DNA of 64,000 nucleotides, from positions 5,146,001 to 5,210,000 of the forward strand of contig NC_060254.1 in the NCBI RefSeq assembly GCF_921293095.1. The letters run 5' to 3'. The DNA comes from Ischnura elegans. Lineage: Eukaryota > Arthropoda > Insecta > Odonata > Coenagrionidae. Below are positions 1 to 64,000 of this stretch, piece by piece (positions within the stretch are counted from its first letter, which is position 1; each line of letters opens with the position of its first letter). The translations under genes and the position numbers were made by a program. The notes under the pieces were generated by a model. It searched no databases and had not been told where the DNA came from. It worked only from the letters and a program-made list of their open reading frames with translations.

Positions 1-189
1 TCTATATTGGGCACACATATTAAGCCAAATACGAGCATTCTCTGATAGTTCAAAGAGTGACCGCGTAAGGCGCGCGAGGAACGGCTCAATTCCGCGGGAA
101 TGGTTCACTTCCATTCCAAGAATTCTAAACGTAGCTCAGTAGTTATCCAGCGGTATACGCGCGAATTTTCTTTAAAAAAAAGTAGAATT

Positions 190-372
190 TGGAAGTGGCG
201 GCCGACAGCTGAGGTGATTTGCGGCATGAAGGACGCTCGCTTATGAAGATTGGAGAGAAACCCGGCGTCGGCATCAGCCACCTCTAAACGGAAGGCGCGC
301 TTAACTTCCTATTGGACGGGCTGAGTGATGCACTTCAAGCGCCCTCTACAAAGCACTCAACACTGGAATATA
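190..372 (-). repeat. SINE family S1, partial copy
   Basis: This stretch shares a block with 9310-9590 and 63690-63962: GAGAAACCCGGCGTCGGCAT, then a CTCTAAACG segment, a GGCGC segment, and a tail resembling CACTTCAAGCGCCCTC. The two other copies carry tRNA-like B boxes when read on the minus strand, so this is taken as the body of the same SINE with the tRNA head missing. Sense is probably minus. Confidence 0.55.
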
Positions 373-3300
373 TCAAATTATGACCTTTAGTTAAATTTTT
401 AAACGCAGCCGTCTTTTTTGAAAACGAATGGAGATAAGAGTGTGGCCTTGCAATCTTCGCACCAACGGATACAAGATTTAAATTCCACAATTTCCCTTTA
501 ACAGTTTTAAGAGAATTCAGGAACATCACAGAAATATCTCACTTTACTAATGAAAATACCTGACTCCATACCGGAACCAAGAAAGGGGGAAGAACCACCT
601 TTAACCACCAGACCAACCTCACCACCGTCTCCAAAGCTAGACAATACTACGACAACAGAATTAGACGATAAGGGCATTTAACCTACGACCAATAGGAGGC
701 GCTGCTTCACCAGACCCTTCGGTTGAGACTGAGTGAGATGTGTAGCTCTTAAGAGATTTTCAATTTTACGATCAAGTATAGCTCTTATTCACAAAACCAG
801 TGTTCTAACGAAAAAAATAACACGTTGCATGGCTTTCAATTTAAGCTGTGTAACGAAAAAGAAATTCGTCTTCGTACCGCAATGAAAACAAAAGACAAAC
901 GAAATACGATTACGAACGAAATCAATGGGAATACAGCCGCAAGTAAATTATACCAATAACCTTTTGACGTTACAACTTATCTGAACTCTACTCAACAAAA
1001 ATATAACCTCATTGTCACAATTGAAATACTGCACATCTCGCCTGCTAGGTATTTCTCAAAGTCATCCACTACCCGATTTCATAGTCCTGCCAGAGGCATC
1101 CGGCATTAAAAGCTAAAATAATTGTCAGATATCCTTTTGCAGAATTTACCCACAAGTATCACCACAGTAATCACTTCATGCTCTTCGAATATGTAGTTAA
1201 AGCATGGCATTTATTACCGTCGTCAGTAATATCTCAACTTTGTGATGAGAGGACCAGATGTTGTTTACGGACAAAATGCAACTGCAAACTAAACTACACC
1301 CAGCAAAATACTTTATGCGCTTAGTGACACAGTTATCACAGTAAAACGCATCATTTTCAGCATAATGTAGCGTTTTTGCGTAACATAGATGAGAAGTGCG
1401 CAATGATCATTTTCAATTGATGGCAACCATCTTAGACTTACGCTGCAGTCGAAATTTATGGATAATGACGAGAGTTTCTTTCCGTAGACCTTGCACTTGT
1501 CGCATTTTCTTTAGGAACTGAAATTTACTTAGAACGAAAAGTACACTGAAATTATCTTGTTGATGAAGAATCCATTGGGTACGTAGCTCATCTTTTATTT
1601 CAGCTCATGTCGCAACTACGAAGCACCATTTCCATTTTATTCGAATACATTTCGTGCGCTTCGTCGCACTGGTTACACAATGCCAATAATTGTAAGTGGG
1701 TCCAAATAAGTATGTGTTACTGTGCACCACAATTTTTACTATGTGGAAAAAAAACTATTCAAGACGCATTGGTGAAAGGTGAATCGGTGAAAGTACTTAC
1801 TATGATATCCATCCCATTGTACGCATTAATACATTTGACAACATAAAGAAGAAAATCCGAGTGCAAAAGATATTCACGCTGTACCCAAGAATATTAATCA
1901 AAGAGCAACCACAGAAGGCAAAGCGAAAACATTACGATAAAAAAATTATAAAAACTAATAGAAATCCTATCCTAAAGGCCGGTGTCTGCAGTACATGTTA
2001 ACGGTAATGTAAAGTCAGTCATGTTAAGGTAGCAGAATTACGCAAAATTGATTTCCTCAGCAATTTAGGAATGAATCAACAAAATATTGACTATGTCTTT
2101 TCGTACTCCCAGTAAATCAATGTAAACTCACCAATGCCTACCCAAAAACCTGATGAATGGAAAAGCCGACATATTTGATGCACAAGGGGTCCCTACGATA
2201 CCTCATTCCACTTTATCCAATGCGATTACTAAGGTTCCAAAACAATCAACAAATTGTAACCATTTGAAATTTTTTTAAGTATGCGTTTAAAAATAATTAC
2301 GACGTCACGGAACCGCGCTGGGTGGGATCATGTTTCAAAGAGGAAAAAGATGATACATATTCCGTCGCGGCTTCGATACAAACGAGTTCTAACTTCTCTA
2401 GAATCTTAAGGTGAACGAAGGTGACGCAGGCCCATAATTTTATGGATTAAAAACACTGAGTCCAGATGGAGCAAATATTTCAGCACGTCCATGAAAGGCC
2501 CCCCTCAGCTTGGGAAAAGGCTAATCGGTCTGAAAGGGCAAAACGGGGGTGCCAACCCAGCGTCGATAAAAGGGTACGAATATCATCATCCCTGGGCTCG
2601 TTTATTCTCTCGTGCCAACCCGCTAGCGATGGGCTTTCCCGCAGAAATATTCCACCACTTGAAACATTATATAAGTTTACGTTGATATTTGTTTTTCTAC
2701 TTTCGCCCAAATACAGGTTTATGGATAATATTTGCGAATAAGTACTAAAAGAAAAATTAGCTTGATGGTTCTGCGATGCTAACGAAAGTAATTAACGCAT
2801 ACTGGATGTCATTTGTCACATTTTGTTGAAGAATTAACCGCCAAATGCCGCACACGTAGTATCATGATTTGGTTGAGCCGTTTCATAACCGCATCGGTGT
2901 CATTTACGGAGTTAAAAGGTACTACATTTCATGCCTTACTTATCTATGCTATTGTTAATCCTGAGATTTCATAATCCATAATTCACGATGTGGGTTGGCA
3001 AAACACGGATGGAAAGCGCATGAAACAATTCACTACAACACTGCGCTTCCAACAAATTTTTCGCTCATTTTCCCGCTATTATGAAATTATAGCGTTAATT
3101 TCCTCAAAATGTTTTATTTATTTTCCACAACGCCGCAAATGACGTACGGGTACTGGAATCTACAGATACTATTAATAAATTGTTAACTTATTATAAATAC
3201 TTGACTTCAGCCTAGATTGTAGAAATGGGACAAATGGGGAAAGTTTACACCCTTGACTAAGGCTACATTTTAAATAAATTTAAATAAATGAAATATTCAA

Positions 3301-4640
3301 AACGGCAGTGGAGGAATTGCAACGTATGGTGGCGAACTTTTACCTCGAAAAATAGTCGAGAAAAAATCCATTAATCAAAAATCCTGAAATCGGTGTGAAA
3401 CATTTGATGAAATATAAATATCCGCGTAGGAGAAAATAGTCTAAAACAATATTCTTTAGCGAATACATTCTGCAATATTTACCAGCATGAGGGTCTTTCA
3501 ATTGGCCAACAGGGCTCTGTTAGCTGATTTTCGTTAGTTGGCTCTGATTATGATAGGGTGTCAATAACGAGATGCGTATTTTTCGGTTTCCCGACCGTCA
3601 CGATGGAAAATCGACGGCCCGTTCGCAGTTTAGTTGATGACGCCACGAACTCATTCCTACTGTTTCAACGCGTCTCGGCCATTATCGAGTAAACGAACGA
3701 AAACTCTAATGACGTCACCAACTCATGGAAGGTGGGAGGCCACTTTCGCTTTTTTTAACTAACGAGAAAATTACTCACTGAGGAATATTTTTCTTCCCTG
3801 ACACATCTTTCCCTTCCACTTTCCGAATTCTTTTCCGATTCGCGATTTCGGGACTAAATTACGCCATTCCTGGACACCTTCCCACGAACCAGGATAGGAG
3901 AAACATGATACACATAAGAAAAGTTGCTTTCCCCCCCACCCACATCCACAGCCAAGCATAGGACAAAAATGATTAAAATATGAAGGCGAGAAAATATCTC
4001 AAACCTCGAACCCACAATTATCCCAACAGACTCACCACTGAGACACCGGATCCTACGCAACAGCAAATTAATTAATGCCAGTCAAACTAAAGCTCATTCA
4101 AAGAAAGCGCCTCGCATTCCTAGCAGCGTTTCGAATGCCACAGAAGAATGACATCTAATAAGGCGTATCGAATCATACGCGTGTTGGATCTCCCCCACCC
4201 ACTGCTGCTTTCGGAGGCGTACCTCACCCCACTTCCTCTCTCTCTCTCTGCGTTCGTCCAATCACACGGTGCTAGCGGAGCACTTTTCACTTCCCATCCA
4301 CTATCATTCACTCGAGTTGGAGCACGTTTCTGTACGACTGTAAATAGGCAAGTCTACAGCATTAGCAGATTGGGAGGGAAGATTTCCTCAGAGGACGTGG
4401 AAAGTATCCTTCGTTTACCGTCGCACCACGATAGCAGGGATCACGAGAAGAAAGTAAAGCATATAGACTGCGAAACAAAGAGATTCAATTCTCTTCTCGT
4501 ACTATGGCGGATAACGACGACCAATGACATTTTTATCTTTTCCCAATTGTATTTTTTATCCTCACAGCATTTTCAATTCATTTTTTTCACGGTCTAATCA
4601 TAATAGAGTATTAAGAAGGATTTGGTGCTTTCTCGGCGAT
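373..4640. other. Intergenic, no supported gene
   Basis: AT-rich sequence with only short open frames. None has a recognisable domain, splice context or repeat partner within the window. A CT-rich patch with a CCAAT-like motif lies near 4200-4270. The 149-codon open frame running through it looks like composition rather than coding sequence. Confidence 0.5.
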
Positions 4641-4645
4641 TGCTG

Positions 4646-4862
4646 TTGATGAAATCTTCTCGGGAAATCAGCCGGGTAAGGATGGACACTGCTGCCAACG
4701 TTTCAATGGCCTTCTCTGCCATCGTCTTCAGGGCGAATGATGGACCTGGTTGCTGCCGGGCTTATATATACACAGTTGGGGAGGTCAAGTCGTCTGTCCA
4801 ATGTCTGTCGGTGCAATGTCCATCCTTACCCGGCTGATTTCTCGTGAAGACTTTATCAAAAA
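4646..4862 (-). mobile_element. Penelope-like promoter/ribozyme-like unit, short inverted repeat
   Basis: The ends 4646-4690 and 4818-4862 are inverted copies of each other (about 42 nt, few mismatches; shared core AATCAGCCGGGTAAGGATGG). Read on the minus strand, a TATATATAAG box at 4763-4770 is followed about 31 nt later by a motif at 4732-4701: CTGAAGA, C, a 6-bp stem GATGGC/GCCATT, then GAAAC. The same TATA-to-motif layout is seen at 50473-50961. Similar motifs are known from the terminal repeats of Penelope-like elements, where they relate to hammerhead ribozymes. Family assignment is inference, since no reverse transcriptase is present. Confidence 0.5.
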
Positions 4863-6135
4863 TAATAGAGAATTATTTGGCCTAAATTTTCTACGCGGTA
4901 CACACTTTGAATTAGCCTAACCTTTCGTGGTTACATATTGTACTCCATTATTTTCTAACCGCAAACGAGTTTTGATTTTCTACGTGAGTGTATTTGTGTA
5001 ATGATATCGATTTTCATGGAGGCATGTACACAGAAAAGTTCACCCAATGACAATGGCAACCGTTTGACAGACCCAATGACAACCATTTGTTTGATGAGAT
5101 TTTATCAACATATGGTTGATAGAGGTCATTGATGTGTCGTCCATGTAATTCTGGGCCCATATTTCTACCTTTCCATTTAATAGAACGGTTCTTATGTAGG
5201 TTGTTCCATCGGTCGGGCTATTATTTAGGTTTAATGGTGTAAGTCGGCAAATACTATTGACTTATGCAGCATCGAACTGCTTGATTTATTGCAAAAGAAA
5301 TTTTTTAGTCCATGAATTTAATTTTTAAGGAGCTGCAGAATATCAATTAGCCCCCTACCTTCAATATATGGGGGTAATGTTAGTCTCTTTATTTCAGCCT
5401 TTGGATGATGTAAATTAAAATTTGTGAGTGAAGTACGTATTGATCTTTGTATGCCCGTTTATTGTTTTGTACCAGTTAATCACTCCAAATGTATTATACG
5501 TCAACACAGGTACCGCAAAAGTGTTAATGGCTTTGATTGTATTTCGTGCATTTAATTCTGTTTTAACGATGGATCTTAGTCTTTTACTTAATTCATTTTA
5601 TTATTATTATAAAAAGTAGTCTTCCAGTTAAGGTAAACTTAAACACAACACTCAATGTAAATGACTTAATGATTTGCCAGTGAGTTAGTTCGATGAAAAT
5701 GAGTGATTCCCAGGGGAGGACAGCAGGGGAAAGATGACGAAACGACGCCATGGAGACACATCTAACCCGAGGGTGTTTCATGCAACACAACAAGTTCATC
5801 CTCACCAATATTCCCCAATTCCAAGCTGAACTTAAGACCGGAATAAGGCCTAATTCCCATCCATTCCGACAAAACATGCATCGCAATCCCTTCTCCGCTA
5901 ATCCAACAGCATTCTTCCAAATCCCCATCAATCACGGATCTCCACATTAATATTCACCCCAGCCATACTTTCCGCCTCAACTGCAATCTTCCTCCCCCCA
6001 CCCACTTCCTCATCTTACCCGTTCACCACACTACACTACACCACAATATGAGTTCACTAAACCTTCTCCTCTCTTCTCCATATCTACATCTTTAATGTTA
6101 CTCCTCATCCTCCTTCCCCAGGGTCCACGTTTAGA
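4863..6135. other. Intergenic, no supported gene
   Basis: Short AT-rich frames only. The partly overlapping open frames on both strands near 5593-5950 are shadows of one sequence and show no known domain. Confidence 0.5.
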
Positions 6136-6225
6136 ATTAAATCTACACATACATGATACCCTGCGAGCCACCTCTAGGGCGTTTGGCAGGGGGTGATCAA
6201 TCACCAGCGTGCAACATGCAATTAA
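6136..6225 (-). repeat. CR1-like LINE 3' end
   Basis: On the minus strand this reads CTGGTGATTGATCACCCCCT, then a segment resembling GCCAAACGCCCTAGAGG, then GGCTCGCAGGGTATCATGTA. It matches 59555-59640 closely and 58548-58620 less well. A related block ends the larger LINE at 23798. It is a truncated LINE tail, or a SINE sharing that tail. Confidence 0.5.
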
Positions 6226-7820
6226 ATATTCCGCATCATGGAATGAGATCATCGGAGTGAGGGGAGATGGTGTGGAACATTCAAGTACTGATGTAAATAA
6301 AATAATGAGTAAATAATGTGTCGACTTTGACGCGCTCATTAAGGTGAACATATACATTTCATCCTGTGCGTATTTCATTTACACCGTATCATGGAAATTT
6401 CCTTCACTAGCAGCAATGCCTTCTTGGTACTCTTATTAACCCGTCAGATTTCTCTCAAAAATTTAGTATTTTTCATGCCTTCCTGGGCATTGTGAGAAAG
6501 ATGGAACCACAACAGGCCCAGTGGACAGGAGGGAGTGTTTTAGGACTTAATGGCGATAGGGACTGTGTCGACGGTCAGGAAGAAACCTTCTTAAAGGCGA
6601 CAATTCGTGATTAAGTGGAGACTAAGTCGTCTCAGCATAATGTCACTTAAAAATATCGGTCCCAATGTTTTAGACATTCTCACAGTTTCCTTAAAAAATC
6701 CAGGTCGGCGAAGAACTCTTAAAAATGCCATTTGAGTGTGTTCAGGGTTTGGTATTCCATAGAAAGTGTAACAAATACACCGCTTAAGCTTTAGTTCACC
6801 ACGTCACAATTTCACAAAGTTTAATCTCACTCGATCACGCTTTTACAGTGTCTTTACCTACTTCTCCAAACACTTCAATAGCACCATTTGATTAGATTCG
6901 TGACCATCCACTGTAAGGAGAACACATCCTCACGTCCTTCGCGATAGAAACTCTGAAAACGGAATTTGGACTTCGGTACTGTCACGACTGATGACGTCCC
7001 AAAGCATATTCGCATCGTATGGACACTTACACGAACAGAATATTCCGTTCATTTAGAACACATCACTATAATAGGGTCCTGGCTGATCAATTCATCGAAA
7101 TTTAAGCAATCATGTTAAAATTTTCATGGAATTTGTACTCAACCCTTTTCAATATCCATCTCTATCTCAAAATTATGATTTTTCCATCTGAAGAAACACA
7201 ATTGGAAAATATTATATTTGTACATAAAGACTTGATCGATTATTATCAGTTAGGTCTATTCTTCATAAACTGAATATTTCCGAATGACAGCGTACTTTTC
7301 TAACGTCAGGAAAAAGACAAGAGACGCTCGGTGGATCGTGAGAGATAAGCCACGATTATTATCTTCCGCAGTGCATTCGATTAGAGCGCATAATTAGGCC
7401 ATTGAAAGATTATGGTCGTGGTTGGCTGGCTGCCGATCTGAATAGAATAAGAGATATTGCAGAGAGAAGCGACTCCGCAGCCGCGTGGTGCAAACACATC
7501 TGTGCAGTGACACTCTCCCTGATATTACGCCATCCCACATACACGGTTGGTTACCTGTTTTGATAAAGAAATATCTCATTTTTTCTTGGTTAAAAACCTG
7601 CATAGCACATCACCTCTGGTTAAGTTTTCTTCCATACATATGATAGGGGTTTTCCACGATGTCAAGGTTCAGTTTGTGGAGGGCAAGAGGAAACCACCAC
7701 TTAATTGTTTATCCCGAAGAGTCGCAACTCATACTCATCGTCCAGAGAAATTAGTAACCCTATGATTGGATTGATGAACCCTCACCCAATTTTTCTTTAG
7801 ACTACCCAACTTTTTTTACA
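6226..7820. other. Intergenic, no supported gene
   Basis: AT-rich with no recognisable gene or repeat boundary. The 115-codon minus frame near 6031-6378 overlaps the LINE tail just to its left and is not convincing as a gene. Confidence 0.5.
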
Positions 7821-7821
7821 G

Positions 7822-8350
7822 CATGACATGATGGAATTCTCCCGAGTAAAATATTCCAGAGGTAAACTAGTCCCCTATTCGGATCTTTGGCTGGGTAATA
7901 CTCGAGAGAGTAAATCGGTCAAAGGCGACAGGAAGTTTAAGAACATGGGACGTGAGATCGCTTCGTAGGCAAGAAAACTGGAAGGTGGAAATGCGAAGAA
8001 TGAACCTCGACGTATTAGGTAATCAGCGTCATGAAGTGGCCTGAGGAGGGAGGCTTTTGGAGTGGAGGCTATAGGATTATACGCACAGGATCCCTAAATG
8101 GCAATGTTGGAGTAGGGATAATGCTTAGAAAGAGTGCCGGAATGCGTGTGAAAAGCCGCCTGCAATTTCATGACTGGGAATTAATGCTAAAGATAGAAAC
8201 AAAACCCGTAGCTACTGTAGTGGGGCAGATTTACATGACTACATGAGATTATGAAGATGATGAGGAAAAGACGTCTACTAAGACATAACGGAAGTAAAAA
8301 GGCAGTTAAGACGAGAAGAAAACCTTATTGATCTCGGCGAATGCTGCACT
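7822..8350 (+). pseudogene. RTE-like LINE family 2, 5' and endonuclease fragment
   Basis: This matches the 5' region and endonuclease start of the minus-strand LINE at 39300-42600. The shared order is CATGATGGAAT, a GAGGTAAACTAGTCC block, and then codons reading MKWPEEGGFWSGGYRI, which parallels [16 protein letters not shown] in the other copy. The endonuclease is cut off near the position of the GDWNA motif. Frameshifts and stops interrupt it; the longest readable part is 8031-8246. It is a 5' fragment, which is unusual for LINEs, whose dead copies normally keep the 3' end. Confidence 0.7.
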
Positions 8351-8389
8351 GACACAGGGAGTTTCTCTTAAGTTATATTCCTTAGGGTG

Positions 8390-8560
8390 ATCTCGGTCGA
8401 CAACCTAGGCAGACGCTATATCGGGCCCTTCTCTACCGTATTTAAGAGTCTAGAATACGCGATACATAAGTACTAGTGACTGGACCGGGGTCCGAACCCG
8501 GATCTCTCACGTTCTGCGAGGATATTTAAATACTCAGTTTCGACCAAGGAAAAAAAAATC
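8390..8560 (-). repeat. tRNA-derived SINE, partial
   Basis: The minus strand contains GATCCGGGTTCGGACCCCGG, a strong match to an RNA polymerase III B box (GGTTCGANNCC) in a tRNA-like arm. It is preceded by a weaker A-box-like stretch, TATCCTCGCAGAACGTGAG. The upstream arm does not fold as an intact tRNA, so a SINE head is more likely than a tRNA gene. Boundaries are approximate. Confidence 0.45.
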
Positions 8561-9305
8561 CCTTCGCTTTATCCGAAACAAGGACTTACGGAGTTTAAGC
8601 CAAAATTTTCAAAAATCTCGAATTCCACAAAAACTTCCAAACTTTGGCACCCGATAACTTTTTATTAGCTATTGTAAAACTCTGCACATCGGTACATTTT
8701 AAATGCTTCTAATGATCGCTACATATTCCACATTTGAAAGGAAACGCAGGGGGTCGAAGGTTTATTACGAGTGTATAATTGATTGCTAACGAGAAGCTAT
8801 TTTTGTATAATAGTTCATAGAATGGTCTGCCAGGGGTCAATACGCTAAATTTTGCCCGAATTTTTTTATTTTTTAATACAATGTATGCGGATATGCGAAA
8901 CATTTTATAGTACTTAAAGTGTCAAATTACTCTAAAATTCAAACCATTTTGAGGAATATTGGCGAATCTGAGAAATGAATTTGTAAGGAGGAATTTTTGA
9001 AAGAATAGTTTAAAAAACGACCGCATTTCCACATGACTCCGTACAGCAGAAAAACACTCATCCAGGTAACGCCAGTCGGTCAAACATAAGCGATTTCAAC
9101 AGCTATATGTTGACTTAAGCCATGTGAAAAAAAGTAAGTAAGTAAGTACCAGAAATGTTCATATCCACGGAAAAGGTCCCAGCAAGCCGAATATGTAAAA
9201 AAAAAAGTCTTCAAAGAGGCCTTTAAAATACGAAATTGGTGAAGATTTGCAGTAAGAGTAGTCAATAGTAATAGCATATTGTCTAAAAGAGTGTTTTATT
9301 ACGCA
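8561..9305. other. Intergenic, nothing recognised
   Basis: AT-rich sequence with short frames only. No repeat partner elsewhere in the window was seen. Confidence 0.5.
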
Positions 9306-9309
9306 TGGC

Positions 9310-9590
9310 ACGGTATTCGTGAGAGGCGACCGCCAAATGAGGTCATTTGCGCCATTAGGGATGGAAGAGTGAGAAACTCGGCGACAGCATTAGCTTGCAA
9401 TTAAAGAAAAACGCCACGGCTTAACGTCCCATCCGACGAACGGAATTTTGCACTTCAAATGGCCTCCACATTACACTCAAGCGGCGATCGGGTAACCTTT
9501 GAACATTCTCTACCACCGCCGGGATAGGAACCCGCACTCACGGGGTGTGAAACAAACATACTAGCCACCACAACACCTCGAACCTCCTGG
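9310..9590 (-). repeat. SINE family S1, near-complete copy
   Basis: Read on the minus strand it starts with an A-box-like GTGGTGGCTAGTATGTTTG, then a B-box-like GGGTTCCTATCCCGG, then the family body with GTCGGATGGGACGTTAAGCC and a CTCATTTGGCGGTCGCC end. The body is shared with 190-372 and 63690-63962. This is the pol III head plus conserved-body layout of tRNA-derived SINEs. Confidence 0.6.
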
Positions 9591-11240
9591 AGTGTTACAC
9601 ATCAGTTGATAAGGATGGCTGGAATTCGCGGATACACACGAAAGTTCCATGGACTTAACAAGGAATTTTCTTTCCAAATTAAACCCGATTTTTCCCCAAA
9701 CTTGAAGAATATTTCCCCTTGTGCTGTTACTGGACGAATATCTGATCAGGGAAATGGGGCTTATTCTAATAATTTTTTCCAAAACCGACTTCTCAATGCT
9801 GTTTTACCGATAGATATGAATATTAATTGGTACGCGATAAACCACGCCAAGTCGCGCATATTTTTCGTCCCACATATGTATATCCTATTCACGGAGTCGA
9901 GGATAGTGAGCAATGTGTTTACCCTAACACAATGCTAAGAATTGGCCCTGATTCGTCATAAATGCCTAAACAACGCATAAGCCGGCAAATAAAGATTGAT
10001 ACCGTTTAATACCGTAGCGTACGTTTCCAAGTAGATGGCAGCATTCGTAGCAACCCAACAGCTGTTGGTGAAATTTGGAGATGGAAGAATAAAACATTTC
10101 AAAGGAACCACATTCAGTAAAACTCCGAGTAAAAGCACTATGGAAATACTGAACAAATATTCATAAACTAACCTGTAGGACAAAAAAAGAAAGGCAACTC
10201 CACACAACCGATATAGAAAAATAATGCTCCAGGGGGGTGCGCGGAAATTTAAGTAAGAAAAACTAGAAAACATTCCTACAACAGACGTTAAACATTAGTT
10301 TCATGCATTCTAATAAACACTTCATTGCTGTAACTAACTAATACAGACTATAGAAAATAAACTCTGATCTTCAATCCAAAAAATCTCTCCAACACTAGTT
10401 GAACTCTGATATACATAATAATTCAACGCATACTTAATACCATATTGTATGGTGTAATACCTCCCCATGCTAATTGATGAAATTATCCTACCAAAAGCGC
10501 AATAGCTAATCGATAAAATACGATAAAATCTAAATTTATTGCAATACGTCACCGTGAGATGTCATAAGGAATATATAATTAATCAAGCGCTATTTATTTG
10601 TCGATCCATAAACGGATACTCGGAAAATTACAATAAATCACAAAATTGCAATACATATAGTTAGACGGATTCGGTCAATCACACCGTAACTCGATACGCA
10701 TAGATATGCATTAAATCCACTAAAAACCGGGAAAATGATTAGAAACGTAGAATATACACGGTGAATCTATTTTAAACTACCGCACTTCCTCATCATGAAA
10801 GAAATAAACATTGTATGACCTTCACAGCACCGCAAGTAACGTCAAAACCATACGTGCATGCGAGCAGTTGGGAGGCAAATACAGGAAGGCCAAATCCTGG
10901 TAGGAATAGTTTATATGCTAATTACACAGCAGGATAACAAAAGCACTTAAATTCTATCTTAAATTGTTAAGATATTGCGGTGGACTCATACAAAGCAGAA
11001 AAACTAGAGTTTTGACAGAAGACACCAGGGTTTGCTTCGTTAATCGATTCTAGCCGTACACTAACGTTTTGGAGCCAAACAAAAGATAAGGTCGGCTGAT
11101 AAGTCAGAACGACCTCTAAGATAAAAATTATAAAAAAAACCTTACCTTTCATATTCCAAATTTCAGCTGATTATCGAAAAACTCCCTCACCGAAAATGTA
11201 GCGATGCTCACTTCATTCCAAGTAACGTGCGAAATGCTGC
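9591..11240. other. Intergenic upstream of XPA
   Basis: AT-rich sequence with open frames of about 110 codons or fewer on both strands and no known domain. No promoter motif could be assigned with confidence to the downstream XPA gene. Confidence 0.45.
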
Positions 11241-11362
11241 TCAGAGATGGCAGCAACGATCAATGACACAATAATTGACATTCGAAATTACGCCAAGGTG
11301 CAATGTTTGTGTTGTGATTACTGCAGCCGATTAAATTTGCATAGAAAGATAGTTTCATCAGT

Positions 11363-13888
11363 ATGGAGGGCAGTAGCACTGATCGTGATAGTAACGAGGA
11401 GGTTAATAGCTCCGTTCAAACTGAAAAGGTGAAACCAACAGCGGCCCAACTGGCGCGAATGGACAAAAATAGGCACCGGGCCCTGCTCATCAAACAAGCG
11501 AGGCAAAAGACCCAGCCTTACCCGACGGAGTGAGTATTATTTCATTTTCACTAAATATTCAACGGTGTTTCACAATATATGGGTTATTAAATGGTTATTG
11601 CATTGCAGACTATCAACAGCAGCCGAGAAAAGTATCATACGGGTACAGGGAAGCAAGTTCATCGACACTGGAGGAGGATTTCTTTTAGAAGAGAAAGACT
11701 TGGCTGACCCAAAAGAACCTGTATGATTATTTTCAATTTTATAATCAATCTCCGCTGCGGGAAAACCTTGCCTTACTGTTTGACGTGGTGTTTCAGGTTG
11801 TCGTGACAAGTGAGCCAGCACCTATAATCGAGCCAGATAGACCAAGTTGTATTGAGTGCAGTGAGGATTTCTACGATTCATTTCTTTTCCAGAATTTCGA
11901 ATACGCTGTTTGCGATAAGTGCAGGTATGAATAATTCTTTACATATTCAGGACTGCTGGTATAACAGTTCTCAAGCATCGACTATCCTGTTGGTTGGCGT
12001 CAACTTTATCTAATGTATTTGAATTTACCCAGGGACAATGAAGATAAGCACAGCCTCATAACAAAAACTGAAGCAAAAAATTTTTACCTGTTGAAGGATT
12101 GTGATTTCGATAAAAGAGAGCCAGCATTAAAATTTATTGTGAGGAAGAACCCTCATAATTCTAATTGGGGAGATATGAAGCTGTACTTGCAGTTACAGGT
12201 ATTGTATTATTTCAATTGTATTCTAAATATGTGATCGATTTTTATTTTCTGTTTAGCCTTGAATTTTCTTCCATTTACTTTGATTTTATCCAATTGGTAC
12301 GTGCATGACCTTGATGTATGTGATAGCAAAATTAAAACGTGTTGAATGTGTTTCGAGGTCGAGAAAAGAGCGCTGGAAGTGTGGGAGACGGAGGAGAAAT
12401 TGGAGGAAGAGAGGGAGAGGAGGCAGGAAGCCAAAGAGAAGGCAAAGATCAAGAAGTACAACAAGCAAATCAAAGGTACGAATCACAGCTTCTCTCTTGG
12501 GACATCCCTCCTTCATATCCGTACTCAAATCTATGTACTTTTTCAGATCTGCCTCATTTAAGCTCTTGTCTTTTTGGAAAGAAGTTTAATTTTACTGAAT
12601 ACATGATACTCGAAAATATTGTACTGTATACCTAATTCAATTCCACAAACTCTCTGCTCACGTTTCTACTGCCTTGCTGTTGTTATGAGACCTGTGGTGG
12701 TTTGATCGTACATAAGACCACAGGTATGATGATGACTGAAAGACAGACAGAAAATGTACAGTAGAGTTATTGGAATGAAAATTAAGTAGGCAGTATGACA
12801 TCTTTGTGTATCTTTTAATATGTTGTTCTATGATATCACTCCGAGAAAAAGTTGACTTAATTCAACTAATGCAACATGATGTCACTTGCTCCACTGGCTC
12901 CAGTAATGGCTTGTTGAGAGTTCGTATGATCTGTTTACTCCTTGAATTAAAGCGTCTTAGATTGCTCTCCAAAGAGTAACAATGGGGTCATCCACTTTCC
13001 CGAAATCACTATTCAATCAAATTATTTGGCGGATGGATGAGAAAGTTTGGATGGCAATTATTTGTGATTAAAAGCAAATGTTTCCCCATTCAGCCATTCT
13101 GTTGTAAGTTTAAAAAGAGAGAAAAAATTTTAAGCACTCACGGTCATGAGTTGGTGATGTCATCATAGCTTTGGTTAATTTAGTCTGGCAAGTTGAACCC
13201 TTTTCTGATAGAAATTTTCAGCATAATTATGTAAATGTTGACAAAAATTAACTCCTTACATTCCTATTTGCATGAAGTCACAATTTTTTGCACGTCTAAT
13301 CATAAAAAAATAGAGGAAAATGCACTCATTAACAAAATACAGATTTTTAATGTCATTTCAAAGGTAGGCAGTGATTTGGAATGAATTAATTCCTGGGTAT
13401 ATGAAAATATTATATTTACTACCTCATCATATCAGGTTCTTTCTCACAAAAATATGTAAGCAAACGAAAGCATTTTGTGAGTGACACTGCTGTGCTGTTG
13501 CATTAGAAAATCGGAAAAAAATGTATGAAGAATTGAAATACATGCATAATGAATCACTTATTGTAATTGCATTGCTTACTGGGGTGATGAATCAAGTGTC
13601 CAGGACAGAGCTGTAATGATATCCAGTCGAGATGCTTACTGATATTGTGCGGAGCAAAATCATTTCTTTTTCAGTCTGCTGAGTGTATCCTTTAAATGAA
13701 GATGTGTTCACATTTGCCTCTTTATCTCTTTTGCAGCTTTGAGGATGAACGTTAGGAGCAGCCTCTACAACAAAACATCATCAAACCATCAACACAGTTT
13801 TGGCCCTGAAGAGTACAATGAAGAGGACGATGTCTACACTAGGAAATGTACAACATGTAATTTTGAGGAGACGTTCGAGAAAATGTGA
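11363..13888 (+). CDS. XPA: DNA damage recognition protein XPA, six exons
   Basis: XPA is the nucleotide excision repair scaffold that verifies damage and recruits ERCC1-XPF and RPA in the nucleus. Coding exons are 11363-11529, 11609-11720, 11797-11924, 12033-12198, 12358-12475 and 13737-13888. All introns are GT-AG, phases stay in register, and the total is 280 residues (human XPA has 273). The ATG is the first after an in-frame stop at 11342. Visible landmarks: the ERCC1-binding core FIDTGGGF near residue 72; a zinc finger C111-x2-C114-x17-C132-x2-C135 with exactly the human spacing; the DNA-binding core with [15 protein letters not shown] and [11 protein letters not shown]; a charged helix; and the C-terminal RKCTTC...FEKM ending seen across the family. 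Exon 6 follows a 1.26 kb intron. The gene appears intact. Confidence 0.96.
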
Positions 13889-14091
13889 GGTTTATAATCT
13901 CTTACTTGGGATAGGCTTTGTTCTATCGTTTCTGGATCGTCATCTTTTTTCACATCACTCCAAATGCGTGGGAATGCTACTCTATCCAAAAAGAGAGTCA
14001 ATCAATTCGTAGGCAATAACTTTGTCTCTCCTTTCTATTTTGAATGTGTTTACATATTTTACTTTTTTTTTCGATTTTCAGACGATTAAAT

Positions 14092-14160
14092 GATCATGAT
14101 CTAATGCACAATGTTCGTCAATGCCATTTTGTTGCCAGTGAATTTCTCAGTATTGTTTAA
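14092..14160 (+). other. XPA: Possible alternative last exon of XPA
   Basis: A strong polypyrimidine acceptor (TCGATTTTCAG) ends at 14091. A GTGAGG donor-like site at 13885-13890 overlaps the normal ATG-TGA end of XPA. Joining 13884 to 14092 keeps the frame and would replace the final Met with about 27 residues, including DHDLMHNVRQCHF, stopping at 14158-14160. The canonical Glu-Lys-Met end is what the family normally has, so this may be a minor isoform or a chance acceptor. Confidence 0.3.
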
Positions 14161-14195
14161 GGGAAGATATGTGTGTATTTATTGTTTTGTAAGTA

Positions 14196-14201
14196 AATAA
14201 A
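14196..14201 (+). promoter_or_regulatory. Probable XPA polyadenylation signal
   Basis: AATAAA about 310 nt after the XPA stop and 36 nt after the possible alternative exon's stop. It is followed by AT-rich, T-containing sequence, as expected of a cleavage site. Confidence 0.55.
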
Positions 14202-14204
14202 GCT

Positions 14205-17200
14205 AATGAAGTGTTATTCTATTTTATGACATTCTCTAAATCTCTAAAATTGAAATTGTTATATTATCTCCATGGGCTAATTAACATATCCTGTATATTT
14301 TCTCTGAAAATACCAAACACATTGCCATAGGAAAATATTGACTGGGACTGAGAATCAAATTGCTCGCCTTTGGCTTTCTGGACTTCAGTGCAGACTACTA
14401 GGATATATCCTTGTCTGCCTCAGCAATTTAAAGAATTCTTGTAGTTATTCTGGATTCTACTATTTACATGGCAGAGCTGAAATATACACTGATTTGAGTA
14501 GTAACTGGGCTACCTGTAGTGATTATATTTCATGTACTATTTAATTTTAATCATTATATTTTCATAATGCCGCTAAATATTTTTAACGCGATATCTAGAA
14601 TGAAAGGCAGCATAGTGGGCTAGTAGGTATATTGCTTGGCTGGTGATTGAAGGGTCCTTGTGTTTTGCCTTGAGACATCCCCAAATATTATGTAAAATCC
14701 TCGAGGTGCCGCATGGCAGAGTGAAAAGAACTGGCCTACCTACATATAATGTGTGACATTCACACACCAGTCTGGAGTGACCTCTACCCTCACCTTTCCT
14801 AACCAACCTTTGGGTTGAATCAATGGGTGAACAATTGGGTTGAATCAACTCATTGCTCTCTGGAAGTAATCATTACTTTTCAGCAGATACCCTACCTAAG
14901 CACGTACTTCAAGAAGACCATGCTGTTTTGATGAACGTCTCCGTATGTGAATGCCTTTGCCAAGTTATGCTAGTGGGCACTGTTGTCTCAGGCCAAGCAG
15001 TTTAAGAGGAAGTAAGAAACTGGAGATGTAGCCATATTATTTCAAGTGTACTGTTTGATGATTTATGTATGTATATCATTCTTGCTTGTGTGCAAGATAA
15101 TTGTAGATTTTTTCCAAACTTGATTACCTACGTTCAATCCAGCATAAGGCATCTAATATTTTTCTCTTCTCTTCATTAAATGTTGCTGATTATTATTAAA
15201 ATGAATTCTCGATAATACAAACTAAAGAGTTTTAAATTGTAGTTCGACAAAACATATCCAATTCTGGTGCATAGACCTCATCTAGTATTTAAGAAAAAAT
15301 TCTAAAAAGTAATTGTGGCAATACTGGCAAATATAACTAGTTAGTTTTAAAAACTGTTCCTGGTACTCATAGCTGATTGCAAATTCTTTATTAAAGTTAC
15401 TGCAAGTGAGTCCAGAGACATTGTTTTGGGACTTTACCCATCTCTGAATATGCATACCACATAAAATACCATGGTTTGTCACAAAAATGAAGTGCAGTAA
15501 GAATCTCTGGCGGAGACCTGCGTAGATTTTTATTTATGTATTTATTTTCATTTTATAATAGTTTTCTTAGATGACTGACTGTCTCATGATGAATCTGGAT
15601 CGGATGCTAGGTGTCTCCTAAATTAGTGTGATTGATCATTTAATTTATGCAGTGAGATTACTCCATCTGAACTAAAATTGCTGTCCATTAAAGAATAGAG
15701 AAAAGAGGGAAAGGAAAGTAGTCAGTCGATTGACAATTACATATTTCAATTTATCAAAAGAATACAATTGTTGGAAAGGAAAGTAAATCTTCCCCATTGT
15801 GAGTTATTCTCTGAAAAGTGAAAAATGAATAATTTCCCACCCTCTTCTCGTGAGTTGTAATTAGGGATCACTCACTCATTCTGGGAGAACCATTCCTGAC
15901 GAGAGGGAATCTCTCACCGGAGTGTAAACCACATGTGAGCAGGAGAGGAGTGGCTGAGATGTGGTGAACTGCTCGCCATGAGTTCTAATCGACTTAATCA
16001 CTTATCCATGAAGGGGCTGAGACTGCCGATATTTCAACCGAAACAACTTGAGGAGTAATAAAAGGAGGATTGGAAAAATTGAAGGATGGTGAACCCAATA
16101 CTTATTTTTCAAACTCCAGTACATTTCACATTGATTACAAAATTGGTGGTTGAGCGAATCGCATCCGATTCAACGTGCATGCTGAGTCGCTCGCTCAATT
16201 GATTCTCATGCTCGTACAAGTGTTGGGGGAATGGCAGAAAGAGGGCAGGTTAGTGCCTGAAAATCAACTATTAATCAGTAAAGTAGGTGCTCTGCGGAGT
16301 ATTGCTGTGGCCATCTTGATATGGCCTCCCTCGGATCCCTCGAGAACTGAGTAAATTGAAGAATACATTAAGAGTAATGATGTCTGAATTGTTTACTAAA
16401 TTGAGTGAGAATAAGGCCGTGACATGCAACGCTATTCTTACTGTATTACCCATGTGTGTTTAAATGCAAGATATCACGGGACATTCTACTTTAAAATGAG
16501 GTGACCTAACCTCACAGTGATCTTGGCCCCCTGCAATGGAATATTATCTATCTACTATATGAAATTGTTGCTATTATAGGTAGGAAATGTATGAGAGATA
16601 GAGACAATGAGGATAGACCACACATTAAAAATTTAAGGGAGACAGAGCACTCCCTTGTCTCACTCCTTTCCTTATTCTTGCTTCTTCACAGATGGGTCCA
16701 GATTCAATCACAGGCACTACATATTTGATATGGATTGTGGATAATCCACCATATATTTCAAATGGATTCTGATTTTGGGTGAAAGCAAACGACCCTCCTC
16801 CCCTCAGACCTAGAGCTTTTAATGCATTATCCCAAGAATATAAGTGAAATTTAGAGTCTCTCTGCCATGAGGCTTAACCATCTTGTTTCTTGTAAAAACT
16901 GAAAATATTGCTTCTACTTTTTTGAAGCATTTAGACTATTATCACTGTAATGTAACTATGTATCTCTTTATTCACTTCAAATGTGAAATAAATGTTATTC
17001 GATACAATGACTCATAAAAGAGCTTTAAATAATCATTTCAAAAGAGATGTTTTGTCCACAGGATATTAGAATTATTTAGTTAAGCAAAAATTGTAATATT
17101 TTATGGAAAGAAGAATCTTTAGCTTTATCCTAAGAATAAAAAAATCAAGTAAAACCTGAAAAATAGAGGCAGTATAATAATTTTCCATCCTACAAAGGTG

Positions 17201-18150
17201 CAGGTGTACAAAGGGCAATTTACTCATCATAAATAGATAGCATATTGGTGGCATACATTGATACCTAGGTATTTCTGGGAGGCTGAGCTCCTCCCTAATA
17301 TTTGCACCAGAATGGACTGCCATTTGCCGCTATATATTAACATTGGTTAGGCCCAAGGTATGATGGAAGAGGAGTATATAGAGTGCGTGTAGCTCTCTTC
17401 TATGCACCTTAGGTTGTCTCCCAAAGCAGAGCGTAACCTCGGTGATGAGAGGCAATCGCACCATTTCAGAAACATATCATACATATTCATCAAATTTAGC
17501 TACCCAAAATTCTCAAGTACATATAATGCACACTCGAATATAAAGTGCAGGATGATCTCAGGTTATTAGCTACATGTCTCTAAAATTTCAAGTGCAAGAA
17601 GCACCCTTGTACAACACCTGCAGAACCTTGATAACTGAAATTCATATTCTCAGAACCAATGAAATTCATAATTTTTCTCTGATTTTGTATTCAAATTTCT
17701 GGATGATAATTTGTATCAAGGACCGAGCCACAAATTCTTATGCATAACCCTCCCTTCTTCCCCATATGTACTACATGCGTCAAATAACTTTGAAAAGTTT
17801 GCAAAAAAGACTAACATTAATCACTTGAAACCACTTATGGAAGGGGTAGGCAGAGAGCATTGGTAGAAGGTATCAGCTGACATGTAGGAGGAGAATCAAT
17901 GGGGGAGTGCAGGCAGGATGACTGAATGTATTGGATCCAGAGTCCGTATTGCGCATACTGCATATATATTGCACACAAGTGCAATACGCATACTGTGCAT
18001 TGGAGCATCCATGCACCGTATGACCCTTGGTCATATGGGACATGGGTGGATAAAGTGCTATCTTGAGCTACATTTAAATATGTATTGTGAAATAATAATT
18101 ATGCACAATATTCAAGCCAAGTTTTGAATAGATAATTTTTCCAACAATTA
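14205..18150. other. Intergenic, no supported gene
   Basis: AT-rich sequence. Weak tRNA-like or SINE-like wording lies near 14606-14660, and a patch of near-palindromic short words (GCATACTGCATATATATTGC) lies near 17950. No frame above about 90 codons and no domain was recognised. Confidence 0.45.
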
Positions 18151-18199
18151 AGATATAAAAAGTGTTGGCAATTCAGAGAAAATTAAAAAAATCATGTTA

Positions 18200-18480
18200 A
18201 TTTAAAGAATTGAGAAAAGAGTTGAGGAGAAGAGAAGTCTTTTGGAAACATTGCGTGGAAGATGGGACAATTCAAATGGCCACATGATGAGAAATGATGA
18301 TATATATGTTGAAAATTATCAATGAAGGAGAAGTGGAAGGGAAGAGTGGTAGAGTTAAGCCACGGATGATGGCAAGTGATTAAGTATGTGAAGCTGAAGA
18401 ATTATGGAGGCATTCAAGGATTAGCTAGCGGGAGGATTGAGTAGAGGACTGAGCCAAACCAGTGGGATTGAAGTGCATGG
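18200..18480 (+). pseudogene. Decayed LINE 3' coding tail
   Basis: Read across frames this resembles the C-terminal tail of RTE-like LINE proteins: a trace of RW.....GHMMRND, a stretch of Gly, Arg and Lys, then a KAEELWRHSR-like part. It is heavily interrupted. The call rests on word order only. Confidence 0.35.
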
Positions 18481-18551
18481 GAAAATCCTCTGAGTGTCTT
18501 CTCAAAAACGGCCGAAATTGGCCTCAATTCACTCTGTCTGCTGACCGCAAG

Positions 18552-18700
18552 TAGGTACAGCTTCAGTCAGGGGCGGTGTGGGGTAGTTGGGGGCCCTTGG
18601 CTAGGGCTGGTGATGGAGCCCTCCTTACCGGAGGATGCAAGGGTCCTTTGCCGGAAAATTTTAAGAAATTGCATGACCAGAAATAGATTTTTACGCTATT
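18552..18700 (+). repeat. Fragment resembling a hAT-type MITE
   Basis: It begins CAGGGGCGGTGTGGGG and continues through a G-rich stretch to GGAAAATTTTAAGAAATTGC. This resembles the left part of the MITE at 22884-23182 (CAGGGGCGCAGC, then AAAATTTTAGGAATAATTG). No matching right end was found. Confidence 0.35.
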
Positions 18701-20328
18701 CTGTCTTTAAAAAACTGGACAAAATTTAGTCAAAAACAGCGATCTTGTAAGAAAATACACTGTAAAAAGTGAGAATTTTACAATTTATAAAATTTCATAA
18801 TTTATGATGGTTTCATTATCTACTAAGTGAATTATTTCCTCGAAACTGCATGGCTATCTAAGACGCCTCTAAAATAACCTAAAAAATTCTTCTGCGACCG
18901 TAATTTATTTTGATTTTATAAGATCTTTTCTTCTCTCGTGGGCTACAGCCTTGTCGTGGTGGAAAGGCTTATGCGTTCCTATGACCCCAAGAGCTGTACT
19001 GGCGGGTTTAATTCTAAATTATTCCCGGTAGAGCCACCCATGCCCAATAGGTCAAAGGGTAGGAGCCAGACTAAAGGTAGTCCACGTGATGGTGTCACGT
19101 GAAAAACACTGTTGGAATGGAAGTGGGAAACCCTACCAACTATCTCTTCCCTGAAAACATGGAGTACAACCAAATGAGCCTCGGAATCTCATCGCCCAGG
19201 ACCCATCCACAAAGGGTGGGTTTGGGGCACGGCAGCCAGGTCCTTGGGGTCGTCAACATGCGAAATCCTTGCAGAGACTTATCATCATCAGCAGCAGCAT
19301 CAGCAATGAAGAAGGAAGAAAAGAAGACCAAGAAGATGGAGAAGAAGAAGTTGGCAATAAATGTAGGGACGTGGAATGTGAGGACATTGATGAAGGCGTG
19401 GAAGTTAGAAAATATAAAAAGGGAAATGGATAAAGGGAGAATAGATATCTTAGGATTATGCGAGGTGAGGTGGAGGGATGGGGGGTACTACTGGAGTGAT
19501 GGTTATAGGGTTATATATAGTAGTGGGGAAGAAAGCCAGCGAGGGGTAGCTTTAGTATTAAACGGGAAGATGGGTAAGCTGGTGGTAGGTACAGACCAGG
19601 TAAGCGATAGGATTCTGGTGGTAGAAATTGAGGCGCGGCCCACCAACCTCTTGGTGGTTCAAGTTTACATACCCACTAGTAATGATAGGGAGGAAGAAGT
19701 AGATGAGGTGTATGAACAGCTCGAGGAATTAATAAGAGAAACTCCGGGTAAGAAAATCTAGTAGTGATGGGGGACTGGAATGCTTCATTCGGGGAAGGGA
19801 GGGATGGGAACTGAATAAGAGAATTTGGAGTAGGAATATGGAATGACAGGGCAGAGAAAGCAGCAGAATTTTGTAGGAGAAACAAATTATTCATCACAAA
19901 CACATGGTTCAATCGTCATAATGGGCAAAGATACACATGGAAAAGTCTAGGGGGAGATATCAGATAGACTACTTTATGGTAAGACAAAGGTTTAGGAATA
20001 ATGTGAAAAACTCACGAGGCTTCCCTGCAGTGGATGCCGATTCAGACCACAATCTAGTGCTTATGAAATGCAACGTAAGATTCAAAAGACTAAGAAAGTC
20101 AGGAAGGCGAGGACATAGAATGCAGAAGCGCTTAAGTGGACTATTGGGAGAGAATATCAGGATCTGGTGTACAATAGTTACGGGGAGATTGCAAGTACAC
20201 AGACTGTAGAGGAAGGGTGGGATAACAATATTAAAACAGGAATAGTCAAAGCGGTGGAGAAGTCAATTAGCTACATTGACAGCAGAAGGATAAAGAAGCA
20301 ATGGGTTATGGAGGCAATGGTAAAAGAA

Positions 20329-20386
20329 ATGGAGGAGAGAAGGAAGTGGAAGAACATGTTCTTCCACTTCCTTCTCTCTCCTCCAT
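20329..20386 (+). repeat. Snap-back palindrome in LINE copy A
   Basis: Near-perfect inverted repeat with essentially no spacer, centred on CATG at 20355-20358. Left arm 20329-20356, right arm 20357-20386; the only difference is an extra TC step in the CT run. In copy B the left arm is followed directly by the next LINE segment, so the right arm is an added reverse-complement copy. Confidence 0.9.
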
Positions 20387-21807
20387 GCATGGACACAGAG
20401 CGGGGCAAAAGAATGTATAGGGAACTAAATAATCGATTACGATATGAAACTAAGAGGGCAAGGGAGGTTTGGAGGAAAAGACAGTGTGAGGAAATGGAAA
20501 AGTTCCAGAAGGAAGGAGAGATAGGCGTGTTATATGGCCAAGTTAAGTTGTTATCGGGCGGCAAAAGAAGGCAAACCATGCCTAAAATTAAGGCTAAAGA
20601 TGGAAAGATGCTAAGCGAGTGAGAGGAGGTATATAGGAGGTGGAAGGAATACGTGGAGGATCTCTATGAAGGGAGGAACAGACCAGAGAGATTGACCTTA
20701 GAGGAAGAAGGTGAAAAGGAGGAGGATAATCTTGGGCCAGGGATATTTGATTCGGAAATAGAGAAAGTGATTTGTGATATGAAGGCTAGGAAAGCAGTAG
20801 GCGTGGACAATATCCCGTGTGAGCTTCTGAAGAATCTAGGAAAGGATAGTAAGAAAAGGTTTTTCGAACTAGTACGCAGGATCTACGAGGAGGGATGTTG
20901 GCCGGAAGATTTCGTAAAGACGGTTTTAATTCCGCTTCCGAAAAAGAAGAAAGCTGTGGAATGCGGAGATTATAGGACTATCAGCCTAATATCAGCACGC
21001 GGCGAAAGTGGTACTGAGGGCGTTGAACAGACGAATGGAGGCGAGGGCAAACGAGTATTTGGGCGAAGATCAGTTTGGTTTTAGAAAAGGGAAATCAACT
21101 CCTGATGCAGTAGTAATAATGAGGTCTGTCATGGAGAGGAACCTAAAATATGGCCAGGACGTGTATGCCTGCTTTGTGGATTTTGAAAAAGTATTTGATT
21201 GGGTGAACTGGGTAAAGTTAATGGATATAATCAAGAGAATATGTGCAGATTGGAGGGATAGCTGACTGATTCGTAATGTGAATTTGCCCCAGACTGTGCA
21301 AGTGAGGGAAGTGTTTGGACAATCTGAGTGGGCAAGCATTTGCCGGCGAGTGAGACAAGGTTGTCCTTTATTGACGCTGCTTTTTAACGTATAAGCTGAG
21401 GAGATGGCAAGAGAAGCGTGGGACGAGTTGGTAGCAGAAGTGAAAGTGGGAGGAATGATGATTAAATCGGTAAGGTTCAGGGATGATCAGGCACTGATTA
21501 GCCAGTCAGGGAGGGGACTACAGGCACTAGTGGATGCGTTAGACGAGCAGTGCGAGGAGTATGGGATGAGGATTAATCACTAGACGACCAAGGTTATGCA
21601 GTGCGTCACGAGCAAGGAATGTGAGACTCAAGATAAAAGTATGTGTGGAAAAACATGAGCGAGCAGAACAATGCAACTATCTGGCCAGCACATTAGAGGA
21701 AAGCGGACACAGTAGCAAAGACATTAGGAAGCGAATTGCACTTGCAAAGGAGGCACTCATGAACAGGAAGGAGCTTCTGAGGTGAACGTTATGTAAGTTT
21801 AAAGAAA

Positions 21808-21880
21808 AGTTTAGTGAAGAGTTTGATCTGGAGTGTAGACCTAGTGTAGCTACACTCCAGATCAAACTCTTCACTAAACT
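21808..21880 (+). repeat. Second snap-back palindrome in LINE copy A
   Basis: Perfect 30-nt arms (21808-21837 and 21851-21880) around a 13-nt spacer. The equivalent place in copy B has ordinary coding sequence (WIVALYGAETWT), here replaced by the inverted copy of the preceding KSLIW-encoding segment. Confidence 0.9.
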
Positions 21881-22434
21881 GAGGAAAGAAGATGAGAGAA
21901 GATTGGAGGCATTCGAGATGTGGGTATGGAGAAGAATGGAGAGGGTGAAATGGACGGAGAGGAAAAGGAATGACGAAGTGCTGGATATGGTTGGCGAGGA
22001 GAGGCAGCTTTTAGATGACGTAAGGAGGAGACAGAAGGTATGGATGGAGTTAGTGCTTAGTGGTGAGGGGATGTTGAAAATGGTGTTAGAGGGTAGAATG
22101 TTAGGGAAACGAGGGAGGGGAAGGAAAAGAATAGGATTTTTAGATAGATTGAAAGGGATTAGGCCTTACAGTGAATAAAAGAAGGCAGTGCTGGAAGGAA
22201 AGGGAGGCTCCCAGATTACATCTTTAGTACTCCATGGAAACCTACCTTAATCGGTAGAATATTATTATAACAATAAAAGATCTCTTTACTCAGAGTAAAT
22301 GAAGCAACTTGTGGAACAGTAAAATTTTATGATTGAAATAAAACTTTGATTCAAGTAATCCTAGTCTATTTTTAAGTACGCCTTTAACATACGCTCCACG
22401 TTCGCCGACCAGCCGACGTGGCCAAACCGCCCAT

Positions 22435-23398
22435 AATAGGGTAGTTTCCTTCATCAAAGAAAACGAAAGGCATTGATTGCGATTCGTTACCCACCATTAG
22501 TGTATTCATAATATACAAATTATTTGGTTTTAGAACTCCCAGTTTAGACGAATGGCAAATGGTCAATTTTAACCTCGTTTGAAAAAGGCCAGATTGGGGC
22601 CGATGCGATTCCAGTCCACGTGACATCACAGGGACGTAGTTTCTATACGAGTAGATAGGAGTTTTACACCATCTGAGATTACCAATGCATGCATGAGGCA
22701 CAGAGCTCAGGGAAATATTCCTTAATAATCGCACATTAAAAATACCTAAGTTCGGAAAGTTTCCTTCGTTTGATAGGGGGATAGGGGGATAATCTTTATT
22801 TAAACCAAGCACTACCTGCTAGCAGCCTGTATCAGCGCTCGTTGTATCTGCGCTCAAAGCTACGCCCCAAGATCATCTCACACCAGGGGCGCAGCTAAGA
22901 ATATAGGCAAGGGGGGTTTTAGGCGCAACTAGTACTTACGGGTGTGGGGATATTGCATATCCTCCAGGGTAAGCAGGAGTTGCGGGGGCCCTCATCCAGA
23001 AAAATTTTAGGAATAATTGTTCAAAATGGCAGGTTTTACGGCTCTCTGAGGGATATTTGATTAATCCTAACACTATTCTATAAGTAATACTGATCTAAAA
23101 AGTAAAATGGTTTAAACTAAAAGAATTTCTGAACTCTGGGTGGGTTTTATCCCCCAAAACCCCCCTTTCGCTGCGCCTATGCCTCACACGCCGACAGCGG
23201 GAACCAGAATGACGTCACAAGGCGTTTTCCCAGCATTCGTACTTAGCCGTCGCGTTTTCGCGCGCTTGAAATTTTTCACTTTTCATTTAATCGCAAAAAA
23301 TAGATATCGTCATTAAAAAATCTAAAAGTGAAATTCGTACTCCAGGAGTAATAATCTTTCGATTTAAGTCTTGAAAAATTAAAGGAATCCACCCTATT
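22435..23398 (+). repeat. TIR repeat family T, copy A, interrupted
   Basis: One of three copies (also 51706-52722 and, inverted, 55604-56268). Each is about 660 bp after nested insertions are removed. The ends are inverted: AATAGGGTAGTTTCC and GGAATCCACCCTATT. Interior landmarks are GTATTCATAATATACAAATT, CCACGTGACATCACAGGGAC and TAGCCGTCGCGTTTTCGCGC. There is no open frame of note, so it is a non-autonomous DNA element. The superfamily is not assigned because the flanks show no clear target duplication. Confidence 0.7.
22884..23182 (+). mobile_element. hAT-type MITE nested in repeat T
   Basis: A 299-bp insertion splits copy A of repeat T at a CTCACAC site, which appears on both sides (22877-22883 and 23183-23189; 8 bp with one mismatch if extended by one base). 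Its ends are imperfect inverted repeats: AGGGGCGCAGC on the left and GCTGCGCCTAT on the right. It has no coding capacity. Target-duplication length and end sequence fit hAT-derived MITEs. Confidence 0.7.
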
Positions 23399-23422
23399 GA
23401 TAATTATTCATCGCCTGATACT

Positions 23423-23560
23423 TTTACATCTACATAATACCCCGCAAGCCGCCTAACAGGCGTGTGGCAGGGGGTGTTAGGACACCAGCCGTTTACAAAT
23501 AAGAAGGAAGTGCTCTAAGGAAATTACGACTAACATTTATTAAAGTGCTTAACCTCTATA
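23423..23560 (-). repeat. CR1-like LINE 3' end, solitary
   Basis: On the minus strand this carries CTAACACCCCCTGCCACACG followed by CCTGTTAGGCGGCTTGCGGG and TATTATGTAGATGT. It is nearly the same as the tail at 23798-23910. It is either a 5'-truncated copy or an older duplicate lying tail-to-head next to the larger LINE. Confidence 0.6.
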
Positions 23561-24169
23561 TCTAGAGGTCGACCTACCATCCGCAACCCGGTGGACGCAC
23601 TCGGTGGCTTTAAGCTCAACCGCGAGTTCATTTTCAAGTGTCATTCCTCTCAAATCGGAAAAGGATTAAAATGGTCCATTTGGCAGTTTTAGTGTTGAGT
23701 CACTTATTGTTCGGATGAAAAATGGACTCCTATCACCAATCCTTTCCTTAGTTTTCATATGTTCCCAATTCGGTGTTTCGTTTGGCTAGGCAACCATTCA
23801 TCTACATCTACGAACTACCCCGCAAGCTGCCTAAGAAGCATGTAGCAGGGGGTGTTAGGACACCAGGCGTCTAAATACAACAAGCAAATGTTCTAACAAG
23901 ATTACGGCTGGCATTTATTAATGTGCTTTATGGCTCGGGGGAAAAACGAATTTCCATACATTATATCCGTTCGGCAAAATATCTCTCTTAATTTATCGCT
24001 TCTGTCGGACCTGGAAATATAGTGTGGCTCCAATATTATGCTCTCCATGTCGCTCTCAAAGATATCCATTCTCAATTGTTCAAGCAATCTAAGCCTAGCG
24101 CGCAGCCTCTGAGTCTCCAGCGGCTCCCAGCCTAATTCGTTTAACATCTCAGTATCGTTGTCTGTACGC

Positions 24170-27100
24170 TAGGGCGGATCGCAAAAATCGATTTTTTTCA
24201 AATCCATCTGGCCCAATGAAAAAAAGTTGTGGGACCGATCAAAAATAAGGCCTGAAAAATTTGAGACCTGTACGTGAACCCCTGACCCTCGCTCAAATGC
24301 AATTTAGGGGGGAAGGGTCAAAATTCGAAAAATACAATATTTTATGGTCATTCCCTATAGATTTTGCCGAGTTACTGTCCTTCTACGACAAAAATTCGTG
24401 CATTTTGACGTATCTGCCACCATTTAGCCACAAAATGCCTAATTTGAGTCCGCGTCCGCGAAGAAAATATTCCAACGCCCACGCAGCGTCGCGGATACCA
24501 GTGCCGCAGGCCGATCCCTTCCCCTCCACGCAAGCTTCTCCCCCTCCCACGCCTCTAATACAGCAAAATTCATCCCGCGCATGCTGCTAGGAGGTCGTTT
24601 ATCTTTGATAATATAAATAAGAAGATGGTAGAAGGTAAAAAGCGATGCGTAGTGAGACGACTTGTCCCTTATTTGGCGCCTCGTCGGCGTTAAACAAATC
24701 GATGTTACCAACTTTTAGACATGTGATGAAATAATTTTAGACCTGCGCACGCAGGAAAGGAGACTACGGTCTATGAAGAAGCCTCTCGAGTGGCTATGAA
24801 GGTGTGCGAACTACGGTGACGCGCTTCTCTTCCATTATGAATGTGACTAAATGGATTTAGCGGTACCACAGGAAGTACTAAAACTTACGGAAAATCGTAA
24901 TAGGCCAAAAGTGGGTTTTATTGAAGTATAAGACTCAAACAATTTTAAAGGAACATTTTAAATTATGCGATATTTTTGCGTGTAAGTGCATGGAGGAGCA
25001 TAAGGTTCCCCCAATGAGAAGTATTTTGAGAGACAATCTGACGAAAAGAAAGATGATGGCTGCTGGATTGAACCCTAAAGAAACTCGGCAACTGAGGAAA
25101 AAAGGGAATCAAAGGAGAGTGTTGAGTCGACATCGTCAATTCTTGTTCGGGAAAATAGTATCAAAAATTTTCTTCATCAATTCATCCGAAGAAAATTAAA
25201 CTGGCGAGAAATTAGCCGATTTGTATCTCTACTTTCCTCATGAAATAAACATTAAGGACAATAACCTCAAACTGGAACTTCTTCGGGGAAAATGCGTCTG
25301 CCAACTGAGATAGAGGTATATGCAAGAACCAAGCAACAGCAATGCTCGTTCCCGCAACTTTAGCTAACGCAAAAGTCATAACTTCGTAAGATACATCAAA
25401 GCCAGTGTACCAGAATTACTTACGTATACAGAAAAAGATGCTAATTCCTGTAAATAAGAAAAGAGGGGCGTCATCAAAGCGTTCCATTTAATTGGAATGA
25501 AAGACTATACTCTTGTCTGATGAAAAAAGGCAAGATGACTTATCAATACAAGTTTAGAGGGGAATGTGTGGTGTTAGTTGAAGAAACAGGGTCCCACTTT
25601 TGGAGGTTTGCCTCCCCGTCGGAGGATTAGCAAAAGTTATAAAATTTGCGATTATCGATTCCTTTCCGAGTGAAAATCAGATACACAGAATTAAAAAGGA
25701 TTTGATTATGATGGTACCAAGCGAATACCGCCCAAAAAGGAGGCATCATCCCTTTGCTATAAGCATAATTCCAACATCCCTTGCAGTGTGGGTAAACTCT
25801 TCTCGGGATTCCCACCGGGTTAATTTTTCCATAATGGCCAACATTTCAAGCTCCGACTGGGGGCTCATCCTAAGGGATAAATTTTGTTGAACCCCGAAAA
25901 GAGTTTACCCACATCATTCGCCGGGAAAGCATCAAATCGTATTTCATCACTTACAGTGGTCTTTTTGCTAATTGCACTATGTTGACTTGGATTTTCGACA
26001 TGAACGTTGGGAGGGTAATCTAGGGACCGAATTTGCGTTTCTGCAAGGATGCGTTTGGCGACCAATCCGAAATTTTTTTAATTGCTGGATTTTAATATCG
26101 ACATAAAGGCTGATGATATATTGGAGAGAGACTCCGGTTCCTTCAGCTATATCTAAGCTTAGCGCTGTGGAATTTAAAAATCTATTGATGAAAGTTCAAA
26201 TTTAAATTTCAATATTCCTTTTATTATACATACGGACGAGAGATTCGCGAAAGAATTTACCAAAACTTTGTTGACAGCAGCAAAAGACGAGGAATGACAC
26301 TAACATAAGAAATACAGACTGGAAAGCAGGTAATTGAGTAATTCCTTCGTGATTGTTCCTCACTGGACGATGCTGATACATCAAATATTAGTAAGACTAA
26401 CGAAGAAAGACGCACTTGGTCTGAATTTTGTTGCATCTGGGGCGTTCGAGAGGAGCGGGGAGGGTACGCCGGCGGCCTTCACCCATATTCATCAATTTAG
26501 TCACAGCTGTCGGACAATACCGGAATAGAAATGCATAACCTAAGTTCCCAAACCTTCATAGCCACTCGAGAGGCGTCTTCAAGACCGTAGTCTCCTTTCC
26601 TGCGTGCGCAGGTCTAAAATTATTTCATCACATGTCTAAAAGTTGGTAACATCGATTTGTTTAACGCCGACGAGGCGCCAAATAAGGGACAAGTCGTCTC
26701 ACTACGCATCGCTTTTTACCTTCTACCATCTTCTTATTTATATTATCAAAGATAAACGACCTCCTAGCAGCATGCGCGGGATGAATTTTGCTGTATTAGA
26801 GGCGTGGGAGGGGGAGAAGCGAGCGTGGAGGGGAAGGGATCGGCCTGCGGCACTGGTATCCGCGACGCTGCGTGGGCGTTGGAATATTTTCTTCGCGGAC
26901 GCGGACTCAAATTAGGCATTTTGTGGCTAAACGGTGGCAGATACGTCAAAATGCACGAATTTTTGTCGTAGAAGGACAGTAACTCGGCAAAATCTATAGG
27001 GAATGACCATAAAATATTGTATTTTTCGAATTTTGACCCTTCCCCCCTAAATTGCATTTGAGCGAGGGTCAGGGGTTCACGTACAGGTCTCAAATTTTTC

Positions 27101-27184
27101 AGGCCTTATTTTTGATCGGTCCCACAACTTTTTTTCATTGGGCCAGATGGATTTGAAAAAAATCGATTTTTGCGATCCGCCCTA
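24170..27184. mobile_element. Long-TIR DNA transposon (element 1), 8-bp TSD
   Basis: A 3015-bp element inserted in the CR1-like LINE. The 8-bp target duplication CTGTACGC lies at 24162-24169 and 27185-27192. It has near-identical inverted arms of about 634 nt (24170-24803 and 26552-27184) that begin TAGGGCGGATCGC and carry an AAAAATCGATTTTTTTC core. Each arm includes a GC-rich block. The 1.75 kb between the arms has only short frames, such as 24921-25199 (MKYKTQTILKEHF...LRKKGNQRRV) and 25600-25890; no known transposase was recognised. An 8-bp duplication fits hAT or P superfamilies; long arms are known in some P-like elements. Confidence 0.8.
24921..25199 (+). CDS. Unrecognised ORF inside element 1
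   Basis: A 92-codon frame with basic segments (LTKRKMMAAGLNPKETRQLR, RRVLSRHRQFLFGK). A longer protein may once have continued left (an LPQEVLKLTENRNRPKVGF-like stretch in another frame from 24855). It lies just inside the left arm, where a transposase could start. No family could be named, and stops break the sequence on both sides, so it is probably a remnant. Confidence 0.3.
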   Translation: MKYKTQTILKEHFKLCDIFACKCMEEHKVPPMRSILRDNLTKRKMMAAGLNPKETRQLRKKGNQRRVLSRHRQFLFGKIVSKIFFINSSEEN

Positions 27185-27504
27185 CTGTACGCCCGTAGCA
27201 GTTTTTGACGGACCGCGCAGCCTTCCTTTGTATTTTATTCAGTTGGCGGATTAATTCTTTCTGCACTGGATCCCATACGCTCGCTACATATTCAAGGTAC
27301 GGTCGTACGAGTGCGAAATAGCACCTTTCTTTTACTTTCTCATCCGAAAATATTCCCACAATACGCTTGACGAATCCTAATTTCATATGGGCTATACCGC
27401 AGTTATTCCTTATTTTTGTTCCTCACGAGAGGTTCGAGGTTATCGTAACTCCCAGGTACTTCACGTTGTCTGTTGCCTTTATATTAATACCATCTACTGC
27501 ATAC

Positions 27505-28806
27505 ACATGGTTATATAGTTGGATGAATTCCGCAAGAAATGTACCGTCATGCATTTGCTCAAATTAAGTTCGAGTCCCCTTTCTTGGCTCCACAAATGAA
27601 CATTGTTTAAATCAGATGATAGAATTTCGTAGTCAGAGTGATCACTAATTTCACGATAGATGATAGCGTCGTCAGTAAATTAACGTATTTTATCGCTAAT
27701 TCGGGAGCAGAGGTCGTTAATGTATATAAGGAACAAAAGGGGGCCGAACACGCTTCCATGTGGAACACCCGATGGCACTTTAACTACGTCAGCGCTAATT
27801 CCGCCATGAACTACTTTTTCTTTATGATCATTCAGAAAGTCACGTATCCAGTTTACCACTGATTCCTTTAATCCGCATGACTGTAATTTGTATAAAAGTT
27901 TGTTGTGAGGTACCGTGTCGAAAGTTTTCTTAAAGTCTAGAAAGAATGCGTCAACATGTCTTTTCGATTCACCAGATTTTATAACGTCGCACAGTGGGCT
28001 AGAATCGAAAAAAGCTGGCCAAAACCTCAAAATCGATTTTTTTGAGCTAGGAAGTTGAAACTTCGCATACACATTCTCAAATAAATTGTGCATAACTACC
28101 CAGATTATTTTGGTCCTGTGTTTTCACCTTAGCAATATATGTGAGGTCAAAGTTGAGCAAATTTAGCGAAAAACGACCACCCTCGATTTTTTCTGACAAT
28201 TGCCGACTTTATCCTCGTGCAGTGGTTTTATAAATAGTTTTATCGACAAAACTGTTATACCATCTTAATTGACACTTCTTATTCTTTCATTTGAAAGGTT
28301 TTTAAAGATTTTGTTTCATCAATAACCATAGATACATAACAAAATGGCGGAGCCTGTTTTCAACCCATTTTTTTACATAAACGTAGAAAAAAAGTAGACA
28401 TTGTCACCGGCTTACACTAAGTAACTTATAGCATGTCGTTCTTTGAAGCTTCTACGTTGTGAATCTAAAGTCAAACCTTGCACCAATTTGCAACCCCGAA
28501 TTTTAAACCGTTTTTTCGAACGCAGGGACGACTCCGGTTCTGGCCGGCGGCGGCGGAGAGTACGGCGACGCGGCAAGCGGGTGGATGCAATATGGTCTCA
28601 TTCACTTTTATGTGTGGATAACAGATATATTAGTTGCAGAACATAATCACCAGAAAGTAAAATTTATAAATATTGCTACGAATGACTCTCATTATGCAAT
28701 CGCTGGGCACTGCAAGAGGTGCACTGAAAGGTTTCTTTCTTTGAGTGCATTCCATGGAGAATGGACTTAAATCGCGTTCTTAAAGTGGGGAAACGGACTC
28801 TTTTAT
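27505..28806. repeat. Left arm of 1.3 kb inverted repeat
   Basis: This arm is the reverse complement of 30505-31806 with no difference noticed; the reading frames inside it are identical in both arms. It consists of 487 nt of CR1-like LINE (27505-27991) plus an 815-nt terminal inverted repeat of element 2 (27992-28806). The outer breakpoint falls in the LINE at 27505. Confidence 0.9.
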
Positions 28807-31319
28807 TAACTAACAAGCTCTATTTCTAGGCAAGAGCCCTCGATGATCCATGGCCTCCACTTCCTAACCTGCCATACATATTTAAAGGCCTTCGGACAAC
28901 GGTCGTTTTATAGTATTGTTGTAGTGCCGAGTCCTTCGAACTTGTTTTTGGTTTGAACTCCTTTTAGCTTTAAAAGCTTCGGAAGGCATATTACTCACAT
29001 CGAATAATGTATTCTTTCTAAGAATAACAGTTCATTTTAATCTATGTCTTATGATCAATATAAAGTATTGATTTAAATCTCTTACCTACATATCAACGTC
29101 ATTATTCTTAATGAACTGCGCTGCTGACAAAATGGTTATTTTTCAGGAATATTTTACCATACAAACATAACATAAACAAAAGCAACACAATTTACGCTTT
29201 TCCCAACTAACATTCTGCAATTAGCACTGTCAGCAATAAAAGGTTACTGTTTTTCATTCACTATCTGACGAGTTTTTATCACTTTCACTGTCTGAGCTAA
29301 AGCATTGTTTTCCTTTTTCAAAAACAGATCCATTACATTGTTCGGTAAGCTGTGTGTTTCCTCCAGTTTAATTGGTATAATTTTTATCATTATCAGTTAT
29401 GACATTAGGAGTTGTCTTCGAAATAAATCCCTATTTGTGGCCACTCGTGCCATTTTTCTAGTCAACCGTTCACGGAACTTTCTCACGTCCTTATATCGTG
29501 CCTATATTGCTTCCCCTGTCAGTTGTCGCAATTAAGAATGGACTCTGTTGCAATGTCAGCTCCTTGAATGAAGACCTTATGCACGGTTGGTGGCATACCA
29601 TAATTGTATTTAAAGCGTCAGTGAGAGAGAGAAAGAGAGAGAGAGAAAATTAAATTATTTGGAGAGGAAATCTAGAATAATTGTGATGACTTTTGAATAC
29701 TCGTGCCTGTTTCATGCTTCGCCTAACGAACAGCATTTTTTACCTAAACAAGAAGGCACAAAGGTGCTCACGAGCAATAATTCATGAGACATAGGCCCTC
29801 GTTCCCACGTGCAATTATATTTCGCATGTCCTCACTGCTATCAAAGCCGTGTTTGCAAATTAAAGTGCACTTTATATGCGACGCGAAACTAGGATCTGTG
29901 GAAATGCACGTTAAGATTCGAGTCGCAGAAAGAGAACAGAACCATTTTTGGAAACTTCTTATATAACCTCGGCTACAATAATTTCACTCGGGTAAATGAA
30001 ATCATATGCTCGCATCACTCTCTCATCGCTGGGGTTAATATTATATCCCTGGCATTTCAGATTTTCGAAGATTCTTGCACCGAAATTTGGTGAGCTGCAT
30101 GGACACAATTACTTATTGAGAGGGCCTCTTAATCTGACATAACATAATATTCGGGGTTGCATTTTATCCACTTGGCAAGAGTTCTTCTTGCCTCCGAGGA
30201 TGGTCACTGTATCTTCATTTTGCATTCGTTTTCCTCCTATTCGTTCTTTCGATACAACCCTGAAAACATGAATTGACGTCCATCTGCACTGGCTTAATTA
30301 GAGCAACGTGTAAATTGTGCTGCATAAGGAATAGTTATTAATTGCTTTAAATCAATAATATAAACTAAATAAGAATAATGAACTCTTCAAGCACCAAGAC
30401 AGTACTTGATTTGGCAAAATTCGGCAAAATCAAGTACTGTATTGAGCCATTTTCCATCACGTTTAAGGAATATTAACTGTTATTTTTAAAAAGTTTATTA
30501 GTTAGTAATAGAGTCCGTTTCCCCACTTTAAGAACGCGATTTAAGTCCATTCTCCATGGAATGCACTCAAAGAAAGAAACCTTTCAGTGCACCTCTTGCA
30601 GTGCCCAGCGATTGCATAATGAGAGTCATTCGTAGCAATATTTATAAATTTTACTTTCTGGTGATTATGTTCTGCAACTAATATATCTGTTATCCACACA
30701 TAAAAGTGAATGAGACCATATTGCATCCACCCGCTTGCCGCGTCGCCGTACTCTCCGCCGCCGCCGGCCAGAACCGGAGTCGTCCCTGCGTTCGAAAAAA
30801 CGGTTTAAAATTCGGGGTTGCAAATTGGTGCAAGGTTTGACTTTAGATTCACAACGTAGAAGCTTCAAAGAACGACATGCTATAAGTTACTTAGTGTAAG
30901 CCGGTGACAATGTCTACTTTTTTTCTACGTTTATGTAAAAAAATGGGTTGAAAACAGGCTCCGCCATTTTGTTATGTATCTATGGTTATTGATGAAACAA
31001 AATCTTTAAAAACCTTTCAAATGAAAGAATAAGAAGTGTCAATTAAGATGGTATAACAGTTTTGTCGATAAAACTATTTATAAAACCACTGCACGAGGAT
31101 AAAGTCGGCAATTGTCAGAAAAAATCGAGGGTGGTCGTTTTTCGCTAAATTTGCTCAACTTTGACCTCACATATATTGCTAAGGTGAAAACACAGGACCA
31201 AAATAATCTGGGTAGTTATGCACAATTTATTTGAGAATGTGTATGCGAAGTTTCAACTTCCTAGCTCAAAAAAATCGATTTTGAGGTTTTGGCCAGCTTT
31301 TTTCGATTCTAGCCCACTG
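27992..31319. mobile_element. Long-TIR DNA transposon (element 2) with flank duplicated in inverse
   Basis: A 3.3 kb element starting CAGTGGGCTAGAATCG and ending with its complement. TIRs are about 815 nt (27992-28806 and 30505-31319), with an AAAATCGATTTTTTTGAGC core similar to that of element 1. The middle (28807-30504) holds degraded frames; on the minus strand near 29500-29400 there is a stretch reading ARYKDVRKFRERLTRKMARV, not assigned to a family, and a short GA microsatellite lies at 29618-29648. Element ends of this type suggest hAT, but no direct target duplication exists: both flanks are inverted copies of the same LINE segment. Confidence 0.75.
28807..30504. other. Interior of element 2, no intact gene
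   Basis: About 1.7 kb of AT-rich sequence lying between the arms. Short broken frames occur on both strands. A 19-nt hairpin (AGTACTTGATTTGGC...ATCAAGTACT) lies near 30401-30445. Nothing here could be named. Confidence 0.45.
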
Positions 31320-31806
31320 TGCGACGTTATAAAATCTGGTGAATCGAAAAGACATGTTGACGCATTCTTTCTAGACTTTAAGAAAACTTTCGACACGGTA
31401 CCTCACAACAAACTTTTATACAAATTACAGTCATGCGGATTAAAGGAATCAGTGGTAAACTGGATACGTGACTTTCTGAATGATCATAAAGAAAAAGTAG
31501 TTCATGGCGGAATTAGCGCTGACGTAGTTAAAGTGCCATCGGGTGTTCCACATGGAAGCGTGTTCGGCCCCCTTTTGTTCCTTATATACATTAACGACCT
31601 CTGCTCCCGAATTAGCGATAAAATACGTTAATTTACTGACGACGCTATCATCTATCGTGAAATTAGTGATCACTCTGACTACGAAATTCTATCATCTGAT
31701 TTAAACAATGTTCATTTGTGGAGCCAAGAAAGGGGACTCGAACTTAATTTGAGCAAATGCATGACGGTACATTTCTTGCGGAATTCATCCAACTATATAA
31801 CCATGT
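30505..31806. repeat. Right arm of 1.3 kb inverted repeat
   Basis: Mirror of 27505-28806. Its outer 487 nt (31320-31806) is the CR1-like LINE segment in plus orientation, ending abruptly at CCATGT where an AT-rich element begins. The LINE does not continue further, so this side is the duplicated one and the left side is the original. Confidence 0.9.
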
Positions 31807-34020
31807 TAAATATGTGTAAAATTTAGTTTAAATTATATGTATAATTATTTTTTTTATGTTTGGAAAATAATTTCAAGGTGTTTCAACCCATAATAATCAA
31901 CCCTTATTGGGGGTTAATGTAGAAAAGAATTTTCAAACTGAATCGATTTGCATAAATATTTGAGATTAGACTAATCATACCCCCTTCTTCAAAATCTATA
32001 TTATGCCGAAGGGCGCCTTTTATTAACCATGTATAACCAAGCTAAATACGTGTAAAATTTAGTTTAAATTATATGTATAATTATTTTTTTTATGTTTGGA
32101 AAATAATTTCAAGGTGTTTCAACCCATAATAATCAACCCTTATTGGGGGTTAATGTAGAAAAGAATTTTCAAACTGAATCGATTTGCATAAATATTTGAG
32201 ATTAGACTAATCATACCCCCTTCTTCAAAATCTATATTATGCCGAAGGGCGCCTTTTATTTTTTAGGGGTGAAAACTACCCCTAAAAGCTAAAACTTAAA
32301 AAATTATATTTTAAAGCTAAATACGGGTAAAATTTAGTTTGAATTATTTGTATAATTATTTTTTTTGTTTGGAAAATAATTTTAAGGCGTTTCAACCCAC
32401 AATAATCAACCCTTATTGGGGGTTACTGTAAAAAAAATTAAATACCCTAAAAATAAAAATTATTTATCACATTGTATCTTCTTATTCACTTTCTAACTCC
32501 TTTTATTATATATTCACTTTTTTCTCTCATGGTTTTAATCACAGCACAGAAAAGATATAATAATAGGATAAACAGAACAAACTTCGTCATGGTAACATAA
32601 ACAAATAAATGTAAATTTATGTAGACATTACATGAAACACAATCAAACGGAGACTGTATGGCTTCCAGTCTTCCCACCACATGCATGCACACAGGTCAAT
32701 GTGAGCGACAGCACACATACTCACATATGTGTATGTATATATACATCTTATGGGTATGTGTGTTTATTTTGTAGCAAATTTGAGTGTATCGTTAGCTTCT
32801 AACGTAAAGTACACAAAGTATATGCTGATTATGAGGAATATTATGCTCTGAATTGTGGATTTCGAATTTTTCGAAAATAAATTTGATTGGTATTTCAAAC
32901 ATAGCTCCTTTATTTTTTATGATAGAAAGTTCATTTAAATTGTATTTTGTAGGGTTTTTACTGACTACAAGGTCATGTGAATTGAATTTTTTTCGAGTCA
33001 TTTATTTTTAAAGGGGAGGGATTTAAGGGTTTAAATAAGGTGGAGCTCCCTTGGAAATAGAGGTTTTAATTATCAATATCTCACCAAATATTTATTGTAT
33101 AGAAAATTAAAACACACAAAAATATTTGAAAGCAAAGAAGCTACAATTTATTACTCATGCATTTTTTTCATATCTCCAGTTTTTTTGGAGTTATTTTGAA
33201 AAAAAAGAGCATTTTTAACGAAATTGTAGAAACTGACTTTTCACTTTTTCCTCCAATTTTTTCAAAATTTAGAGTTGTAAATTAAAAAAACTTCTAGGAT
33301 CAATTACCAATACTTAAATAAAGAGAAATACTGAAGGGCATTGATCAATTTTGTCTATTGTGGTAATAAGGAGTTGTTTTCACTGATTTTTTCGTACAAA
33401 AAAGTAGGGACTGATCTTATTTTTAATCATAACTCGCTCAAATTTCATGATAAAAATATTTTTTCTCAGTATAAGAAAGTTTTTAAAAAACACTTTTAAA
33501 CATATCACATACTTTTCCTCGAAAATTACATTTTTCCCGCTATTTGGTATTGAATCTTTCAAATTTAGCGTATGACATACAATAGATAACCATCAACAAG
33601 TTGTAGCTCGGTCCGAATTGGTCATAAAGGAAATATAAAATAAGATTTTTATTTAATTTTTTACAAGCTACAGTTTTGTAATTCACAATTTCCTAATAAA
33701 ATTAATACTTTTCAAGTTATTTGCCTATAATCGATTAAAATCGTTGATTTTTTCGTCAAAAAACTGTTACTTTCAATCGCAAATAACTCGAAAAATATTA
33801 ATTTTACGCAAAAAATGGATAGAACATTTTATTCTTAGAATTTATTTTTCTATCGATTCCTTTAGTCAAAATATAATTAATATTTTCCACCCCTGAGATG
33901 GGGTGGAAACCACCCCCAGGGTAAAAGCGCCCGTCGGCATGATATAGATTTTGATTCTTGGTATATTCCCTACTTATTGTGAAAATTTCAAGAAAAAGCG
34001 ATTCAGTTTGAAAAAATTGC
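31807..34020. mobile_element. AT-rich TIR element with triplicated left end
   Basis: The left end holds three tandem units starting near 31815, 32051 and 32326 (spacings 236 and 275 nt). Each has TGTAAAATTTAGTTTAAATT and a CAACCCTTATTGGGGGTTA block; the first two also have CTATATTATGCCGAAGGGCG. The right end (33880-34015) contains the reverse complement of the same unit, with GCGCCCGTCGGCATGATATA, AAGCGATTCAGTTTG and a GGGGTGGAAACCACCCCC hairpin. Between them lies 1.4 kb of AT-rich DNA without a supported gene. It sits inside the CR1-like LINE remains. The class is unknown. Confidence 0.6.
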
Positions 34021-35400
34021 GAGCCAAAATGCTTCATTTCCTGGACTATAAGGTCCCTTCTGACATCGTTGTTGTACCAGTGTGGTTCTTCATTGTCACA
34101 TTTCAGTTTTTGCGGAATATATTCATTGATTCCTTGGCGCAGGATTTTTAAGAAGTCCTTCCATGTTACATGTGTGCTTTTGTCCTTCGATGTAGCTACG
34201 AATTTTTTGGAGGAGTCATTAAGCATCTCGCCAAATTTAATGAAGTTGCATTTATCAAATAAGTAAATATTGCGTTTTGGTTTTACAGTTGATACTATCT
34301 CAATTTTTAACGTTGCAAAAATTTCTCTGTGATCACTTATACCGTCAATAATATCAATTTGTTTTATCAACTAAGGATGGCTTACTGCTAAAAGGTCTAC
34401 TATCTTATTTCCTCTCGTAGGCTTATCAGCTATTTGGGCGAGACTGATTTGCAAAACCGTTGAGTAATATCTCGCTGATTTCTCTATTCCTTGAATTTGG
34501 GTTTACAGCGTAAGTACCCCAATTTATAGATGGAAGATTAAAATCTCCCCCAATAACTATTACACTTTCACTGTCTCTCAGATTATTTGCGGATATTTGA
34601 TTTTCTAGGTGGTAAATAATATCAACTTCGAAGTTCGGAGGTCTATAAAAAGAGCAAACATGAATACTCCTTTTGTTTTGTTGTACACGATACCCTTTCT
34701 ATTTCGTTGTCAATTATTTCGTGGGCAGCGCTGTGTAAATGTCACTCAACAGCTATATAAACTCCGCCACCTGTTCTATTGCGTCGATCGCATCTGTAAA
34801 TTATATCTCTATCCTGGAGGAAAAACTTCGGTGTCGCTAATATCTTCCGTAAGCCAGCTCTCTGTTCCCATGACCACGTCTGCGTCCTGAAAAATATGCT
34901 CCATTTCGGCGCGCTCGTTTTTTTTAAGCTACGGTAATTAACTACAACATGGTTAATGTCATATTTTGTTGCTTGAGTATCGGTTGGTTCTTTTCCAAGC
35001 TTTCGTGTATTAGGCCGGTGAATTTTACTGGGAGTGCTAGTAACATTTAATACGTTTACTTTCTCTGGAGCACCCGTTTTGGGGATATTGACGCTTTTGT
35101 CCGGCGTTACCGCTCCTAAGCTTACTTTCTTGTTAATACTTACGCAATGCGGATTTCCTTGGAGGCTACGTTAAGTTAAATCATTAATAATTCCGCTAGA
35201 TGTCCTACCCTCTAGTCTAAAAAATACCTACAGTCTTCCCTATAGGTATGTATATACCTATACCCTTCAGTCGCCATACTTGTGAGGTTCACGCTTCCAC
35301 TCAGTTGAGGGATAGCAAAATGCAAAAACAGATCGATCAAGGACATTCCGGCAAGGCCGTCTTTGGTTATTCCCGACGATTTGATGCACTCAAACATCTC
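33980..35400 (-). pseudogene. CR1-like LINE, endonuclease and RT-linker part
   Basis: The minus strand reads, from about 34990 down, ADVVMGTESWLTEDISD (endonuclease), a GGGVYIAVE trace, then at 34370-34010 IDGISDHREIFATLKIEIV (the SDH catalytic motif) and KPKRNIYLFDKCNF...THVTWKDFLKILRQGINEYI with PHWYNNDVRR, the standard linker between endonuclease and RT. Stops and frame changes are frequent. It has the same style as the RT half at 27200-28000 and is probably the same insertion, now separated by the transposon nest. Confidence 0.7.
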
Positions 35401-36240
35401 TAATGTATATATCTCTAGTATAACATCTAATCGTCTAATGTATTTCGATCGGCAATAACGGCAATCAAAATGACTTTCTCGGCGATGTGTGTGTTGACGC
35501 CAATAAAAAGAGAAAGCAAAGGGTTGAGCCTCCCTATCCTATCTCTTCGCCCGGGTGATAATTTAAATGACGCCAGGCCAATGCAAAATGATTAGAGGAA
35601 CCCCAAGGTATGGGTTATAACATTCAAGAAACGGTAGATGAGAGACTAAGTTGCAAATAGTGATATATTTTCGCTGTGATTGGTAATGTTCTGGTTTTAT
35701 TTAAAAGAGGCTTAATTAATAAAATAGCGAACAGCTAGCCCCGCCTTTCCCCGCAAAACCTTCACCGAGGGTGAGTTTAAAAAATGCTAATTAAATGCAT
35801 ATGATACCAAATGTATGTTCTAATTATACACTTCCACAATAGCCAACTTTAGAGCACAAGATCAACCCTCATCTTAATAATATGTATACATCAATAACAT
35901 ATGATAGATATTCGCATGCGGAAAGCATATGAAACACGATGTAAGCGTGGCGATAAGTATTGGAGCACAAAAGTTACTAAGGCAGTATCTATTTACAGAT
36001 AGATTATTATTTGATTAATTCTTTATGTGGCCTTTTTAAAACTCTGAAAAAAGGCTCAAAATTCCTTAAATATATCAATACCTTTTAATACCACGTCATT
36101 TTCTATATGAAAATTTTACCACTTGGAGAAATTTTTATTTAATCTTCATTGTTGTTGTTTTCATTAGCAACATGGCTCTATCAGTTTCTTGCTGAATGAA
36201 GTTGTATAAGACTCATTAAAAGTGGAATACGATATTATAT
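35400..36240. other. Intergenic upstream of secreted-protein gene
   Basis: No gene was recognised. A TATAAG motif at 36205-36210 lies 38 nt before the ATG of the next gene and could be its TATA box, though this would leave a very short 5' leader. Confidence 0.4.
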
Positions 36241-36247
36241 TACAAAT

Positions 36248-37726
36248 ATGACTATCGTATTGCACAAAACTTTAATACTACTGGCATTAATCAGTTCATC
36301 AGTTTTTGCCAAATCGCTCCGTCATCATAAACGGGAAAACAGAGCAAAAGAGTAAGTACTTTTCACCGATTGAAACAGTATGGATATTTTTGTTGCCACT
36401 ACGTTTAATATTACTTATTCAGTTAGAAAAGTGATTTAACGCAGTATAAAATCAATTTGAACATTTGTGGATAAGAAGCGTGTTCCTCGGACATGCTTCA
36501 CCATAATTATTTTTACGAAAACATTGATTTTAATCATAAGTTTAGTTTTACACTTTTTAGATTTTATGTCCACCGCTCTCACCATACGCATCAATTATTC
36601 TCATTTATATATTTTCATTCTCGCTTTTAGATTATATGCTCAGTTGAGGTTTATATTACTTAGTGGCATGGGCTGATATTTTTCGAGTTGCATTAGAAAA
36701 GTGCAGTAACATTATTTCTTGCGTCAAAAGTTGATTACTCAGGCAAATTTACACGATTTTTGTAAGTTATCGTTTTCTAAAAGTTTTCATTTCCCTTTCA
36801 GACCAGCTCATTCTTGGGCAGTGAAATATGATATAAAAACCGATGGAAACCGAGACATAGATGAGAGAAATTATGGATCGCAAGCCTCAAACGCTTTGTC
36901 TAGTTCACAAGGACCCCGGAGGTTGTACCGGGACAGCGATCGTTACGACTCAGACAGAAGTGGAAGGTCCTCCAGTAATATTCAACGTGCTTCCCGCGAT
37001 GCTGCCGATGGCAGCGAAGACTCTATTGACGACCGTAATTTCCCAATGAAGACAGGGGGGAGGGACGCCAAAGAAAAAGAGCGAAGTGGGAGCAAAAATC
37101 TGGCGAAACACAAAAGGTCATCCGTGCCGATAGAGAAAGTCGAGGAGGAAGAATATTTGGTAGGGGGCGACGCCAAATACGACCGAATGTCCGATCCAGA
37201 CGAGGCGTACTTGAGGGAAGACGATCAAAGCGGATACGGCAGCAGTCAGGTGGACGCATTGGGCGACCAAGGGCTCACGGGCGGAGAGTCGGACATCGGC
37301 GATGCCATCGAGGAAGGACAGGCGGTGGACGCGGACGCAGGCGTAAGCGCTGCTGCTGACGGCGACGGCGTGAAGAGCGCGGATGACGCCGAGGACGGAG
37401 TGTCCGCCGAAGACGCGAAATCCTTGGAGGGTGCAGAAGAGCGAGGGGCCCAAAGACGCCGCAGGAATTCGAGGGACAGCGGCAAAGCGAGTGGGATGCG
37501 AAGGAGTTCGACTCAAAGGAAGCAAGACGAGGATGAAAGGGAAGAGGAAGAGGAGGACGAGTGGGGCGATGGAAGCGAGTACAACAGCGAGAGCGCGGCC
37601 GTTGACTTCCCCTACGAGAAGGGATATCTGCAAGTGGAAGGACTGGATGACAGCCTCGCGTCAGACGAGGTGGATGTCGAGAGAGCTGCATTCGCTGGTC
37701 CCGGTCGAATTTCGAAATGGGTGTGA
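36248..37726 (+). CDS. Secreted, highly acidic low-complexity protein, two exons
   Basis: Exon 1 is 36248-36351 and exon 2 is 36802-37726. The donor is A|GTAAGT and the acceptor TTCCCTTTCAG|A; the joined frame gives 342 residues. Residues 1-21 form a clear signal peptide (hydrophobic TLILLALISSSVFA, cleavage after Ala). A basic stretch with KR near residue 29 could be a convertase site. The rest is predicted disordered: Arg/Ser/Asp repeats near residues 75-105 (RDSDRYDSDRSGRSSS), then acidic Asp/Glu/Ala-rich sequence (GVSAEDAKSLEGAEE), an RRRRNSRDSG patch, a Glu run, and a hydrophobic-ended C terminus GPGRISKWV. The coding half of exon 2 is much richer in GC than its surroundings. No family was recognised; matrix, cuticle or peptide-precursor roles are only guesses. 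Confidence 0.75.
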
Positions 37727-37861
37727 TCCAAGTGAAAAGAGATTAATCATGTGGTTAAACGTGCGATTGCTATTGATCAACTTGTGCAACCTGAACAATT
37801 GACCAAGTATTCGGAAATATAGTGTTTGCTATGCAGAGGTTTACTGCGCTATGTAATTCGA

Positions 37862-37867
37862 AATAAA
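37862..37867 (+). promoter_or_regulatory. Polyadenylation signal of secreted-protein gene
   Basis: AATAAA 135 nt after the stop codon, with no nearer canonical hexamer, followed by a short GT/T-rich region. Confidence 0.55.
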
Positions 37868-37869
37868 TA

Positions 37870-38740
37870 TTCACTCTGCATGTGATGACAAATGAGTTAT
37901 TTCCAGCAGTAATGTATGCAACATGAGTAATGGGCTATTATTCGATTTCATTCTGCTAATTTAAATCTAAATTCAATTACTACTACTACAAAAGCTGTAT
38001 TTTATGTAAGACATCTCACGAAAATAAACGAATCCAAAAATTTGGGTTTCAAGAAATATTTTTTTCCTCTAATTTCCTTTTCGATGAATTTAATGATAGG
38101 ATCACATTTCAACCATAAGTTTTTCGGTTCTCGACTGAGATATGTATATCACTATAAATCACTGTTTTTCATCATCTACTAATGTAATGGTCTCGTTCAA
38201 ATTAAAGATCAAAGTGCAAATCTCAAAATCCAAATAGTTTTTGTGTGGGGACCTTCCATTTAAAGGGAGTAATGGCCATTTTTGGAACTCGCGGGGTGCG
38301 CGTTATCCTCTGTAACCATACCTGGATGACAAACATCCTCGAGAATAAAAATGTTTCTGATGCATTAATATTAAAATAGGTAGGTCAAACTAAACTTGTT
38401 CAATTTCTACTGTAGTAACTATATTAAGTTAACTTTGAATGCAAGGCTTCCGCTTGAGTGAATAGGAGAACTTGAGTGTCGTACTCTTCCGTTGACGTTC
38501 ATCTGAACCAGAAAATATTTCATTTCATATGTTATCTCATTTTTAATGAATTTTGATCGCATTTTTCAAGAGAATGATCGCAGAATAGCGGACGGAAAAC
38601 GTTAGTAAACGTTTAAAACGGAATAGTAAGTAACATTATTACGACATTGCGAGTAATTGCAGTAAATAAAAAGTACTAGCACTCTCGGGACACTTCTGCA
38701 TGGATAATGAGATACACGGTTTTTGGGCGAAAATCAGAAA
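37870..38740. other. Intergenic, nothing recognised
   Basis: AT-rich sequence without a supported frame, repeat boundary or RNA gene. Confidence 0.5.
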
Positions 38741-38749
38741 CTTGGACCG

Positions 38750-39165
38750 CTGGAAAAGTTAACCAGAAAAGCCTGGGAGCCTTCGAGAGGCGGTTCTGGT
38801 AGTGGGTGGTCAGGATCAAGTGGACGGCTGTTAGGGTGAGGAACGAGGAGGCTTATATAGAGAGAAGACAGTAGGAGAAAGGGAACTGTGGAGCTCCATG
38901 CTGCAGGGACGTTAATATATTGGCCATTGGACATGTAAGACAGAGTGATAATAAAATGGGGAATGTGATCGAGGGAATGGAGGTTTTGGAGGAGAGAGTC
39001 CCCCAAGGATAAGCAAGGCATGGGGCAAAGAAATAAGGACACGAGGAAGGAGAACATCGGAGGAGTGGAGGGACTGGCAAGGAAAGGTATGAATTGAGGG
39101 CTGCATCGCGTATTCCAATCTTAGGGTTACAGTAAGACTATGATAATTTACTGGAGCAGCTGGAA
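38750..39165 (+). pseudogene. LINE 3' coding tail, decayed
   Basis: Read across frames on the plus strand: AFERRFWWWVVRIKWTAVRV, then RNEEAYIERR, EKGTVELHAAGTLIYWPLDM, and GGVEGLARKG. This is the order at the C terminus of RTE-like LINE proteins (compare FEMWVWRRMERVKWTER and NDEVL in the copy at 60254). Many stops interrupt it. The minus-strand frames here are shadows. Confidence 0.6.
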
Positions 39166-39299
39166 GATTTAATAATTTATCAATTCCAAAGATTGTACTT
39201 ATAAATCAGATACATGAATAAAAAATGAGTTAAAAGTAGCACAGGCGATAATAAGAATAAATCATTGACAATTTTTTTATTATTTAGTGTACTTAGAAA

Positions 39300-42200
39300 A
39301 ACGGTGATTTTAACTATAAAGTCATCACAATAAGTCAGCAATCCTAAGATTGGTTTGACGCAGCTCTCCATTCCTCTCTCCTATCCGCTTGCCTTTTCAA
39401 AGCTACGTCTCTCTTCTCTTTTACATCCTTTACAACCTGTCCCATGCAACTCATTTAGTGCTGTCCCTCGCCCTTCCTCTCTTCCACCTGTCCTTCAACG
39501 ATTGTCTTCATCAGGCCAACATGTCTCAAAATTTGACCAACTAAGTTGTCCTGTCTTCTTCTTAAGGTTTTTAGGAGGCTTCACTTTTCTCCCACTCTTA
39601 TTAGCACTTCCTCGTTACTTATTCGGTTTGTCAATTTTATCTTCATCATTTTTCGGTTGCACCACATTTCGAATGCTTCCACTCTTGACTTCTCTGCTGC
39701 TATCAATGTCCAAGCCTCGCTTCGATAGAGAAACATAATCCATACGTCTGATGGAAAAACATTATCCTTCTAATGAATTTTTTTTACTTCTATGCTTGTA
39801 TTCTCGGCTGTAAGAAGATTCTTCTTTTTGTAGAAAGCCCTCTTCGCCTGCGTTCTTCTACTGGCTATTTGTTTCTTTCTTCGTCCATCGTTGGTAATTT
39901 GCCCTCCCGGATAAGAAAACTGTTTCAACTCCTCAAGTTCACGCTTTCCTAGGTTAATGTTTGTCTTAGCCTCCTCTCTTTTGCTGCATAATATCTTAGT
40001 CTTCTTTTTGTTGATTTTCAGCTGATATCTGGCCATTGTCCTTTCTATGTTCGTCAAGGTCTTCTTCAAATCCTTCTCTGCCTCAGCTGTGAGTGCTCCA
40101 TTCCATGAGAACTCCATTCCACGTTAAGTTTCAAATGCCTACTCTAAATCGACAAATGCTATGAAAGTCGGTTTGTCTTTCTCAATTCTCTTCTCTATGA
40201 GCAGGCTAAGAGCCAAAATTGCTCCTTTTGTGCCCTTGCTTTTACTAAATCTTAATTGGTCGTCATCCAGGAAAGCTTCTGCTCTTCGTTCTATTCTCCT
40301 GTAAATGAATCTTGTCAGAATGTTACACGCATGTATCGTCAGGCTTTTGGTCCTAAAGTCTCTTCTTTTTGGGTATGGGAATGATGATGTTCTTCTCTAA
40401 GTCACTAGGTACATCTCCTGTTAAGTACATATGGTAGATAGTTTTATACAGTTGAGTTAAGACCTTCTTCTTCTCTATGTAAACATTAAAAATTAAGGGG
40501 GAAAGCGCACAACCTTGTCTCACCCCTTTTTTTATTCTCGCTTCTGCACCGTTTGGTCCACATTTGATCACAGCTACTTGGTTTTTATACAAACTATGAA
40601 TAATTCTACGATCATTGTAGAGTACGCCGATTTCTTTCAAAATTCTAAGCATTGAATTCCATTCCACGTTATCAAAGGCCTTCTCTAAATCGACAAATGC
40701 TATGAAGGTTGGTTTGTTTTTCTCCATTCTCTTCTCTATGATCATCCTAAGAGCCAAAATTGCTTCCCTTGTGCCCCTGCTTTTCCTAAATCCGAATTGG
40801 TCCTCATCCAGGAATTCTTCTGCTCTTCGTTCAATTCTCCTGTAAATGATTCTTGTCAGAATCTTCGACGCATGTGTCGTCAGGCTTATGGTCCTAAATT
40901 CTTCACACTTCTCAGCTCTCTTCTTTTTGGGTATGGGAATGATGATGTTCTTCTCGAAGTCACTAGGTAAATCTCCTGTTGAGTACGTATCGCAGATAGT
41001 TTTATACAGTTGAGTTAAGACCTTTTCTCCTGCATTTTTTATTAACTCTGCTGGAATGTCATCTATTCCTGGGGCCTTATTCTTTCGCAGGTCTCTTACT
41101 GCAGCGTCGAATTCCGATCTTAAGATGCTTGCTCCAATGTCATCCTTTTCAACTTCACTTTCCTCTTCGAGAACTTTTGAGCTAAGTTTGCTCCCGTTGT
41201 ATAATTTCTCCAGGTATTCCTTCCATCTCTCGGCTTTATCTTCGTTTTCAATTAGAATGTTTCCATTCCTGTCCCTTATGCTATTACATTTTGTGTTTCG
41301 TTCCTTGAAATGGTTCCTCACTATTCTATAGGCTTCCACTTTCCCTTTTACGAGGTTATTTTGTACGTCCTCACATATGTTCCTCATCCACGCTTCTCTG
41401 GCTTTCCTCGCTTGGCGGCAAATCTTGTTCCTTATTCTCTTGTAGCAAGCCTGTCCTTCCTCAGTATTCGTATTCTTATACTTTCTCCTTTCTTCAATGA
41501 GGTCTAGGATTTCATCCGTGATCCATGGCTTTTTCTTAACACATTTTCTTATCCCTAGAACTTCTCTAGCGGCCTCCTGAAGTCCACTTCTTAAGGTAGT
41601 CCAGTTATTCTCAACTGAGTTTTCAGACTGATCTAGTCCTATCTTGCGCTCCACTACTTCTTGAAAGGCCTGTTGATTTTTTGGCTCCTTAAGTTTCTCT
41701 AATTGCCAGGTGTTCTTTGCTGATTTCTTCAATTTCTTGAATTTCAGATGGCATTTCATCATCACTAGATTATGATCACTGTCGATATCTGCCCCCGGGT
41801 AGCTTTTACAGTCCTTTATCTGGTTTCTAAACCTCTGCTTCACAAAATATATTTTTATTGAAATCTTCTTTTGTCTCCTGGCATTTTCCATGTATATCTT
41901 CTTCGCATGAGATTCTTAAATAGAGTGTTGGCAACCACTAATTTGTTTTCTGTGCAGAACTCTAACAGCCTTTCTCCTCTTTCATTTCTATTTCCTAATC
42001 GATATTTTCCGGTTATCCTTCCATCCTGACCTTCGTCGAGGACAGCGTTCAAATCACCTAAAACAATAAGGTTTTCTTCACCCCTTACTAGTTTGATTAC
42101 TTCCCTGATATCATCGTAGACGTCTTCAACTTCTTAATCCTCGTAGTCTGTCGTAGGCATGTAAATCAGTACCACTACGGTATCTACCGGCTTAGTCTCT

Positions 42201-42600
42201 ATCTTCACCATAACTATCCTTTCATTGTACTGTAGGAAGATTTTCACACGCATTCCGGCGCTCTTTCTGAGCATTATCCAACCCCAGCATTACCGTTCAG
42301 GGATCCTGTGTGTATAATCCTATAGCTTCCACTCCAAAAGTCTCCCTCCTCAGGCCATTTCATTTCGCTGATTCCTAGCACGTCAATATTCAATCTTTCC
42401 ATTTCCACTTTAAGGTTTTCTAGCTTACCGCAAGTCCTGAGTGATCTCACGTTCCATGTACCTATCCTCATAACTTTATCACAATTGACCGATGTACCCT
42501 CTCGGGTAGTCCCCGCCCGGAGATCCGAATGGAGGACTAATTTACCTCCGGAGTGTTTTACCTGAGATTATTCCATCATGTCAGATTATTCAAAGTTGGA
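39300..42600 (-). mobile_element. RTE-like LINE family 2, rearranged
   Basis: A minus-strand element: leader to about 42475, endonuclease 42471-41750, RT 41700-39780, C-terminal tail to about 39450, 3' UTR to about 39300. The leader upstream of 42600 may extend to about 43030. A segment encoding KVLTQLYKTI...IPIPKKKR and onward is present twice in the same orientation (41032-40672 and 40482-40137). This is either a partial tandem duplication or a junction of two copies. No target duplication was identified. Confidence 0.75.
39770..42471 (-). pseudogene. Endonuclease-RT of LINE family 2, broken
   Basis: Endonuclease: [20 protein letters not shown] at 42471, LGISEMKW, then a frame change; the GDWNA motif has become GDLNA (42050). 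RRRYTWKMPGDKRRFQ lies at 41910-41860 and DSDHNLV at 41780. The longest open piece, 41891-40353 (512 codons), runs through GIDDIPAELIKNAG, DQFGFRKSRGTREA, FVDLEKAFDNVEW and GVRQGCALSPLIFNVYIEK, and then jumps back into a second copy of the KVLTQLYKTI region. After the duplicated part a deletion removes the FADD catalytic motif; the frame resumes as LKKTLTNIERTMARYQLK at 40060. It is not functional. Confidence 0.8.
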
Positions 42601-43180
42601 GTAGCTGCGACTCCTCTGGATAATAACGTGGTGGTATCCCCTTGCATTCCACATCGCAGTACTATAGCCGTTTAAGTAAATGTTACCACGCCTGAAGTGC
42701 AATGAGTGTAGCTGTACTGACCATCGTGGTCTCCACCTTCACTCACATGAAGAAGAGCTGCTGCCCTCTCCCCCGGGTGATGTGAGGCATAATTGGTAGC
42801 GGCCTCCAATAGCCTAGTGACGGCATCTTCACAGGTTTAATGTATCATATAGATGGCCTATCTTACCCATGGATGGACCCATACCACCTCGGAATGCCGC
42901 CGATTTTTGTCTACGACTGCTTATTCGACAAGTAAACTCGCTTATATCCCTTCTAACCTCTGTCTCCTATGGTTGACCCACCCTCCGCCGGACTTACTCT
43001 TTTGCTTAAAGCTCAGCCGCGAGTCATAATTATTACCTACCCCTAATGTTATCTTTTAATTTTATTAGTGAATAAACTATAAAATGAAAAAGCGTAGTTA
43101 CAGCCTACTTTATTTCAATGTCTTGACTACGTAGACGCAATCTTAAACCAAAATTTAAGAGTACATTCTCATTAATCAAA
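42601..43180. other. LINE leader-like and unassigned sequence
   Basis: No gene. The GCTTAAAGCTCAGCCGCGAG block near 43010 resembles GCTTTAAGCTCAACCGCGAG near 23610. Both may be the 5' end of LINE family 2 or a separate small repeat. Confidence 0.4.
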
Positions 43181-43229
43181 TATACGAGAGTCGTTTAACA
43201 AGTCTTTAGAAAAAGGTTAAAAAAACAAT

Positions 43230-44539
43230 TTATTTTGGGTTATTTTTTTATTTTCCAACTTCGTCTTCTTTAAGCTCTACAAATTTGTATTGGCATTTTC
43301 TAAGAATTTCAAGCGGTCAAAAAAGTAGAATTTCGGAATCTACTCAAAATAGCCTTTTTGGGCTCTGACTTACTCCTTAGACGTAAACCTTTGTCAACCA
43401 AGCCATTTATTGAAGTTGAGAAGAGAGAAAAAGTGACTGGGGGTCAAATGTTGTGCATAGGGAAAGTTTTGTAACAATTGAAACATTAATTCCGTAATTT
43501 TGGCCGATAAAAACTGCATAGGTGTGCAACCGTGCATTGTCTAGTTCAAGAAGGAACTTTTTCTCTTTCAAAGGAGGGCGCTTTTCTTAATTTCTACCAT
43601 CCTTCCTCTTTCCTAAGTTATCGATCTAGATTTTTCCGCATGCATCCCAAAATGTCGTAGACGTGACCTGACCGCCCTATTTCATCATCTTCGCCTGCTT
43701 TGGAGCCTGTTCACCTTCAGAACTCCATTGTTTCGGCTGTTTTCGTCTCTGCAGTGTGGAGATGAATCCACATTTCATAAAAAGTTACGTAGAGACGTGG
43801 AAAATCCTCAGAATTGCGGCGGAAAAGCGCCAAAACAGCCTTGGACTTGACCACACGATTTCGTTTATTCTCCACGGCGAGAAAACGCGGCAGCCATATT
43901 GCAGAGATTTTTTTCACGCCCAATTTTTCGTGCAAGCTTAGAGCGATTGTGCGTTGCGATATGCCTGTGGCCCCAACGACTTAAAACCATATTGTGGATT
44001 TTGTCGATCATTTCGGGGGTACACACTTCCACAGGGTGCCCGAAACGATATTCATTTTTTTGGGTGTACGGCCACGTTTAAATACATTTACCCAATTGTA
44101 AACTGTTGCAAACACAAGAGCAGATGTGACATGAACTTCATACAGCTTTGATAAAGTTTAGCTCATCTTTGATTTCTTTCGGCGCTAACCCTTTAATTAG
44201 GGCTGTAGTTGGGGAAAAAATAAGGCGGTCCTCAACAAAAATTGCCAACAGCTGAACATGTATTATGCATCCGGCTGCGATTGAAATGTCAAATTCAAAC
44301 TCATATATTAGTTCCAAGTTGTGCCACGAGATAACTCTGAACAAGTAAATAATCATTTCCGATTTTTCTTTCTGAAATCAATTGGACAATTTATAGTATG
44401 GCTATTTTCTACAGATTTCAAAAGGTATTTTAACCGGTACGCTTATAACGAGTTTGGATTTTGGGAGTACCGGAACAACTACAGCACTGCCTTTTTTGAA
44501 CAACTGTTTTATAACCGCACGAAACTCACTTTTATCCAT
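43230..44539 (-). pseudogene. Mariner transposase, degenerate
   Basis: Minus-strand pieces in family order: MDKSEFRAVIKQLFKKG (from 44539), an interruption of about 250 nt, GLAPKEIKDEL (about 44190), TVYNWVNVFKRGRT (about 44090), a VEVCTPEMIDKIHNMVLS trace, LHEKLGVKKISAIWLPRFL (43930) with NKRNRVV, VTFYEMWIH (43780) in place of the usual VTVDETWIH, and FPYAQHLTPSHFF then NKWLG (43460-43390) in place of PPYSPDLAPSDFF. The first catalytic Asp and the third are altered, and frames change several times, so it is dead. Confidence 0.8.
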
Positions 44540-45489
44540 TTTTCTAAACAAATGAAATTTGTTCACTACCAAGGAGGTTAAAAAAAAAGTGGAGGCGCCA
44601 CATGCCGTTATTTTCGAAGCAAAATCCACCATGTTGGCCGGCACGTTGTTTTGGTTATTATGTTATTATGTTCTGGCTTACGCTGCGCTGGTGACTGCAC
44701 AATAATTACTTGCCCTCTTTTTGTGATTTGTCTCGAAACTCACGATCCGGTTGTGCCTTTTGAATGATATTGCTAACTAAGAATTATATTTCCTAATATT
44801 CTGAGGTTGCAACTGAGTATGATTTGGAAAGACGCGGGATTGTGAATTCATTGTAATTTTTTTAAATAATAAGACCGAGAGCATTGTAAATAAAATCTGT
44901 TTCAATATTTTCCATCGCGAGACGAAATCACCCCGTTATTTTTCACAATGTCGAAGGAAATCTGATTTAAAAACTCATTGTTTAGTCAATAGATTTGTCA
45001 GCAACGTCAGTGCCCAAGGCTACTAAATGATGAGGAAAACAAAAAAATAATATAGCCCTCATCGACAATTTAATATTTTCTCCTCCGAAAGACGCCATAG
45101 TTTCCGAGTTGGATATTACTGCTTATTTATCGTCATCTTCTGGGCAAGTTAAGCGTCGAAGTCGACTTTTTAAAGCTGAGATTAATTCACAAGACACTCA
45201 TTAAAACTACAAAAAAGTTATTCTCAGAGTTTCTGCGATGGCTTTTCATCAACAATACCGGTCAATATATGCTATACTTTAAACGAAATCTATGCCTATG
45301 CTTACGGGCACAGCCAATGTTTTGTGCCGAGTGGGCGTGGCCTAATCCTTCCCATGCACCCCCATTCCAGCTTCACCTTTTCCCCTGAGACCTTACGGGT
45401 GTGCCCCCTCCACCTCCTTCTCACCTCCTTGTTCACTACAATTGGCAACAACAATCAAACCTTGGCATGGATACAGATGAAACTCTATA

Positions 45490-45719
45490 GGCCGTTTTAC
45501 ACGGTACACGGAATTGCGCAATCTGACGCACGTGCGAAGGCGCAGTCAAAATTGCGTCGAGTAAAGCGATGAATTGCTGGAACACATGCGAGAATGCGTG
45601 GATGCGAGACGGCAAAATAGCCCGTTCTAATTTCGTTCATGCATTCGCGCAATTCCACGCCATTTTAGAACTTAATGCAGCTCTAACCTGCGCAATTCCG
45701 TGCCACGTGTAAAACGGCC
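45490..45719. mobile_element. MITE with GGCCGTTTTACACG ends
   Basis: A 230-bp unit with inverted ends GGCCGTTTTACACGG...GGAATTGCGCA and TGCGCAATTCCGTG...GTAAAACGGCC. It has no coding capacity. The flanks are TATA on the left and TTAA on the right, so the target duplication is unclear (a TWA-like triplet is possible). Confidence 0.65.
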
Positions 45720-45825
45720 TTAACAACCGACTAGTGAAGAGTGATGCTTTCTGGGAAAAATTATTTTTTTGTATTAAGAGTACAATCTCTCGGAAATTCT
45801 AAGGACTTATTGAACGACCCTCGTA

Positions 45826-47065
45826 TCTTCTTCGCCACCGTCCATTCTATTGTTTTTCAACCTCTGACATCACGACGCGCATCATCGTCACTCAACGGGG
45901 TATTTCTGTGTCGACATTAGATAGATCGGTTTGAATCCAGTATCATAGCAGTTCACTTTGACAAGTGAACCCAGATTAAAATATCACCCTGTAACACCAC
46001 TAAGCCGCAACAATGGAACTAAGAACACTTTTTCTTCAGCTAATTGAGCTGCATTAATTCTTCAGACACCCACTTAATTTCAGTTTTCAAAGTGCTGCTC
46101 AACCTTATATAACAGACCATAGAACTTGAAAAGTGTACTGTAAAATGCGAGCTAGAGTCTTCAGCAAATATCTACATAATCAGAGGCGCGATAATCAAAC
46201 ACAATGAGCATTGCTGGTGACTTAAAAATTTAAATCCGTCTGTGCTTAGGTGACTGCACTTCCGGTTTGACATGATGCTTCTAGAGGTCTCCCAATGCTT
46301 CGGAATTTTCGGAATGATTTTCGAAGTTGCGAAGCCAATAAATTAGTAAATCAGGGACTATTGTATATTGCATCGAGGAGCCACCACTGAAATTTTCATT
46401 GAATAGCATTTGAAATGATGTAGACTCGGAGCATCAAGAAATAAAATCTTCGCGACAGGAAAAATAAGTTTTGAAATCTTCCTTTGCATTTCTGTATTAC
46501 GATTAAACATTCTGATATACGAGGCGAGTAAGACTTATATCGTTAAAATGTGCAGCAGCTGCCTATGAAAGTTTTACGCTACTTAATCAAAATTATTTGG
46601 GGGAGAGGTTGACGTGGCGGAGGATAGAGTTTGGAGACAAAAATCATCTTAGATTTGATCTGCCACATATGTTAGTAAGAGTAAGTAGTGTAAAAATGTA
46701 TAGTTTTTGTTGATGAAAAATCATCTGCTGTTAGTAAAATTACTTCTTATGTGGGATTACTTAATCTTATTTCGTAGAAGGTCTACACGTAAATAATTGA
46801 TCGTCGCCTAGATGAAATAGCATGCTTCTGCACGTGCATTTCCACGGCCTGAGGTTCACTTCTGAACTTAATTTCCACATTTCTGCCTGTCGGATGCCTC
46901 AGACCGAAGAAACAAGACAGTCAAGCTGAGCTGAGGAATCAAAGTTATGTATAAACGAACGAAGGGGCAATTGTGGTTGTAAAGAAGGCTTCGAGAAGAC
47001 CTAAGAATTCTTTCGTATGTAAGGAGGGGGAGCAGGGGACTAACTGCAGAAAAAAATAAATATTT
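45826..47065. other. Intergenic, nothing recognised
   Basis: AT-rich sequence with short frames only. Confidence 0.5.
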
Positions 47066-47069
47066 GGCA

Positions 47070-47244
47070 TAGAATAAAATAAAATAACTTTGTTTTATTC
47101 CACACTTTATTTTAAATAGCACGACCCGGGTTTCAGCATCTAGTGGTATCATCAGGACCTGATGATAGCACTAGATGCTGAAACCCGGGTTGTGCTTTTT
47201 AAAATAAAGTGTGGAATAAAACAAAGTTATTTTATTTTATTCTA
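47070..47244. repeat. Foldback repeat with ribozyme-like motif
   Basis: A 175-nt palindrome: arms 47070-47156 and 47158-47244 differ at only three of 87 positions, with one central base. Each strand carries CTGATGA, one base, a short stem around CTAGA, then GAAAC and the self-complementary ACCCGGGT. On the plus strand the motif is 47159-47184. The minus strand ends GGGTC|GTGC, like the cleavage-side sequence of a hammerhead. The outer parts are AT-rich (AATAAAATAAAATAAC). Confidence 0.7.
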
Positions 47245-47247
47245 TAA

Positions 47248-47885
47248 TGAATCATTTCCACAAAATAACGCCTGATACCGTATATTATATTGAAATATTT
47301 GGTACCTACCATTCGGATCAGTCTGAATTAGTGTTATGGAGTATGCTCGAGGGAATGGCCGCGTCAAGCAGTCATTTACTTTTCTATTTGTGCGAATTAA
47401 AATATGAATAATCATGTGGTGTCCTTTTTTGGAACGAATTGACCTAACTCTGATCTGGGCCCCCTTCTCGCTATCGATCCGTCACCTTAAGTTATTCATT
47501 CATATTCTTATATCGATATAGAGGCAAATACGAAGCGGTTGCTGATGCAAGTCCCCGCATTCATCCCCCCCAGTGCCTTGTCTACACCAGCCCCATGACA
47601 CTTCCTATCCCACTCCATTGGGAACCCATGGTCTTTTATTGAAGTCGTTTCCTCAACCTGCCGCACGTTTGCCGGGGCGGCGCCACGTATTCTAGAGGGC
47701 AAGAATTAGCGGGTAAGTTAATTTCCGTATTGTTGAGCGCATACTACAGGTGAGTGGAAAAAGTCATTTTTGTAATTAATTAAGATTTAGTTTTCATTTA
47801 TTTTCGAATGTTAGTCTTCTGCATTATTTCCTTATTGTTCTACATTAATATTTCGTGGATATATATCGCGGATTTACTGAAAAAA
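47248..47885. other. Intergenic, nothing recognised
   Basis: No supported gene. A GTAAGT donor-like site at 47712 follows a GC-rich patch and could belong to a lost 5' exon of the THAP remnant, but this is speculative. Confidence 0.4.
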
Positions 47886-47890
47886 GGAAA

Positions 47891-48010
47891 ATGCCGTGGA
47901 CGTGTGTGGTACCGCGTTGCACCACTGGTTATGGCCACAAGACTTCGGGGATTTCGCTTTTTAGAGTCCCCACGGACCCTGAGAAGCGATGAAATAGCTG
48001 TACGATTCCT
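47891..48010 (+). pseudogene. THAP-domain N-terminal remnant
   Basis: From an ATG the frame reads MPWTCVVPRCTTGY, then a GISLFRVPTDPEKR stretch, and stops. This is the start of a C2CH THAP zinc finger: Cys-x4-Cys, then the F-x-x-P segment. THAP domains occur in P-element-type transposases and in host proteins. The second half (Trp, Cys-x2-His, AVPTIF box) is absent. It may be a first exon cut short, or a transposase remnant. Confidence 0.55.
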
Positions 48011-48806
48011 TTTTTTGGTGTGCTAAAGCTCCAAAATTTATACATATTTTAAATTACAGGTTCTGCTGTTCCAGTGGTCAATGTCATTCACAGTGGAGGA
48101 ATGAAGTAACACTGAGAAAATGCAAGATGTGCGACGGCTTTCATCAACTATTCATCATTCTCTCCTACTAAATTGAATCTCTTAGAATGATTAGTAATTA
48201 GAAATAGAAATTAGTAATAGAAATAATTAATAGAAATGTTAAATTGTGAGTACTTAAAATTTATTTTTCATGACATTACCTTGCATTGATTGTATAAATA
48301 ATCTCAGTTTCAATAGCGTTGTGTAATCATTCTGGAAATGTAGATTTGATTTGGGTGTACATTATATAAGTTGGAAAGATGTGTATCGTTTTCATTCTTA
48401 ATACCTCTTTCGATGATTTCTTTTAATGCAGCTGTTATCGATGGTGCCTGCAACTCTCATGAAAAGTACATTTACCGCGTATTAGCAGTATTAGCCTGTG
48501 GTTTCTGTCGTACTACTCATCTTATTTTTGGGCGAGGGATAATATTTCAGATTTGCCAGCACCTGAAAGTGATCAGACATCCGCTAATCCCTCGGATTAT
48601 ATCCATTGCACTGTTTTCGTGGAAGTTTATTCGGAAATTATTTGCAAAATCTCTTTCGTTCTTATCTTTCATATGGTATTTTACTTCCTTAAATCTTAAA
48701 TTATTCCTTTGGTGAGTAGGCAAGCATCGTTATAAAATAGCCTTTAACGGTAATAATGGTACTTCCGGAAATTATTCACCCTGTTCAACGATTAAATATG
48801 CCTATT
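48011..48806. other. Intergenic, nothing recognised
   Basis: AT-rich. A 114-codon plus-strand frame at 48371-48715 shows no known domain and no codon character of a gene. Confidence 0.45.
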
Positions 48807-48814
48807 CTATACCC

Positions 48815-49018
48815 CAGGGGCGGATCCAGGATTTCTTTCTGGGAGGGGCACAAGCAAGGCCGTATCCAGGATTTTGTTCAGGTGGGGGGGGGGGGGGGGG
48901 GCACAAGGATACCTTGTTACACAAAACGAACGAAATGATAATGGGACCGTATTAAAAATAACATATTTTTAAGGATCTGGGTCACGTGCCTCCGTGCCCC
49001 CCCCTGGATCCGCCTATG
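48815..49018 (+). mobile_element. hAT-type MITE, copy 1
   Basis: A 204-bp element starting CAGGGGCGGATCCAGG and ending CCTGGATCCGCCTATG, flanked by a perfect 8-bp duplication CTATACCC (48807-48814 and 49019-49026). Inside is a partial second copy of its own left end (GGCCGTATCCAGGATTTTGT) and a long G run. The 8-bp duplication and the ends identify hAT. Confidence 0.85.
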
Positions 49019-49080
49019 CTATACCCGCAAAACGTCCTTAGGATAGAATCATTTTTTTGGGTTTGCTGTGCCCTGCTATT

Positions 49081-49286
49081 CAGGGGCGGATCCAGGATTT
49101 TTTTCTGGGAGGGGCACAAGCAAGGCCGTATCCAGGATTTTGTTCTGGGTGGGGCACAAGGATACCTCGTAATACAAAACGAACGCAATGATAATGGGAC
49201 CGTATTAAAAATCATGCATATTTTTGAGGGTCTGGGGGGGGGGGGGCACGTGCCCCCGTGCCCCCCCCCCCCTGGATCCGCCTATG
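49081..49286 (+). mobile_element. hAT-type MITE, copy 2
   Basis: A 206-bp copy of the same MITE, 62 nt after copy 1. Its 8-bp target duplication is CTGCTATT / CTGCCATT (49073-49080 and 49287-49294, one mismatch). The targets differ from those of copy 1, so it inserted independently instead of arising by tandem duplication. Confidence 0.85.
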
Positions 49287-49294
49287 CTGCCATT

Positions 49295-49945
49295 ATTATT
49301 ATCACTTGATCGAGACTCAGGAGATTAAAAACATTAACATACGTCACTTCATAAGAAGTATTTCACTTCGGCCTTGGTAAGAAGCCGTTTGCGTTTCTGA
49401 TATTATATTTGTTAATAGTGTTTGAAAGCAAGGAATAACATCTATATTCTTATAAGGCCGTGGAAACATGCCGATGGGCTCAGAGGCAATGGTGCGTACG
49501 TAGCCTCTATGACAACTTATATTAACGTTTACCACAAGAGAGCTATAAATAATTATTTCCTTAAAAATACCTTTCCTCACTACATAAGGTTTTAACTGCT
49601 GACAATCTTTCGTTATGGCTGTAACTGATTTTACAAAGGTATGGAAGCAGACGAAGCTGAAATCCAACGCCTTCCATTTGATTAATACTCTCGTATGAGA
49701 ACGATTTTTAGGTATTTTTCGCTATAAGATGTTAAGTGCATATGAACTTGTTAACTAGTAACCACTGTCGATGTGTTTATATTCATTTTTGTCACAAATT
49801 AGTTCATAATTACTGAAGTATCGTATACAGATACGTAGGAAACTTGCCCTTCAGGATAGGTGGCGCCCCTACCGGCCTCAACGGGAAACGGCTTCACCTG
49901 ACCATGCCTGAACGGAGAGTGTCCAGACCTTCTCATATTCTAAGA
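49295..49945. other. Intergenic, one unrecognised ORF
   Basis: A 107-codon minus frame (49667-49344, MDFSFVCFHTFVKSV...) has no recognised domain. No other feature was seen. Confidence 0.45.
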
Positions 49946-50472
49946 CCGTGGTCTACACTACACACTTAACTTAAGTGACTTCACTTAAATATAATCTTAA
50001 ATGTGGTGCGGTAGCTACACTTGAGCTTTAAGTCGACTTCAGCACCGTGATTGTCTATATCGGGAAACAGTTATGTTGACAGATGAAGGTCTAGGAGAGC
50101 AATTAGTGATTCTTTGATCCAAAGCGACTGTTATTTGAAATAAACTTCCAAACTCCGTGAATTAACCATTTTGGATTCAGAAGGTTAAAAGGAAAGACCG
50201 ATTTCAGTTCCTGAGGGAACGCTATATGGCGAGAGGTGATGGGGCCACAGGTTAGAATTACTAAGCGTGACTTCTTGGAATGACATATTCATAACGTAAA
50301 CAAAAACACTTATTGCTAGTCAAATTCCACTGCTTTATTAAAACCATTGATGTTAAATTTCAACCATTAATTCCTCCCACGTCCAATGAAATCGCCACAT
50401 CTTATCGCCCTCGGCATCCCTAGGACTAACATTAAAGCCCTATGCAATAGTTTCAATAACAGTGTGTGGGAA

Positions 50473-50961
50473 TGTTAGAGCGTAGGTTTCCGCGGCGATG
50501 GTCTGATCTCTGCATTTTTCCAGGGTTTTCTTCCGCGTCAGGTTGTTGGTTGATTGACAACAGTTTCGCTGGCTGTCCTGCCAGCGTCTTCAGGTCGAAG
50601 GTGTCGGCTGTTGGTTTCTGCCTCGCTTATATACTGTAGGCTGGATGGGAGCTGCACTGTGATTGGCTGTCTGACTGGGTGCTTCTCTCTGATTGGCTCT
50701 CTCTTTGATGACTCTTTTCCAGGTGGATACTTCCTTCACAGCGCCTGGAAAAGAGTCATCAAAGAGAGAGCCAATCAGAGAGAAGCACCCAGTCAGACAG
50801 CCAATCACAGTGCAGCTCCCATCCAGCCTACAGTATATAAGCGAGGCAGAAACCAACAGCCGACACCTTCGACCTGAAGACGCTGGCATGACAGCCAGCG
50901 AAACTGTTGTCAATCAACCAACAACCTGACGCGGAAGAAAACCCTGGAAAAATGCAGAGAT
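50473..50961. mobile_element. Penelope-like inverted unit with two outward promoters
   Basis: Flanked by a 13-bp direct repeat CAGTGTGTGGGAA (50460-50472 and 50962-50974), the signature of a retroelement insertion. It is built of two nearly identical inverted arms of about 225 nt (about 50505-50728 and 50740-50961) around a short spacer. Each arm, read outward, has two CCAAT boxes, a TATATAAG box (plus: 50834-50841) and then, 33 nt further, CTGAAGA-C-GCTGGC-loop-GCCAGC-GAAAC (plus 50874-50904; minus 50593-50563). Inverted terminal arrangements and hammerhead-like motifs are known in Penelope-like elements. No RT or GIY-YIG sequence is present here. Confidence 0.65.
50834..50841 (+). promoter_or_regulatory. 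TATA box of right Penelope-like arm
   Basis: TATATAAG preceded by two ATTGG/CCAAT motifs within 75 nt and followed 33 nt later by the ribozyme-like motif. The mirror-image set lies in the left arm on the minus strand near 50626-50633. Confidence 0.55.
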
Positions 50962-51705
50962 CAGTGTGTGGGAAGTTACTGAGTGCATTCGTTTACGTTA
51001 TTTTCGATTATGACACCATGGAAAATGAACTGTTTTACCGGATCCTCTGCCGTCGTCTCATTGTCAGTCTTAAAATTCCTTAAAACGTTTCTAAGTTTTA
51101 TAAATCGAGTTTCACCGTGAGCAACAGTCATAAAGCAATTAGTTTTCACGGAAATAAAACCAACAATAAGATGAGAAACACTACAAAATAAATTCGTCGA
51201 ATTAATATCTCCAACACTAGAAATTAACTAACGAAATAGAACGCTCAATAACCACATCATACAATACAGCACAACTTAGAACATAATCAACGGGATGATG
51301 TGAGATGGGTATTATGTGCCATTTACAACACATGAAGAGCTTCAACCGTGCGGAAACAGTTGCCTACGCAATTTAAGTTGGGTTCTAAGATGACTTAAGT
51401 GGAGGTGTACTTAAATGAAGCTGGTGACACCTGCACTACCAACTTAAATACAGAGCCAACTTAAGTAGTCACTCAAGTTACTAGTGTAGACCCGGCACAG
51501 GCGAACGGGAGGAGACTGAGAAATAAAGGTTCATGTTGGCCTCAGGAGCAAACATAACATACGAACATCGTATTGCCATGGCCCCAAGATTCAAATGTTC
51601 TCGGTAATCTAAAATGGCTACGAATGGCGTCAAAATAAACGAATAGTGTTCCGCGTAAGTCTTAATATTCTGCTGCAGGACAGCTTCTGCTTCTAATGAG
51701 TACCC

Positions 51706-52722
51706 AATAGGGTAGTTTCCTCCATCAAAGAAAACGAAATGCATTGATTGCGATCCCTCACCCGCCATCAGTGTATTCATAAAAAAGAAAATATTTGGTT
51801 TTAGAAATCCCAGTTTAGACGAATGGCAATGGTCAATTTTAACCACATCTGAAAAAGGCCAGATTGGCGCCCATGCGATGCCACTCCACGTGACGTCACA
51901 GGGACCTAGTTTCTATACGAGTAGATAGGAGTTTTACATCGTCTGAGATTACCAATGCATGCATGAGGCACAGAGCTCAGGGAAACATCTCTTAATAATC
52001 ACCTATTAAAACTGGCTAAGGTCGGAAAAGTTTTCTTCGCTTGATAAGGTATCCTTATTTACGTCCGGCCGTCGAGAGTTGTCCGATGACAGTTCAAAAG
52101 GAGGGGCGGAGAACCCTGCGCCTGCACGGTTTGCAGCCAATTGCTGTCCCCCAAACGCACCTCATACCCTCGCCCAGTCATACAACGTTGTCTCATGGAT
52201 ATGAAGCACTGAAACAAGCCTGAGCCACCAAAACAAGCCCTTTCTGCGAATCGCCAAAACAAAGGAATCTTCCTTTGGGTCCTTCACGCTCGTCGTCCCT
52301 TCTGGTTCCTTTCCCCTTTGTTTACGTGTGGTGTGGGCGTTTCCATTTCTTACCTGGCAACCTTGCCCCCTACTCCTTCTAGCTGTCATCGGACAACTCT
52401 CGGCGGCTGGACTGTAAGCCAAGCGCTACCGGCTAGCAGGGTAATCTGCTACCTGCTAGCAGCCAGCATCACAGCGGCGCATAATATCCTCGCCCCAAGG
52501 TCACCTCACACGGCGACAGCGGGAAATAGAATGACGTCACAGGGGTTTTTCCCAGCATTCATACTTAGCCGTCGCGTTTTCGCGCGCTTGAAATTTTTCA
52601 CTTTTCATTCAATCGCGAAAAATAAATATCGTCATTTAAAATTCTTAAAACGTGAAATGCGTACTACAGGGGTAATAATCATTCGTTTTAGGCAATAAAA
52701 AATAATAGGAAACCACCCTATT
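51706..52722 (+). repeat. TIR repeat family T, copy B, interrupted
   Basis: Same family as 22435-23398, with ends AATAGGGTAGTTTCC and GGAAACCACCCTATT. Net length is about 662 bp once the nested element at 52062-52414 is subtracted. Short ORFs inside are not shared intact among the three copies, so no protein is inferred. Confidence 0.75.
52062..52414 (+). mobile_element. Tc1/mariner-type MITE nested in repeat T
   Basis: A 353-bp insertion with 32-nt inverted ends (cores GAGAGTTGTCCGATGACAG and CTGTCATCGGACAACTCTC) flanked by TA on each side (52060-52061 and 52415-52416). The empty site in copy C reads TTATTTAAGC, which supports a TA target. Confidence 0.75.
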
Positions 52723-52735
52723 CACCCGTGCCGTA

Positions 52736-54160
52736 AAATACGAAAAAGGGAACGTTGCATGATTCGTGGAAAACTGTCACGAGCGAAAGGAGAGTGAAAC
52801 ACAGATTTTCCGCGAAGAACTTGAGGCGGGGAAGAGCTAGAGACTCGCGGACAATGCGATAGACTTGGAACGCTTGAGCTATTAAGAATAGATATATTTC
52901 AGAACGACACGGAGAACACTCATCTCAGGACCTCACTACATTTTTAGAGCCGACGTAAACGATAAATTAAGAAAGATATTTTTCCGAAAGGATAGCAATA
53001 GGATTTGGTTTATCTTCTGAACAATAAAGGAAATTAATGATAGTGGGAACTCGGCGGTTCAACGCGAAATGTTTTTGCTAACACCCCCCACCGCACGCCT
53101 ATCAAGGCAGTTTATTCCATGTAAATGTAGCTTTTTAGAAGTAACGATGTCAATGAGGTTGCAAACAAGTCGTAGGTATTACCCGCAGGTAGTCGTAGGC
53201 ATTATCCTGCGTTCTAAATGTTCACAGCAATGTAAATTGGCTACGAGTAATGTGAGGACGTGTAATTGAATCAGGAGGGCCCCGTACTCACCCTCTGCTG
53301 CATTCTGCTTCAAAATAATCTCACTTTCACGGTGGCATTGCAGATTATTCTCCACTTGCAGTTATTGAGCGCGGATCAGCCGTCCTGGTGGTTTGCCGCA
53401 GCCACCCATCTGAAAGAGGTCCAGAATGCGGAGATTATCAGGAGAATTATCAAGGAGCTATTGGCATTCGTCAGCAATCGGCTTATAAGAACAAGTTTCG
53501 AGAATTTACGATTATCAACAGTGTGCTAACTAAATGTATTCGCTCGCTCAAAAAAATGAACTTTTGACATCTCTCTGCGATTGAGAACGAAGCCAAACAA
53601 AAAGTTCGCAAACTCGCCAACTTTCACTGGGCTGGCCCTGGAATCGAATGCATAGACTCCAGTCAATCGAGTGTGGCTGTGTCGACCGCTCACTCATCTC
53701 GAGTCCACGCTCAACCGCTGAGTCTGAACGGATTAGGTACTCTGCAGCAACTTAGCAGAAGATGCTTTGAGGGTTCGCTCTCAAAATACCTTTCCTCGAA
53801 TCTGAAACTTGGTTGCAGGAGCGTTTTGAGTAGCTGCGAGAAGTTAGACACGATTTCTCGGGCAGCTGAGTCGTCGAGTACGACTGTACTCGACGATTTG
53901 TCGTCGAGTGCAGCCGTACTCGGCCGCAGGTTTCCGATTACTCCGCCAGTGTGTGCCCATTTCTCCGTAGAAAACGAGGAACGGGAAATGACTCAGTTTC
54001 ACCCGATCAATTGCGGGCGAGTTTAGCTATGGCAGTCATGTTTTGAAGTGTTCTTTTGAAGGACCTCACCTCGGATCCCAAACAAATATACTTTCCATCC
54101 TCATCCCAAAATGTCCTCACTCCATGCTCTGTATGGCAATGCCATGACTTACGCACAGGG
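52736..54160. other. Intergenic with unrecognised ORFs
   Basis: Plus-strand frames at 53266-53529 (87 codons) and 53673-54026 (117 codons, Ser-rich) have no known domain and no clear splice partners. The second contains a local inverted repeat, GTCGAGTACGACTGTACTCGAC, near 53873-53894. They could be exons but cannot be supported. Confidence 0.35.
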
Positions 54161-54279
54161 AGGAGAAAGATCTTGTCACTAAATTTTGACCCTGGATAGC
54201 TAATGCCAGTATCAGCCAAAATTATAAAATGATGTTCAGGTCGAAAACGCACCATTTTTGAAACTACAGAACCTTTCAT
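54007..54279 (-). pseudogene. Unrecognised ORF with a diverged inverted partner
   Basis: A 90-codon minus frame (MKGSVVSKMVRFRPEHHFII...). Its first part (54180-54260) recurs in inverted, diverged form at 54395-54485 on the plus strand (shared GTGCGTTTTCGACCT and TAGCTATCC wording), with a GTCGTGAGTT/AACTCACGAC hairpin between. It is probably part of an unnamed repeat. Confidence 0.35.
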
Positions 54280-54489
54280 CCAAGCGCTCGTATTAGTCGT
54301 GAGTTTGCACTGTTGCTCTGGTCAACTCACGACTCCTTCCTCACTACTTCGAATATTTTGCCTGAATTTGCCTTTGTCTATGGTGCTTTGATCTTTTAAA
54401 AAATGTGCGTTTTCGACCTAAGCATCATTAGTTCTTTTCTGGCATCAGCTATCCGGGATTAAAATCTTGTGCCACAGTTTTCCTCCACC

Positions 54490-55095
54490 CTATATACAGG
54501 GGAAACCTAAGTGTGGAAGCCAACATAGGGAAACAGAAAAAAATGTGGCAGAGCCAATCTGCTGGAAATTTGGAAAAAGAAAATATCCGCCTGCATTGAA
54601 AAAACCTTCCATCTTCTGACGGATTATCACGAACGAACTGGAGACTCGGTGATAACGCCTCGACGAACTGTTATTCGATATTTGGAAAAATCACTGGAAA
54701 ATCTTTGAGGGTGGCGTCATTCGGGATCCCGATGAGAATGAAATTAACTTCTGCTTCAAAATCAAAGCGGCTCAAGTTTTAAAAGCCCATATCACAGTAA
54801 TATATTATAAAAATCGAAAAGCATGCAATAAAGAAGGATTTTAATACTCTAAAAATATCTGTACAAGCAGAAATTTCGTATTCGCCATTTCAGTTGATTT
54901 TCATATGTTACTCTTATCATAATAAAAAAGGTTTTGAGATAAAAGTTGGTTTTGGACTCCACGGCACATCTTTGCCGGCATACAGCTTCGTTCTCATTGC
55001 GTATTAATCAAGTCCATGCTCAGCATGTGGGTGTGATAGTATTGATGATTAAATTCTTGAGTTTTAAATGAAAATTTCCAATGTATTATAAGTTA
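54490..55095. other. Intergenic, nothing recognised
   Basis: AT-rich with short frames only. Confidence 0.5.
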
Positions 55096-55099
55096 TCAA

Positions 55100-55350
55100 A
55101 CAGTAAAACCATAATGAGAAGACGGGACGACCTGATAGGCCACAACTTGAGGTATAACGGCCTGATGAAAACAATCATCTAGGAACTAGTGGATGGCAAT
55201 TTCAGAAAAGGAAAACCTCGAATACAATATCTGGAGCAGGTAAAGAAGGATGTGGAAGAGAAGAAATACGAAGCTGTGAAAAAATTACCTAAATGATAGG
55301 AGAATTGAGTGGAGAGCTGCGGCAAGCTAATCATTGGATTGTTGACCGCT
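55100..55350 (+). pseudogene. LINE 3' coding tail
   Basis: With a few stops the plus strand reads RRRDDLIGHNLRYNGLMKTI, then ELVDGNFRKGKPRIQYLEQV, KKDVEEKKYEAVKKL and RIEWRAAAS. This is the C-terminal tail of RTE-like LINE proteins. It is a short 5'-truncated copy. Confidence 0.7.
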
Positions 55351-55603
55351 GATTAAGAGTACACATTTGCCAAAACAAAGGCATTTCCGAAACTAATCGA
55401 TCCCCCTTCACACTACTTCGGTAACAACCACCTTAGTGGGCTAACGTCACTCCTCGGCATTGACGCATAGCCCTCGCTTGGTCCGTTAATTTCTACACTT
55501 TTTCCTTTCGAAATGAGGAACGATTGGCTGAATGAGAAAGCCGTTTTTTTAAATTCGTTGATATACTTATCTTCCCCTTCCATCGGCTCCCGGATTGTTT
55601 CGG
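55351..55603. other. Intergenic, nothing recognised
   Basis: No gene or repeat partner seen. Confidence 0.45.
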
Positions 55604-56268
55604 GAGGGTGGTTTCCTATTATTTTATATTGCCTAAATCGATAGATTATTACTCCTGGAGTACGTATTTAACGCATTTAGATTTTTAAATGACGATATCT
55701 ATTTTTGGCGATTAAATGAAAAGTGAACATTTTCAAGCGCGCGTAAACGCGACGGCTAAGTATGAAAGCTGGGAAAAGCCCGTGTGTCGTCATTCTGGTT
55801 CCCGCTACCGCCGTGTGAGGTGACGTTGGGGCGAGGATGTGTGCGCCGCTGAGGTGCAGGCTGCTAGCAGGTAGCAGAGTACCCTGCTAGTTGGTAGCGC
55901 TTTGCTTAAATAAGGATTATTAATACGCTATTAAGCGAAGGAAACTTTCCGACCATTGGCAATTTTAGTATGTGATTATTAACAGATGCTTCCCTGAGCT
56001 CTGTGCCTCATTTATGCATTGGTAATCTCAGACGATGTTAAACTCTTGTCTACTCGTGTAGCATCTAGGTCCCTGTGACGTCACGTGGAGTGACATCGCA
56101 TGGGCGCCAATCTGTTTTTTTTCAAATGAGGTTAAAATTGACCATTGCCATTCGTCTAATCCGGTATTTCTAAAACCAAATAATTTGTATATTATGAATA
56201 CACTAATGGTGGGTGTCGAATCGAAATCAATGCCTTTCGTTTTCCTTGACGAAGGAAACTAACCTATT
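55604..56268 (-). repeat. TIR repeat family T, copy C, uninterrupted
   Basis: Inverted relative to copies A and B, 665 bp, with no nested insertion. It therefore shows the empty sites of both insertions in the other copies. Ends are GGGTGGTTTCC on the left (plus strand) and GGAAACTAACCTATT on the right. Confidence 0.75.
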
Positions 56269-56349
56269 GTTATTTTGGTCCTGAACGGCGCTGTAAGCCA
56301 CAAACGTATTTCTTGACTGTGTCCCCGCTACGGTCCAAGTGAAAAATTC

Positions 56350-56450
56350 CGCACGGATAATACCTACGCCGCGTAGTGGTCCGTAAAGCCAAAGGTCCAG
56401 GGTTCGAGGAATATTTTGCAATTGCAATCACTGTGGGTTTCACCGTTATT
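56350..56450 (+). repeat. tRNA-like SINE head
   Basis: GCGTAGTGGTCCGTAAAGCC resembles an A box region, and GGTCCAGGGTTCGAGGAA a B box 26 nt later. This is the spacing of a tRNA-derived pol III promoter. The acceptor stem is not closed, so it is a SINE head and not a tRNA gene. Confidence 0.45.
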
Positions 56451-56990
56451 CTCGAGGCCGAGTCGAAATATAGTTTACATCGCCAAGAGTGGATTTAGGG
56501 AAGGTTCACGATTGGCAATTGGAGTCTTTCGGTGGCCCTAAATAGTGTAAATAATACACACTACAATACTACACAAAAGTTGCTACGTATTTTGGCGACC
56601 ATGTAAAGTAGCCATGTCATTGTAGGTAAAATACTAGTGTAAAGTAAACCTTAAAATATTTTAGACTTTGTTAGTAGGTGTTTGCAGAGAAAAGATTTGG
56701 AAGAAATGTGATTATCATCAACATCACTAAAAATAATACTATGCATTAGTTAATTCCACAATTGTTTATTTTCCGACATAGCATACGGCAAATTCAGCTT
56801 GTGATTGTCAAGGACCCTCATCGACACCAAGTTCAGAAAATAAACAAGTGTGGGATTGACTATTTGTGTATTTTTTTCGTGAGTGATGGCGGCCATCAAA
56901 ATTCCTCAAATTGACGCCCTGTGATAAGCGTGCCTTGGCTTTGTCTCGCTCTGAACTCCGATCGCTTGGCGATTGTACTTTGGGGTCAAT
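56451..56990. other. Intergenic, nothing recognised
   Basis: No supported gene; possibly the proximal promoter of the candidate exon that follows. Confidence 0.4.
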
Positions 56991-56999
56991 ACTTGCATT

Positions 57000-57294
57000 T
57001 GCAAGTGACGACATGGATACTCTCACACACACACACGTATATCGCGAGAGCAGCAGCGGACAACACATCTTACTCCGAGTGTGTAGTCTGATTTCCCCGC
57101 TCTTCCATTTGAAGGGGTGGGGGTGGGAGGGGTAGACGGCTTGGCGCCGGAGGGGAGGTGGGAGGGGGAGGAATGCGATTGGCGAAGGCAGCGGAGGCGG
57201 CAGTGGTGGGGAATAAGGGGGAGCGGAGAGCACATTCGGGCATTTGGAGGCAGGGCCGGCAAGGGACGAGCCACGCGCAGCATGAGGTACCAGG
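57000..57294 (+). CDS. Candidate first exon of an unidentified gene
   Basis: A GC- and CpG-rich stretch standing out from AT-rich flanks. At 57282 an ATG in fair context (CGCAGCATGA) begins Met-Arg-Tyr-Gln and is followed at once by CAG|GTAAGAA, a near-ideal splice donor at 57294. The sequence upstream of the ATG is open in the same frame from 57117, so a longer start is possible. No acceptor exon was recognised in the rest of the window, and the gene may continue beyond it. The candidate rests on composition and splice signal alone. Confidence 0.4.
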
Positions 57295-57668
57295 TAAGAA
57301 ACCACTCTCTCTCTCCTTATTCTTCGCACGAGTGTCTATTTCTCGAGTGTTCCTCCGCGCGTTCGTTTGCGTGCGTGGTCGGAGGCGATGTCTGCGATCG
57401 TCTTCAGGGGTGGAGGATGGAGCCTAGCTGGAGTGTCTGTCCACGCAGTTCAATTGGGTCCTCATTGGCGGAGTCTTCATTTGTGTCGATGTCGAATGTT
57501 GGGGTTAATTGTGCACTTACACATATTTCTTGACTGTGTCCCAGATGACGGTCTTTTCGTCTGCAATGATTTCGATCTTTTATTTACCCTCTTCCGTTTC
57601 TTCTCGCAGGGGAGGGCAAAAATGTAAAACCACTCTTGGCCCAGCCCTAAAACCTACTTCCCTCCCCG

Positions 57669-58146
57669 CTGATGATTGCCTGAGTCAATCGAAAAACTTG
57701 TTTCTGAAATATTTTCCTCCAATTTTTAATTTGTAATTGGATTTCCTGCCCTCGGACAAACTCACTTCAGCCAATTTGTAGTTAAACGTACGCACGTGAA
57801 ACCAGCCAATATATAAAATAATGGTGGTAAAATAACGTCGGCAAAAGGACTGGGTGTTTTTTTTATTTTAAATATGCTGACCTAACTCCAAAAACACAAA
57901 TAAGTGAATCTTGCATACACAGCCTATACTGTGGAATTATTTCGTTGGGCAATTGTTTGTCTGAAGCTGAATTGTCCGAAGATAGGAAATATATTCTCAA
58001 ATAAAATTGGATGGACATATCACGGAAACAAGATTTTCGATTGACTCACACAATCATCAACAGTGAGAAGAGGTGGTTTCACCTCTCTTTGTTAGCTTAA
58101 CCCTCGGGGAGTCCCTCTTGATGATTGCTCGAGACAATCGAAAAAC
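57669..58146. repeat. Three related stem-loop motifs
   Basis: TGATGATTG, a short loop, CAATCGAAAA occurs at 57669-57697 (+), 58034-58060 (-) and 58118-58146 (+). The stem is GATTG/CAATC or close to it. The latter two flank a hairpin, AGAGGTGGTTTCACCTCT, near 58069-58086. The layout is similar to, but not the same as, the CTGANGA...GAAAC motifs at 4701, 47159 and 50874. Confidence 0.55.
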
Positions 58147-58540
58147 CGGCGGCGCAGATATTCTTCTACACATACTTCCACTTAATTTAGCATTTGAATT
58201 TCTCTCTCCCCGTGAATCATTTACTTAGTTACTAAAACACGGAAATGCATTGAATACATTTTCGAACTGGATCGTGTTAAATATTATTTCACGCGAAACA
58301 TGATAGAGCGATTGAGAGCATTATCACGCCGATCAGGTGGCTCATAGACGTTTTAAAAAATTCCACTGCAGTAATTTTGAATCGACTACGGATTTCGTCC
58401 ACCAGTAGACATTATTGTGGTTTCACGCACTGAAATATTATTGCATAGTTAGACTCTTTTCAAAAACTTACCGTTGACATAATTTAGATTTACATGTATG
58501 TTTGTGACAGAGTCTTATTATAATTATATTTTTGATAACC
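58147..58540. other. Intergenic, nothing recognised
   Basis: AT-rich, no gene seen. Confidence 0.45.
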
Positions 58541-58544
58541 ATGT

Positions 58545-58625
58545 GGTACCAATTGCATGCTGGTGACAAATCACCCCCTGCCTCACACCCTGGAGGTTTT
58601 ATTAGGGGTATTTTGTGCATTTCAA
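58545..58625 (+). repeat. CR1-like LINE 3' end, diverged
   Basis: GCATGCTGGTGACAAATCAC, then CCCCTGCCTCACACCCTGGA and GGGGTATTTTGTGCAT: the same 3' block as 59555-59640, older or with more changes. Confidence 0.45.
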
Positions 58626-59375
58626 TAAGTGCACCTCATGGGGTCCGCAAAATTCTTTCGTCATTAAAACGATATTTGGGTCGAACTACGTTTAAATTTT
58701 GCGAAAAGTTCTCCTCAGGAAAAAAATTACACACGGTTTATCCCCGAAAATTTCAGTTTTAATATCGCTCTCTACGAAAACAATTTTTCTATTCTAGACG
58801 AGCCTGTTTTCTGATCAATGACGACAGACGGGATAGATAGCCTGTTCTTAGACCAATAGGTAAGATAGACAGAAGTTTTCCTTTTCGCATGTCATCAAAA
58901 AATACTCATTGTCTGTTTTTTTTAAATAGGCTCTCGTGGTTAAATTGAGATGGATTGACCTCAGAGAAAGGCAGATTTTAATCTGATGGAAAACGGTGGC
59001 TGAAATTTCGCAGGCGATTAATTATTTAATGTAGACTTCAGGGGAATCTTGTAAGCCTTTCACGCATAGCACGACTTAGTTAAAACCTAAGCTTCAATTT
59101 CGTGGAATTCGGTTATTGTAACATCGTAATAGTGTCTAATATTTCAGAAATTTATTCATTTAGTTCCAACCCAATCAGTCATCCAACGCATCCGGGTCAT
59201 TATAGTGGATCTTACCTAGTATGAATATGTCTTGGACTATGACATGCTTAGCACAAATGTATATGTCGGATCATTCGGGCACTAAATAAAAAATAATTGC
59301 TCGAAAATTACGACACGTATTCGTATAATAAGCGGCCAAAATATGTTGACCTGAGAAAAAATACGGACTAGCGGG
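58626..59375. other. Intergenic, nothing recognised
   Basis: AT-rich, no supported frame. Confidence 0.45.
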
Positions 59376-59549
59376 GGATTTATAAATACTTGAAGCTAGG
59401 ATCCACGGGTCTGAAACCGGGTGATTTATCTACCGGGATGTTTCGAGGGTCTACTGAAATTTTGCGTTCAGCGCCGAAAATGTAGCGGTGTTTGCTGGCG
59501 AAACGTATAGCAGAGAAGATATCTAACACGTGTGCATACCCGAGATGGG

Positions 59550-59642
59550 AGTCGAATTGCATGCTGCATGCTGGTGATTGATCACCCCCTGCCAAACACC
59601 CTAGAGGTGGCTCGCAGGGTATTATGTAGATGTTGATGATAG
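59550..59642 (+). repeat. CR1-like LINE 3' end
   Basis: CTGGTGATTGATCACCCCCT, then GCCAAACACCCTAGAGG and GGCTCGCAGGGTATTATGTA with a GATGTTGATGAT tail. It matches the minus-strand copy at 6136-6225 closely. The preceding 170 nt may be decayed LINE coding sequence. Confidence 0.55.
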
Positions 59643-59789
59643 TATTAACAATAAATGAATCTTGAGATGAGGTATGTTTTCGTCTCCTTTGGTTTCATCT
59701 CATTACTCATGTCATATACACTTGTGCTTTCAATTAGATATTTTCAGGGAAATTAGAGAGAACCTTTGTGAACGTATGCCTATATCTCA

Positions 59790-60005
59790 ATGTCTTCTTC
59801 GGGCATTCTAATTGTTTACTCGATCTTAACTATCCTAATATTCGGAAGGACACAAGGGCAATACTTTCCTGAAAAGGCCCTTCGGTTGCATAGCGCTCAC
59901 TTCTGGCCGTCTCCTCTTTGCAAGCGGTGTTCGCCGTCGAGAGGCGCCGGCCACTCCCTGGCGCCATTCCCGCCCGATAACCACCCGAGTCGCCGCTCTC
60001 CGTAA
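59790..60005 (+). CDS. Small ORF with signal-peptide-like start
   Basis: A 71-codon frame. The start MSSSGILIVYSILTILIFG looks like a signal peptide or membrane anchor, followed by a Ser/Pro/Arg-rich end without cysteine pattern. There is no paralogue in the window and no splice evidence. It may be chance. Confidence 0.2.
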   Translation: MSSSGILIVYSILTILIFGRTQGQYFPEKALRLHSAHFWPSPLCKRCSPSRGAGHSLAPFPPDNHPSRRSP

Positions 60006-60438
60006 CATTGTAATCTTAAACTGCTGGCATGATTGTGCTCGTGACGTAACAATTTGCATTCTTTACACATTGCATTACGACTTCTATATTCGGGCGCCTT
60101 CACTTAAGTATGAGACCACGTTTCTAGGTAAATACCTTTTTTTATTAGGAATTCCACATTTTAAACGACCTTCATAATGTATATACATTTGATTATTTCA
60201 TAGATGAGCCTGCAGTGGAATAATTTTATTTTATGGGGATATTTCTGTGGACCTTTCCCTTGGGCTACAACCTTGTCACATTGGAAAGGCTTGCGCGTTC
60301 CTATGACCCCTAGAGCTGCACTGGCGGGATTAATTCTAAATTATTCCCGGTAGGGCCACCCATGCCAGATAGGTCGAAGGGTAGGAGCCAGACGAAAGGT
60401 AGTCCACGTGATGGTGTCACGTAAAAAACACTGTTGGA

Positions 60439-63267
60439 ATGGAAGTGGGAAACCCTACCAACTATCTCTTCCCTGAACACATGGAGTACAACCAAATGAG
60501 CCTCGGAATCTCATCGCCCGGGACCCGTCCGCAAAGGGCGGGTGTCGGGCACGGCAGCGAGGTCGGCAAGGTCCTCGGGGTCGCCAACATGCGAAATCCT
60601 TGCAGAGAATTATCATCATCACCATCAGCGGCAGCAGCAATGAAGAAAGAAGAACGGAAGACCAAGAAGATGGAGAAGAAGAAGTCGGCTATAAATGTGG
60701 GGACGTGGAATGTGAGGACTATGATGAGGGCGGGAAAGTTAGAAAATATCAAAAGGGAAATGGATAAAGGGAGAATAGATATCTTAGGATTATGCGAGGT
60801 GAGGTGGAGGGATAGGGGGGACTATTGGAGTGATGGATATAGGGTTATATATAGTGGAGGGGAAGAAAGCCAGCGAGGGGTAGCATTAGTATTAAACGGG
60901 AAGATGGGTAAGCGTGTGGTAGGTATAGACCAGGTAAACGATAGGATTCTGGTGGTAGAAATTGAGGCGCGGCCCGCCAACCTTGTGGTGGTCCAAGTTT
61001 ACATGCCCACTAGCAATCATAGGGAGGAAGAAGTAGATGAGGTGTATGAACAGCTCGAGAAAATGATTAGAGACACACCGGGTAAGAAAAATCTAGTAGT
61101 GATGGGGGACTGGAACGCTTCAGTCGGGGAAGAGAGGGATGGACATGAAATAGGAGATTTTGGTCTAGGAATACGGAACGATAGGGGAGAGAAAGCAGCA
61201 GAATTTTGTAGGAGAAACAAATTTTTCATCACAAACACGTGGTTCAATCATCATAAAGGGCGAAGGTACACGTGGAAAAGTCCAGGGGATGCGGGGAGAT
61301 ATCAAATAGACTACATTATGGTAAGACAGAGGTTTAGGAATTGTGTGAAAAACTCGCGCAGCTTCCCTGCAGCGGATGCGGATTCGGACCACAATTTAGT
61401 GCTCATGAAATGCAACGTAAGATTCAAAAGACTTATAAGAGTTAGGAAGACGACGAAAAGGAACGCAGAAGCCCTGAAAGGGAGTATGAGGAGAGAATAT
61501 CAGGAACTAGTGGATATTAGTATGCGGGACATTGACAGCACCAAGATTGTTGAGGAAAGATGGGATAATATTAAAACGGGAATAGTCAAAGCGGCGGAGA
61601 AGTCAATTGGCTACGTGGACAGTAGAAGGATAAAGAAGCCGTGGATAACGGAGGCAATGGTAAAAGAAATGGAGGAGAGAAGGAAGTGGAAGAACGTGGA
61701 CACAGAACAGGGCAAAAGAATGTATAGGGAATTGAATAATCGATTACGACGTGAAACTAAGAGGGCAAGGGAGGCTTGGTGGAAAACACAATGTGAGGAA
61801 ATGGAAAAGTTCCAGAAGGGGGGAGAAGTAGGCGCGTTGTACGCCAAAGTTAAGTCGCTATCGGGCGGCAAAAGAGGACAAGCCGTGTCTAAAATTAAGG
61901 CTAAGGATGGGAGGATGCTAACCGAGCGAGCAGAGGTACAGGGTAGGTGGAAGGAATACGTGGAGGACCTGTATGACGGAACGAACAGACCAGAGAGATT
62001 GACTCTAGAGGAGGAAAGTGCAGTGGAGGAGGATAATCTTGGACCGCAGATATTAGATTCGGAAATAGAGAGAGCACTTCGTGATATGAAGGCTAGGAAA
62101 GCAGTAGGCGTGGACAACATCCCGTGTGAGCTCCTGAAGAATCTAGGGAAGGAAGGTAAGAAAAGGTTTTTCGAACTAAAGCGCAGGATCTATGAGGAGG
62201 GATGTTGGCCGGAGGATTTCGTGAAGACGGTTTTAATTCCGCTTCCGAAAAAGAAGAAAGCTGTGGAATGCGGAGTTTATAGGACTATCAGCCTAATATC
62301 GCATGCGGCGAAATTGGTGCTGAGGATATTGAACAGACGAATGGAGGCGAGGGCAAACGAATATTTGGGCGAAGATCAGTTTGGTTTCAGAAAAGGGAAG
62401 TCAACTCGTGATGCAATAGCAATAATGAGGTCCCTCGTGGAGAGGAGGCTAGAATATGACCAGGACGTATATGCGTGTTTCGTGGATTTTGAAAAAGCGT
62501 TTGATAGGGTGAACTGGGTGAAGTTAATGGATATTCTCAAGAGAATGGGTGTAGATTGGAGGGATAGACGACTGATTCGTAATCTGTATATGGCCCAGAC
62601 TGCGCAAGTGTGGATAGCGGACGGAGAATCTGGGTGGGCAAGCATTGGCCGAGGTGTGAGGCAAGGCTGTCCTCTATCGCCGCTGCTCTTTAACATGTAC
62701 GCTGAAGAGATGATAAGGGAAGCGTGGGATGAGTTAGAAGCTGGGATAAAAGTGGGAGGAATGATGTTCAAATCAGTGAGATTCGCGGATGACCAGGCGT
62801 TGATCAGCCAGTCAGCGAGGGGGCTTCAGGCTCTAGTGGATGTGTTATACGAACGTTGCGAGGAGTATGGGATGAGGATTAATCACAAGGAAACTAAGGT
62901 TATGCGGTTTTGTAAAGCATCACGAGCGAGGAATGTGAGACTCAAGATAAAGGTGGGTGGTGAAAAACTTGAGCAGGTTGAGCAATTCAACTATTTAGGC
63001 AGTACGTTAGAGGAAAACGGATACAGTAGTGAGGACATCAGGAAGAGAATAGCATTAGCGAAGGAGGCGTTTATGAACAGGGAGGAGCTTCTGAGAGGAT
63101 CGTTGTGTAAGAGTTTAAAGAAAAGGCTGGTGAAGAGTTTGATTTGGATTGTAGCTCTCTACGGTGCGGAAACGTGGACACTGAGGAAAGAAGACGAGAG
63201 AAGATTGGAGGCATTCGAGATGTGGGTATGGAGAAGAATGGAGAGGGTGAAATGGACGGAGAGGTGA
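60439..63267 (+). CDS. LINE endonuclease-reverse transcriptase, one premature stop
   Basis: 942 codons open; an in-frame TGA at 63265-63267 is followed by the rest of the protein in the same frame to 63552 (about 1036 residues in all). Copy A has AAA at that codon, so the stop is a late change. Apurinic-like endonuclease, residues 86-320: GTWNVRT, LGLCEVRW (Glu120), GDWNA (Asp224), SDH (316-318). RT: IPLPKKKKAVECG, then YRTISL near residue 615, FVDFEKAFDRV (Asp683), GVRQGCPLSPLLFNMY and FADD (782-785), all complete. The C-terminal tail has FEMWVWRRMERVKWTER. The N-terminal 85 residues are Lys/Ser-rich. The loss of about 95 C-terminal residues may impair retrotransposition. Confidence 0.92.
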   Translation: MEVGNPTNYLFPEHMEYNQMSLGISSPGTRPQRAGVGHGSEVGKVLGVANMRNPCRELSSSPSAAAAMKKEERKTKKMEKKKSAINVGTWNVRTMMRAGKLENIKREMDKGRIDILGLCEVRWRDRGDYWSDGYRVIYSGGEESQRGVALVLNGKMGKRVVGIDQVNDRILVVEIEARPANLVVVQVYMPTSNHREEEVDEVYEQLEKMIRDTPGKKNLVVMGDWNASVGEERDGHEIGDFGLGIRNDRGEKAAEFCRRNKFFITNTWFNHHKGRRYTWKSPGDAGRYQIDYIMVRQRFRNCVKNSRSFPAADADSDHNLVLMKCNVRFKRLIRVRKTTKRNAEALKGSMRREYQELVDISMRDIDSTKIVEERWDNIKTGIVKAAEKSIGYVDSRRIKKPWITEAMVKEMEERRKWKNVDTEQGKRMYRELNNRLRRETKRAREAWWKTQCEEMEKFQKGGEVGALYAKVKSLSGGKRGQAVSKIKAKDGRMLTERAEVQGRWKEYVEDLYDGTNRPERLTLEEESAVEEDNLGPQILDSEIERALRDMKARKAVGVDNIPCELLKNLGKEGKKRFFELKRRIYEEGCWPEDFVKTVLIPLPKKKKAVECGVYRTISLISHAAKLVLRILNRRMEARANEYLGEDQFGFRKGKSTRDAIAIMRSLVERRLEYDQDVYACFVDFEKAFDRVNWVKLMDILKRMGVDWRDRRLIRNLYMAQTAQVWIADGESGWASIGRGVRQGCPLSPLLFNMYAEEMIREAWDELEAGIKVGGMMFKSVRFADDQALISQSARGLQALVDVLYERCEEYGMRINHKETKVMRFCKASRARNVRLKIKVGGEKLEQVEQFNYLGSTLEENGYSSEDIRKRIALAKEAFMNREELLRGSLCKSLKKRLVKSLIWIVALYGAETWTLRKEDERRLEAFEMWVWRRMERVKWTER

Positions 63268-63552
63268 AGGAACGACGAAGTGCTGTATATGGTTGGCGAG
63301 GAGAGGCAGCTTTTAGATGAGATACGCAGGAGACAGAAGGTATGGATGGAGTTAGTGCTTAGTGGTGAGGGGATGCTGAAAATGGTGTTGGAGGGTAGAA
63401 TGTTAGGGAAACGAGGGAGGGGAAGGAAAATAATAGGATTTTTTGATAGATTGAAAGAGAGTAGGCCTTACAGTGAATTAAAGAAGGCAGTGCTGGAAGG
63501 AAAGGGAGGCTCCCAGATAGCTTCTCGAATACTCCATGGAAACCTACCTTAA
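63268..63552 (+). pseudogene. C-terminal tail of LINE copy B after the stop
   Basis: In the same frame as the upstream ORF: RNDEVLYMVGEERQLLDEI, LSGEGMLKMVLEGRMLGKRG and ELKKAVLEGKGGSQIASRIL, ending at TAA 63550-63552. It matches copy A 21960-22250. This basic tail is a standard part of these proteins. Confidence 0.85.
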
Positions 63553-63689
63553 TCGGTAGAATACTACAATAATAATTCCTGTGGACCGTGGTGACAGGTC
63601 ACATAATCACACACGGACTTTTGTATCGTCCACAGATATCCGTTAACCAAACTGTTAAGATTTCGACAAACTGTATCATGGAGCGGTAT

Positions 63690-63962
63690 TTTGAGGAAGC
63701 GACTGAGAGCTAAGTTCGCCATGAAGGAAGGGTGGAGAGAAACCCGGCGTCGGCATTAACCTGCTCTGAACGTAGAGCGCCAAAGGGACCACGGCCTGAC
63801 GTCCCATCCGACGGACGGTGTGCTGCTCTTGAATTGCTCTCCACGAAGCACTAAAGAAGGTATCAGGCAGTCCCTGGAAAAAATTCCTGCCACCGTCGGG
63901 ATTTGAAACTTAACCGTTTGGGAGGGAAGCAAAAACAGCACAAACACAACTTGGACTTCATC
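63690..63962 (-). repeat. SINE family S1, copy near the right edge
   Basis: On the minus strand: TTAAGTTTCAAATCCCGACG (B-box-like), then a body with GTCGGATGGGACGTCAGGCC, GTGGTCCCTTTGGCGC and ATGCCGACGCCGGGTTTCTC. It shares the body with 190-372 and 9310-9590 in the same orientation. Confidence 0.6.
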
Positions 63963-64000
63963 CCCCAACTCCGTTAAAGTCAAACTGTGATAATAACTGA

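What the first reader, a model, noticed from the sequence alone, without database searches (positions are those of the whole stretch)
50460..50974. Inverted retroelement unit with two outward promoters, each driving a ribozyme-like motif
A 13-bp direct repeat flanks two near-identical inverted arms. Each arm reads outward as CCAAT, CCAAT, TATATAAG, then 33 nt later CTGAAGA-C-stem-GAAAC. A transcript starting 30 nt after TATA would begin just before the motif. The layout suggests a promoter coupled to a self-cleaving or self-processing 5' end. That hammerhead-like motifs occur in Penelope-like elements is established; that this one is active, or Penelope-derived, is inference.
Basis: partly seen in the sequence, partly recalled or inferred. 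Interest (0 to 1): 0.75.

Follow-up and report, generated by a model that had tools for sequence, protein, structure and literature searches.

The report
Truncated Penelope retroelement with inverted ends
The mirror-image DNA block is a recent, heavily shortened insertion of a Penelope-type jumping gene whose two ends each carry a promoter-like block and a hammerhead-ribozyme-like RNA motif; it belongs to a known kind, but its sister copies show a regular two-start-site pattern that bears on how these elements insert.

Summary
50473-50961 is a 489-bp insertion between 13-bp target-site duplications: two inverted arms (one mismatch in 218 nt) reading outward through CCAAT, CCAAT, TATATAAG and CTGAAGA-C-stem-GAAAC. 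The Penelope guess is supported: the arm is the pseudo-LTR of a Penelope-like element (PLE). At another locus it ends an 870-aa RT frame with a GIY-YIG-like motif, and the window's 20-nt centre encodes that frame's C-terminus. The hammerhead-like motif recurs in other PLE families of this genome: in 15 sequences 85 of 90 stem II cells pair and the cleavage nucleotide is never G. It lacks a usable helix III, Rfam's hammerhead models miss it, and activity is untested. In 31 of 31 copies whose two ends I could place, one arm ends near pLTR position 251 and the other near 220: a 31-nt "tail" on one side only. Two ~16-kb multi-unit arrays have TSDs and mixed ends too. This fits target-primed reverse transcription from both strands of one staggered break, using two adjacent start sites, with head-to-head joining. 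Inverted pLTRs, tails and PLE hammerheads are published; a count of the rule and TSD-flanked arrays I did not find in what I could read.

The parts
50460..50472 (.). Target-site duplication, left copy (CAGTGTGTGGGAA)
50962..50974 (.). Target-site duplication, right copy; its first 3 nt (CAG) also match pLTR positions 219-221
50473..50723 (-). Tailed pLTR arm, pLTR positions 251 to 1, identical over 251/251 nt to the pLTR of the PLE at L009
50473..50503 (-). 31-nt tail (pLTR positions 221-251), inside the start of the PLE ORF; absent from the other arm
   Evidence: one tailed and one tailless end in 31 of 31 copies with both ends placed.
50721..50961 (+). Tailless arm, PLE positions -22 to 218; 3-nt overlap (50721-50723) with the other arm at the head-to-head joint
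50724..50743 (+). Centre of the unit: C-terminal PLE coding sequence (..DGYFLHS..), not an independent loop
   Evidence: tblastn of the L009 frame on the window, (aa 820-870 at 50722-50874).
50771..50841 (+). Promoter-like block, + arm: CCAAT 50771-50775, CCAAT 50801-50805, TATATAAG 50834-50841
   Evidence: recurs in other PLE families. Activity not tested.
50626..50696 (-). Promoter-like block, - arm: CCAAT 50696-50692 and 50666-50662, TATATAAG 50633-50626
   Evidence: Activity not tested.
50871..50911 (+). Hammerhead-like motif, + arm: stem I GAC 50871-50873 / GTC 50909-50911, CTGAAGA 50874-50880, stem II 50882-50887 / 50894-50899, GAAA 50900-50903; predicted cleavage 50908|50909; the TGA at 50875-50877 is the PLE stop codon
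   Evidence: (82.3 bits at 50864-50944). The model was built from relatives and from the other arm, so this is not an independent hit.
50556..50596 (-). Hammerhead-like motif, - arm; predicted cleavage between 50559 and 50558
   Evidence: (87.2 bits at 50523-50603). This sequence is one of the 12 used to build the model.

Best explanation
The unit is a recent, strongly 5'-truncated insertion of a Penelope-like retroelement. The element's endonuclease made a staggered break (the 13-bp duplication). Both 3' ends primed reverse transcription on element RNA, one at the start site near pLTR position 251 and the other at the site near 220. Both cDNAs stopped after about 240-250 nt and were joined head to head with 3 nt of microhomology. 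The result is two outward-facing pLTRs. In a complete element the pLTR carries three things: a Pol II-type promoter inside the end of the coding region, a minimal hammerhead-like motif whose CUGA contains the ORF's stop codon, and, downstream of the predicted cut, the next ORF's first in-frame ATG and the reverse-transcription start region. The predicted cut falls in the 74-nt gap between the stop codon and that ATG of tandem units, so cleavage would divide a tandem transcript into single-ORF pieces. Shown by sequence: PLE identity, both arm boundaries, the TSD, the one-tailed/one-tailless pattern, covariation of the motif. Inferred: priming on both strands, promoter activity, cleavage, the separating role, and the use of that ATG. 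At this locus the unit is most likely inert debris that may fire outward transcripts.
For: PLE identity: L009 holds an 870-aa open frame with RVT_1 (9.7e-15) and YVDD and GVY-x9-YIG motifs; the arm is its 3' end plus the pLTR. Boundaries: 31 of 31 copies with both ends placed have one end at pLTR 244-251 and the other at 215-222, or the family equivalent (17; L030; 9; L009; two arrays; one C3 pair, its short arm inferred from coordinates). Of these, the 12 pairs whose two arms both came up with the tail-free query are all mixed: at most 2^-12 if each end chose its site independently. Inner endpoints usually differ between arms (899 nt in L013, 1303 nt in L019), so in those the second arm is not simply a copy of the first. 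TSDs of 9-13 bp in 25 of 26 copies tested by script (up to 4 nt of offset allowed; L026 has none exact). Motif: stem II 85 of 90 cells paired against 60.2 in shuffles (p<=5e-5), stem I 45 of 45 (40.2; p 0.0025), stem III 30 of 30 (29.1; p 0.14), H17 = U 8, C 6, A 1, G 0; covariation score 0.456 against 0.135 +/- 0.031 on the first 12. Stop codon at pLTR 132-134, ATG at 209. Published parallels: both strands cut and extended, and two adjacent internal RT start sites bounding the tail (PMC11167929, parts 1-2 of 4 read); inverted pLTRs, 9-10-bp TSDs and a 31-bp tail in Adineta vaga (PMC3846280, passages).
Against: GIY-YIG rests on motif residues and one sub-threshold Pfam match in a relative (PF01541, E 0.0066, 17.2 bits against a cut-off of 22.6); the window family's own C-terminal part gave no GIY-YIG match and no solved-structure match. 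In 8 of 22 copies the arms stop within 25 nt of each other on the template (2.2 expected, p ~2e-4; threshold chosen after seeing the data; p 0.02 at 15, 0.004 at 40, 0.03 at 60 nt). In the C19 array the innermost pLTRs of both arms share a private A, and the centre of the C13 array is nearly palindromic. These point to fold-back copying or a shared template end in part of the events. Eight fetched PLE loci could not be scored for the two-end pattern: L020, L023, L033, L035, L036 (only a tailed end seen), L032 (only a tailless end), L024 and L031 (second piece not reaching the pLTR end). Many further hits were never fetched (refusals 31, 32, 71). Rfam finds no hammerhead in the arm or in 11 relatives; the genome-wide Rfam search was empty, as were its controls.
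Confidence: 0.85

Rival explanations
1. Fold-back (self-priming): one cDNA snaps back on itself and copies its own strand, giving the inverted arm; the other target end is joined afterwards.
For: 8 of 22 copies have arms ending within 25 nt of each other, the size of a small hairpin loop. Near-palindromic centre of the C13 array and a private variant shared by both innermost C19 pLTRs. Self-priming is the favoured reading of PLE palindromes in Adineta vaga (PMC3846280, passages).
Against: A snap-back copy should run through position 251 into inverted flank; instead the second arm stops near 220, next to a direct duplication in 25 of 26 copies tested. 14 of 22 copies have endpoints 86-1303 nt apart. 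A mixed model (two primed cDNAs, fold-back only at the joint in some events) remains open.
Confidence: 0.2
2. The CTGANGA-stem-GAAA motif is conserved for binding the PLE protein or for translation around the stop and start codons, and does not cleave.
For: Helix III is at most 2 bp with a 0-1-nt loop and there is one extra nucleotide before stem II; Rfam models do not find it. The C19 and C13 arrays are contiguous multi-unit copies with intact motifs in the pLTRs sampled (7 and 4), so those templates were apparently not cut. In PAc, ribozyme mutants still insert in vitro, and RNA-seq reads ending at the cut site were not found (PMC11167929).
Against: The predicted cleavage nucleotide is never G in 15 sequences, as the hammerhead rule asks. 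The PAc motif does cleave when PLE protein is added.
Confidence: 0.3
3. Non-autonomous fold-back DNA transposon or MITE with long terminal inverted repeats.
For: Long near-perfect inverted repeats with a short centre and TSDs.
Against: The arms end at two different, recurrent positions; the stretch between the aligned arms varies from 12 to 2321 nt and is PLE coding sequence; TSD length varies from 9 to 13 bp.
Confidence: 0.02
4. A host-adopted bidirectional promoter with ribozyme-processed 5' ends at this locus.
For: Promoter-like and hammerhead-like elements are present on both arms.
Against: The left arm is identical to the L009 pLTR (251/251), so there has been little time for visible selection. 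Host genes next to the unit were not searched for systematically.
Confidence: 0.04

Closest known systems
Penelope/Poseidon clade of endonuclease-bearing PLEs, e.g. PAc of Anolis carolinensis (PMC11167929)
   Same: One ORF with RT and GIY-YIG, pLTRs, a tail bounded by two reverse-transcription start positions, a hammerhead motif in the pLTR near the ORF start (parts 1-2 of 4 read).
   Different: [quoted passage not shown] here it is predicted 43 nt upstream of the first in-frame ATG (cut 165|166, ATG 209), and the previous ORF's stop codon sits inside the motif. Clade placement by a tree was not tested.
Penelope elements of Adineta vaga, e.g. Pen2a_Av (PMC3846280)
   Same: Inverted pLTR at the 5' side, 31-bp tail on one of the inverted pLTRs, 9-10-bp TSD, TATA in the pLTR, pLTR overlapping the ORF start (passages).
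   Different: That paper favours self-priming for the inverted structure; here most copies have unequal arm endpoints, and the copies with both ends placed end at two different start positions. The word hammerhead does not occur in it.
Minimal type I hammerhead ribozymes of PLEs and Terminons (Cervera and de la Pena 2014; Lunse et al. 2017)
   Same: Hammerhead core lacking helix III, in pLTRs; known here only through reviews read in passages (PMC6155905, PMC7761336).
   Different: The original papers are not held, so sequence-level comparison, including the extra nucleotide before stem II, was not possible.
Metazoan non-LTR retrozymes (PMC7229834)
   Same: Type I hammerhead motifs in tandem, multi-copy repeats (passages).
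   Different: Retrozymes are small and non-coding; here the motif belongs to an RT-encoding family.

Membership tests
Penelope-like element | ORF with reverse transcriptase | tested here: met
   RVT_1 at E 9.7e-15 in the 870-aa L009 frame, YVDD motif; the window copy keeps only aa ~820-870 and the pLTR.
Penelope-like element | C-terminal GIY-YIG endonuclease | tested here: inconclusive
   GVY-x9-Y[IV]G in three families aligned; Pfam PF01541 at E 0.0066, below cut-off, in one relative and absent in the window family; PDB search empty.
Penelope-like element | Pseudo-LTRs in direct and inverted arrangement | tested here: met
   Inverted in 18 family copies; direct plus inverted in L030 and at the L009 locus.
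Penelope-like element | 30-40-bp tail on one pLTR | tested here: met
   31 nt (pLTR 221-251), on one end only in 31 of 31 copies with both ends placed; 8 fetched loci not scorable.
Penelope-like element | Short variable target-site duplication | tested here: met
   9-13 bp in 25 of 26 copies; 13 bp in the window.
Penelope-like element | RT groups with the PLE/telomerase clade in a tree | not tested
   No tree was built.
Hammerhead ribozyme, PLE minimal type I | CUGANGA, stem II, GAAA core and a UH cleavage site | tested here: met
   14 of 15 sequences have CTGANGA (L046 has CCGAAGA); stem II 85 of 90 cells paired; H17 never G. One extra nucleotide before stem II in all 15.
Hammerhead ribozyme, PLE minimal type I | Stems I and III | tested here: inconclusive
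   Stem I 45 of 45 cells (p 0.0025) but mostly invariant; stem III 2 pairs, 30 of 30 cells, p 0.14.
Hammerhead ribozyme, canonical type I (Rfam RF00163) | Scores above the Rfam gathering threshold | tested here: not met
   No hammerhead hit in the arm or in 11 relatives; genome search empty with its controls also empty.
Hammerhead ribozyme, PLE minimal type I | Self-cleavage | not testable with these tools
   Needs RNA assays.
DNA transposon with long TIRs | Symmetric termini | tested here: not met
   Termini asymmetric (near 251 against near 220) in 31 of 31 copies with both ends placed; the centre is RT-element coding sequence.

The most novel reading that the evidence does not exclude
Each PLE insertion uses the two adjacent RNA start sites exactly once, one per target strand, as if one ribonucleoprotein on one RNA fires both. 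The same mode can insert whole bidirectional arrays of about 16 kb (two full units on one side, four on the other) in one event. That would need multi-unit templates that escape cleavage although the pLTRs sampled in them carry intact hammerhead-like motifs, so the motif would act as a regulated divider of tandem ORF transcripts rather than as a step in making the template.
Probability: 0.45. Interest if true: 0.65.

Novelty: new member of a known kind. Interest (0 to 1): 0.42.

Why it matters
How PLEs insert, and what their hammerhead motifs do in vivo, is described as unresolved in papers read here. This genome holds many young copies with intact TSDs, so the use of the two start sites, the coupling between the two cDNAs and the fate of tandem transcripts can be read from sequence and tested against the published in vitro PLE system.

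Tried and rejected
MITE or fold-back transposon: rejected (asymmetric termini, PLE coding centre). The microRNA-family hits over 50507-50959: rejected as hairpin artefacts of the inverted repeat; all 19 matches of that call are below their gathering scores.

RNA 5' end at pLTR 114 read from L009: rejected. That apparent 5' end is where LINE sequence interrupts the internal pLTR of a larger PLE insertion: PLE stops at about position 108 on the far side and resumes at 114. About 4.1 kb between the two fetched pieces was not read, so one or several LINEs may be involved.

Genome-wide hammerhead count with RF00163: empty, controls empty too, so uninformative. GIY-YIG by PDB sequence search: nothing. 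Structure prediction was not attempted, because its stated rule does not list loci of this genome search.

Full report
What is there. Two inverted arms are flanked by CAGTGTGTGGGAA. Fitted to a longer relative (L009), the left arm is the reverse complement of positions 251 to 1 of a repeat. The right arm runs from position -22 to 218, and the next three bases are shared with the duplication. The arms overlap by 3 nt at the joint and differ at one of 218 shared positions.

What it belongs to. The arm matches many places in the host genome (first looks of 1505 and 1563 candidates, of which 40 each were scored). At L009 it is the 3' end of an 870-aa open frame with a reverse transcriptase domain, a YVDD motif and a GVY-x9-YIG motif. 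The frame runs into the arm and stops at arm positions 132-134, inside CTGAAGA. The arm is therefore the pseudo-LTR (pLTR) of a Penelope-like element, and the window unit is a severely 5'-truncated copy. The window's 251-nt left arm is identical to the L009 pLTR, so the insertion looks young. A protein search of the genome gave 52 scored matches, including families at 56-66% identity. GIY-YIG is the weak point: one relative matches PF01541 below its cut-off and the window family does not match it.

The two-end pattern. I scored copies for which both outer ends could be placed. In 31 of 31, one end lies at the tail end (244-251, or the family equivalent) and the other about 31-33 nt short (215-222): 17, L030, nine pairs, L009 with its far arm 10.3 kb away and a shared 11-bp duplication, two arrays and one C3 pair whose short arm was inferred from coordinates. 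Eight other fetched loci could not be scored: L020, L023, L033, L035, L036 (only a tailed end seen), L032 (only a tailless end), L024 and L031 (second piece not reaching the pLTR end). Many of the 31 were found with a query that contains the tail, which guarantees one tailed end. The less biased part is the 12 pairs whose two arms both came up with a tail-free query: 12 of 12 are mixed, at most 2^-12 under independent choice.

Arm endpoints, target sites, variants. The inner endpoints of the two arms lie 86-1303 nt apart in 14 of 22 copies and within 25 nt in 8 of 22, against 2.2 expected (the threshold was chosen after seeing the data, and p is 0.02 at 15, 0.004 at 40 and 0.03 at 60 nt). TSDs are 9-13 bp in 25 of 26 copies. 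The target beyond each cut prefers T at positions 1, 3 and 4 (33, 34 and 35 of 50) over both strands. In 4 of 14 copies both arms share non-majority letters (206A in the window and in L026, 12 sites in L027, 16 in L028); the other 10 share none, and 12 of 14 have at least one difference between their arms.

Arrays. C13:13452-13468 kb holds units in order - - + + + + with a 2517-bp period; C19:59910-59926 kb holds - - - - + + with a 2530-bp period (coordinates). Both are bounded by a perfect short duplication and by one tailed and one tailless end, as if each had entered as one event. Two neighbouring C19 units are identical over 2671 compared positions. Of eight C19 pLTRs, seven were sampled: the two innermost carry a private A where the other five have G. 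This argues against two independent rolling copies of one circle and for a shared linear template or fold-back; the middle pLTR of the right arm was not fetched.

The hammerhead-like motif. Twelve pLTR regions from PLE copies of this genome were aligned: the covariation score was 0.456 against 0.135 +/- 0.031 in 500 shuffles, and at most 0.13 when slid. Adding three motifs found with a covariance model built from those twelve (window 4662, L026:4297, L012:7832) gives 15: stem II 85 of 90 cells, stem I 45 of 45, stem III 30 of 30, H17 never G. The three additions were chosen by a model that rewards pairing; decayed hits and near-identical relatives were left out, as told under Tried and rejected. 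One extra nucleotide (C, A or T) lies between GA and stem II in all 15; the textbook core, as I recall it, has none. Rfam's models find no hammerhead here. Folding the 49-nt core alone gives stems I and II together with pairs that do not belong to a hammerhead, and a competing CUUC/GAAG hairpin at almost the same energy (-16.3 and -16.2 kcal/mol); so folding does not by itself favour the active form.

Promoter. A TATA element lies 36-47 nt upstream of the core in 14 of 18 pLTR sequences, and at least one CCAAT lies upstream in 15 of 18 (the set includes both window arms and close relatives, so families are fewer than 18). Transcription was not measured.

How it most likely works. Both ends of a staggered break prime reverse transcription at two adjacent sites near the start of the ORF, and the cDNAs are joined head to head. 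PAc, a lizard PLE, cuts and extends both strands in vitro and starts at two adjacent internal sites that bound the tail; there the start site did not differ between strands (PMC11167929, parts 1-2 of 4), so the strict one-of-each pattern seen here is not explained by that work. Inverted pLTRs, a 31-bp tail on one of them and 9-10-bp TSDs are described in a rotifer (PMC3846280, passages). So the kind is known. In the papers I could read I did not find a count of the two-end pattern or TSD-flanked bidirectional arrays (searches). Three key older papers are not held, so I do not claim that they lack them.

Verdict. The ribozyme's activity and any local function are open.

Noticed in passing
window 4662-4741 (-), unit about 4640-4860: A second, older PLE-type unit: TATATATAAG, then CTGAAGAC-GATGGC..GCCATT-GAAACGTT|GGC, with 47-nt inverted arms (89%) and a possible CTCTATTAT duplication seen by eye; found with my covariance model at 37.9 bits.
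   Followed up: partly
window 25805-25884 (-): A third, decayed candidate (15.2 bits, E 0.062) with 25-nt inverted arms at 92%.
   Followed up: partly
window 27505-28819 and 30492-31806: A 1315-nt inverted repeat, listed as 100% complementary with 1672 nt between the arms, carrying a reverse-transcriptase piece.
   Followed up: no
window 60412-63264 (+), 19090-19758 (+), 40356-41915 (-): Non-LTR retrotransposon frames: RVT_1 plus endonuclease at 60412, endonuclease part of a similar protein at 19090, RVT_1 at 40356.
   Followed up: no
window 47107-47208: Another long hairpin, matched weakly by a microRNA and a Wolbachia sRNA model below their thresholds.
   Followed up: no
C1:160656991-160667311 (L009, L078-L080): A 10.3-kb PLE insertion with duplication TAAGTCAGGAG, interrupted by LINE sequence inside its internal pLTR.
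   Followed up: partly
C7:411709, C2:343283, C1:2317372, C3:138928837, C4:134208744, C5:137469308, C6:125336033: Seven matches with identical query extents (4-262, 97-98%), several near contig ends, possibly copies of one insertion spread by duplication.
   Followed up: no
L043 767-830 and 1089-1161: Two tRNA-like sequences (40.7 and 51.8 bits) near a PLE end.
   Followed up: no
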